Shown: positions 1-42,568 of the stretch, piece by piece
Layout of the letters: every line of letters begins with the position of its first letter
How positions within the stretch are numbered: position 1 is the stretch's first letter
Assembly: GCA_947476295.1 (NCBI GenBank)
Contig: CANJQC010000038.1
Location: forward strand, 1-42,568
Direction of reading: 5' to 3'
Source of the DNA: Planctomycetaceae bacterium
GTDB taxonomy: Bacteria; Planctomycetota; Planctomycetia; Planctomycetales; Planctomycetaceae
DNA length: 42,568 nucleotides
Made by a program: the position numbers and the translations under genes
The notes under the pieces: generated by a model
What the model was told of the DNA's origin: nothing
Seen by the model: the letters and a program-made list of their open reading frames with translations, nothing else
Databases searched by the model: none

Positions 1-40
1 CAATGAGTCGCTCTTCCGCAGTCAGCTTTTCAAGTTCCAT
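1..40 (-). CDS. Partial: possible antitoxin/addiction-module N-terminus
   Basis: The minus strand starts an ATG at position 40, preceded by a good ribosome binding site (GGAGG about 8 bases upstream), and reads MELEKLTAEERLI before running off the left edge. The acidic 'LxKLTxEERL' opening is like the N-termini of small putative addiction-module proteins, which usually continue to an 'IWDSL' helix. Only 13 residues are visible, so the family call is an inference; the start itself (RBS plus ATG) is well supported. A partner toxin, if any, would lie outside the window. Confidence 0.4.
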   Translation of the reverse strand, partial: MELEKLTAEERLI

Positions 41-538
41 TATCGTTGCCTCCGTGAGATACAAAAATCAGAAGCAACCAGGTTAACTTAAACTACCCAA
101 AAGCGCAATCGTCCGCGACTGCACCCTTCACGGGCGGCCAATTATTGATGATGGGCAACTCGTAGGGTGTGACAAGCAACGCGCAGGCACACCCCATCAC
201 CGGTCTGGTGCGCCTGCGCTGCCGCTTGTCACACCCTACAAATTCACAAATTGGCCAGCCGTGCCGCAACCACCGCAATCCGCATGCCGCTCGCTGGATG
301 GTACGGTTTTAACTGCCGGATTCTGAGAAATCGAACAGAACTCAGTCGCCAAATGAGTTGGCTCTGGCATCCCTTTGCCGAGTGCTGTTCAATTCCAACA
401 AATTCTATTACATCGACTGACTCGGCGACTCATCGGCGGACATGCACCAACCCTCGGTAACTGTTCAGAAACGCACAACACAACACCGGCGGCTCACGCC
501 GTGCCGTTGACTCATCTCTTCCAACGAAGCACCAGGCA
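41..538. other. Intergenic stretch with one large hairpin
   Basis: No convincing gene was seen. The only structure is the 78-bp inverted repeat at 162-239, listed separately. Short open frames here have no recognisable sequence and overlap the hairpin. Confidence 0.6.
162..239. repeat. 78-bp imperfect palindrome (REP/MITE-like hairpin)
   Basis: A perfect 16-bp pair of arms, GTAGGGTGTGACAAGC at 162-177 and its reverse complement at 224-239, encloses a second 8-bp pair, GCGCAGGC at 181-188 and its complement at 212-219. The element sits between two divergently oriented starts, so it is not a terminator for either neighbour. It is most likely a dispersed intergenic palindrome. Confidence 0.75.
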
Positions 539-1537
539 ATGACACACCCTTTTCAACACGAACTTCAAACAGCACTCATGGCCGTGCGATGTGCCGCGAT
601 CGTTTGCCGATCGGTCCAGTCGGCCATTACAACTGAGTCTCTGGCAAAGAAAGACAAAAGCCCGGTGACGGTTGCAGACTTTGCAAGTCAGGCCATCGTG
701 TGTCGCCAGCTGCAGCTTGATTTTCCGGACGATCCAGTAATCGGCGAAGAAGGGGCAGCGGAACTCAGACTGCCAACCGGTAAAGAGTTCCTCGACCGCG
801 CGGTGCGTGAATGTGCGGCGGCAGGGGTAACGGCGTCTGCAGTGGAAGTTTGTGACTGGATTGACCGCGGCGGAGCGTCACAGCACAGCCCGCGATTCTG
901 GACGCTTGACCCGATCGACGGCACAAAAGGATTCCTGCGTAAGGAACAGTATGCAATTTCTCTGGCGTTGATTGTCAACGGTCAGATCGAAGTTGGAGTT
1001 CTGGGGTGCCCAAACATGCCTTTTGCCGACAAACCCGACGGCACAGGAGTGCTGGCATGGGCTGTCCGCGGACAAGGAGCTTGGATGCAGCCACTTTCGG
1101 AACCTCAAACATCACCCATTCGCATTAAGGTGACAACCGTCTCTAGGTCTGCCGACCTGCGTTTCTGTGAATCGGTCGAATCCGGACACAGCTCGCATGA
1201 CTGGTCGGGATTAATTGCCACAGAACTGGGCATTCATCTGGAACCAATCCGCATGGACAGCCAGTGCAAGTATCTCGCAGTGGCGCGCGGCGATGCGGAC
1301 TTGTACCTTCGCCTGCCGACGCGGAAAGGTTATCAGGAAAAGATCTGGGACCATGCCGGAGGAATACTGGTCGTGCTGGAAGCAGGCGGACACGTCACCG
1401 ATATCAACGGCGACGAACCTGACTTTCAGCACGGATCGTCTCTGACTCAAAATGAAGGCATGGTAGTAACCAATGGCCGTGCACATGACTCGGTCATCGC
1501 AGCCATCAGAAAACACGCCCCGGCAGAAATGGTGTAG
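539..1537 (+). CDS. 3'(2'),5'-bisphosphate nucleotidase, CysQ/HAL2-type inositol monophosphatase family
   Basis: A 332-residue lithium-sensitive phosphatase-fold protein. The metal-binding signatures of the inositol monophosphatase superfamily are all present: D47 in VADF, GEE at 69-71, LDPIDGTKGF at 123-132 and WDHAGG at 270-275. The 'DPIDGTKGF' form, with KGF after DGT, is typical of the HAL2/CysQ branch that hydrolyses 3'-phosphoadenosine 5'-phosphate to AMP, recycling a by-product of sulfate assimilation and sulfotransfer. The length fits the plant/yeast-like HAL2 group (about 320-360) better than short bacterial CysQ (about 250). The start is ATG at 539 with a weak AGG upstream. No sulfate-assimilation gene is adjacent. 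Substrate is inferred; inositol phosphatase activity is the alternative. Confidence 0.87.
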   Translation: MTHPFQHELQTALMAVRCAAIVCRSVQSAITTESLAKKDKSPVTVADFASQAIVCRQLQLDFPDDPVIGEEGAAELRLPTGKEFLDRAVRECAAAGVTASAVEVCDWIDRGGASQHSPRFWTLDPIDGTKGFLRKEQYAISLALIVNGQIEVGVLGCPNMPFADKPDGTGVLAWAVRGQGAWMQPLSEPQTSPIRIKVTTVSRSADLRFCESVESGHSSHDWSGLIATELGIHLEPIRMDSQCKYLAVARGDADLYLRLPTRKGYQEKIWDHAGGILVVLEAGGHVTDINGDEPDFQHGSSLTQNEGMVVTNGRAHDSVIAAIRKHAPAEMV

Positions 1538-1556
1538 ATCCGCGCGTTGGCAGCCG

Positions 1557-2195
1557 TCAATCTTCGTCTATTTCTATCCCGTCATCGGACGTCACCGGTA
1601 GGTTGCGTCGGTACCGCGCGTAGGCGACTTGTGAAAAGCCTCGGAGCGAACTGAATACTGTCTGCATAATCCCGGCACCGGATTCGTTGAGTAACGTGAA
1701 GGCGAGCAACGTCAGTCCCGCCGCACCGAACAGCAACCATGCTCGGTGCTGTTGATGACTTGCAAGATGCATCACAACTTCCGCGACCGCCGGCTGAACC
1801 AACGGTCGCGGTGCGATGGTCTTCACCTTTGCTCCGCCGAATACCAGACTGTTCGACACTGGCACGAATTCATTCTGTGGGTTGCCGGCCTGAGTGGCAT
1901 GGACCAGTCGATGGGCGAATTCAGGATCGCTTTTCAGGGCAGCGGCGACTCGTTCCAGATAATCGGCTTCGTCTTCCAATTCCTGCAGTCGCACGGCGTT
2001 TGTTGCATGCTGGTGCCGCACGCTGATCCAGTCTGCCAGCTTCGGCGACAACGATACCGCCGTGTACATCACAGCCGAAACCATCAGCGCGGACCAGAAC
2101 GCGATGGACATCAAAAATGAACCGACCGTCTGCGGAACTGCGATCAGCTCTTCAGAGGTCGGTTCAATATTGACGTCGGCTTCTTCGTCAGTCAT
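1557..2195 (-). CDS. Membrane protein with two TM segments and a coiled coil
   Basis: About 212 residues from the ATG at 2195; a GTG at 2210 would add five. An acidic N-terminus is followed by a hydrophobic segment (around residues 22-47, 'SFLMSIAFWSALMVSAVMY'), an amphipathic helical stretch rich in L/E ('RLQELEDEADYLERVAAAL', about 90-110), a basic middle region and a second hydrophobic segment ('AWLLFGAAGLTLLAFTLL', near 150-168), then an acidic tail. TM-then-coiled-coil order recalls FtsB/DivIC-type septum proteins, but nothing diagnostic is present and I do not assign a function. It lies downstream of enolase on the same strand with a 113-bp gap. Confidence 0.7.
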   Translation of the reverse strand: MTDEEADVNIEPTSEELIAVPQTVGSFLMSIAFWSALMVSAVMYTAVSLSPKLADWISVRHQHATNAVRLQELEDEADYLERVAAALKSDPEFAHRLVHATQAGNPQNEFVPVSNSLVFGGAKVKTIAPRPLVQPAVAEVVMHLASHQQHRAWLLFGAAGLTLLAFTLLNESGAGIMQTVFSSLRGFSQVAYARYRRNLPVTSDDGIEIDED

Positions 2196-2308
2196 CGCTG
2201 TTCGATTCACCCGATTTTGCGTGGGGAGATGTGTCCGGAACCTGAGTGCCAGGCATCCTTTGCGACACTTAGCTATTGGTTCCTGCCCCCTTTTGCTAGG
2301 TCAGAACA

Positions 2309-4023
<1,715 letters not shown>

Positions 4024-4773
4024 TTAAAGAAATTGATGAACCTGATTGCTGAAGTTGGATGCTTTGTTAATGGACAACGTTTCATCAATACCCCAACTGA
4101 CCGAACAATGATCGATGATGGCGTAGTTCCCGTTCCCCCCAAATCCGTCATGTTCACGCCCCTGTAAGTCGCTGGGACGAAATCTCAGGTAACGGATAAT
4201 GACGTGCTCGGTATCAAACGTGACCTTATAGTCCCTGATGCAGATGCCATCTCCGGGTGCTGTCTGACCGGTAATCGTGACGTAGGGATTGCGAATGGTC
4301 AGCGGCTTTTCTAATGCAATGGTCCCCGAAAGTCGGAAGATCACTGTACGCGGACCTGTGGCTTCGCATGCTGCGCGAACGCTGCCGGGGCCGGAGTCAT
4401 TCAGATTGATTACTTCGATCACACGGCCGCCACGTCCTCCGATTGTGAATTTTCCGAATCCCTCCGCGCCGGGAAACGCCGGTGGACGGTCTGGTCGGAG
4501 ATTCCGCAGCACGACGAACGGCGGATCGTCGTTGTAGACCAGATCCCCCAGCCAGCCTTCTGGCAATTTGACGTTATCAAAACGCCCCTGAACCGACTTC
4601 ACATTACCGCCGAATAGTTCAAAAGAACTCCCTTCGTGAGGCAGAATCCTGCCATCAAAATGGACTTCCAGTGTTCCGGAGAGCTGCCATGAGCCTTCAT
4701 TTCGAGTGTCTTGGCAATTTCGGAATCCATGGCTGCCAACTTCGACAGACGTTCCTGAATGACGGCCTGCTTT
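4024..4773 (-). pseudogene. Truncated pectate-lyase-like protein (both ends lost)
   Basis: The minus-strand frame is open from 4773 to a stop at 4024-4026. Its N-terminal part resembles the end of autotransporter/PEP-CTERM-type passenger repeats ('SGTLEVHFDGRILPHEGSSF', 'GRFDNVKLPEGW'). It then enters a parallel beta-helix lyase N-domain: AFPGAEGFGKFTIGGRGG, VIEVINLNDSGPGSVRAA, YVTITGQTAPGDGICIRDY and IIDHCSVSWGIDE, as in secreted pectate lyases of planctomycetes. At 4049 it runs straight into the IS1182-derived fragment, losing the rest of the beta-helix. No ATG start or signal peptide is in frame, only a GTG at 4602. I consider it dead; polysaccharide breakdown was presumably its original role. 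Confidence 0.78.
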
Positions 4774-5192
4774 TTAACTTCTAGTTCACTTTGCGGCATC
4801 ACACTGTAGATCCATTTAGGAACGCTCGTCAGGACGATCCCGCGAAAGATCATGTCATGGTGGAAGCGGTTCTTTTTCTCCACTGAGGCCGGAACCGAGC
4901 CAACGACGCCAAAATGACGACGCACCCGCGTACCAGAAAACTCATCGGTTCGACTCCCGAGGAAAATGACTCTGACCGGCCGGAACTGTCCCGGCAGCTC
5001 TTCACAGTGTCTGTGCAGAAGACCCCCGTGGCAAGCCGGTGACGAGTTTCCGTCACGCCGGAGCCGTCCAGACTGCCTGAAGATCGCGGAGGGTAGCCGA
5101 AGTCCGACCCGTTGATCATAATCCAGGCTGATTCGCCGAGGCACTCATTCTCGGATCAGTTCACGTCACACGACCAGGGAGACAAGACTCAG
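4774..5192. other. Intergenic debris between the lyase remnant and the sulfatase
   Basis: Minus-strand frames are open through much of this stretch, with helical, charged sequence such as 'VIQERLSKLAAMDSEIAK' near 4710-4770. None begins with a plausible start or belongs to a family I recognise. It may be residue of the gene whose end is the lyase fragment, or of a neighbour. Confidence 0.4.
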
Positions 5193-6668
5193 ATGTGCAA
5201 ATTGCCGCGAATGCTGTTGGGCCTCTTGTTCGTCATTTCAACTCCGAGTATGGCCGCCGAGGTGACGCGCCCGCCAAACGTTATCTTCATTCTCGCCGAC
5301 GATCTCGGTTATGGAGACCTCGGTTGCTACGGCTCGACCAAGATTCGCACGCCGAACATCGACCGACTCGCAACGGAAGGGATGCGTCTCACGCGGCACT
5401 ACAGCGGCAATGCTGTCTGCGCGCCGTCGCGCTGCGTCCTGATGACGGGTCTGCATCCTGGGCACGCTTTCATTCGCAACAACCGCACGGTTGGCGAGGA
5501 AGGCCAATATCCGATTCCGGCCGGCACGAAAACGCTTGTCCGGCGATTCCACAATGCTGGCTATTTCTGCGGCGCGTTCGGCAAATGGGGCCTTGGCGGC
5601 CCAACATCCGAAGGCCGCCCGCTGCAACAGGGGATCGATCGATTCTTCGGTTACAACTGCCAAGGTTTCGCGCACAACTTTTATCCCGATACGCTCTGGG
5701 ATAACGAAATGCGTGTTGCACTCAGAAACCCAAAATTCAAGGCTCACCAACCGCTTCCCGACAATGCCGACCCGAACGACCCCACAAGCTACCTGCCCTA
5801 TCGCGGAGAGGATTACTCCGCTGACGTCATTCACGCCCAGGCAATAAAATTCATCCGCGACAATTCCGCGCGGCCCTTTTTCTTGTATGTCCCCAGCACA
5901 ATTCCTCATCTGTCGCTGCAAGTGCCGGAAGATTCACTTGCCGAATACGTCGGTCAGATCGAAGACGCCCCCTACAAAGGCGAACGAAGATATCTGCCGC
6001 ACCAACACCCGCACGCCTGTTACGCGGCGATGGTGTCGCGGCTGGATCGTTATGTCGGCGAAATCGTCGCCGAGATAAAAGAACTCGACCTGGAACAAAA
6101 AACCATCATTATTTTTTCCTCCGACAACGGCCCTGCCGCTAATCAAGTCGGCGGCTCAGATTCTGATTTCTTTGATTCCGCTGGCGGCCTGACAGGAAAA
6201 AAGGGGTCGTTACAGGAAGGGGGCATCCGCGTACCGGGCATCGTCCGCTGGCCCGGAAAAATACCTGCGGGTATCGTCTCCGCGAGGATCACCGGCTTCG
6301 AAGACTGGACGCCGACACTGTTCGATCTTGCCGGGCTGAACCTGGAGGATCGCCAGAATCTCGACGGCATCAGCTTCGCCGACACACTGTGTGGAAAGCC
6401 TCAGCTGGAACGACCCTTCATGTATCGTGAGTTCGCTCGGCAGCAATCCGTCTGGTCTGGCAAGTGGAAGGCGATCCGCAATCACCTCGCCAAAGCCGAC
6501 GACCCGCTGGCAAATAAGACAGAACTCTACGATCTGGCAGCCGACCCAACGGAATCAAACGACGTGTCGGCCGCAAATCCTCAGGAACTCGCCCGACTGG
6601 AAAAAATTCTGGAAGACCAACATCGGCCCTCGGATTTGTTTCCGATTCCCGCGTTGGACGCGAAATAA
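5193..6668 (+). CDS. Secreted formylglycine-dependent sulfatase (arylsulfatase A family)
   Basis: A 491-residue sulfatase from the ATG at 5193, chosen because AGGGAGA precedes it and a clean signal peptide follows (MCKLPRMLLGLLFVIS, cleavage after SMAA). An upstream TTG at 5112 would bury the signal. The metal site NVIFILADDLGYGDLGCYG is near residues 29-47. The active-site motif CAPSR at 76-80 provides the cysteine converted to formylglycine, and GKWGLGG and FSSDNGP supply further ligands. It should hydrolyse sulfate esters on polysaccharides or other sulfated compounds outside the cytoplasm. The nearby truncated lyase fits a former polysaccharide locus. It converges on feoB with a 60-bp gap. 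Substrate cannot be told from the sequence. Confidence 0.93.
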   Translation: MCKLPRMLLGLLFVISTPSMAAEVTRPPNVIFILADDLGYGDLGCYGSTKIRTPNIDRLATEGMRLTRHYSGNAVCAPSRCVLMTGLHPGHAFIRNNRTVGEEGQYPIPAGTKTLVRRFHNAGYFCGAFGKWGLGGPTSEGRPLQQGIDRFFGYNCQGFAHNFYPDTLWDNEMRVALRNPKFKAHQPLPDNADPNDPTSYLPYRGEDYSADVIHAQAIKFIRDNSARPFFLYVPSTIPHLSLQVPEDSLAEYVGQIEDAPYKGERRYLPHQHPHACYAAMVSRLDRYVGEIVAEIKELDLEQKTIIIFSSDNGPAANQVGGSDSDFFDSAGGLTGKKGSLQEGGIRVPGIVRWPGKIPAGIVSARITGFEDWTPTLFDLAGLNLEDRQNLDGISFADTLCGKPQLERPFMYREFARQQSVWSGKWKAIRNHLAKADDPLANKTELYDLAADPTESNDVSAANPQELARLEKILEDQHRPSDLFPIPALDAK

Positions 6669-6711
6669 TTTGCAGTCGTAGTCGTCCTCAAAATTTTCCG
6701 AGAAGAACGTC

Positions 6712-6731
6712 TATTTCCGGGCCTTGCCTTA
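6712..6731 (-). repeat. 20-bp sequence abutting the feoB stop codon, shared with 9809-9827
   Basis: On the minus strand the feoB TAA continues as GGCAAGGCCCGGAAATA. The same string, minus one C, follows the TAA of the glycosyltransferase gene at 9809-9827. Both copies include the stop codon, so the match begins exactly at gene ends. Confidence 0.6.
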
Positions 6732-8972
6732 GAGACGCATTCCGATCTGATACGACAGGAACGCGCCGATGTAGGCCAGGACCGTCATATAGACGAAGGA
6801 AAATACCGGCCAACGCCAGCTGTTCGTTTCGCGGCGGATGACCATGAGTGTGGAGACACACTGCGCGCAAAGTGCGAAGAAAACCATGATCGATATGGCA
6901 ACGGGGATCGAAAATACGGGCGTTCCATCAGGCCATGTTGCCGCTTTCAGGGTGTCGCGGAGTCCGTCGTTTTCTTCGTCCACATCGCCGCCGAGGCTGT
7001 AGATTGTTCCCAGCGTTGCGATGACGACTTCTCGCGCTGGAAATGATGCAATGACTCCCACACCGATGCGCCAGTCCCAGCCCAGCGGTCTCACAAGGGG
7101 TTCGATAGCAACGCCCATGCGTCCCAATAAGCTTTGTTCCAGAAGCCGTGAATTTTGCAGATTCAACTGTGATGACAGAGCTTCAATTTCCGCACCGTTG
7201 GCGACTTCGTCTTCGGCCTGCAACGCCTCAATCTTCGCGTTAAGGTCGTACTGCTGAGCATGATCGCCGGGGAAGGATCCGGCAGCCCACACAAGCACAC
7301 TGGTCGCGAAAATTAACGTTCCGGCCCGTACGACAAATGACATCCCGCTCTCCCAGACACGTGACAACACGACGCGGGGCGATGGCATTCGGTAATCCGG
7401 CAGCTCCAGCAGGAACGGAGACGCTTCGCCTCGCAGCAACGTTTTGCGCAAAATCAGGGCAACGGGCACTGCGACAACTAGCCCGAGCGTGCTCATTGCA
7501 AACAACACAACGGCACGCAATGGAAGCCATCCGCCCAACAGATGCATATCCGGAATGAACGCTCCGATCATCAGAACATACACCGGCAACCGAGCAGAAC
7601 AACTCATCAGCGGCGCAATCAGAATCGTGACGAATCGGTCCCGCCGATCATCAATCACACGCGTCGCCATGACTCCCGGAACCGCGCAGGCGAACGATGA
7701 CATCAGCGGCAAAAACGAGCGACCGCTCAGTCCCAGCAGCCCCATCAGCCGATCCATCATAAATGCTGCGCGAGCCATGTAGCCGCAGTCTTCCAGCAGG
7801 CCGATAAACAGGAACAACAGACAGATCTGTGGCAGGAAGACCAGTACTGACCCGACACCAGCGACGATACCTTCTGTCAGCAGACTCCTTAGCGGCCCGG
7901 GTCCCATCGAATGATTGATCAGCGAACTGATCCAGCCCAGCATACCTTCAACGCCTTCACTCACCGGTTGTGAAAACCAGTAGATCGTCGAAAATACCAG
8001 CATCAAAACGGCCAGACAGATCAAAAATCCGAAGATGCGATGCGTCAAGACCGCGTCAATGCGATCGGTGAGGGAGGCCGATGGTGCTCGGGATCGAGTC
8101 TGCACGCGCGACAACAACTGGCTGATAAATCGGTAACGCTGTCTTGCTTCGATACCAGGGATCTCATCGCCTTGTTCAGCGAGGAGTTTTCGCGATTCCT
8201 CAAGGGCTTCTCTGTACGCTGATCCGGCGTCATTCGTCAGGAGACATTCCACCGAGCCGGCAGGATCAAGCAGACTGCGTGTCACCAGGAATGGCGAACG
8301 TTTCGCTGCCGGGATGCCTAGTGTCGAAAGCAATTCTTCGAGCCGCTCGATTTCCACGGAAACCGGGCCAGACAGAATCCCCGCGACAATTGGATAGGTT
8401 CGAAATGACGTGTCTTTAACGGCCTCAGTTGCAGCCAGAGATTCAACGACCGCCGTCTTGAGTTCACTCAACCCTTCTCGACGAGTCGCCGATGTTGCCA
8501 GGACACGTACACCCAGTTCGCGACTCAGAGATTCTGTATCAATCTGAATTCCTGCATGTACGGCGGCATCCCACATGTTCAGGCAGAGAATCACCGGACA
8601 ATCGACTTCCAGAACCTGTGTCGCGAGATACAGATTCCGCTCCAGCGCCGATGCGTTGCAAATGCAGACGATAAGATCAGGCTTCGGTTCATCGCAGCAG
8701 CCGGTCAACACCTGGACGGCGACCATTTCATCGGGCGACTTCGGAGAAAGGCTGTACGTTCCAGGCAGATCAATCAGTTCAATATCGCGCCCTGACCACT
8801 GCGTGCGACCGATGCGTTTTTCGACTGTGACGCCAGGGTAATTTCCAGTCCGGACACGCATGCCCGACAAGGCATTGAAGAGTGTGCTCTTGCCGGTGTT
8901 CGGATTACCAATCAATGCGACTCGCGCCGGGCGGGTACGGGGAGAACGGACTGAGGGCGAAGGCGCAGTCAC
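6729..8972 (-). CDS. feoB: Ferrous iron transporter FeoB
   Basis: A 747-residue inner-membrane Fe2+ transporter with an N-terminal G domain: G1 GNPNTGKS at 22-29, G3 DLPG at 68-71 and G4 NMWD at 132-135. A helical spacer follows, then two Gate regions ('CGYMARAAFMMDRLMGLLGLS' type and 'AREVVIATLGTIYSL') with about eight or more hydrophobic segments. The start is a GTG at 8972; no in-frame ATG lies near. It sits 113 bp downstream of feoA on the same strand, the normal feoA-feoB order. Regulation by a Fur-type protein is suggested by the palindrome at 9480-9494. The sequence after its stop codon matches that after the glycosyltransferase stop (see 9809-9827). Confidence 0.96.
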   Translation of the reverse strand: MTAPSPSVRSPRTRPARVALIGNPNTGKSTLFNALSGMRVRTGNYPGVTVEKRIGRTQWSGRDIELIDLPGTYSLSPKSPDEMVAVQVLTGCCDEPKPDLIVCICNASALERNLYLATQVLEVDCPVILCLNMWDAAVHAGIQIDTESLSRELGVRVLATSATRREGLSELKTAVVESLAATEAVKDTSFRTYPIVAGILSGPVSVEIERLEELLSTLGIPAAKRSPFLVTRSLLDPAGSVECLLTNDAGSAYREALEESRKLLAEQGDEIPGIEARQRYRFISQLLSRVQTRSRAPSASLTDRIDAVLTHRIFGFLICLAVLMLVFSTIYWFSQPVSEGVEGMLGWISSLINHSMGPGPLRSLLTEGIVAGVGSVLVFLPQICLLFLFIGLLEDCGYMARAAFMMDRLMGLLGLSGRSFLPLMSSFACAVPGVMATRVIDDRRDRFVTILIAPLMSCSARLPVYVLMIGAFIPDMHLLGGWLPLRAVVLFAMSTLGLVVAVPVALILRKTLLRGEASPFLLELPDYRMPSPRVVLSRVWESGMSFVVRAGTLIFATSVLVWAAGSFPGDHAQQYDLNAKIEALQAEDEVANGAEIEALSSQLNLQNSRLLEQSLLGRMGVAIEPLVRPLGWDWRIGVGVIASFPAREVVIATLGTIYSLGGDVDEENDGLRDTLKAATWPDGTPVFSIPVAISIMVFFALCAQCVSTLMVIRRETNSWRWPVFSFVYMTVLAYIGAFLSYQIGMRL

Positions 8973-9085
8973 AGCGATACCGCGAAAAGAGAACGCAGCT
9001 GTCCCAAATCCTCGATCAAATCCACATTCAGCAATAGGATGTGATTTCGATTACACAAAGAATCCACGTCGCTCGACTCCGTCCG

Positions 9086-9370
9086 TCAAGTGGCGGTAAG
9101 CTGCAACGCGCCGACCGGTGCGGCGGGATGAGATTCCAGCCAAGCAGCGTCGTTCGTCACCGAAATGCAGGCCGCTTCGGCAATTCGCATCGAGATCGAG
9201 ACACCATGAACCCGGTACTGAATCGGGCCACCAAACGGAGCCCTCCGTAAGACCTGAACAGCTGCGCCAGGCACGAATCCCATCTCCATGAGTCGCGAAG
9301 CAATCCGGCTATCCCCCGAAACTGCCGTAACAACCGCAGATGCACCAAGAGTCAAATCAGCCAATCGCAT
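9086..9370 (-). CDS. feoA: FeoA, ferrous iron transport accessory protein
   Basis: An SH3-like FeoA of 94 residues from the ATG at 9370; a GTG at 9379 would add three. The family pattern is visible: 'LADLTLGASAVVTAV', then 'RLMEMGFVPGAAVQVLRRAPFG' split across the middle strands, and 'YRVHGVSISMRIAEAACI' with the conserved SxxxRxxEAxxI ending. FeoA is a small cytoplasmic partner needed for FeoB-dependent Fe2+ uptake. The first gene of feoA-feoB, it lies about 110 bp downstream of a Fur-box-like palindrome. The tail ('SHPAAPVGALQLTAT') is slightly longer than in the shortest homologues. Confidence 0.93.
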   Translation of the reverse strand: MRLADLTLGASAVVTAVSGDSRIASRLMEMGFVPGAAVQVLRRAPFGGPIQYRVHGVSISMRIAEAACISVTNDAAWLESHPAAPVGALQLTAT

Positions 9371-9479
9371 TGTATTCACAGGACCACCGCCAACTCAAAA
9401 AACGGGAGAAACAAGGCTCGCAAAGGGCCAATGCACTCAAACCCAGATCATTGATGGCACGCCATAGGCATGTCGAAAG

Positions 9480-9494
9480 TGAGACTCAATCTCA
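9480..9494. promoter_or_regulatory. Candidate Fur box upstream of feoA
   Basis: TGAGACTCAATCTCA is a 7-1-7 inverted repeat with one mismatch, embedded in a perfect 8-bp pair AAGTGAGA/TCTCACTT (9477-9497). The spacing and TGA...TCA ends match the classical Fur-box architecture, and it lies 110 bp upstream of the feoA ATG. Fur control of feoAB is well established in other bacteria; binding here is inferred. Confidence 0.55.
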
Positions 9495-9628
9495 CTTCAC
9501 TATGAAAGGATATCGCAGATATGCCTCTTCCGGCCACAGACTTTCGCTTCGATTTTCAAAATTCCTGTGAATTGTTGATCGGGAGTCCGCAGGCGGAGTA
9601 TTGATTCTAGTCGTTTAATGGACTCATT

Positions 9629-9695
9629 CGTTTGACCCGACGCCAAAGGCGAGGCGTTTCCTGCGAACTCCTCCCCGTTGGGATCGGGTTAAACG
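9629..9695. repeat. Inverted repeat CGTTTGACCCGA ... TCGGGTTAAACG
   Basis: 12-bp arms at 9629-9640 and 9684-9695 with one mismatch, plus an inner CGCC/GGCG stem directly after the left arm. It is related in sequence to the hairpin at 3717-3743, pointing to a dispersed intergenic family. Confidence 0.55.
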
Positions 9696-9808
9696 ATTAA
9701 ATCAACAGACCGCAGGCTTGGAGCTCACTAAACGCAGCCTCGTCTGCGGCATCGAGATTAGACGGAAAAACAGTGCTATTTCCAGGTGATTCAGCGGGGC
9801 ACAGTTTT

Positions 9809-9827
9809 TATTTCCGGCCTTGCCTTA
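9809..9827 (-). repeat. 19-bp sequence abutting the glycosyltransferase stop, shared with 6712-6731
   Basis: The minus strand reads TAAGGCAAGGCCGGAAATA, beginning with the stop codon of the GT2 gene. It differs from the copy after feoB by one missing C. Confidence 0.6.
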
Positions 9828-10994
9828 CGTGTTGCGATAGGCATGAATCTGGTGCCCTGTAATCGCTCGCCAGACGCCAATCAGGAAGGCCGTGTTTGCA
9901 AGAACAAAGCTGTACGCCGTCCCCGCGCCAGGGATATTGACACTACGGTGCCGTGAAAAGCAGCTGAAAGCTGCAAGCGTGAAGAGCATCGCGAAGGGCA
10001 TAAACGCTGCCATGGTAAAAACGGACGGTTGAGTCGCCAGTAGCAGAGCCGATGAGACGGTTGCGGAAGCAAGAAAAACGGGAGACAGCCACCTAAGCAG
10101 TTTATGCGACCAAAGCGCGAATGCATAACCAGGGAATCGAAATGGATTCAGCAGTTCGATGCGTGTCCATGTGCCTTGCCAGTTTCGCAGAGTCATACGG
10201 ATTCGACGGCGCAACGTCATCGCAGCGTCGTCGTCCATTCGCACCCAGGCCTTCGCAGTCGGTTCATGCAGAACAAGGAATCCTTGCGCTACAACGTCCA
10301 GAGGGACGATACAGTCTTCTCCGATTGCGGGATTCATTGTCTGGAAGAGGCTGCGGCGAAGAGCGAAACAGGCCCCGGCAACGACAGCTAAAATCCCGAG
10401 TTGAGATTCCAGATTCCGCAAACGCAGTTCGTAATTCCAGTAGTGGTCCTGGCTGGTCTGCACATCGAGTGTGGGCTGCGAACTGTAAAGCAGATGGCCA
10501 TCGACAGCGCCAACGGTGTGATCGTCGAACTTCCGTGCGATGATCTTCAGAAACTGAGGCTCAAACGTGACATCAGCGTCGGTAAAGACAATCACGTCGC
10601 TCTCAATGGTCTGAATGGCGGAATTTTGAGTCGTCGTCTTGCCGAGTCCTGGGCTTTTGTGGAGTCGGACGCCGCGATCACTAAAGCTGCGAATTATAAC
10701 ATTCGTGTCGTCGGTGGAGCCATCAGATGCAACGACAACCGATATTCGGTCTGACGGATACTCACATTGCAGGATGTTTTCGATTCTCGCACGAATCACG
10801 GCGGCTTCGTTGTGAACGGTCAGCAGGACTGTGATCGAAGGCAGATTGCCGTCCTGAGATTGCTCAGCAGAAAACACAGAACGACCGCGAATCGCTTTCC
10901 GAAATCCGTTCATCAGAAATAAAGCGCGGCCGTACCCGTCGTAAATCCAGTACAGAATCGCTGTTGAAGCGACTGTGATTGCCCACAGGACCAT
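9825..10994 (-). CDS. Membrane-bound family 2 glycosyltransferase
   Basis: A 389-residue processive-type GT2. A short N-terminal hydrophobic segment (about 3-18) precedes the GT-A domain: VHNE at 60-63, SDGSTDDT at 90-97, the metal-binding TDAD at 138-141, GED at 225-227 and RNWQGTW at 270-276, the last in the place of the QxxRW motif of synthases. C-terminal hydrophobic helices span roughly 295-375. Such enzymes polymerise or transfer sugars from nucleotide-sugar donors at the inner membrane, usually for exopolysaccharide or glycan assembly. The start is ATG at 10994. It diverges from the GNAT/FemAB-like gene, with a 306-bp shared upstream region. Product sugar unknown. Confidence 0.9.
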   Translation of the reverse strand: MVLWAITVASTAILYWIYDGYGRALFLMNGFRKAIRGRSVFSAEQSQDGNLPSITVLLTVHNEAAVIRARIENILQCEYPSDRISVVVASDGSTDDTNVIIRSFSDRGVRLHKSPGLGKTTTQNSAIQTIESDVIVFTDADVTFEPQFLKIIARKFDDHTVGAVDGHLLYSSQPTLDVQTSQDHYWNYELRLRNLESQLGILAVVAGACFALRRSLFQTMNPAIGEDCIVPLDVVAQGFLVLHEPTAKAWVRMDDDAAMTLRRRIRMTLRNWQGTWTRIELLNPFRFPGYAFALWSHKLLRWLSPVFLASATVSSALLLATQPSVFTMAAFMPFAMLFTLAAFSCFSRHRSVNIPGAGTAYSFVLANTAFLIGVWRAITGHQIHAYRNT

Positions 10995-11300
10995 GTCATC
11001 TTCCTGACAAATGCCTAACAGCGACCTTGAAGATCTGAATTGATCAGGAAAGCTACTTCAATTCCCGAAATGAAGATAGAGGCGATCTTCAAACCGGCAG
11101 AAACTGCCGACCGGCGGGAGCGGTCTTGACATCAAACCTTCCCAAAATGGAAGCAGAATCTGTGGTCCAATGCAGTGGGTCCATGTTACATGCCGATCTC
11201 ACTCACGAACTGGAGCCGATTTGCACGTCTATCTCCAAAGTTACAGCCTGAGGGCTCTGCTCCAAATCACCTGTGCAAGGGTGTGCCACAAAGAATCGAC
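10995..11300. other. Divergent upstream region of GT2 and GNAT-like genes
   Basis: No gene seen. It contains a TTGACA hexamer at 11126-11131 on the plus strand, but without a convincing -10 at the right spacing. A short 'GCCGGT/ACCGGC'-type repetition lies near 11093-11118. Both promoters presumably lie here. Confidence 0.4.
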
Positions 11301-12215
11301 ATGGCCGTCAATCCACAGCATTTCGTTCAGTTTATGGAACGCATCGGGCACACGGTCCGCGAGGCCAATGGACTCTATTGGTGCAATACACAACGCGGCG
11401 TCTATTCGAGTTTTCCGTATCATCGCGACGTTGATGCGACTGAAGTGGATCTGGGGAACGTCTTGAAGCGAGACGGGCTTGTCGCGAGGTTTGGTTGTCC
11501 GGTCGAACAGGGAATCGAAAGTTTTCGGATCATCTGTGATGACCCAAACTACGATTTCCCGTTGCTCCGCAGTCGCACAAGGACTCAGGTTCGCCGAGGA
11601 CTGGAAGCGTTTCGCATCGAACAAGTGGACTTCAGTCTGCTTCAGAAGTGTGCCATTTCGCTTAACGCCGACACGCTGGTGCGACAAGGACGACGAGTGC
11701 CGTCAAATCTGGAAAGTTACTGGACCCGATATTACAGGGAAGCCGCACGAACTGAAGGTGCAGAAACGTGGGCGGCATTCGCAGGTGATTCGCTCGCGGC
11801 CTATCTGATTTCGTTCACGATCGAAGACGTGGCAAATCTGCTGATTGTACGTTCCTCATTGCAGTTTCTGGATGCCTTTCCGAACAACGCCTTGCTGTAT
11901 CGATTTGTGTACGATCGCATACGTTCGGGCGACGTGAAACAGATCAGCTATGGTTATGAGTCAATTCAGGCGGGACTCGGATCCCTGGATCAGTTCAAGA
12001 CGGGCATGGGATTTCGCCAGGCCCCGACAGGACAAAGAATTGAACTGGCCGGTTGGGTCCGACCTCTGGTGAACCGCTTCACAATGCCGATGGCCGAACA
12101 CATGCTCAAACGTTTTGGCGAAAGCGAAACAACGGCTAAGCTGAACGGTATTCTCCAATGGTACCAGCAGCAACCTGCGTTGTATGGCACGTCCGTTCAG
12201 TCACGAGCAGCCTGA
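11301..12215 (+). CDS. GNAT/FemAB-like acyltransferase family protein
   Basis: 304 residues from the ATG at 11301. The frame is open upstream to 11175, but that segment has no domain character. The sequence has features of the FemAB/GNAT double-fold group: 'RSRTRTQVRRGLEAFRIEQV' resembles the 'rr.i.ka...gv' helix of lipid II/peptidoglycan aminoacyl and polysaccharide acyl transferases. 'WAAFAGDSLAAYLISF' looks like the core GNAT strand, 'NALLYRFVYDRI' like the following helix and 'ISYGYESIQAGLGSLDQFKTGMGF' like the C-terminal acceptor region. Such proteins often modify cell-envelope glycans, which suits the adjacent GT2. Exact donor and acceptor are unknown. Confidence 0.68.
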   Translation: MAVNPQHFVQFMERIGHTVREANGLYWCNTQRGVYSSFPYHRDVDATEVDLGNVLKRDGLVARFGCPVEQGIESFRIICDDPNYDFPLLRSRTRTQVRRGLEAFRIEQVDFSLLQKCAISLNADTLVRQGRRVPSNLESYWTRYYREAARTEGAETWAAFAGDSLAAYLISFTIEDVANLLIVRSSLQFLDAFPNNALLYRFVYDRIRSGDVKQISYGYESIQAGLGSLDQFKTGMGFRQAPTGQRIELAGWVRPLVNRFTMPMAEHMLKRFGESETTAKLNGILQWYQQQPALYGTSVQSRAA

Positions 12216-12229
12216 TTCATTCAGAGGCC

Positions 12230-12315
12230 ATGACAAAACACGTAGCTGGATTCGCAAGAATTCAGAAATCGGGCTGAATTCCTGCGAATCCAGCTATGAA
12301 GAACGGTTTTGTCAT
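12230..12315. terminator. 86-bp nested palindrome between convergent genes
   Basis: Three nested arm pairs: ATGACAAAAC 12230-12239 with 12306-12315, TAGCTGGATTCGCA 12243-12256 with 12283-12296, and GAATTCA 12258-12264 with 12275-12281. All are perfect. It fills the gap between the GNAT-like gene and mtdB, which converge, so it could end transcription in both directions. Its size and structure also fit a dispersed palindromic element. Confidence 0.6.
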
Positions 12316-12320
12316 CCGTT

Positions 12321-13193
12321 CTAAGTCGCAATGCCGGCGACTTGCAATGCCATGTCATAGATTGTGCGTGTTTCGAGGACACGATCGTTGGATTCAAACA
12401 GCGATGCAATCGCCTTCTTGTGGACCTTCATCTTCAGTCCACCCACACCCAGCGCGCCGTAGCAGATCACGCCGAATTTCTCGATCGCCTTTTCCATGAC
12501 GCCGATATCTGCGACCCCGACCGGCGGCACGGCATTGAGGTCGATCGCCAGCTTGAGTCCCTGGATTTTCTGCAGCACACCGGATTCCAGAAAGCAAACG
12601 CCTGCCGCTCCAGCCGACACGATCAACGTCGCATTCTGGCACAATTCCTCGAACTCTGACGGTTGCGAAGCACACGCCGCTGTGACTTGAGCATCGGCAA
12701 CTTTGGTCCGAATTGTGATGCATGCCGATTCCGCACGGTCCAGCGTTCTTGACACGACGGTGACGTTTGCCTTCTCCAGGGCCAGCAACTCTGCCGCTCG
12801 AAGCCCCACCGGGCCGGTCGCACCGAGCACAATTGCTCTACAGCCAGCGAGATTCAAATGCTTACGGGAACTCGCGATTGCGGCTGCGGCCGTGGTGTTG
12901 CATCCATTCGAATCCATCATCACCGACACTCGCATCGGCCCAAAAAACGTCTTCGACACCATTCGAAGCAGCAACTCACCCTTGGCGACGTCGCTGCCAC
13001 CGATGAATATCGCAGAATTCTTTAATTCCGCCGGACCACGCGTGAACATCAATCCATGGACCAGACCTGTCACATTTCCTGGTGTCACCGAACCATACGA
13101 GAAGAGCTGCTCGACGTTTGAATCGACAGCGACAACCTGGTCGAAGCTGCTTGGAAGTGCGTCCGTGTCAAATTGCGCGAGAATGGTTTTCAA
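12321..13193 (-). CDS. mtdB: NAD(P)-dependent methylenetetrahydromethanopterin dehydrogenase
   Basis: About 290 residues, oxidising methylene-H4MPT to methenyl-H4MPT in the formaldehyde/C1 transfer pathway. The N-terminal substrate domain has 'DTDALPSSFDQVVAVD', 'HGLMFTRGP' and the characteristic VMMDSNGCNTTAAA at 91-104. A Rossmann segment GATGPVG lies at 124-130, with VVSRTLDRA after the second strand. The C-terminal 'LAIDLNAVPPVG' and 'GALGVGGLKMKVHK' blocks are typical of MtdB. Planctomycetes are known to carry H4MPT-linked C1 genes. Initiation appears to be TTG at 13193, since no in-frame ATG precedes the conserved start. No other H4MPT gene is in the window. MtdA-like substrate use cannot be excluded. 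Confidence 0.88.
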   Translation of the reverse strand: MKTILAQFDTDALPSSFDQVVAVDSNVEQLFSYGSVTPGNVTGLVHGLMFTRGPAELKNSAIFIGGSDVAKGELLLRMVSKTFFGPMRVSVMMDSNGCNTTAAAAIASSRKHLNLAGCRAIVLGATGPVGLRAAELLALEKANVTVVSRTLDRAESACITIRTKVADAQVTAACASQPSEFEELCQNATLIVSAGAAGVCFLESGVLQKIQGLKLAIDLNAVPPVGVADIGVMEKAIEKFGVICYGALGVGGLKMKVHKKAIASLFESNDRVLETRTIYDMALQVAGIAT

Positions 13194-13633
13194 TTGAGTT
13201 TCCAGAAGCAGAAAAGCGAAGGATGATTGATTGCGAAATCACAACCGTTCACGGTTACCCTTCCTCTGTACGATGGACATTCATGTCCGTCGCTTTGTCC
13301 AACATGCACTGCGAACCTGAGTTGTTTGTGAAACGCCAAATTCTTGGCGTGCTGTAATGTCGTTTGGTCGAGTCTCGGACATGAATGTCCAAGGTACATA
13401 AAAAACCACTCGACGGAGACAATCTCGACAGGAGCGTGAACGGTTACGCGAAATCATACACAGCGCGCAGCCAATGACAAGAATGCAGCAACTTTTCGGA
13501 GGCACAAACACATCATCAGGGCGTGGCCAGTGATTAGTGCGCAACGCTGCCTCACCGACTTGCCATGCCTAACATGGCTGGCTGGCGCCGCAATTTGCCG
13601 CTTGTCCCACACTGGGATTTTACCGCTGGCCCA
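13194..13633. other. Intergenic region with a palindromic repeat pair
   Basis: No gene is supported. A MITE-like element spans about 13263-13398: it starts TGTACGATGGACATTCATG and ends with a near inverse copy, and its two 14-bp near-palindromes are at 13275-13288 and 13377-13390. The rest shows no recognisable feature. Confidence 0.6.
13263..13398. repeat. MITE-like element with GGACATTCATGTCC ends
   Basis: Inverted copies of TGTAC-NN-TGGACATTCATGTCCG lie at both ends, about 136 bp apart. Each end contains GGACAT-NN-ATGTCC, itself a 6+6 palindrome (13275-13288 and 13377-13390). The same motif recurs at 15538, 15620 and 41322. Confidence 0.7.
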
Positions 13634-15454
13634 TTACCTTCGCTGTCCGCCCAGAAACCCGACGCCCTCGGCAAGCTCCCGGCGAAACCGGGACGTTCGT
13701 TCCAGCAATTCGGACAGGCGATGATCGTCGTCGATCACGCCCTGACAAACGTGATCGACTGACGGAAACAGACCCTCCAAAATGCGTGTCTCGACCATCG
13801 TTTGCGCGAGCTTGTGAATTTCCGCTGAGAGTCCACGCCGCAGCCGCCATGTGTAGCTCAGCACCAGCATCGCGGACCACATCATCAGAAAAATCAGTGC
13901 CGGAATGTAAAAGTCGATCGTCAATAATGGCTCCGCATGATCTGCCTTCCCTACGATCGGTGCCAGAAACGAACTCCAGAAAAAATTGTGCCCGATGCGT
14001 CCAATCAAAAACACGAGATACAGCAGCAACAGGATTTCGTAGCGATATCGGGTCATCGCGGAGCAGTTCCGTTCGGCAAGCTGCTCGATCAGTTCATCAA
14101 TTCCGCGTCGCGCGTCTCCAAGGAACTGACTCTCCACCGTCGCCGCCCGGCGACGAAGCTGATGCATATCACGACGATCGCTGAATTCTTCTGAATCAAT
14201 TCCAGCTGAATGCACATACCCGGACACAACCATCCGCGATTCCTGCAGTTGCTGATCCGTGATCCCGAACGACGCCAGCCGCTCCAGCGATGATTCCGCT
14301 TCCTGTTCTTCTACCCGTGACTTCAGCCATCGGGCGCCTTGCACTGCCCCGATCAACGCCATCTGAGCCGACGAACGAGCGCGGAAGAAACTGAACGAAG
14401 CGATGAACGCCCCCAGCCCGTTGTAGAGTCGCAGCACTGCCGAGAACGGACTGAAGCCCCAGATGTTCGTCACAGCGCTCAGCAAACGTCGCTCCCACAG
14501 GTTCTGGTTCACCAGCAATTCATCGCGGAGCTGATTTGTCAGCGTGTCGCGGAGTTTCGTCCGCTGCTGATCAAGAACTTCCTGCAGTTTTTGAATTTCA
14601 GGCAGCTCGCTATCATAATCCGTTCGGCAAACGGTCAACGCTTCTTCTAGGAGATCCATCAGGTTCGCACGGCGAATCGCCACACGCCGCGACGCTCCCA
14701 ACTGGTTTGTCAGCAGTTCGAGCAGGCGACCGAAGTCTCCGGACGGACGCTGCGCCTGCTCAGCGAACGCTCGTCGCGAATCGACAAAGAACATGTCTGG
14801 AACCTGATATTCCGGAGCCAGACTCTGGCGCCAGTCTTCACGGACGTCCGAATCCTGTTCCGCATGAGTCTGCACGAAGACCAGCCGACACCCTGACGCC
14901 GCATCCGAGAGTTCCTCTGCAATTCTTGCACTGCGATATTTTTGCTGAGTCGAAACGTAAAGCAGCACATCGCAATGGGGCAATATCGATCGCAGCCGAG
15001 CAAGATTGCTGCCGGATTCTGCGGCTTCGCTGGTATCAGGATCCGGACAATCAATGATAATCAAATCTCGCAACATGGGAGCATCGATTTTCTTCACATG
15101 AAACTGGCTTAGATCCAATCCCAGCGCGGTCGTTTCAATGTCGGGGTGCACCAGGAGAATGGGCATGGTCGTCGTGGGACGTTGTCGTCCGGATTCCGAT
15201 GCTTCCTGCCCGATCAGCGCGTTGACGAGAGTACTCTTGCCGGTGCCTGTGCCTCCAAACGTCGCAACAACCAGCGGTGATTCGAGGCGAATCCGCAAAG
15301 AATGCACGCGGTCCAGAATTTTCGATACCAGCGACCGCGCCTTCCGTGCAGGCCCCCATGCCGGAACATCGTTCAGCCACCGTCGAACACGCAGCACCAG
15401 TTCATCGATCTCGGCAAGGATCGCGAGTTGCTGCAGTTCAGGTGTGAGTGACAT
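13634..15454 (-). CDS. Membrane-associated P-loop GTPase, first of a divergent pair (dynamin-like architecture)
   Basis: 606 residues. After a helical N-terminus comes a Walker A GGTGTGKST at 67-75 and a TTTMP switch I region near 94-98. The switch II is unusual: DCPDPDT at 135-141 replaces DxxG. The motif STQQKY follows at 168-173. The usual NKxD is absent; VQTHAEQD at 194-201 occupies the site. A long helical middle (about 260-460) follows, with a hydrophobic patch at 336-376. Two probable TM helices lie at 473-490 and 514-536, then a helical tail. GTPase head, helical stalk and membrane segments resemble bacterial dynamin-like and YfjP-type proteins. It lies 197 bp downstream of a second gene of the same design; the two share DxPDxD and TQQKY. 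Function unknown; membrane remodelling is inference. Confidence 0.75.
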   Translation of the reverse strand: MSLTPELQQLAILAEIDELVLRVRRWLNDVPAWGPARKARSLVSKILDRVHSLRIRLESPLVVATFGGTGTGKSTLVNALIGQEASESGRQRPTTTMPILLVHPDIETTALGLDLSQFHVKKIDAPMLRDLIIIDCPDPDTSEAAESGSNLARLRSILPHCDVLLYVSTQQKYRSARIAEELSDAASGCRLVFVQTHAEQDSDVREDWRQSLAPEYQVPDMFFVDSRRAFAEQAQRPSGDFGRLLELLTNQLGASRRVAIRRANLMDLLEEALTVCRTDYDSELPEIQKLQEVLDQQRTKLRDTLTNQLRDELLVNQNLWERRLLSAVTNIWGFSPFSAVLRLYNGLGAFIASFSFFRARSSAQMALIGAVQGARWLKSRVEEQEAESSLERLASFGITDQQLQESRMVVSGYVHSAGIDSEEFSDRRDMHQLRRRAATVESQFLGDARRGIDELIEQLAERNCSAMTRYRYEILLLLYLVFLIGRIGHNFFWSSFLAPIVGKADHAEPLLTIDFYIPALIFLMMWSAMLVLSYTWRLRRGLSAEIHKLAQTMVETRILEGLFPSVDHVCQGVIDDDHRLSELLERTSRFRRELAEGVGFLGGQRR

Positions 15455-15537
15455 GTTTTCTACTTCTCACGGACAGAAATTAATTCGTGGGTGATTTGAA
15501 AAATAGTGGTTATCCGAAGGTGCGATTCCTGTCGCCT

Positions 15538-15633
15538 GGACATTCATGTCCGAGTTTGACATCGAAAACGTATCGCGACCCAGCCTTCATTGTGCTGCCA
15601 TGTCCGCTTAACGGACGACGGACATGAATGTCC
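15538..15633. repeat. Inverted GGACATTCATGTCC pair between the two GTPase genes
   Basis: Near-palindromes at 15538-15551 and 15620-15633 are inverted relative to one another and enclose about 68 bp. It is the same element family as at 13263-13398, lying in the 197-bp gap between the paired GTPase genes, where it could fold in a joint transcript. Confidence 0.7.
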
Positions 15634-15651
15634 ATCCTGTTTATGAACAAC

Positions 15652-17535
15652 CTACAACAACCCCTCAAGTTTTGAAACACTTTTCTGGACTTCGATAAAC
15701 GCATCCGACTTCGTCAACCCCGCCGCAGCATTCAACTCTTCCGGCAGCGCGCCGAGCAACTCGCCATGAACCAGGTTCGTCAGCCAACTCGCGCGTCTTG
15801 CTGTAAAGGCTGAATGCAAACGATGGAACCATGCCTGCAGCATACCTGCTCCGGAACCTGCCGCACTGGACACCGCCGCTTCACCAGCGATCGCAGCCGT
15901 GGCCCCGCCAGCGACATCTGCAAAGACATGAACCACAGCGGACGCTGCTGCATGGCCCAAAAACGGGGCCACCATTTCACCCGCGGGACCGAATCCTATT
16001 GAAAACAGCACGACACTGGTCATTGGTCGCACGACTGCCGAAACGTTGTTCAACTGACGATACATTCCGAACAGGTCTGGCTTGGTTTTTTGCAGATTCT
16101 GCATTTCCTGATCAACAATCAGCGTCAGCTCGTCTTCAAAATCCAGCGCATCGTGCTTTTGCTTCAGCAACGTCAGGAGCTGGGATCGTGCTGCACCCTG
16201 CAATACGGCCTCGATGCGAGGTCGGATGATTTCATTTCCGGAATCTGCCATCCACTGCAACTTGTCGAACAATTCTTCGACGACTCCCAGCACCGCCAGC
16301 CACTCGCGACTGCGGTAGCCTTCCATCAGCGGTACAGGTTCGCCCTGCAAGGCACGCCGCGCTGCTCGGATCGGCCACAGAAGTCCGCTGCCTACAGTGT
16401 TGTAGGCCGAATTAATCGCGCGTGCCCAGCCTTCCTGATGAGCGTGCCACCACTGACGTATTTCTGCCACCAGGATTGAATTGGCAGGTGATGGCCAGTT
16501 GCGGACCTGCACGACGCTGTCAGTCGTCAGCCGCGTGGCAGTACGTCCCAGATCCTCACTAGCCAATCGCAGTTCTCGCAGATACGCCGGAATGCCGCGC
16601 TGCGGATGAGTCAACTCATGCAGTGAACCCAGCAGAGTTCTCATGCGAATTTCGCGAAATCGCAGCTTCGCCAGATCAGCAGCAAGATCTCGCGGCGTGT
16701 TGTCCGGTGCGGGCGGAGTATCTTCCGAATTTGTGCCGGGAATCCGCCGTTCAAAAAACGGCAGCCGCAGATCTTCGGCCGCGCGGCGATCATTCGGAGT
16801 AATATAAACGGCATCCGGCGAGATATGAGTTTCGCGGCAGAATGTCTCCAGCCAGATCGGCCAGTATGGTTCGTCTTCCGGAAGCAGGCACTGATTGAAA
16901 ATTACCAGCACCGCCTTGTCTTCGTCACCGGCTTTGCGGAAAAATTCTTTCACGGCTGCGTCGTTGTATTTTTGCTGAGTCAATACGGCGATCAACACAT
17001 CCGCCGATCGACGCACAGCATCAGCACGAACCCAGTTGACTCGTGCATCACTGTCAATGTCCGGTGTGTCGAGGACCAGTAAGGAAGGCGGCAATTCCTT
17101 CGCGACGCGCCAGAACAATCGATGCGTGTCAGATTCCTCCAAAGCCAAAGATGCGTCTGACCATTCGTGCAGTTCGAAATCCGGAAAGACGGACTGCAGA
17201 TCATGTTGTGCATTGAAGCCTTCGGGCACAAGGCACGTCGCATGCTTTGTGCCGGAAGCCAGCGGACTGGTCGCACTGGCACACGATCCGGCCAGATGGT
17301 TAAAGATCACGCTCTTGCCGATGTTCGTGCCACCAACAACAGCCACCACCAGAAACGCCTGCTCCCCCAGCTGCGGAATCAGCTTCTGCCGCAGCAATTC
17401 AAACCATTCCCGTTCAACCAACGGCACCGGCTGCAACAACGCCGCCTCGCTTTCCAGTTGCAACAGCGCCGGAAGCAGACTACGCACTGTGGCAGCACAG
17501 TGATTGAACAGTACGTCTTGTTTCGCTTCGTCCAC
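15652..17535 (-). CDS. Membrane-associated P-loop GTPase, second of the pair
   Basis: 627 residues from a GTG at 17535; no ATG is available upstream. Walker A GGTNIGKS sits at 68-75, a GTKHAT segment at 95-100 could be switch I, and DTPDIDSD at 156-163 replaces the DxxG motif, exactly as in its neighbour. TQQKY follows at 186-190, and FNQCL at 213-217 takes the NKxD place. A long helical region follows. Residues about 495-575 are hydrophobic, rich in A and G ('VLFSIGFGPAGEMVAPFLG', 'AAIAGEAAVSSAAGSGAG'), suggesting hairpin insertion into membrane. It would be transcribed first, ahead of the 606-residue partner. Bacterial dynamin-like proteins often occur as adjacent unlike pairs, which fits; the specific role is unknown. 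Confidence 0.75.
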   Translation of the reverse strand: MDEAKQDVLFNHCAATVRSLLPALLQLESEAALLQPVPLVEREWFELLRQKLIPQLGEQAFLVVAVVGGTNIGKSVIFNHLAGSCASATSPLASGTKHATCLVPEGFNAQHDLQSVFPDFELHEWSDASLALEESDTHRLFWRVAKELPPSLLVLDTPDIDSDARVNWVRADAVRRSADVLIAVLTQQKYNDAAVKEFFRKAGDEDKAVLVIFNQCLLPEDEPYWPIWLETFCRETHISPDAVYITPNDRRAAEDLRLPFFERRIPGTNSEDTPPAPDNTPRDLAADLAKLRFREIRMRTLLGSLHELTHPQRGIPAYLRELRLASEDLGRTATRLTTDSVVQVRNWPSPANSILVAEIRQWWHAHQEGWARAINSAYNTVGSGLLWPIRAARRALQGEPVPLMEGYRSREWLAVLGVVEELFDKLQWMADSGNEIIRPRIEAVLQGAARSQLLTLLKQKHDALDFEDELTLIVDQEMQNLQKTKPDLFGMYRQLNNVSAVVRPMTSVVLFSIGFGPAGEMVAPFLGHAAASAVVHVFADVAGGATAAIAGEAAVSSAAGSGAGMLQAWFHRLHSAFTARRASWLTNLVHGELLGALPEELNAAAGLTKSDAFIEVQKSVSKLEGLL

Positions 17536-17921
17536 AATCGACTTTCAACTCGCAAAGCAATACGACTCGCTCGTCGGCAAAACTTTAAAAAGTAGTGCCC
17601 CCGATCGACGGAGGCATGCATCGTCGTGTCAAGACTTTCAGGGCCGTTTTAAAAATGAACTTGGATAACGATTGAATCGCTCGTTTTTGATCTGGCTAAC
17701 ATACAGTCTTTCTGTAATGCACGCCAATATCTTTCGCAGCATTGCATCAGCATATCACTTTTGATTGATTAACAGTTTTTTGACAACCGAATGGGGACAA
17801 ACGAATAAACGCATGCACTACCTAGTGCTTCATTCGGTTGTCATCCATTCGGTTGTCATCTATTCGGCATGGGTTTGGGACTGAACCGCATCGGCGAGAC
17901 ACCGGCAATCAGCGAGGCAGA
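17536..17921. other. Upstream region of the GTPase pair with tandem and inverted repeats
   Basis: No gene seen. Two exact 15-bp copies of CATTCGGTTGTCATC at 17831-17860 plus a partial third are preceded by an inverted copy at 17781-17794. This is the only upstream region of the GTPase genes, so promoter elements presumably lie here. Confidence 0.55.
17781..17867. repeat. 15-bp tandem repeat with an inverted copy
   Basis: CATTCGGTTGTCATC occurs at 17831-17845 and 17846-17860, followed by TATTCGG at 17861-17867. TGACAACCGAATGG at 17781-17794 is the inverse, so either direct copy can pair with it to make a stem of 13 or 14 bp. It lies 54 bp beyond the M3 peptidase stop and 246 bp upstream of the GTPase start, so it could be a terminator or an operator. 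Confidence 0.65.
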
Positions 17922-20132
17922 TTACTTCAAACCGCGGCGTTTGAGCAGCGCGTCAACGGTCGGCTCGCTTCCGCGAAACGTTTTGTAGGCATCCATCGGT
18001 TCGCGACTGCCGCCGACGGAGAGGATGGTATCGCGGAAACGCTGGCCGTTTTCGCGAGTCAGTCCGCCGTGCGCCTGCATGTACGCGAATGCGTCAGCGG
18101 CCAGGACTTCGCTCCACAGATAGGCATAATAGCTGCTGGAATAGCCGCCGGACCAGATATGAGCAAAATAGGCGGTCCGATAGCGTGGCGGCACGGAGCC
18201 GTAATCAATGCCGAATTTCTTCAGCGCGGCGGCCTCGAATTTCTCAGCATCGACGGGAATTTCCTCTGACGTCAAAGTGTGCCATTCAAGATCCAGAAGC
18301 GCGGCAGCAAGGTATTCCATTGTGTCGAAGCCCTGATTGAATTTGCTCGCTCGGATCACTTTGTCCAGAAGTTCCTTTGGAATCGGTTCTCCGGTCTTGT
18401 AGTGCTTCGCGTAATTGCTCAACACCGCAGGCTGAATCGCCCAGTCTTCTTCAAAGGTCGAGGGGAATTCCACAAAGTCACGCGGCGTGGCTGTGCCTGA
18501 GACAGATGGATATGTGACGTTGGAAAACATGCCGTGCAGCGCGTGGCCCATTTCGTGGAACATCGTGGTCACGTTATCGAAACTGATCAGCGCCGGCTCG
18601 CCTGCTGCCGGTTTCGGGATGTTCAGCACGTTGACAATGACGGGGTTTTCATGCAGCAGATGAGACTGATCCACAAAGGAACTCATCCACGCACCGCCAC
18701 GCTTTGTGTCTCGCTTGAAAAAGTCCACATAGTAAATGGCGAAGTGTGTCCCGTCCTTGTCGAAGACATCAAAGACGCGCACATCCGGATGGTAGACAGG
18801 CAAGTCTGTGCGTTCACGGAACTCAATGCCATACAGCTTGTTCATCGTGAAGAAGACGCCATTCTTCAGGACGTTGTCGAGTTCAAAATAGGGCTTCACG
18901 GCCGCTTCATCGACTTCAAAACGAGCCTTGCGGACTTTCTCTGTGTAGTATTCCCAATCCCACGGTGCGAGCTCATGCTTCGCGCCACTTTCCTTAATCA
19001 TGGCTTCCAGATCACGGGCTTCTTCCCGCACTTTCGCCAGAACTCCGGGAATCAGATCCGTCAGCATTTTGCGAGCCGCTGCCGGCTCTTCCGCCATCTG
19101 ATTCTGCAGCTTGAAAGCCGCATGATTTGCAAAGCCCAGCAGCTTCGAGCGTTCGGCCCGCAACTGCGCGATCTCAAGGATCAGCGGGCGATTGTCGATG
19201 CCGTTGTCACGTCCCAACCCGCGATTCGCAGAAGCTTCCCAAATTCGTTGTCGTGTATCGCGATTGTTCAGCGATGACAGAATTGGAACGCGAGTCGTAT
19301 TCGTAATTTCCAGCAAGTACTTACCATCCTTGCCGCGTGCCTTTGCACCTTCGGCGGCTGCGGCGATGTCCGCGTCGCTCATGCCGTCCAGCTCGCTCAC
19401 ATTATCGATGAAGACCGATCGTTCTTCAGTGACGGCAAGAAGATTTTCTTCGAACTTGGTTTCCAGCTTCGACAGCTGCTCGTTGAGTAATCGAATCCTC
19501 GCCTGCTGTCCCTCATCCAGTTTCGCACCGGCACGCACAAAACTCTCGTAGTGCTGCTTCAGGACTTCCTGCTGTTCTTTGTTGAGTCCCAGCAAATCGC
19601 GGGTTTCGTAGAGCTTTTCGACTCGGGCAAACAGCCCGCGATTCAGCAGGATGTTGTCCGAATGTGCGGCTTGCAACGGAGCCAGTTCTGTTTCGATATT
19701 CTGCAGGTCCTTCGTTTTCTCCGCGGATGTCATGTTTGAAAACACATTCCGTACTCGTGTCAGGAGTGCCCCGGATTTTTCAATCGCAACGATTGTGTTG
19801 TCGAATGTCGGTGCGTCGGTCTGTGCCGCAATAGCTTCCATTTCTGCGAGCTGCTGCTTCATACCCACCATGAATGCCGGCTGGTAATGTTCCAGACGAA
19901 CTTTGTTGAAAGCCGGAGTGTGAAATGTGAGCGGACTCGGAGCGGCAAAGGCATTGTCAGCGGAAAGTTGAGCATCAGAATCAGCGGGAGATTGAGCAGT
20001 CACGGCGGTTTTAGGTTCCGTTGAAGCGGCAGAAGTGAGTTCGGAAAAGCTGAAGAAGCCAAAGCTGAAGAAGCCAAAGCTGACGACGCCTGTCACGGTC
20101 GCCAGCGTCACCAATCTAAACAGAACAGACAT
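17922..20132 (-). CDS. M3 family zinc metallopeptidase, Dcp/oligopeptidase A type, exported
   Basis: A 736-residue thimet-type peptidase. An N-terminal hydrophobic signal (about 3-32) contains a repeated FGFFS unit and a following A/S/T-rich linker; the mature domain begins near 'SPLTFHTPAFNKVRLEHYQPAF'. The zinc site HEMGH at 526-530 and the downstream EFPSTFEEDW supply H526, H530 and the third Glu ligand. The C-terminal 'FAHIWSGGYSSSYYAYLWSEVLAADAF' region, in which Tyr residues stabilise the transition state, is complete. Such enzymes cleave dipeptides or small peptides from oligopeptides; the signal suggests action in the periplasm. ATG at 20132 is preceded by AAGGA. DUF58 lies directly upstream with a 29-bp gap, so co-transcription is possible. 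Confidence 0.93.
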   Translation of the reverse strand: MSVLFRLVTLATVTGVVSFGFFSFGFFSFSELTSAASTEPKTAVTAQSPADSDAQLSADNAFAAPSPLTFHTPAFNKVRLEHYQPAFMVGMKQQLAEMEAIAAQTDAPTFDNTIVAIEKSGALLTRVRNVFSNMTSAEKTKDLQNIETELAPLQAAHSDNILLNRGLFARVEKLYETRDLLGLNKEQQEVLKQHYESFVRAGAKLDEGQQARIRLLNEQLSKLETKFEENLLAVTEERSVFIDNVSELDGMSDADIAAAAEGAKARGKDGKYLLEITNTTRVPILSSLNNRDTRQRIWEASANRGLGRDNGIDNRPLILEIAQLRAERSKLLGFANHAAFKLQNQMAEEPAAARKMLTDLIPGVLAKVREEARDLEAMIKESGAKHELAPWDWEYYTEKVRKARFEVDEAAVKPYFELDNVLKNGVFFTMNKLYGIEFRERTDLPVYHPDVRVFDVFDKDGTHFAIYYVDFFKRDTKRGGAWMSSFVDQSHLLHENPVIVNVLNIPKPAAGEPALISFDNVTTMFHEMGHALHGMFSNVTYPSVSGTATPRDFVEFPSTFEEDWAIQPAVLSNYAKHYKTGEPIPKELLDKVIRASKFNQGFDTMEYLAAALLDLEWHTLTSEEIPVDAEKFEAAALKKFGIDYGSVPPRYRTAYFAHIWSGGYSSSYYAYLWSEVLAADAFAYMQAHGGLTRENGQRFRDTILSVGGSREPMDAYKTFRGSEPTVDALLKRRGLK
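20046..20083 (-). repeat. 15-bp coding tandem repeat in the M3 peptidase signal peptide
   Basis: AAAGCTGAAGAAGCC is repeated exactly at 20046-20060 and 20061-20075, with a partial third copy. It encodes FGFFS twice and lengthens the hydrophobic core of the export signal. Confidence 0.75.
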
Positions 20133-20161
20133 TATGGATCATCCTTGTAATACAATGGAGT

Positions 20162-21058
20162 TCAGAACCTTGCCTGCCGTTGAGAGAGAAATTCCACCAG
20201 AGCCTTGTCAAACGGCATACTCGTGTCGAGCGGCACATAATCCGCCCCGATACTCAAACATGTTGAACGGTATCGTTCCCGCAATTCGGCCACAGCCTCT
20301 AGGTAGTCCGCTCGAATGCCTGCCGCGTCCACAATTTCGTGATCCTGTGATTCCGGCTCAAGCAGATCTACGCTGCCGGAAAACGGAAACGTGACTTCAG
20401 CTTCGTCCAGAATATGAAACAGGATCACATCATGGCCACGATAGCGCAGCATTCGCAATGCATCAATGATGTCGTCAGGATCAGCCAGCAAGTCTGACAT
20501 CAGCATCATCAGGCTGCGATGGCGAATCATCGATGCGACACGGCGAAGATTTCCGCCGATGTTTGTTGTTCCTGTCGGCTTGCAGCGCTGCAGCACCGCC
20601 AGAATATCGCCCAGATGAGACCGCCGACTGCGGGCTGGCAAACTGGCCCGCAGTTCATCGTCGAACGTCATCAGTCCGATGGGATCCTGTTGATGAATCA
20701 TCAGATAACTGATCGAAGCCGCTAGGCAGATCGCATAGTCAAACTTCGTGAGCGTCTGGCGGTATGTGTAGGCCATACTTCGCGACAGATCCATCAGCAG
20801 ATAGCCGATGATATTCGTTTCCGCCTGATACTTCTTAATGTAAAAACGGTCTGTCCGAGCGAACACCTGCCAGTCGATGTCCTTCGGGTCGTCTCCCGGT
20901 TCGTATCGACGATGTTCGCTGAATTCGACACTGAACCCATGAAAGGGACTTGCATGCAGCCCGGCCAGTAATCCTTCGACAATAAACTTCGCGCGCAGAT
21001 CCAGCCGCGCGATGCTCTGAATCACTTCGGGTTTAAGATACTGTTCCGCGGACGACAT
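20162..21058 (-). CDS. DUF58 domain protein (VWA-like)
   Basis: 298 residues from the ATG at 21058. A longer reading to 21202 would add 48 residues of no domain character. The DUF58 core 'FHGFSVEFSEHRRYEPGDD' plus 'PKDIDWQVFARTDRFYIKKY' is near residues 37-75. It is followed by a VWA-like fold with a MIDAS-style DLSRSM near 90, then 'DPIGLMTFDDEL', a TGTTNIGG segment and 'LMMLMSDLLADPDDIIDAL'. DUF58 proteins are normally encoded beside a MoxR AAA ATPase and VWA/TPR membrane proteins and are thought to help chaperone or assemble periplasmic complexes. Here no MoxR gene lies upstream; the region is degraded. The M3 peptidase follows 29 bp downstream. Confidence 0.88.
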   Translation of the reverse strand: MSSAEQYLKPEVIQSIARLDLRAKFIVEGLLAGLHASPFHGFSVEFSEHRRYEPGDDPKDIDWQVFARTDRFYIKKYQAETNIIGYLLMDLSRSMAYTYRQTLTKFDYAICLAASISYLMIHQQDPIGLMTFDDELRASLPARSRRSHLGDILAVLQRCKPTGTTNIGGNLRRVASMIRHRSLMMLMSDLLADPDDIIDALRMLRYRGHDVILFHILDEAEVTFPFSGSVDLLEPESQDHEIVDAAGIRADYLEAVAELRERYRSTCLSIGADYVPLDTSMPFDKALVEFLSQRQARF

Positions 21059-21487
21059 CACGACGCGATCTGTAAACGTAAATCGGACAACCAGACGACG
21101 CCGCATTGTGGCGTGCTTGACCCAATTCGGAAAGCGTAGCCCGGATTGTATTCGCCGGGCTGTTATCCCCGTGGACTGCGGCAGCCTGCTGGCGCAGTCC
21201 AAGGCCTTGCGGCCGTTGACAGTCCACGGCCCTGGGCCGGCGATTCGGAGGGTGCTTCGAGCAGGGCTTTTGCTTCGCGATGGAACAGGATGACAGTACC
21301 CAGCTCACCGAGCCTGATGTTGTCCTGCCGCATAGCTTGCAGGCTGTCGAGATAGGGCAGTTTTTGCGACTGGACCGAGTCGCGAATTTTCGAAAATTGC
21401 CGAGAGGCGATGAGAGTTTATCACTGGATCGAAATTGGGCACGCACCACAGCGGAATTCGCTTTGCGCAAAGCCCCCAAGATTTGCG
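21059..21487. other. Degraded region with hairpins upstream of DUF58
   Basis: Two hairpins lie side by side: AGCCCGG/CCGGGCT (21138-21144 with 21155-21161) and CCGTGGACTG/CAGTCCACGG (21169-21178 with 21220-21229). The rest contains no supported gene. This is where the MoxR gene of a standard moxR-DUF58 operon would be expected. Confidence 0.5.
21138..21229. repeat. Two adjacent hairpins
   Basis: A perfect 7-bp stem with a 10-base loop, then a perfect 10-bp stem enclosing 41 bases, 80 bp upstream of the DUF58 start. No poly-T follows on either strand. Confidence 0.55.
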
Positions 21488-21851
21488 TCATATTTCAGTT
21501 TTTGCTGTTTTGCGTTGTTCGGCGCGCAGTGCGGCAATCAGGTTCATCAATTTCTTTAAATTGAACGCCGTACAGCACCATTGCCATTCCGCCTGGACGC
21601 CCGCCAGACCTCGCAGAAGGAAGCGACGCATGTCGAAGCAAGCCTTCATCACCGCAAACGGCATCTCGCCGAAGTACTGGCGCTGTTTGTAGCGATCGAC
21701 TGATTCTGGTCTGTTCATGCGTTCGCGGTGGCGTTCGCGAGCTGCCTAGTGTTCGTCGCGAGTCAGCTTGCGACCCTTTTTCCCCGTTCGGATTTTTGCG
21801 ACACTGCGATGCCTGTTCGCGCCCCTCGCATTCGTCGCCGAAGTAGACAAC
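21488..21851 (-). pseudogene. IS1182-family transposase remnant (C-terminal)
   Basis: The minus strand reads, in pieces, VVYFGDECEGREQASQCRKN-PNG, a one-base frameshift near 21774-21785, GRKLTRDEH, an in-frame TAG at 21746-21748, then AARERHRERM, RYKQRQYFGEMPFAVMKACF, MRRFLLRGLAGVQAEWQW and CTAFNLKKLMNLIA. This order is the C-terminal third of IS1182-type transposases: cysteine cluster, RDEHE/RERHRERM and the YxxRQ..E..F..MK block. The N-terminal two thirds and any terminal repeats are missing. The TAG is one substitution from GAG in the expected RDEHE. Part of it matches the fragment beside the pectate lyase. Confidence 0.85.
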
Positions 21852-22102
21852 ATGCTAAAGATCGCCCCACAGAAGAGGCAACTTCGGACGACATTGAGAA
21901 TTCATATCCCGCCGTCGCTCCATGGGTCCAAGGTTGCGGCTGGATCGAAATCGGCGATCAAGAGGGCCTGGGCTTTACAGTGAGAGCCCTCGATCTTGGA
22001 GGAGTGGTCTTCGAAGATGCCAATTACCGTTCGCTGACCGAAGCGATGGCATCACTTGAATTTGGTTTGGCAGCAGCCATGAAGGAATTGGGTATCAACT
22101 GA
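21809..22102 (+). CDS. Small conserved hypothetical protein, N-terminus uncertain
   Basis: The ATG at 21809 gives 97 residues. The last 65 or so look like a genuine small protein: 'YPAVAPWVQGCGWIEIGDQE', 'GFTVRALDLGGVVFEDANY' and 'SLTEAMASLEFGLAAAMKEL', an alpha/beta pattern with alternating W/I/E strands and a closing helix. I have an impression of similar small planctomycete proteins but cannot name a family. The first 14 residues are antisense to the IS1182 remnant, so the original start was probably replaced and the gene may be damaged. Its stop overlaps the convergent dsbA-like stop by 8 bp. Confidence 0.5.
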   Translation: MPVRAPRIRRRSRQHAKDRPTEEATSDDIENSYPAVAPWVQGCGWIEIGDQEGLGFTVRALDLGGVVFEDANYRSLTEAMASLEFGLAAAMKELGIN

Positions 22103-22733
22103 CGTTGATCGCCTGTCTGAATGCATCAAGAAAGGTATCCGGCTCCTGAGCACCAGACAGAGTGATCGCATTGTTGATGATGAAGAATGGAACCCCAGTC
22201 GCCTGATGTTGTAGTGATATTTCTCCGGCTTCTTCAATCACATCCATTCCGTCATCGCTGCCAAGCATACTCTCAGCGACCTGACGCTCCAGTCCAGCTT
22301 CAGAAACAACGTCAATGAGTGTCTGACGATTGCTGATATCCCGGCCATCAGTGAAGTAGGCTCGGAACAGTGCTTCGACAACCGTATCCTGACAGCCATG
22401 TTGATCAGCAAGCCAGATAAGCCGGTGAGCATCAACTGTGTTGGGCGTTCGTTCAATCTTGTCGAATGCGAATTGGATGCCTTCTGTTTCACCGACAGCA
22501 ATCACCTTGGCATCCAGTTCCAGTGACCGCTCCCAGCTTCCAAACTTTCTGGTGCGGTATTCTTTGCGGGTGATGCCCACCTTCGGCATCGTCGGATTCA
22601 GTTGGAATGGATGCCAGTGAACCTGAACCTCTTGCTGACCATCAAGAGCAGCAATCGCCTTTTCCAGCCGACGCTTTCCGATGTAGCACCACGGGCAGAT
22701 CACGTCGGAAATCACATCAACAGCAACACTCAT
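22095..22733 (-). CDS. DsbA-family oxidoreductase, FrnE-like
   Basis: A 212-residue thioredoxin-fold protein. The N-terminal strand VAVDVISDVICPWCYIGKR carries the CPWC active site at 13-16. The helical insertion and the cis-proline strand ATGVPFFIINN near 178-188 match the FrnE/2-hydroxychromene-2-carboxylate isomerase-like branch of DsbA. There is no signal peptide, so it is cytoplasmic, as FrnE usually is. It probably acts as a thiol-disulfide oxidoreductase or isomerase in redox stress. ATG at 22733 follows a GAGAG. The 3' end overlaps the small plus-strand gene. Confidence 0.92.
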   Translation of the reverse strand: MSVAVDVISDVICPWCYIGKRRLEKAIAALDGQQEVQVHWHPFQLNPTMPKVGITRKEYRTRKFGSWERSLELDAKVIAVGETEGIQFAFDKIERTPNTVDAHRLIWLADQHGCQDTVVEALFRAYFTDGRDISNRQTLIDVVSEAGLERQVAESMLGSDDGMDVIEEAGEISLQHQATGVPFFIINNAITLSGAQEPDTFLDAFRQAINVS

Positions 22734-22746
22734 TGCAACTCTCTGC

Positions 22747-23124
22747 TCAACGATAGAAGTCGATCCAGTTTAACGTGATCGACTTCGGATTGCCTTCAAA
22801 CAAGGCTTTGGGCAACTGCATCTCAAAATAGCCATCATCCAAGGGAATCACTTTCACTGGTTTTCAATCCATTCCGACCGCCCGAATCTCCATCCAGTAC
22901 GGACTTTTGGAATCCAGTGGTGAGTCTTCCTTGCCTTCCATCCACTGTCTGCTGTCCTGACCCGACACCGCTGCTTCAAGCGTGATCTTGCCATTGGTCA
23001 CTTTGAAGTTCTCCAGCCCTTTCAGGTGCAACCGTAGGATCACGGTGGACGCCGGGTCGCCGCTGGGTAGTGAAAATTGATCCGTTTCCGTAAACTGCTT
23101 CGGCAGTTCACATCTATCCCTCAT
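22747..23124 (-). pseudogene. Interrupted hypothetical protein with in-frame TGA
   Basis: Two pieces are in the same frame: 23124-22867 (from an ATG, ending 'MEIRAVGMD') and 22863-22747 ('KPVKVIPLDDGYFEMQLPKA' to 'ITLNWIDFYR'), separated by TGA at 22864-22866. A GGA-to-TGA change (Gly to stop) would explain it, since 'MDGKPVKV' is a natural turn. The reconstructed 125 residues look like a beta-rich C-terminal domain; the N-terminus is probably missing. No family is recognised. UGA recoding is very unlikely. Confidence 0.6.
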
Positions 23125-23177
23125 GGATGAGCAGCGACACCCATCCGCACACGTTATGTGGTCTTGCAGTTGCTTGA

Positions 23178-23520
23178 TCGCCTGAGCTTTCGACAGCCCG
23201 AGTCAGAATCAAGGGCCGGGATTATCTTCTCGGTCCGTATGGCTCTGATGAATCCCGGATTGAGTACGGCAAACTGATTGCCAATCTCGCTGGCGGCATC
23301 CCGATTACCGATTCAAATTGTGGAAGTCTTCCACGAAATGAATCTGAGGATCCTGGCCCCAGCGTCGGTGACTTTTGCGCTGTCTTCCTGCGCCTTGCCG
23401 AAACGCAGATGATCGAACTCGGCTGGTGTCGTGACACAGTCAACGCCGGGATGAGTCGTATTCGGAGAATCTTACAAACACGCCATCGCTAACGAACTGA
23501 TTGATGGAAGTTTGGTCTTG
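23178..23520 (+). pseudogene. Tyrosine recombinase (phage-type integrase) N-terminal remnant
   Basis: The plus frame reads 'RVRIKGRDYLLGPYGSDESR' then 'IEYGKLIANLAGG', followed by 'SVGDFCAVFLRLAETQMIEL' and 'CRDTVNAGMSRIRRI'. This is the AP2-like arm-binding plus core-binding (SAM-like) order of integrases common in planctomycete genomes. A one-base insertion near 23473 shifts the frame; read across it, the sequence continues FKHAIANELIDGSL, the expected linker to the catalytic domain. The catalytic domain (R..HxxR..Y) is absent. No start codon is assignable. Inactive. Confidence 0.75.
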
Positions 23521-23585
23521 AGACTTCACCGCAGACAAGACTTCACTCGGCTGCAGCAGCTGCAAGGTTCGAAAAGTCAGCCGAT

Positions 23586-24617
23586 CTATTCGAGGAACGG
23601 GTCGAACTGTTCCAGCAGCGATCCGGCGGACTTTGTCGAACTTTCGACTGTTCCGTTCTTGATGACCGACTTTACGGCATTCGGAGCCGCATCTTCAATT
23701 TGCTTTCGAATGTAGCTTTCGGAAGGTTTCTTTGCTTCGTCCATCACACCGACAGCTTTGTCCGTGGAGGTTTTTTTGGCTCGGTTCAGTGACGCCTGAG
23801 CGCGATTTTCCAGTTCGGTGGAGACTTCTTCAAACATGGAATCATCGGCAGCCGAAGTAACCGGAATCGAATTCTTAGCAGTTGAGCCAGAATTGCCGAA
23901 GATTCTCTCTTCCATCGCCTGAGCGTGTTGAGCCGTCGTACGGTTGCCTGCTGGCGCCCTTCCAGATGTGTTTGTCCCCGAAGTTGATCTTGGAGCGGAT
24001 GCACTAAACGAATCCATCCGATCGTCAGCATTATCATGAAGGCCATCAATCACGTCAGCGGCTGTGAACCGCGACGTACCAGCAGGACGTGGTGGATCCT
24101 GCACGACAGCGGCAACAGGGGCTTCTGCCGCCTGCGCGACTCGAAATGGATCCGCCGGGACTTTGTTCTTTGCATCCAGTGGAAACGGGATTCGAGTCAA
24201 ATCGTCTTCAGCACTCGAATCCGGGCTCGATGGCTTGTGGGTTGAAGATGGAATTTCCAGCAGACCTTCAGTATTTCCTTTGATACCATCCTGCGTGGAC
24301 TTTTCCAGAAATGACCGAAGTTGATCCAAGGTTGAGTTTTCTTCGGTCACACTGTCGGCCAGGGAACTTGCGACAGATTTGGAAATCAGATCCGACGATC
24401 CGTGCGCCATCAGAGCGCGGGCCAGTTCGGGGCGATCGGTCCACTGCGATGGTGACCAGTTTCGGACATCAGCGTAGGCCAGCCCCACTGAATGCTGAGG
24501 CGTGCGCGGCACCATCTGGAATCCGTCATGCGAATGAACTACGTGATATTGCAGAACCACGTACATCGCCGACGCACCCAGAAACCCGCCCAACAGATAA
24601 GGCTTGGCATTGCTCAT
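23586..24617 (-). CDS. Membrane-anchored hypothetical protein with long low-complexity region
   Basis: 343 residues from the ATG at 24617, preceded by AGGA; a TTG at 24626 would add three. One N-terminal hydrophobic segment (about 7-24, 'LLGGFLGASAMYVVLQYHVV') acts as signal-anchor, followed by a short conserved-looking block ('DVRNWSPSQWTDRPELARAL') and then a long S/T/A/P/D-rich, probably disordered region. The C-terminal third is helical and charged ('STELENRAQASLNRAKK', 'SYIRKQIEDAAPNAVKSVIK'). The layout suggests a periplasm-facing planctomycete-type protein. Function unknown. Confidence 0.75.
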   Translation of the reverse strand: MSNAKPYLLGGFLGASAMYVVLQYHVVHSHDGFQMVPRTPQHSVGLAYADVRNWSPSQWTDRPELARALMAHGSSDLISKSVASSLADSVTEENSTLDQLRSFLEKSTQDGIKGNTEGLLEIPSSTHKPSSPDSSAEDDLTRIPFPLDAKNKVPADPFRVAQAAEAPVAAVVQDPPRPAGTSRFTAADVIDGLHDNADDRMDSFSASAPRSTSGTNTSGRAPAGNRTTAQHAQAMEERIFGNSGSTAKNSIPVTSAADDSMFEEVSTELENRAQASLNRAKKTSTDKAVGVMDEAKKPSESYIRKQIEDAAPNAVKSVIKNGTVESSTKSAGSLLEQFDPFLE

Positions 24618-25301
24618 CGGTTTCAATCCTGATCTTCGGAGGTGGGATGCGAGGCCGCTGAAAAAGTACTGACACCTTTCTCAGCGTGCTGTTAAAAATC
24701 GAGGAAGTTAAGTCGGATGACAAACACCCAAGACAACTCAGAAACCCTATCACGTCTCGGACAGTTTCCTTTGTTCTGTTCCGAAGTTAGCGATGTTTTT
24801 CAACCAACTCATGCACCGCCGCTCGTGAAGGTTTTCGCAGTCGATAGACTTTACGTAACGAGTCCTCATGGCACCGGCGGCGCTTTCAACGATGAATTCC
24901 CAGTAGTTTTGAAAATTCCTGATTGCAGGCTCAAGATATGTCGTGACCAGCAGGGTTCGAAGTGGCAACCAGGAGCCGAAGGGATGGGTCTGCACACGAT
25001 TCTGCTTGATCCGACCAATCCGAATCGCATCAAAACAGCGAATTCATCGGCGCAAATGCGGTGAGTTAAGTCCCGACCGCACTGATCTTCACTGGGAAGA
25101 GGAAGATGCGGTCGAGTTATTTTTCGCAGGTTCCAGCTGTTTTCCATCGACTTGATTCTCATTCGCATGGGTTGCGGTCGAGGCACATTTGACGAAACCT
25201 CACTGGTCTACGAAGATCCATGGTAGTCTTCGATTTGCAGTCCTGCACAATCGAATCTCAGTCAGGAACATCAACCGATTCTTCGCGGCTAAATTACGAT
25301 T
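24618..25301. other. Intergenic region with a BNR-protein fragment
   Basis: Apart from the short BNR-repeat remnant at about 24957-25036 there is no supported gene; longer open frames on both strands have no domain signature. The SDR start at 25302 has no clear ribosome binding site. Confidence 0.5.
24957..25036 (+). pseudogene. BNR/sialidase-type beta-propeller fragment
   Basis: The plus strand encodes [20 protein letters not shown] then TNPNRI. The pattern W-Q-P-x-x-x-G, H-x-I-L-x-D-P-x-N-P-x-R-I is the repeat seam of BNR/VPS10-type propellers in exo-sialidase-like proteins. About 27 residues remain, with nothing matching on either side. Confidence 0.5.
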
Positions 25302-26090
25302 ATGGACTACAACTTCAAAGGCAAGAATGCACTCGTCACCGGATCATCAAAGGGCATCGGCCGCGCAGTGGCTGTCGCGCTGGCGCGGGGAGGCGCAAAT
25401 GTGACGATCAATTGCAGTGCCAGTAAGGCGCAGGCAGAAGATGTAGCGAAGGAAATTCGTGACATGGGCCGCAAGGCAATCGTAGTCGCCTGTGATGTCT
25501 CTGACCTGAAAGCAGTCGAGGCGATGGTCAAGCAAACGGTGGATGCGTTTGGCAGTCTGGATCTCTTTGTCTCAAACGCTGTGTACAGCGACCGGCAACT
25601 CATGGTCGAGGCAGACATGGACGGATTCCGACGCACCATTGAAGTCAGTATGTGGGGCGCTCTGCATGGGGTCCGCTCGGCGTCACAGCAAATGCTTCGG
25701 CAAGGAAACGGCGGTGCAATTACGGTGATCAGTTCACCACATGCGATTATCCCGTTTCCCACGGCGATGGCTTACAACATGTCCAAGGCTGCGATTGACC
25801 ACATGTCACGGACAGCGGCCATCGAGCTTGTCAGCTCCGGCATTCGCGTCAACGTTTTTCATCCAGGCTGGATCGATACGCCGGGCGAACGAAAATTCTT
25901 CACAGAGCAACAACTGGAAGAAGCCGGTGCTGAACTGCCGATGGGCCGCATGGGGAACAGCGACGAGATGGCCCATGGAGTCTGCTTCACACTGAGCGAC
26001 GAAGCCTCCTACATGACCGGCAGCACGCTGACCATGGACGGCGGCGTCGGCCTGCCTTGGTGGTCGAAGCGCACGGAAGGCAAACAGTAG
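25302..26090 (+). CDS. Short-chain dehydrogenase/reductase (SDR) family oxidoreductase
   Basis: 262 residues, classical SDR. The cofactor motif TGSSKGIG is at 13-20, CDVSD at 64-68 and a variant NAVYS (for NAG) at 92-96. The catalytic Ser is at 144/145 in VISSPH, and the YxxxK pair is Y158-K162 in AYNMSK. The C-terminus MTGSTLTMDGGVGLPWW is typical of the glucose 1-dehydrogenase/3-ketoacyl-ACP reductase-like group. Substrate cannot be told. It converges on gltD with a 29-bp gap and has no operon partner. Confidence 0.93.
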   Translation: MDYNFKGKNALVTGSSKGIGRAVAVALARGGANVTINCSASKAQAEDVAKEIRDMGRKAIVVACDVSDLKAVEAMVKQTVDAFGSLDLFVSNAVYSDRQLMVEADMDGFRRTIEVSMWGALHGVRSASQQMLRQGNGGAITVISSPHAIIPFPTAMAYNMSKAAIDHMSRTAAIELVSSGIRVNVFHPGWIDTPGERKFFTEQQLEEAGAELPMGRMGNSDEMAHGVCFTLSDEASYMTGSTLTMDGGVGLPWWSKRTEGKQ

Positions 26091-26119
26091 CAAATGCGTT
26101 CCTGAATAATATTTGTAAA

Positions 26120-27619
26120 CTAAGGCAAATCAGTGGTGCCCATTAAATAGCGATCGACTTCGCGGGCGGCGCCCCGGCCTTCGTTGATGGCCCAGACCAC
26201 AAGACTCTGACCTCGACGACAATCGCCGGCGACGAAAACTTTTTCGTTGTGGGTGGTGTACTTTTCGTGTTCCGAATCGTACCAGCTCATTCCGCCGCGA
26301 CCTTCTTTAATCGTCACGCCAAGCTGGTCCGCGACAGGATGCTCAGGGCCAAGGAAGCCCAGTGCGAGAAACACCAGATCGGCAGGATATTCCTTTTCGG
26401 TCCCCGGAATCGGAACGAATGGGGGCCCGCCTTCTGTCATGACCTGCCAATCGACTTCGATTGTTTTCACTGCTTTAACGTTGCCTTTGCCGTCATCCAC
26501 AAACTCCGCTGTCTGAATACAGAATGCACGAGGATCGTCGCCAAACTTTGCGGCAGCTTCTTCGTGGCCGTAATCGACTCGATACACGCGCGGCCACTGA
26601 GGCCACGGGTTGTTGGAAGATCGCTGCAACGGTGGCTTTTCGACGATTTCAAAGTTCACCAGCGACTTGCATCCATGACGCATCGACGTACCAAGACAGT
26701 CGTTGCCGGTATCACCACCACCAATCACGACGACATGCTTGTCCTTCGCGCTGATATACTTACCGTTGTCCAGTTTACTGTCCAGCAGGCTGCGTGTGTT
26801 TGGACGCAGGAAGTCCATTGCATAATGCACTCCGTTCAGTTCACGCCCTTCTATCACCAAGTCGCGAGGGCGTGTTGAGCCGGTGGCCAATACTACCGCA
26901 TCGAAGTCTTCCATTAACTGTGAAGCGGGGATGTCCGTGCCGATCGTCGTGCTGGTAAAGAAGGTAATGCCTTCCTGTTCCATGATACGGACTCGACGAT
27001 CCACAACATCATGCTTGTCGAGCTTCATATTCGGGATGCCGTACATTAACAATCCGCCGACTCGATCATCGCGTTCGTAGACAGTAACCCAGTGCCCGGC
27101 CTTGTTGAGTTGTGCGGCAGCGGCGAGACCCGCCGGTCCGGAACCAACAACGGCAACCTTGCGACCCGTGCGGACCTGAGGAGGTTGAGGAATGACCCAA
27201 CCCATTTCAAACGCATGATCGATGATTGCACATTCGATATTCTTGATCGTGACAGCGGGTTCGATCACGCTCAGGCAACAAGAACCTTCGCATGGAGCCG
27301 GACAAACTCGACCGGTGAACTCAGGAAAATTGTTCGTCTTGTGCAGGCGATCCAGAGCGTCCCGCCAGCGGCCCTGGTAAACGAGATCGTTCCATTCGGG
27401 GATCAGATTATTGACCGGGCAACCGGATGCCATGTTCGCCATCAGATCGCCGGTATGACAGAACGGCACGCCGCAATCCATACATCGCGCACCCTGAACC
27501 TTAAGCTCAGTCTCGGGCATGTGTTCGTGGAACTCATTCCAGTCCAGGATGCGCAATAACGGATCACGGTCGGCAGGGACCTGTCTTGTATATTCCTTGA
27601 AGCCAGTCGGCTTTCCCAT
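26120..27619 (-). CDS. gltD: Glutamate synthase, small (beta) subunit
   Basis: A 499-residue NADPH-dependent flavoprotein feeding electrons to GltB for glutamate formation from glutamine and 2-oxoglutarate. The N-terminal [4Fe-4S] cysteines are in [10 protein letters not shown] (46-55), GCPVNN (66-71) and [12 protein letters not shown] (105-115). An FAD motif GSGPAG is at 159-164 and an NAD(P)H motif [13 protein letters not shown] near 297-309. The C-terminal '[20 protein letters not shown]' is the FAD-closing block. It lies 19 bp downstream of aceF on the same strand, so it is likely co-transcribed with pyruvate dehydrogenase. gltB is not in the window, and a stand-alone GltD-like oxidoreductase role is possible. 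Confidence 0.95.
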
Positions 27620-27638
27620 GGTACGCTACTTTCGGTAT

Positions 27639-29285
27639 TCAAAACAGCTCGAAAAAATTTGTAAGGCTACCGGAGAGCTTAACGATAAAGCGAGCTGCAT
27701 CAGCTCCGTTGACAGCGCGGTGATCGTAGGACAGGGAGAGTGGAAGCATCAGGCGTTCAGTAATCTGTCCCTCTTCCAGCACGATTTGGTTCTGCCCACG
27801 CGACATGCCCAGAATGGCAACTTCGGGATAGTTCACAATCGGAGTAAACGCCGTGCCCCCGATTCCGCCAAGATTAGTGATCGTAAAGCTTCCACCCTGC
27901 ATCTCATCAGTCTTAAGTTTCCGATCACGGGCTCGCCCGGCAATGTCGGTCAATTCTGCGGCCACCTGCAGAACATTCTTCTGATCGCAGTTGCGGATGA
28001 CCGGAACAACCAGGCCGTTCGGCGTGTCCACTGCCACACCGATGTGGTAGTATTTTTTTTGCAACAATTCGCCAGACGCCATATCCACGCTGGAGTTAAA
28101 GTTTGGAAATGCCTTGAGGGCTCCCACAACCGCTTTGATCATGATGGCCGTCATGGTGATTTTAGGTGAGCCAGGATTGGCCTTGACGTAGCGTTTGCGC
28201 GCGGATTCCAGTTCAGTGATATCCGCCAGGTCGTGCTGAGTCACGTGGGGAATTGTGATCCATGCAGTGTGTAGATTCGATGCGGCCATACGGAAGATTT
28301 TGTTCATCGGCACTTTTTCAACCGGTCCGAACTTGCTGAAATCCGGCATTGGTGCCTCCTGAACCACACCAAATCCCGGGCCCGATGCTGTATTCGGCAC
28401 GGTCGACTGAGTCATCCGATTATGAACGAACGCTTCGACGTCTTCGAGCGTGATTCGACCGCCCGCAGCAGTGCCGCTGATCTGCTTCAGATTGACGCCA
28501 AGTTTACGAGCAAATCGACGAACCCCTGGGCCAGCCGCAGCCGGCGGACCGTCGCTCTTTGGAATAGTCTCCGCTATCGAAGGCGGCGCGGTAGCCGGAT
28601 CTTTGAATTGAGCTGTCGTCACAACAGCCGGAGCCGCGGCAGGTGTTTTTGCTGCAGGCACAGAGCCTGAAGACGTTGCGTTGATCGTAATCAACGGCGC
28701 GCCAATATTCACACTCGTGCCTGGCTGGATGTGAACTGCAGTGATGGTACCTGCATGCGGGCAGCAAATTTCCGCGACCGCTTTGTCCGTTTCGACTTCG
28801 CAAACGACAGCGCCGCTCACGATCGTATCACCCACTTTAACGTTGACGGAAGCGATATCGACCTTAGTCACGCCTTCAGACACTTCGGGCAATTTGAATT
28901 CAACCGGGCCGCTTGCGGAAGCCGCCGGTGCAGGTGCCGGCGGTTTTTCTGCAGCTGCAGTTGCGGGTTTCGCCGCTGCGTCAGGCGTGGCATTCGTCAC
29001 CGAAGCAGCGGCTGGTTTCGAAGCTGGAGTCACGGACGCAGTTCCGTTCGTCGCTTCGATGATCAGAATCGATTGCCCGACTTTGAGCTTATCACCGGAC
29101 TTAATCAGCAGTTTTGAAATGCTTCCTGCGTGAGGGCAATTAATTTCCGCCACAGCTTTGTCGGTTTCGACTTCGCAGACAATGGCACCTGCTTCGATCA
29201 CGTCGCCTTCCTTGACACGCACTTCAGCGACGTCAACGGTGGTGACTCCTTCAGACACTTCCGGCAACTTAAATTCGATGGACAT
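27639..29285 (-). CDS. aceF: Dihydrolipoamide acetyltransferase, E2 of pyruvate dehydrogenase
   Basis: 548 residues: two lipoyl domains with ETDKAVAE at lipoyl-lysines K43 and K168, joined by Ala/Pro/Thr-rich linkers. A peripheral subunit-binding domain lies near 251-287 ('VRRFARKLGVNL', 'GGRITLEDVEAF'). The CoA-dependent acyltransferase core ends with the active-site YDHRAVNGADAARF, His about residue 522. It takes the acetyl group from E1 and passes it to CoA. The gene follows aceE by 139 bp and precedes gltD by 19 bp. No dihydrolipoamide dehydrogenase is in the window. The first lipoyl domain opens the protein directly after MSIEF, which fixes the start. Confidence 0.96.
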   Translation of the reverse strand: MSIEFKLPEVSEGVTTVDVAEVRVKEGDVIEAGAIVCEVETDKAVAEINCPHAGSISKLLIKSGDKLKVGQSILIIEATNGTASVTPASKPAAASVTNATPDAAAKPATAAAEKPPAPAPAASASGPVEFKLPEVSEGVTKVDIASVNVKVGDTIVSGAVVCEVETDKAVAEICCPHAGTITAVHIQPGTSVNIGAPLITINATSSGSVPAAKTPAAAPAVVTTAQFKDPATAPPSIAETIPKSDGPPAAAGPGVRRFARKLGVNLKQISGTAAGGRITLEDVEAFVHNRMTQSTVPNTASGPGFGVVQEAPMPDFSKFGPVEKVPMNKIFRMAASNLHTAWITIPHVTQHDLADITELESARKRYVKANPGSPKITMTAIMIKAVVGALKAFPNFNSSVDMASGELLQKKYYHIGVAVDTPNGLVVPVIRNCDQKNVLQVAAELTDIAGRARDRKLKTDEMQGGSFTITNLGGIGGTAFTPIVNYPEVAILGMSRGQNQIVLEEGQITERLMLPLSLSYDHRAVNGADAARFIVKLSGSLTNFFELF

Positions 29286-29424
29286 GGCTGGAGTTTTCAG
29301 GGTTCAGTTTTCAGTGAATGGCAAATTGCAGAGTGTGTGAAGCGAAGCGGAACACACCGTTCGTTGGCTGTTGGTGCGTTTTGCGCTGGTTCACGCACCC
29401 GGATCAAATACGAAATCTCAAACC

Positions 29425-32127
29425 TTAGGCATTCAGCGGATTGACTTTCTCTGGATCGATTCCCAGTTCCTTCAGGACATCTGTGAGTCTTGATGCGTCA
29501 AACGCGCCCATCCGAGCGAGTCCGCGAAGTGCTGCGTAGGTTGTGCATTCGCCGTCGATCTGGAAATGGCGGCGCAATTCCGGTCGCGTCTCACTGCGAC
29601 CGAATCCGTCGGTACCCAGAATTATGTACTCCCCCGGAATCCATTCGCGAATCTGATCTGCCACAAGTCGCACGTTGTCGCTGGTGGAGATAAAAGGACC
29701 TGTCACGTCGTCAAGTGTCTGTTCAAGGTAACTTCGACGAGGTGTTTGACCGGGATGCAGGTCGTTCCAGTGCTGACAATCCATCGCGTCGCGACGGAGT
29801 TCGCTGTAACTGGTGACACTCCACACATCCGCGCCGATGTGGTATTTATCCTTCAGGATCTTCTGAGCCCGCATGGCTTCACGCAAAATCGTACCGCTGC
29901 CGAAAAGTTGTGGACGATGTCGCTGACCTTCGCCGCTGTCAGTGGAACTTAGGCGATACATGCCCCGAATAATTCCATCCATCACTTCCCCGCGATCCGG
30001 CAACGGCGGATGCACGTAGCTCTCGTTGTAGACCGACAGGTAGTAGAAGATCTCTTCTCCTTCGGCATACATTCGACGCAGTCCGTCCTGAATGATCACA
30101 GCCAGCTCATAACCGTAGGCGGGATCGTAGGCTCGCAGGGAAGGAACTGTCGTCGCCATCAACTGGCTATGACCATCTTCGTGCTGTAAACCTTCACCGT
30201 TCAGCGTCGTACGTCCGGACGTTCCACCACAGAGAAAACCCTTGCAACGTGTGTCAGCTGCACACCAGATCAGGTCGCCGACGCGCTGGAATCCGAACAT
30301 GGAATAATACACGTAAAATGGCACCATGTTCATGCCGAGATTCGCATAGGCCGAACCGGCGGCAATGAAGGAACTCATCGCGCCAGCCTCGTTGATGCCT
30401 TCCTCAAGCAACTGGCCGTTCCGCGCTTCCTTGTAGTACATCGTGTTTTTCGAATCGACAGGTTCGTACAACTGGCCCTTGCTGGAATAGATTCCGCACA
30501 GCGCAAACAGACCTTCCATACCGAAGGTGCGTGCTTCGTCCGGAATAATCGGAACGACACGCTGCCCCATGGCCTTATGCCTTACCATTCCCCGAACGAT
30601 GGTGCCGAGCGCGAACGTAGTTGAGCCTTCGCCTCCATCACTGCCAGCCAACAAGGGCTTCGTCGTGAAAATCTTGTCGTCCAGCTCGGGCACATCCAGC
30701 CTTTCACTGCAGAGCGGTCGTACGGGTACGAAACCACCCAGTGCCTTGCGACGCTCGTGCAGATACCGTATTTCCTCGCTATCAGCATCCGGCTTGTAGA
30801 ACGGCAACTTGTCAATTTCCGCGTCGCTGACAGGGATGTTGAATCGTGTTCTAAACACCTTCAGCGCTTCTTCAGCGATCTTCTTCTGATTGTGCGCAAC
30901 GTTCTGACCTTCGCCTGCGTCGCCGAGTCCATAACCTTTGACGGTTTTTGCCAGAATCACGGTCGGAGCACCCTTGTGGTTGACGGCGGCGTGATAGGCT
31001 GCGTACACCTTTTCCGGATCGTGGCCGCCGCGACGGATGGATTCAATCGTTTCGTCGGAAAGATGTTCCACCAGCTTCAGGATATCCGGGTCGGTTCCGA
31101 AGAAGTGCTGACGGATGTATTCGCCCGAAGAAACCGTGTATTTCTGGTACTGGCCGTCAACCACTTCGCCCATGCGAGTCACAAGCTTGCCGTCTTCGTC
31201 TGCATCCAGCAGCGGATCCCAGTCAGAGCCCCAGACGACCTTGATCACATTCCAGCCAGCGCCGCGGAAGGCAGCTTCAAGCTCCTGAATGATCTTGCCG
31301 TTGCCTCGCACTGGCCCATCCAGTCGCTGCAGATTGCAGTTGATGACCCAGGTCAGGTTGTCCAGATTCTCACGGGATGCCAGTGTCAGCGCGCCGAGTG
31401 ATTCTGGTTCATCGCACTCGCCGTCACCGAGATACGCCCAGACGCGTGATTTGGAAGTGTCCAGAAGGCCTCGATGTTCCATGTATCGCAAAAATCGAGC
31501 GTGATAGATGGAACAAATCGGGCCGAGTCCCATTGACACGGTGGGAAACTGCCAGAATGTCGGCATCAGCCACGGATGCGGGTAGCTCGAAAGACCAACG
31601 CCCGCTGGGAGTTCACGCCGGAAATTGATCAGGTTTTCTTCCGTCAAACGGCCTTCGAGGAACGCGCGAGAATACATTCCTGGGGATGCATGTCCCTGAA
31701 AGTAGACCATGTCGCCGGTATGATCTGAGTTGCGACCATGGAAAAAGTGATTTTGCGCGACTTCATACAACGTGGCCGACGACGCAAATGTCGAAATGTG
31801 GCCGCCCACACCGTCGTAGTATTTATTGGCGCGCACAACCATCGCCATCGCATTCCAGCGAACGATGTTCTTGATACGGCGTTCAAGTTCCCGGTTACCT
31901 GGGAATTTTACCTGGTCCGAGTGGTGAATTGTGTTGATATAAGGTGTATTTGCCGTAAACGGCAACATCACGCCGCGAGCGTAGGCGCGTTCCTGAAGGT
32001 GAACAAGCAGCTGTCGCAGCTTTTCGGGCCCGTAACGGTGCAGAATGTCTTCGAGCGATTCGTACCAATCATCAAGCTCCTCCGGAGCAATCCCCGAAAC
32101 CGTGTCAAGAACAGCCTGATCCAACAT
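29425..32127 (-). CDS. aceE: Pyruvate dehydrogenase E1 component, homodimeric type
   Basis: 900 residues from the ATG at 32127, which follows a GGGG and opens the normal N-terminus (MLDQAVLDTVSGIAPEELDD). The frame is open 80 codons further, but that sequence has no homology character. The thiamine diphosphate site AYLGDGECDEPESLGALTLA, followed by LTWVINCNLQRLDGPVRGNG, is intact. 'FFGTDPDILKLVEHLSDE' and 'GRTTLNGEGLQHEDGHSQL' are typical AceE blocks. It decarboxylates pyruvate and acetylates the E2 lipoyl groups. Homodimeric AceE with a two-lipoyl E2 is the gamma-proteobacterial-like PDH arrangement. First gene of aceE-aceF-gltD, diverging from motA. Confidence 0.97.
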   Translation of the reverse strand: MLDQAVLDTVSGIAPEELDDWYESLEDILHRYGPEKLRQLLVHLQERAYARGVMLPFTANTPYINTIHHSDQVKFPGNRELERRIKNIVRWNAMAMVVRANKYYDGVGGHISTFASSATLYEVAQNHFFHGRNSDHTGDMVYFQGHASPGMYSRAFLEGRLTEENLINFRRELPAGVGLSSYPHPWLMPTFWQFPTVSMGLGPICSIYHARFLRYMEHRGLLDTSKSRVWAYLGDGECDEPESLGALTLASRENLDNLTWVINCNLQRLDGPVRGNGKIIQELEAAFRGAGWNVIKVVWGSDWDPLLDADEDGKLVTRMGEVVDGQYQKYTVSSGEYIRQHFFGTDPDILKLVEHLSDETIESIRRGGHDPEKVYAAYHAAVNHKGAPTVILAKTVKGYGLGDAGEGQNVAHNQKKIAEEALKVFRTRFNIPVSDAEIDKLPFYKPDADSEEIRYLHERRKALGGFVPVRPLCSERLDVPELDDKIFTTKPLLAGSDGGEGSTTFALGTIVRGMVRHKAMGQRVVPIIPDEARTFGMEGLFALCGIYSSKGQLYEPVDSKNTMYYKEARNGQLLEEGINEAGAMSSFIAAGSAYANLGMNMVPFYVYYSMFGFQRVGDLIWCAADTRCKGFLCGGTSGRTTLNGEGLQHEDGHSQLMATTVPSLRAYDPAYGYELAVIIQDGLRRMYAEGEEIFYYLSVYNESYVHPPLPDRGEVMDGIIRGMYRLSSTDSGEGQRHRPQLFGSGTILREAMRAQKILKDKYHIGADVWSVTSYSELRRDAMDCQHWNDLHPGQTPRRSYLEQTLDDVTGPFISTSDNVRLVADQIREWIPGEYIILGTDGFGRSETRPELRRHFQIDGECTTYAALRGLARMGAFDASRLTDVLKELGIDPEKVNPLNA

Positions 32128-32497
32128 TCGTATCCCCAGAGATGAAATTCTGACGCTTCGTATTTTCAAAGACAATCGAGGCTCGAATGTCCTGTTTTGC
32201 GGTTTTTCCGTCGGTCGGACGGCGCGTCCGGCGTTCCAGACGCAGCGGATTGTAGGTTTGAAACCAAACCCATTCAATGCGGGGTCTGATTGGCGGGCGA
32301 TTCTCTCCAAAGAGCGGGGAATTGGGGGAAAGCCCGGAGGCGGTTTTGAGGGTCGTCCCGAGTACACAGGTTAGCAACCAACAACACTGCCATCAAAGCC
32401 GGTTTTACAGGCAAGTGGCGGTTGGGCCGTACGATAAACGTAAAGGAACAGCGCTGAACTTGCGCGCTGGTGCGTGTTTACACAGAGAGTCGATGCA
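32128..32497. other. Divergent upstream region of aceE and motA
   Basis: No gene seen. The stretch separates two divergent transcription units. It contains G-rich runs at 32315-32342 ('AAAGAGCGGGGAATTGGGGG') but no symmetrical operator I can recognise. Confidence 0.4.
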
Positions 32498-33358
32498 ATG
32501 CTGCCGATCGTGGGAATCATCATCGTATTGGGCTCGGTTCTCACCGGGTTCTCAATGGCTGGTGGCCATATGCACTCACTGATTCACCCCTCAGAAATCG
32601 TGACCATCGGGGGTGCCGCTCTTGGAGCGATGATCTGTAGTTCGCCCCCAAAAGTGCTCAAAGACGTCATGCACGGGCTTATTGCCCTGCTGAAAGGCGG
32701 CAACGTCGGCAAGCAGACGTATAATCAGGCATTCAAGCTATTGTATGAACTTTTCCGAATCGCGAGGCGAGACGGAATGCTGGCCTGGGAATCGGTCCTT
32801 GCCGAGGGCCACAGCAACGCGACGTTTCAAAAATATCCAAAGATCGCAAACGATCATCATCTCATGGAATTTGTCACTGGCGCTCTTCAGGGTGCCATGG
32901 AAGGCAACGACGGCCCGAGTCTGCAGGCTCTGCTCGATACGGAGATCCATGTCTTCGAACACGAACACCATGATGCCGTCTCCGCGCTCACCCGCACAGC
33001 GGACGGTTTGCCGGGATTCGGAATCGTCGCAGCGGTACTCGGGATTGTGGTCACCATGGGTGCCATCGGTGGCCCCGTGGAAGAAATTGGTCATAAGGTC
33101 GGCGCGGCTCTGGTTGGTACGTTCCTTGGAATTCTGTTGTCCTATGGACTGATAGGGCCGCTTGCTGGTGCGTTGGATGGTCTTGGCCATGCCGAAGTCG
33201 CATTGCGAAAGACGATCGTATCGGCCATTGTGGGTTTTGCCGGCGGCGGTTCTCCCAGAGCTGTAATGGATAACGTCCGACGCGGCTGCGGAACGTCCGT
33301 TCGTCCGTCGAGCAAAGAATTGGATGAAATGCTCAAGGAAGTGGACGCTCAGAAATAG
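32498..33358 (+). CDS. motA: Flagellar motor stator protein MotA
   Basis: 286 residues from the second ATG, at 32498, chosen because 'MLPIVGIIIVLGSVLTGFSM' is the standard first TM of MotA; an ATG at 32474 would add eight residues. Four TM segments are visible. The conserved block 'LPGFGIVAAVLGIVVTMGAI' and then 'GHKVGAALVGTFLGILLSYG' contains the stator prolines and the pore-lining helix. A cytoplasmic loop between TM2 and TM3 holds the rotor-contact helices ('YELFRIARRDGMLAWES'). MotA with MotB forms the ion-conducting stator that drives flagellar rotation. motB follows after 211 bp. Confidence 0.94.
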   Translation: MLPIVGIIIVLGSVLTGFSMAGGHMHSLIHPSEIVTIGGAALGAMICSSPPKVLKDVMHGLIALLKGGNVGKQTYNQAFKLLYELFRIARRDGMLAWESVLAEGHSNATFQKYPKIANDHHLMEFVTGALQGAMEGNDGPSLQALLDTEIHVFEHEHHDAVSALTRTADGLPGFGIVAAVLGIVVTMGAIGGPVEEIGHKVGAALVGTFLGILLSYGLIGPLAGALDGLGHAEVALRKTIVSAIVGFAGGGSPRAVMDNVRRGCGTSVRPSSKELDEMLKEVDAQK

Positions 33359-33480
33359 CGAAGCACCAATGACAAAATTCAAATGACCAATGAATCGCAA
33401 AATCGCAGGAACATCGTAATGGCGTTGGCTCTCGGTGTTGTTAACAGATTTCTGAAAACGGTGACCGGCGGCTAGCAGTC

Positions 33481-33523
33481 TGTTGATTTAAACGAAAACT
33501 TGATCCAAGTGACTAAATCAACA
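33481..33523. repeat. Hairpin TGTTGATTTA / TAAATCAACA in the motA-motB gap
   Basis: Perfect 10-bp arms at 33481-33490 and 33514-33523 with a 23-base loop, between motA and motB. The arm sequence, with its TAAATCAACA, recurs at about 9699-9709. It may attenuate or process the motAB transcript, or simply be an intergenic repeat. Confidence 0.6.
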
Positions 33524-33569
33524 CCCCGATAGCGCCGTTCCGCTGAGTAAACAGTAGGAGAATTTTGAC

Positions 33570-34157
33570 ATGGCAGGTGGCGGTGGTGCATGGAAAGTGG
33601 CTTATGCAGACTTCGTAACTGCTATGATGGCGTTCTTCATGGTTATGTGGCTGGTCGCGCAGGACCAGAAAGTCAAAGATTCCGTCGCCAAGTACTTTGT
33701 GGATCCTGTCGGTTTCAGTCTGTCCGGATCCTCCACCCAGCCTGCCAGTGCTGCGGGGCTGTTTGAATCAGAATTCAATGGGCAGGTGCCCGGTGCGAAA
33801 AGTCGCACGTCCGGTCGTGGTCGCGGTTCTATGCAATCCCGAGAGAATATGGAAAATGAAACCGGCTTGGTTGCTGATTCCATTCTGGAAGAGCCCGGCC
33901 AGACCCAGCGCTGGCAGGAAGAAGCGAAGAAACAACTGGAATCGGCGAAGAATGTCCCCGCCGTGCGTGAAGGCACCGTTTCTGAACGAGAGGCAGCAAA
34001 AGTCCTGCTCGCCCGTCAGATGCGCCAGCAAGTCACTGCTGAAGCCATGAGCAGCACCGAGGGCGTGTATCAGGATCTGGTCTCGACGTCCCTCAATCGT
34101 GTGGATTTTGAAGCACTTGCCGAAGAAGTAATCCGCAGCAGCGTTGAATCGGATTGA
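33570..34157 (+). CDS. motB: MotB-like stator subunit lacking the peptidoglycan-binding domain
   Basis: 195 residues; ATG at 33570 with a strong AGGAG. The N-terminus GGAWKVAYADFVTAMMAFFM then VMWLV is the MotB plug/TM segment, with the proton-carrying Asp at D14. After about residue 35 there is no recognisable domain: a Ser/Gly/Arg-rich linker, a charged helical stretch ('RWQEEAKKQLESAKNV') and a Q/E-rich tail. Usual MotB is about 250-350 residues and ends in an OmpA-type peptidoglycan-binding domain, which is absent, and the 3' flank does not encode one in any frame I examined. Either anchoring is done by another protein or the stator is atypical. Confidence 0.85.
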   Translation: MAGGGGAWKVAYADFVTAMMAFFMVMWLVAQDQKVKDSVAKYFVDPVGFSLSGSSTQPASAAGLFESEFNGQVPGAKSRTSGRGRGSMQSRENMENETGLVADSILEEPGQTQRWQEEAKKQLESAKNVPAVREGTVSEREAAKVLLARQMRQQVTAEAMSSTEGVYQDLVSTSLNRVDFEALAEEVIRSSVESD

Positions 34158-34223
34158 CGTCTATTGCTTGATATAGTTCAAGTCTGCGACTGATTGCTAG
34201 TCCCGCGCAGGCCCCATCGATGA

Positions 34224-35207
34224 TCAATCGGATGCTTTCGCCGTCGATTGTCGCCAGCCTGTCGCTTCGATGCGCTTCAGTTCGGTCTGAATGTCAGTAC
34301 CCTGATAAAACGAAAACCAGCCTCTTAAGGTCTGAGTTTCACCAGGAGCACAGTCCGGAAACTTCGGGTCTGAATGCAGACATGGACATCGTGCATTTCC
34401 CCAAGCTCGGTGGATTGGATTCCAGCCGCTGATAATCCAGCGAGTACCATCGGCTGATCCGGCCACTGCGTATCCGTCCGCAAACTTCTTGTTTTCGTTC
34501 GTCTGCTGATCGAAGCCTTTTGCCCCCTTGAGCATGACGCAGTTCTGGACTCGCAGATCACTGAGTGGCTGCTTCGTACCGTTCTTCAGAAACATCGTCA
34601 TGACGATATGGTCAGACATCGTCGTTGCCGTTGTGCCAAATTCAATTCCGTTGGGTAAGCGACGCTGCATTTCAAAACTGCCGTCATCCCTGTGCTGCCA
34701 TTCCTGCTGTTCCAGTTGCGTGCCCTGGAGATCCCAAATTGTTTTCACATGCGTATGTGCCAAATATGTCAGCCCCAGATCTGACCAGATGGCCTCGGGC
34801 ACATCCATCACAACGTAGCTGTCATCATCCCACGGACAAAAGACACTTAACTTGGTTTCACGCTGCGGATCGACAGCTCCATCCAGAAATCCAATGCGCG
34901 GATGCCGCCCGCCAGGATAGGGCAGCATCAGCAGTCGATCGGCAACTCGCGGCGGTCGGTTACTGTCTGAGATATTGAATTCAGTCAGTCGGACCTTCAG
35001 CTGCGTTGCGTCAAGCCCTGTGACCTGTTGAATTTCCGCCATCGAATACCGATGATGCCAGACCATATTCTCCAGCCATGCACGAAGTTCCGCGTCATCC
35101 TTAGCCATGCGAAGCTGACCTTCGCCTGCATGACTGGCACTGGGGCACGCGATGATTGTCATCATCAGCAACGGCAACAGGCAATGATTTCGAAACAACG
35201 CAGGCAT
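34224..35207 (-). CDS. Secreted hypothetical protein
   Basis: 327 residues from the ATG at 35207, chosen because a signal peptide follows at once (MPALFRNHCLLPLLMMTIIA, cleavage near SHAGEG). The frame continues upstream to 35306 only because it reads into the PQQ-propeller remnant. The mature protein has a helical start ('DAELRAWLENMVWHHRYSMA', 'EIQQVTGLDATQL') and then a beta-rich body ('PYPGGRHPRIGFLDGAVDPQ', 'SVFCPWDDDSYVVMDVPEAI', 'TTMSDHIVMTMFLKNGTKQP'), with a C-terminal 'CPCLHSDPKFPDCAPGETQT' segment bearing three Cys. No catalytic family is recognised. This type of extracellular protein is common in planctomycetes. Confidence 0.78.
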   Translation of the reverse strand: MPALFRNHCLLPLLMMTIIACPSASHAGEGQLRMAKDDAELRAWLENMVWHHRYSMAEIQQVTGLDATQLKVRLTEFNISDSNRPPRVADRLLMLPYPGGRHPRIGFLDGAVDPQRETKLSVFCPWDDDSYVVMDVPEAIWSDLGLTYLAHTHVKTIWDLQGTQLEQQEWQHRDDGSFEMQRRLPNGIEFGTTATTMSDHIVMTMFLKNGTKQPLSDLRVQNCVMLKGAKGFDQQTNENKKFADGYAVAGSADGTRWIISGWNPIHRAWGNARCPCLHSDPKFPDCAPGETQTLRGWFSFYQGTDIQTELKRIEATGWRQSTAKASD

Positions 35208-35279
35208 CACGATGACTTTCGTTCTCTCATTGTAGCCATCACGCTCTGCGTGATGAGCCTTGTCCGGTAAACTGCCAGA

Positions 35280-35595
35280 TGACTGAATATCACCTCCGCG
35301 AGTCACATAATAGATCTTTCCGTCGCCGAGGACCGGGGAGAAATAGTCGCTACCGCCACCTGGCGCGCCGTCAGGTGCATTGCTTCCCGGTGCCGCTCCA
35401 CCGCTCTGCAGCCGCGTTTCAAAAATCTGTTCGCCGCTCCCGGCATTGATGCATCGAGCAACGCCGCCGGAAATTTAGATACAGTTGGCCCTCAAAAAGC
35501 AACGGTGTAGAAAAGTGACTGCTGTCTCGACCAGACCAGACAACATTCGATTTGTGATGTCACCTTTGCCCCCCGTCCTGATCGCGATCGATGAT
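35280..35595 (-). pseudogene. PQQ-like beta-propeller (quinoprotein-type) C-terminal remnant
   Basis: Joining frames on the minus strand gives AIRTGGKGDIT, a one-base deletion near 35550, SNVVWSGRDSSHFSTPLLFE and GQLY, a frameshift at about 35472-35478, ISGGVARCINAGSGEQIFET then RL, and DYFSPVLGDGKIYYVTRGGD. These are the repeat seams of outer-membrane-assembly/PQQ-type propellers common in planctomycetes. The N-terminal propeller blades are missing and the end is cut where the secreted hypothetical begins. Two lesions in 300 bp show it is dead. Confidence 0.75.
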
Positions 35596-35608
35596 TGTTT
35601 AATGACAT

Positions 35609-37069
35609 TCATTCCGCTAGCACTTCCTTAATCACATGACCATGCACGTCCGTTAGTCGACGATCAATCCCGTTCTGACGCATGGTCAGTTTCTCATGAT
35701 TAATCCCCAGCAGATGCAGAATCGTCGCGTGCAGATCGTAACAATACGTCTTATTCTCAACGGCCTGATAGCCCCAGTCATCGCTGCGTCCGTGCGAACT
35801 CCCAGGCTTAATTCCGGCACCCCAAAGCCAACTCACAAAACTGCCACCGTTGTGGTCGCGGCCCAAACTTCCCTGAGCAAACGGTGTGCGACCGAATTCT
35901 GTTGTCCAGATGACCAGTGTGTCTTTGTCCAGACCGCGTGACTTCAGGTCCCGCAGCAAAGCGGCGATCGGTCGGTCCACGCTGTTCGCCATCGGCGGAA
36001 GTTCGGTCTGAATGTTGCCGTGGTTGTCCCAATTGCCCGTGGCCCCCTGGGGTCCGCTCCAGACCTGCACAAACCGAACGCCGCGTTCGATCAATCGCGT
36101 CGCCAGCAAACAACGGCGGCCAAAGTCTTCGGTGACTTTGTCATCAAGCCCGTAACTTTTATGAACAGATTCCGGTTCACGAGTCACATCGAACGCTTCC
36201 GGCGCGGAGAGTTGCATCTTTGCGGCGAGTTCATAACTGGCAATGCGAGCCTCAAGCCGCGAATCGTTCGGATGCCGTTCTGCATGAGCGCGATTCATCC
36301 TGTCCAGCAGCGCAAGTCCCTGTGCGTCACCTTCGCGATTTGCAAATGAAAACTTCGACGACGCAAACAGATCCGGCACTGGCTGAGACGACGCGGCGTT
36401 GATCACAGTGCCCTGATGCACGACAGGCAGAAAGCCGGATGAAAAACAGCCTCGCTGGTTATACGGCAAACCTTTTGCGTCCGGCAACACGACAAAGGTC
36501 GGCAGATTATCCGTCAGGTTGCCGAGCGCGTAGGAAATCCACGCACCCATACAAGGAAATCCGGGCAGCAGAAAACCGCTGTTCATCATGTACGTGCCAG
36601 GACCATGCACGTTGGTTTTCGTCGTCATGGCCATCAGAAAAGCCATCTCATCGACAAGCTTTGCCTGTTCGGGAAACATGCTGCTGACCCAGCGTCCGGA
36701 TTCGCCATGCTGAGCGAACTCAAACGGACTTTTCATAATCGCGCCGGCCGGCGCGACGAACCCTTCAGGTTTCTCCTTCGGCCCAAGCATCTGCCCGTGC
36801 AGTCGTGCCAATTCCGGCTTGTAATCGTACGTGTCCATCGGGCTGGCACCGCCCGTCATGAACAACTGAATAACTCTCTTCACCTTTGGCACATGCTGCT
36901 GTCCGGCATTGGCATCTCGAGACAACATCTGTCCCAAGGCGAGGCCCGCAAAACCACGACCGGCACTCGTAAGGAATTCACGGCGCAAAAATAAATGCTG
37001 AGATTCCACAGTTAACCCGTGAGACGCAGGCGATGTGTTTAAAGCTGTGTGTGCAGATTCAATGTTCAT
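35609..37069 (-). CDS. DUF1501 family protein, Tat-exported
   Basis: 486 residues from the ATG at 37069; an upstream in-frame start at 37168 adds 33 residues without domain character. The signal LRREFLTSAGRGFAGLALG near 29-47 is twin-arginine type. The DUF1501 body (alkaline-phosphatase/sulfatase-like fold) shows 'VIQLFMTGGASPMDTYDYKP', 'AFLMAMTTKTNVHGPGTYMM', 'TLVIWTTEFGRTPFAQGSLG' and RDHNGGSFVSWLWGAGIK, holding metal-site residues (MDT, TEFGR, DHN). These proteins are very abundant in planctomycetes, generally paired with DUF1549/DUF1553 cytochrome proteins. No partner is here; the nearest gene is a broken PQQ propeller. Substrate is unknown. Confidence 0.92.
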   Translation of the reverse strand: MNIESAHTALNTSPASHGLTVESQHLFLRREFLTSAGRGFAGLALGQMLSRDANAGQQHVPKVKRVIQLFMTGGASPMDTYDYKPELARLHGQMLGPKEKPEGFVAPAGAIMKSPFEFAQHGESGRWVSSMFPEQAKLVDEMAFLMAMTTKTNVHGPGTYMMNSGFLLPGFPCMGAWISYALGNLTDNLPTFVVLPDAKGLPYNQRGCFSSGFLPVVHQGTVINAASSQPVPDLFASSKFSFANREGDAQGLALLDRMNRAHAERHPNDSRLEARIASYELAAKMQLSAPEAFDVTREPESVHKSYGLDDKVTEDFGRRCLLATRLIERGVRFVQVWSGPQGATGNWDNHGNIQTELPPMANSVDRPIAALLRDLKSRGLDKDTLVIWTTEFGRTPFAQGSLGRDHNGGSFVSWLWGAGIKPGSSHGRSDDWGYQAVENKTYCYDLHATILHLLGINHEKLTMRQNGIDRRLTDVHGHVIKEVLAE

Positions 37070-37292
37070 CGCATTTTCACAGATTTTTGAAAGCAAATTT
37101 GCCCGCCAGATTTTCAAACTGTACGCGACGATGGCGGTATCGGCAAGAATACGTTCACAAGGAAACACTTAGGAATCGCCGTGGAACGTTATGTGCTCAG
37201 GCAGAGCCAATGTAGGTTTGTCACGCATCAACCACTATTGTATCCTGTTCGCCCCTACCGCACTTCTTACTGATTTACACGGACTAAAATCA

Positions 37293-37730
37293 ATGAATCC
37301 ATCAGAAACCACGATCCGCGAAAACCTAAAGGTTGGAGAGATTCTCTGCAGTTACTGCACGGCTCGCTGCTGCCGCTATTTCGCCATGGGCATCGACGCA
37401 CCCAGGACTTGGGAGCAATTCGACAACATGCGATGGTACATGATGCACGGACCATTTTCAGTATTCGTGGACGGAGCCTCGTGGTTTCTGTTGATTCCTG
37501 GCGACTGTCAGCACCTTCAGGCCGACAATCGCTGCGGCGCGTATGAGACTCGTCCGGAAATCTGCCGCGAATACAGCACCTCCAACTGCGAGTTCGGCAA
37601 CGATGGGGTGTACGATCAGTTTTTCGAAACTCCCGAACAACTCTGGGAATATGCCCACGCAGTACTGCCGCAAAAATTTCGCCGTTCACCCAGCGGCCCC
37701 ATTAGTCTGCCAGTGCTGCAAGTCACATGA
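37293..37730 (+). CDS. YkgJ-family cysteine cluster protein
   Basis: 145 residues from the ATG at 37293. CSYCTARCC gives the C-x2-C-x3-CC cluster (C19, C22, C26, C27), and the second group C72, C81, C91 and C99 lies in GDCQHL, RCGAYETRPEICREY and SNC, the family pattern with Y-x2-RP-x2-C. YkgJ/UPF0153 proteins are thought to bind zinc or an iron-sulfur centre; their reaction is not established. The 3' end overlaps the convergent ZIP transporter gene by 8 bp (TCACATGA). A metal-related role fits that neighbour but is only suggestive. Confidence 0.87.
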   Translation: MNPSETTIRENLKVGEILCSYCTARCCRYFAMGIDAPRTWEQFDNMRWYMMHGPFSVFVDGASWFLLIPGDCQHLQADNRCGAYETRPEICREYSTSNCEFGNDGVYDQFFETPEQLWEYAHAVLPQKFRRSPSGPISLPVLQVT

Positions 37731-38769
37731 ACGTAATTCCATAGGCCAGCAGAACGCCTGCCGTGAGAGCCACCGTCAATCGGAATCGGTTGTGCGCGTG
37801 AAACTCCATTTCTGGCAGCAAGTCACTCAATGCGATGCACAGAAAAACGCCTGCAGAAAATGCGATCACGGAACACACAACGGTGTCCTGCATTGCACTG
37901 AACTGCCTGATTCCGAGCACAAATAATACGGCCCCGATGGGACACATTGTGGAAAAAATCAAGTTCACCAAAAAACGTGACCGACTCCTCCAGCCACTAC
38001 CGGCCATTAAGGATGTAATCGAAACTGCATCCAGGGGTTTGTGCAGCATGATCGCCAGAAATGTGCCCAAACCGTAAAACACGATTTGTGACGGTCGCTT
38101 CGCATCGGCTTCAACGCTGGCCGCCAGCGCGATTCCGTCAATGAGAGTGTGCAGGGATAGACCGATCGCTATTCCCATCCAGCTCAACTGATGTGCATGA
38201 TGACAATACGGCTGCCCAATCACGGGCAACACAATCGCATCGTGGTTGTGGCGTTGCCCATGATCGTGGTCATGTACCTCGTGACCGGCACAGGGATCCT
38301 CTTGCGCCGTTGAAATCTCCAACGGGCCGTGATGATGAAAATGAAAGCAGCGAATGAGCAGGAACATCGTGAGGATGCCTGCCATCATCCACCATGCTGA
38401 ATCGTCGATCGAATTGTTTCCGTGGACAGAATGCGGCAGCAGATGAAACACCGCAATCCCCAGCATCAGGCCACCGACGAAACTGATAATCGTCTGCATC
38501 CGGGTATGCGTTAATCTGAAGATTGACGGCAACCAGCCCCCACCGACCGACGCCGCCATAATTGCGGCACAATAGCCGGTCAGAACAATCAGCGACTTCG
38601 ATCGATCGACAGGAAGGGGCACCACGTCATCTGTTTCGAACAATGGCGGTGTGACAGCGTCCGATGCCTCCGCCGAAACCGCCCCCGGAACGGTCGAATC
38701 GGCAGCCAGAGACACAGTACCTGCGGCAATCAGCAAGGTCACGAGGGCAGCGGCGATACGAAACGACAT
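37723..38769 (-). CDS. ZIP-family divalent metal transporter
   Basis: 348 residues from the ATG at 38769; a TTG at 38775 adds two. A signal peptide (MSFRIAAALVTLLIAAGTVS) is followed by a periplasmic linker, then about eight TM helices. The ZIP motifs are present: 'GIAVFHLLPHSVHGNNSIDD', the central HTLIDGIALAASVEAD in TM4 and HKPLDAVSI in TM5, which carry the metal-site His residues, and a closing SDLLPEMEFH. A histidine-rich cytoplasmic loop between TM3 and TM4 (HFHHHG, then HEVHDHDHGQRHNHD) is typical of metal-sensing ZIP loops. It should import Zn2+ or another divalent ion. Confidence 0.92.
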   Translation of the reverse strand: MSFRIAAALVTLLIAAGTVSLAADSTVPGAVSAEASDAVTPPLFETDDVVPLPVDRSKSLIVLTGYCAAIMAASVGGGWLPSIFRLTHTRMQTIISFVGGLMLGIAVFHLLPHSVHGNNSIDDSAWWMMAGILTMFLLIRCFHFHHHGPLEISTAQEDPCAGHEVHDHDHGQRHNHDAIVLPVIGQPYCHHAHQLSWMGIAIGLSLHTLIDGIALAASVEADAKRPSQIVFYGLGTFLAIMLHKPLDAVSITSLMAGSGWRSRSRFLVNLIFSTMCPIGAVLFVLGIRQFSAMQDTVVCSVIAFSAGVFLCIALSDLLPEMEFHAHNRFRLTVALTAGVLLAYGITFM

Positions 38770-39061
38770 GGCCAACCAATGCGATCAAGGTCTGTGAAAT
38801 ATGGCAGAACGTGAACGATAGAATGAATCGACCTTACTTTCGAATGCTATCGCTCGGCAAGTTTAAGATTGCCGAAGGTGCCCATCCGGCTGAACGACTG
38901 GATCGCACCTGCGTCGTATACAATCCGCGTCAAACGGGAACTAGGGAACAATCTCCTTACGCGGAGGGCAACGGTTGAAATTACGTGATTGACGGATACA
39001 ATAGTGGCTTCTCAAAAACCTGTAAATTAACGGCCCGTTATTAGACCGAAAGGTTCGCGTG
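38770..39061. other. Upstream region of ZIP gene and broken zinc-ribbon gene
   Basis: A 51-codon frame from an ATG at 38824 (MNRPYFRMLSLGKFKIAEGA...) has no recognisable family and no clear ribosome binding site; I leave it uncalled. Nothing else is evident. Confidence 0.4.
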
Positions 39062-39683
39062 ATGATTCGCGTCGACTGTCCAGCATGCGGAAAAGCCCTG
39101 AAAGTCGCCGACGAAGCTGCAGGTGAAACTGGAAAATGCCCATAATGCAACGAGCGATTCAAAGTGCCTACGCTGAAGCCGGCCGCATCGCAAAGCATCG
39201 TCGCTCCGGCCCCACCCAAGCGTCCTACTATCGCGCGTCCTCAACCAGTGCGTGATCCACTTCCTGTTCCTGTGCAAGTAACACCGACGGTCGTGGCTGT
39301 TCAGGTAGATCAACCGTCAACGGCGTCGCACAGCTTTGGCATCGATTCTTTTAATACTAGGGATCCTTGCGTTCTTGATCTGCTGGATACCGTTCCTTAC
39401 CCTTCGGGGTTTGCCACTTAGCTTCCTTGGACTACTGCTCGGTGGAATAGGTCTTCTGATTGCCTTGTTTCGCAAACGTTCTGCCATCGGTTTTCCTATT
39501 GCTGGCACTTCGCTGTCGCTACTTTCCGCGAGCACCGTTATCACCATCACTGGTGCGGCAGCAAGCGCAGTAAATCAGGTTGGCAAGTCAATCGTAGAAG
39601 TCTTCCGCGAAGGCGAACGCAACGCAACAGACTGTTGTTCCTGCCGGGCGGATTCGCGATCTGTCGGGAATTTGTGTGAGTGA
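39062..39683 (+). pseudogene. Zinc-ribbon membrane protein broken by a stop and a frameshift
   Basis: The start reads MIRVDCPACGKALKVADEAA then GETGKCP, an in-frame TAA at 39143-39145, then CNERFKVPTLKPA. The cysteines C-x2-C...C-x2-C form the zinc ribbon that opens many planctomycete membrane proteins, and TAA is one change from a Lys codon (AAA), giving CPKC. A Pro/Val-rich linker follows. Near 39333 one extra T shifts the frame, after which 'LASILLILGILAFLICWIPF' and 'LPLSFLGLLLGGIGLLIALF' make TM helices, then a 'SLLSASTVITITGAAASAV' segment. The gene is inactive unless these are sequencing errors. Confidence 0.75.
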
Positions 39684-39700
39684 AGCTGATCTGGCTTAAG

Positions 39701-39762
39701 ATCCCTGAATCGCTGTAAAAAGGCGATAGCGACAAAGCTTTTTCAGGGAGCGATTCAGGGAT
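39701..39762. repeat. Perfect 14-bp inverted repeat overlapping an ORF start
   Basis: ATCCCTGAATCGCT at 39701-39714 pairs with AGCGATTCAGGGAT at 39749-39762, with 34 bases between. The right arm covers the AGGG and the ATG of the small ORF at 39761. It could be a terminator for the broken gene upstream, a translation-blocking hairpin or a mobile palindrome. Confidence 0.65.
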
Positions 39763-40015
39763 GAACGCAGAATATCAGCGGCTGGAAGCCGAGGCGAGTA
39801 AAGTTCAGAATCAAATCGATGAGCTTGTGAGAACCTGCGGCCAGATGTTGGCGGCAGATTTCCAGAAGTTTGAAGCCGAAATCGCAGGGCTGCATCAACG
39901 GCTCGCCGGACTTCGGCAGGGAATGGGGGCTGCTGAAACTGGCAGGTTCCGCGAAAATGCAGGCACAGGCGGCGAAGCTGGCAAAGAGATTCCCCCTTTC
40001 CGCCAACACACCTGA
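39761..40015 (+). CDS. Small coiled-coil hypothetical protein (doubtful)
   Basis: 84 residues from the ATG at 39761. The first 60 or so ('YQRLEAEASKVQNQIDEL', 'ADFQKFEAEIAGLHQRL') form a convincing amphipathic coiled coil with heptad spacing. The last 25 are low-complexity and could be out of frame: the next frame continues 'LLKLAGSAKMQAQAAKLAKR', also helical, so a frameshift near 39930 is plausible. No family recognised. Its start lies in a hairpin arm. Confidence 0.35.
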   Translation: MNAEYQRLEAEASKVQNQIDELVRTCGQMLAADFQKFEAEIAGLHQRLAGLRQGMGAAETGRFRENAGTGGEAGKEIPPFRQHT

Positions 40016-40191
40016 TATTCTTAGCCTGGGACACCCAACGCTTTGTACAATAATTCTGTGGTCGTTTCGGAACTTCTGATAAGACAGATTTAGACACTTG
40101 CTCATCAGACCGACTTGGCCACACTCTGTAAACCTCTCGCGCAACCAGAACCTACGACGCGCACTTCATTTGTCGTTGAATCTTTTTCCAG

Positions 40192-41256
40192 ATGAATACA
40201 CTCACCAATTATCGCTGGCCTGCGGAATGGGAACAGCATGATGCGACATGGGTTGCATGGCCTGTGAATCCTAATACTTGGCCCGGAATCTTTGAACGGA
40301 TTCCTGCCGCCTTTGCTGAGTTCGTCGCCGCGATCGCTCGCTTCGAACCGGTCTGCGTCCTCGCTGGCGGTGCTGGTGTTGCGGAATTCGCTCGACCGCT
40401 GATCGATGCTGCGTGCAGTCGTCACGGGAGTCGGTTTATTCCGAAACTGGTCGATATCCCTGTCAATGACTCGTGGTGCCGTGACCACGGACCGATTTTT
40501 TTGACAGGTCGCAAAGATACGGCTGCCGCCGGGCAAAGCATCATCATTGACTGGAACTACAACGCTTGGGGCGGCAAGTATCCACCATGGGATCTTGACG
40601 AACTGACAGCCCGCCGCATCGGTGAGCATCTGCAGATTCGCAGCCTGCGGCCGAACTTAATTCTGGAAGGCGGAGCGATCGAAGGCAACGGTGCTGGCAC
40701 GATCCTGACGACGGAAAGCTGTCTGCTGAATCCGAATCGCAATACGGGAGCAACACGCGAATCAATGGAAGCCGTTTTGAAGAAGTGGTTACAGGCCAGG
40801 AACGTCGTCTGGATTCCAGGGCACGGCATCGTTGGTGATGACACCGACGGACACGTCGATCAGGTGGCCAGATTTGTGGATGAACACCGAGTCCTTGTCG
40901 CGGTCTCGTTTCACCCTGACGCGCCGGAAGCAATGGATTTGCGCGCTAATTTTGAAGCCGTCGCAGCGGGCCGCAATAGTGCAGGGGAATTGCTGGAGCC
41001 TGTCCCATTGATCATGCCGCAACCAAAGCTTCTCGACGACAACCGTCTCCCAGCATGTTACTGCAATTATTACCTTGCCAACGGTGCCGTCATCGTGCCA
41101 ACGTTTGGAGATCCTGCGGACGATTCCGCGATGCAATTGCTCCAGGACTGTTATCCGGATCGAACAATTGTAGGAGTCGATGCAGTTGATCTGATCTGGG
41201 GCCTAGGAGCCTTTCATTGCATGACGCAGCAACAACCGTCCGCACTTGTGAACTGA
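40192..41256 (+). CDS. aguA: Agmatine deiminase (peptidylarginine-deiminase family)
   Basis: 354 residues, complete. It converts agmatine to N-carbamoylputrescine in polyamine synthesis or arginine catabolism. The guanidino-group-modifying pentein fold shows W-x-x-H-x-x-T-W ('EWEQHDATWVAWP', 11-23), DSWCRDHGP at 93-101, EGGAIEGNG at 159-167 and DTDGHVD at 217-223. The nucleophilic C343 lies in GLGAFHC near the end. Start ATG at 40192 with no strong ribosome binding site. Neither aguB nor speA is adjacent, so the pathway context is missing. Porphyromonas-type arginine deiminase is a less likely alternative. Confidence 0.92.
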   Translation: MNTLTNYRWPAEWEQHDATWVAWPVNPNTWPGIFERIPAAFAEFVAAIARFEPVCVLAGGAGVAEFARPLIDAACSRHGSRFIPKLVDIPVNDSWCRDHGPIFLTGRKDTAAAGQSIIIDWNYNAWGGKYPPWDLDELTARRIGEHLQIRSLRPNLILEGGAIEGNGAGTILTTESCLLNPNRNTGATRESMEAVLKKWLQARNVVWIPGHGIVGDDTDGHVDQVARFVDEHRVLVAVSFHPDAPEAMDLRANFEAVAAGRNSAGELLEPVPLIMPQPKLLDDNRLPACYCNYYLANGAVIVPTFGDPADDSAMQLLQDCYPDRTIVGVDAVDLIWGLGAFHCMTQQQPSALVN

Positions 41257-41305
41257 CCTTCCGTAAAACGGTTGGCATCTCGATCATGTGTCGCAACACG
41301 GAAGG
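41257..41305 (+). terminator. Possible terminator hairpin after agmatine deiminase
   Basis: CCTTCCGT at 41257-41264, directly after the stop codon, pairs with ACGGAAGG at 41298-41305, with a 33-base loop. The long loop and lack of a T-tract make intrinsic termination uncertain. Confidence 0.35.
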
Positions 41306-41321
41306 CTATTGACAGCGTGTC

Positions 41322-41335
41322 GGACATGAATGTCC
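41322..41335. repeat. GGACATGAATGTCC palindromic repeat, single copy
   Basis: The same 14-bp near-palindrome as in the paired elements at 13263-13398 and 15538-15633, here without an inverted partner. It lies between the convergent ends of agmatine deiminase and the TIM-barrel gene, 14 bp beyond the latter's stop. Its flank CCAACGTACGT resembles the CCAAGGTACAT flank at 13389. Confidence 0.7.
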
Positions 41336-41348
41336 AACGTACGTGAAC

Positions 41349-42344
41349 TCAATCGCCGAAAGCGGCGTCGAAAGCTCGACTGGACGGTTGGACATCGACG
41401 TTTTTGCAGAACTGCGCGGCCTCGGAGGCACCCTGTTCGCGTTCCATTCCGCTGTCTTCCCACTCGACCGAAAGCGGACCGCTGTATTTGACCGCATTGA
41501 GGGCACGAATGATCTCTTCGAACCGAACGCCGCCACGGCCGACGCTGCGGAAGTCCCAGCCGCGGCGAGGATCGCCGAACGACAGATGGCTGCTGAGAAT
41601 ACCGGTGCGGCCATTCAGTGTGACAGACGCATCCTTCATGTGAACGTGATAAATTCGGTCAGGAAAATACCGAATGAATTCGACCGGATCAACACCCTGC
41701 CAAATCAAATGGCTGGGGTCAAAGTTGAATCCGAACTCTTCGCGGTGATTCAGCGCCTGAAGCGCGCGTTCCGATGAATAGATGTCGAAGGCAATTTCCG
41801 TCGGATGGACTTCCAGAGCGAACTTCACGCCGCAGTCCTGGAAAACATCCAAAATCGGATTCCAGCGATCCGCAAACAGTTCGTAGCCCTTGTCGTACAT
41901 GGACTTTGGCGTCGGCGGGAAGTCGTACAACAGATGCCAGATACTCGAACCTGTGAAGCCATTCACGATGCTCACGCCCAGCTTCTGAGCAGCGCGGGCG
42001 GTGTTTTTCATCTCTTCAATCGCGCGGGAGTTGACCCCGGCAGGATCGCCATCGCCCCAGACATAGTCGGGTAGAATGGATTTGTGACGCGCGTCGATGT
42101 TGTCTAGCACAGCCTGGCCGACAAGATGGTTGGAAATTGCGAATAGTTTTAGGTCATGCTTCTCCAGCAATTCCCTTTTTCGCGCACAATAGGCGTCGTC
42201 GGAAAGGGCTTTATCGATTTCGAAATGGTCACCCCAGCAGGCAAGTTCAAGGCCGTCGTAGCCAAATTCACGAGCCTTCTTACACAGTGTCTCCAGCGGC
42301 AGGTCAGCCCATTGACCTGTGAACAGAGTGACGGGACGTCCCAT
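41349..42344 (-). CDS. Sugar phosphate isomerase/epimerase family (xylose isomerase-like TIM barrel)
   Basis: 331 residues from the ATG at 42344, with GGAG about 10 bases upstream; the frame runs to 42410 without domain character. The AP-endonuclease-2/xylose-isomerase-like barrel has strand blocks '[15 protein letters not shown]', '[17 protein letters not shown]', '[14 protein letters not shown]', '[16 protein letters not shown]', '[16 protein letters not shown]', '[10 protein letters not shown]' and '[15 protein letters not shown]'. The E, D, H and E residues in the EVHP, NFDPSH, HVHMKD and EWED motifs fit the usual metal site. Substrate is not determinable; planctomycetes carry many such genes for sugar or inositol catabolism. 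It converges on agmatine deiminase. Confidence 0.9.
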
Positions 42345-42410
42345 TGTGTTTGACTCCGAATGTTGAGAATGAGTGCGAAAGAGTATGTTGGTGACTGCCG
42401 CATCATGCAT

Positions 42411-42568
42411 TCATCACCTCAAAAACTAAATTTGAAGCAGCACGCTACGTAAGCCAACACAAGATGTCAAACGGACTGCCACTGCTTGTTCAGAGTCCGC
42501 GAAAATCCGACACTCGCGCCGCTACACCCTGCGAAAGCTTGCGATTGACTGCCGACTGGCGTCCCAGG
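42411..42568. other. Right edge, no gene seen
   Basis: No start codon with a ribosome binding site or recognisable protein sequence lies in this last stretch. It probably belongs to the upstream region of the TIM-barrel gene. Confidence 0.4.

Follow-up and report, generated by a model that had tools for sequence, protein, structure and literature searches.

Two neighbouring genes of a Planctomycetaceae bacterium, here called A and B, probably encode a heterotypic dynamin-like membrane-remodelling pair in which, judging by sequence and predicted structure, an anchored GTPase (B) would act with a partner whose nucleotide site is weakened (A). Both genes lie on the minus strand of the window (the whole stretch of 42,568 nucleotides that was analysed), run in the same direction and are separated by 197 bp. 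An earlier note had described adjacent genes of 627 and 606 residues with P-loops, a DxPDxD-type switch II and a TQQKY motif in both products, and no NKxD; the two reading frames and all these motifs were located; at the place aligned with NKxD, A reads NQCL and B reads THAE. The switch II aspartate precedes the threonine of TQQKY by 30 residues in A and 34 in B. The features are as follows:

15652..17535, minus strand: gene A, 627 residues, GTG start; dynamin-like, no clear transmembrane span, degenerate G4
17311..17334, minus strand: P-loop GGTNIGKS of A, residues 68-75
17050..17070, minus strand: switch II DTPDIDS of A, residues 156-162, DxPD replacing DxxG
16966..16980, minus strand: TQQKY of A, residues 186-190, in a loop that follows the strand predicted at residues 180-185 (beta)
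16885..16896, minus strand: G4 position NQCL of A, residues 214-217, aspartate absent
15871..16047, minus strand: hydrophobic Ala/Gly-rich segment of A, about residues 497-555, modelled with low confidence; candidate for a tip that inserts into the membrane
13634..15454, minus strand: gene B, 606 residues; dynamin-like GTPase with two predicted transmembrane spans
15233..15256, minus strand: P-loop GGTGTGKS of B, residues 67-74
15032..15052, minus strand: switch II DCPDPDT of B, residues 135-141
14936..14950, minus strand: TQQKY of B, residues 169-173
14858..14869, minus strand: G4 position THAE of B, residues 196-199
13973..14041, minus strand: predicted membrane span 1 of B, residues 472-494
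13841..13936, minus strand: predicted membrane span 2 of B, residues 507-538

By profile-profile comparison, A and B are diverged homologues: 175 columns were aligned (probability 98.0%, E 1.8e-13), bringing the two TQQKY motifs into register and likewise the two switch II motifs. In the AlphaFold models (pLDDT 79.8 for A and 78.2 for B), both proteins are predicted to consist of N-terminal helices, a dynamin-superfamily-type GTPase domain and long trunk helices. When these models were compared with the PDB using Foldseek, all 50 listed matches of B (the best 50 of 112 at E<=0.001) and ranks 1 to 33 of A (39 matches with E<=0.001) belonged to the dynamin superfamily, IRG and EHD proteins included. 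BDLP was the top match in both cases (2j68, E 5.4e-10, for B; 2j69, 3.1e-08, for A), and the Cj-DLP1/2 pair (5owv/5oxf), IniA and mitofusin/Fzo1 were also retrieved; since the query-normalised TM-scores are low (about 0.2 to 0.33), the support given by these matches is limited to domain order and local fold. The earlier note took the two to be paired but unlike membrane GTPases of the dynamin-like kind, a suggestion supported by adjacency and by the predicted folds, dynamin-superfamily structures ranking first for A as well as for B. At the level of domain profiles, Pfam Dynamin_N is matched at E<=0.001 by 41/42 B and 19/60 A proteins, the B protein of the window lying narrowly over the curated cut-off of 27 bits (27.6) and its A protein under it (14.9).

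Regarding the membrane segments, which had been proposed near both C-termini, they are clear in B, where two predicted spans would form a hairpin between trunk helices, while A has at a similar place only a weaker, moderately hydrophobic stretch rich in Ala and Gly. Two strong hydrophobic peaks in the C-terminal region were found in three distant B-type proteins and in both ORF2 proteins examined from the actinobacterium Nonomuraea. A strong peak also occurs in the A-type protein of one distant locus (L066), and the asymmetry between A and B is therefore not strict.

By sequence and model, A and B represent two old partner lineages which mostly co-occur. Relatives were compared at 80 loci (the best 80 of 269 found), and in the 74 of them with at least 1 kb after A, the two genes adjoin in the same order in 46, overlapping by 4 bp in 12 of these, and are non-adjacent in 28. 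B lies elsewhere in at least five genomes, and both genes were found in 5/5 own-family genomes in which they are apart. With a threshold of E<=1e-13, B was detected in 48/50 A-positive vs 0/19 A-negative genomes tested, the search covering 14 of the 18 distant A-positive genomes (all but G062, G084, G106 and G316) and 19 of the 20 listed genomes with no match (G045, with a diverged A, was left out), with 91 further no-match genomes outside it. G267 has A and no B, and G112 has a diverged A and no B. Among 17 deep loci (L189-L205), 10 have both genes adjoining, three are cut by contig ends and four have no B next to A, a weak B-profile match being located about 2 kb off in one of these (L191). 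In a tree of 61 hand-chosen rows, without cut frames and with some of the near-duplicates removed, the partner lineages separate with a support of 99/96, with exceptions: Nonomuraea ORF1 stands weakly on the B side (80/11), where two deep A-type rows (L204, L067) are also placed. The divergence of A tracks that of B (r 0.96 over 43 pairs).

The distribution of the pair bears on its task. In family f5 of the same class, A and B are both absent from the 8/8 genomes tested, which mostly carry another GTPase pair, and A is absent from 5/7 genomes tested of family f2, so that the pair is no general requirement in the class. Such gaps are what a protective system could leave, and the same machine might be devoted to membrane repair or to protection against envelope stress, roles that have been proposed for Bacillus subtilis DynA and mycobacterial IniA (PMC6104087, PMC6715688). 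This alternative, which rivals the task only, deserves serious consideration, even if we would not bet on it: A was found in all 33 genomes of its own family in the 90%-complete sample and in 33/37 of the genomes closest to this one within the family (the other four are fragmented drafts), a pattern that suggests a housekeeping role there.

The nucleotide site was compared in two alignments. The 80 loci yield 76 uncut A and 44 uncut B proteins, of which 59 entered alignment A3 and 41 alignment A4, respectively. The G1 P-loop GxxxxGKS/T is present in 60/60 A and 42/42 B proteins, DxPDxD in 60/60 and 42/42, and TQQKY in 60/60 and 41/42, the remaining B reading SQQKY. A switch I threonine (G2), assigned by position alone, is likewise kept (T96 in 60/60 A; T94 and T95 in 42/42 B). 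DxPD is retained in 61/61 GTPase domains compared across Planctomycetota and two Nonomuraea tandem pairs; the slicing step for these domains permitted DxPG, and relatives with DxPG could be missed because the rows were found with profiles built from DxPD-bearing proteins. The earlier note had regarded TQQKY and DxPDxD together as the mark of a family; of the two, DxPD has the wider reach and the full TQQKY characterises the near family. G3 is described as DxxG in all bacterial dynamin-like proteins, and G4, as RD or N/TxxD, as less conserved (PMC5827413); A and B carry DxPD in place of this DxxG. Taking sequences and models together, the DxPD pair is an unusual dynamin-like variant and a distant cousin of dynamin and mitofusin.

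The two partners differ at G4, whose aspartate is found in 23/27 B-type vs 7/34 A-type rows of the wider set and in 33/42 B vs 2/60 A near orthologues. This could mean that A is a pure pseudo-enzyme, an adaptor with little or no nucleotide binding that serves as receptor or regulator, with B as the sole GTP hydrolyser, a refinement of the pair reading which we regard as possible but rather unlikely. P-loop, switch I threonine and first switch II aspartate are all present in 60/60 A proteins of alignment A3, which suggests that nucleotide binding by A is probably kept.

It is very improbable that A and B are not dynamin-like at all and instead join an unrelated helical tail to a GTPase of the Era/Der or septin/Toc type. 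Sequence searches of the PDB by themselves mostly retrieve Era, Der and other NTPases, matched over a P-loop stretch, and A and B both pass Pfam MMR_HSR1; by fold, however, Era appears only at rank 34 for A, as the first match of the ordinary translation GTPase kind that the earlier note had named as the alternative, and is absent among the 50 listed for B, and the GTPase domain is followed by long helices and a membrane segment. The PDB sequence matches of B also include a designed protein, 7ong (E 2.4e-7). Dynamin_N matches in this genome at C31 were considered as a second dynamin and rejected, the reading frame being EngA/Der.

Least probable is anti-phage defence by a Leo-type dynamin-like membrane system. 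In its favour are weak PADLOC matches of B (LeoBC 6.2e-06, mad8 1e-4, LeoA 4.8e-4) and A (LeoA 0.004), but those to Leo are confined to the N-terminal and P-loop part (LeoBC covers residues 37-96 of B) with none extending over most of a LeoA/B/C model, and A and B, unlike patchy defence genes, are kept family-wide and diverge in step. The B alignment found no relative in viral contigs, two of which were matched by Nonomuraea ORF2, and PHROGs gave best matches of E 0.03 or weaker only. No conserved operon was found beyond A and B, any neighbour cluster recurring in 26 of 202 contexts at most, in a clustering that merged A with B and counted some loci twice.

Outside Planctomycetota, Nonomuraea gerenzanensis (NZ_LT559118.1) has two tandem GTPase pairs (L153, L154), unannotated in the record, whose genes are neighbours with a 4-bp overlap, as at 12 of the A/B loci. 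All four proteins share DxPDxD with A and B, but TSARY or TAARY (ORF1) and DPQKYADA (ORF2) stand at the place of TQQKY, and ORF2 retains NQxD where the window has NQCL and THAE. On L153, the planctomycete A profile matches ORF1 (5.3e-15) and the B profile ORF2 (3.8e-14); as the profiles also cross-match (B on ORF1, 5.0e-14; A on ORF2, 5.3e-11), any one-to-one pairing of A with ORF1 and of B with ORF2 would be tentative, the more so as ORF1 stands on the B side of the tree together with L204 and L067. Single-sequence matches are weak (27.9%, E 0.1, for A; 29.5%, E 3e-7, for B).

A search of the literature for a published account of the A/B pair turned up none, and several known systems can be compared. 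Bacterial dynamin-like proteins are described as occurring mostly in side-by-side pairs (PMC6104087). Campylobacter jejuni Cj-DLP1/2 is such an unlike pair with a dynamin fold, as A/B; it forms a 2:2 tetramer and is reported to be cytosolic (PMC6104087), whereas B is predicted to be membrane-anchored and both A and B have DxPD as switch II. Streptomyces DynA and DynB, which act in the division of sporulating hyphae, are also partner dynamin-like proteins, and DynB has two transmembrane segments (PMC8748795), as predicted for B; they work with the FtsZ divisome, whereas the A/B genome has no FtsZ match. The best fold matches, BDLP1 of Nostoc and mitofusin/Fzo1, combine a GTPase domain and long helices with a membrane element between trunk helices. 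Their G3 is DxPG, unlike the DxPD of A and B. Finally, tandem membrane GTPases also occur in planctomycetes lacking A/B, but these DUF697 GTPases are of a different family with canonical DTPG and NKxD (the DUF697 domain was tested in G281 and G333). A second tandem was seen in 0/12 A/B-positive genomes, by coordinates from a Dynamin_N search not designed for the DUF697 pair, and mutual exclusion of the two pairs is only a hint.

If A and B are the heterotypic membrane-remodelling pair that we favour, B would be its membrane-anchored, GTP-binding member, and A, with weakened guanine specificity, would dock on it, with the GTPase domains making the contact. Either this interface or the hydrolysis switch may include the TQQKY loop and the DxPD switch, and nucleotide-driven assembly cycles would serve to bend, tether or sever the cytoplasmic membrane. 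Its most probable task, proposed tentatively, is the shaping or constriction of this membrane during growth and division of cells without FtsZ. In this genome no FtsZ match was found at E<=1, a search in which 14/14 control genomes gave a match, 13 of them over the cut-off. Constriction without FtsZ fits these data, yet family f5 does without the pair. It is more speculative still, and on balance unlikely, that A and B form an FtsZ-independent two-component constriction module with a DxPD switch, serving budding or invagination, which predates several planctomycete family splits and has kin in the actinobacterial tandem pairs. Should the Streptomyces sequences prove to be of the same family, such a module would also be related to DynA/DynB.

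The exchange of the switch II glycine for aspartate, in both partners and in the actinobacterial pair, identifies a lineage of dynamin-like proteins in which the nucleotide cycle may depart from the textbook one. Moreover, a pair that is near-universal in one planctomycete family provides a concrete, deletable candidate for membrane reshaping in these bacteria.

The genome of this Planctomycetaceae bacterium (5,986,839 bases, 252 contigs, completeness about 99%) harbors two neighbouring head-to-tail genes, A and B (627 and 606 residues), accompanied by a dispersed repeat.

15652-17535, minus strand: gene A, upstream member of the pair
13634-15454, minus strand: gene B, following A after a 197-bp gap
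12321-13193, minus strand: methylene-tetrahydromethanopterin dehydrogenase (Pfam Mpt_N, E 7.7e-31), downstream of the A/B pair
13275-13390, 15538-15633 and 41322-41335: REPIN-like dispersed repeat, palindrome GGACATTCATGTCC or GGACATGAATGTCC

When B was used as a query against its own genome, it matched itself and A only. Compared as single sequences, the two proteins share 32% identity (E 3.4e-6, residues 59-235 of B), while in a profile-profile comparison (98.0%, E 1.8e-13, 175 columns) the P-loop, switch II and the TQQKY motif each pair up. AlphaFold2 models, built from each window protein aligned with proteins of the genome collection (60 rows for A, 42 for B), reached a pLDDT of 79.8 and a pTM of 0.71 for A, and 78.2 and 0.65 for B, with pLDDT below 50 at 500-560 in A, which is its hydrophobic segment, and at 354-395 in B. 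With Foldseek, BDLP is the top PDB match of both models; all 50 matches listed for B (112 at E<=0.001) and the top 33 listed for A (39 at E<=0.001) belong to the dynamin superfamily, in which we assume the IRG and EHD proteins to be included. The query-length TM-scores are low (about 0.2-0.33), which limits the fold claim, and are what hinged proteins in different states would give. When sequence alone was compared, most PDB matches were confined to the P-loop region of NTPases such as Era and Der. Regarding the membrane segments, B has two clear hydrophobic spans; in A, a comparable position in the helix order holds a weaker hydrophobic stretch. In three further pairs, every B-type protein has two strong hydrophobic peaks near its C-terminus, and the A-type proteins have none (locus L197), one (L059) or one strong peak (L066).

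The predicted fold, the P-loop and switch I fit the description of bacterial dynamin-like proteins. While a DxxG motif at G3 (switch II) is said to be common to all these proteins (PMC5827413), A and B have DxPD instead. Because of this difference, and because the Pfam Dynamin_N cut-off is passed by B only, and narrowly, we describe A and B as a new variant that works like a pair of bacterial dynamin-like proteins, rather than as a plain member of that group. The motifs are invariant among orthologues: GGTNxGK[ST], DxPDxD and TQQKYND in 60/60 for A, and GGTGxGKS, DCPDxD and QQKY in 42/42 for B. At the guanine-specificity position (G4), A orthologues start with NQ in 60/60 and have aspartate as fourth letter in 2/60; in B orthologues, the fourth letter is aspartate in 33/42 and glutamate in 5, including B of the window.

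Profile searches with A and B recovered diverged pairs in other planctomycete families, both genes being present in the eight class-level loci fetched (L061-L068) and in 10 of 17 distant ones (L189-L205). Outside the phylum, the actinobacterium Nonomuraea gerenzanensis was reached by weak single-sequence matches (tblastn, plasmid collection; E 0.1 with A as query and 3e-7 with B), the profile matches being far stronger. Two tandem pairs (L153, L154) lie in one 11.85-Mb record filed as a plasmid (NZ_LT559118.1); all four of these proteins carry DxPDxD, and the second member of each pair also has DPQKYADA. Across 61 aligned GTPase domains, DxPD is found in 61 and DxPDxD in 48, and, with the first Nonomuraea members (ORF1) grouped with A and the second (ORF2) with B, the G4 aspartate occurs in 23/27 B-type versus 7/34 A-type rows. 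In the tree, 30 of 32 planctomycete A-type rows lie on one side of a branch (support 99/96); the other side holds every B-type row, the remaining two A-type rows, which are deep ones, and the four Nonomuraea proteins (ORF1 weakly placed). Judged from sequence, these counts and the tree indicate that the partner lineages are old and that the same asymmetry, B being nearer a working GTPase and A having fewer of the guanine-specificity residues, is repeated across the phylum. Of note, two distant genomes (G105, G153; loci L190, L191) combine a lone A-type gene with two adjoining B-profile matches on another contig, and possibly have three dynamin-like partners. Nonomuraea ORF2 also has relatives (49 and 58% identical along part of its length) on two contigs of the IMG/VR viral collection (L232, L233), which are perhaps host DNA.

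In a phylum sample of 294 genomes, each at least 90% complete and ordered by kinship, A was found at E<=8.5e-141 in all 33 own-family genomes listed, the window's included; the genomes without a match open with other families, and 91 of them lie beyond those listed. Among the 37 closest genomes of the own family, which include some fragmented drafts, A was found in 33 (not in G015, G029, G033 and G034) and B in 36 (not in G031). Coordinates read by eye place both genes in 32, side by side in 26, apart in five (G021, G023, G025, G027, G028) and split by contig ends in one (G036). B was also searched in 69 related genomes of the phylum sample, which do not represent 69 independent events: it was found (E<=1e-13) in 31/32 own-family, 4/4 class and 13/14 distant genomes with A (diverged in the latter), and in 0/19 genomes lacking A (the strongest cross-match there being 8.5e-6 across some 60 residues). 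Among the best 80 of 269 relatives found, 74 loci extend 1 kb or more beyond A; B directly follows A in 46, with a 4-bp overlap in 12 of these, and does not in 28. The divergence of A tracks that of B (r 0.96, 43 pairs), as expected under vertical inheritance. The palindrome has five copies in the window versus 0.03 expected; extended by a G at its end, it matches 115 times in the genome and 0 times in a reversed control; many of those listed form inverted pairs about 100 bp apart. One pair lies inside the A-B gap and another just after B, and the exact palindrome is absent from the loci of seven relatives.

Some families lack the pair, which counts against the constriction task considered below. 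Within the same class, A and B are both absent from 8/8 genomes tested of family f5, and a ninth (G040) gave weak cross-matches only (9.9e-4 and 7.2e-5); in family f2, A is absent from five of seven genomes examined, one of which (G042) has a diverged B-like match (2.1e-15). A different tandem of membrane GTPases is present in six of the eight f5 genomes, five read as DTPG with NKxD or NKED and G057 located by coordinates only; in G256 the two genes are spread over two contigs, and a Der-type match is all that G054 showed. This other tandem, with canonical DTPG, was seen in planctomycete genomes without A/B, from f5 and a further family, f10 (L244-L251, L253; on separate contigs in L249/L250), and has DUF697 where tested with Pfam, in G281 (f5) and G333 (another family) only. 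That it stands in for A/B in f5 is a guess. If f5 too divides without FtsZ, as the literature on the whole phylum has it, A/B could not be a general requirement.

Finally, what could such a pair do? A and B share the anatomy of a bacterial dynamin-like pair: a GTPase domain, long helices, a membrane element between trunk helices, and unlike partners. In the literature, most bacterial dynamin-like proteins come as adjacent pairs whose members are known or suspected to depend on each other (PMC6104087); in Streptomyces, division rings are reported to be stabilised by DynA and DynB, and DynB has two transmembrane segments (PMC8748795). No FtsZ match was found in the window's genome by a search matching in 14/14 controls (13 over the cut-off), and ftsZ is reported lost in all Planctomycetes, which divide by unknown machinery (PMC10632474; the words 'GTPase' and 'dynamin' are absent from its main text). 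Among the titles and abstracts listed for dynamin or GTPase with planctomycetes, no account of the pair was found, which is weak evidence of absence, most subscription papers lying outside this coverage. From the models and by analogy, this anatomy, the published pairs and the lack of an FtsZ match suggest that A and B would most likely jointly remodel the cytoplasmic membrane, constriction in growth or division being their most attractive but unproven task.
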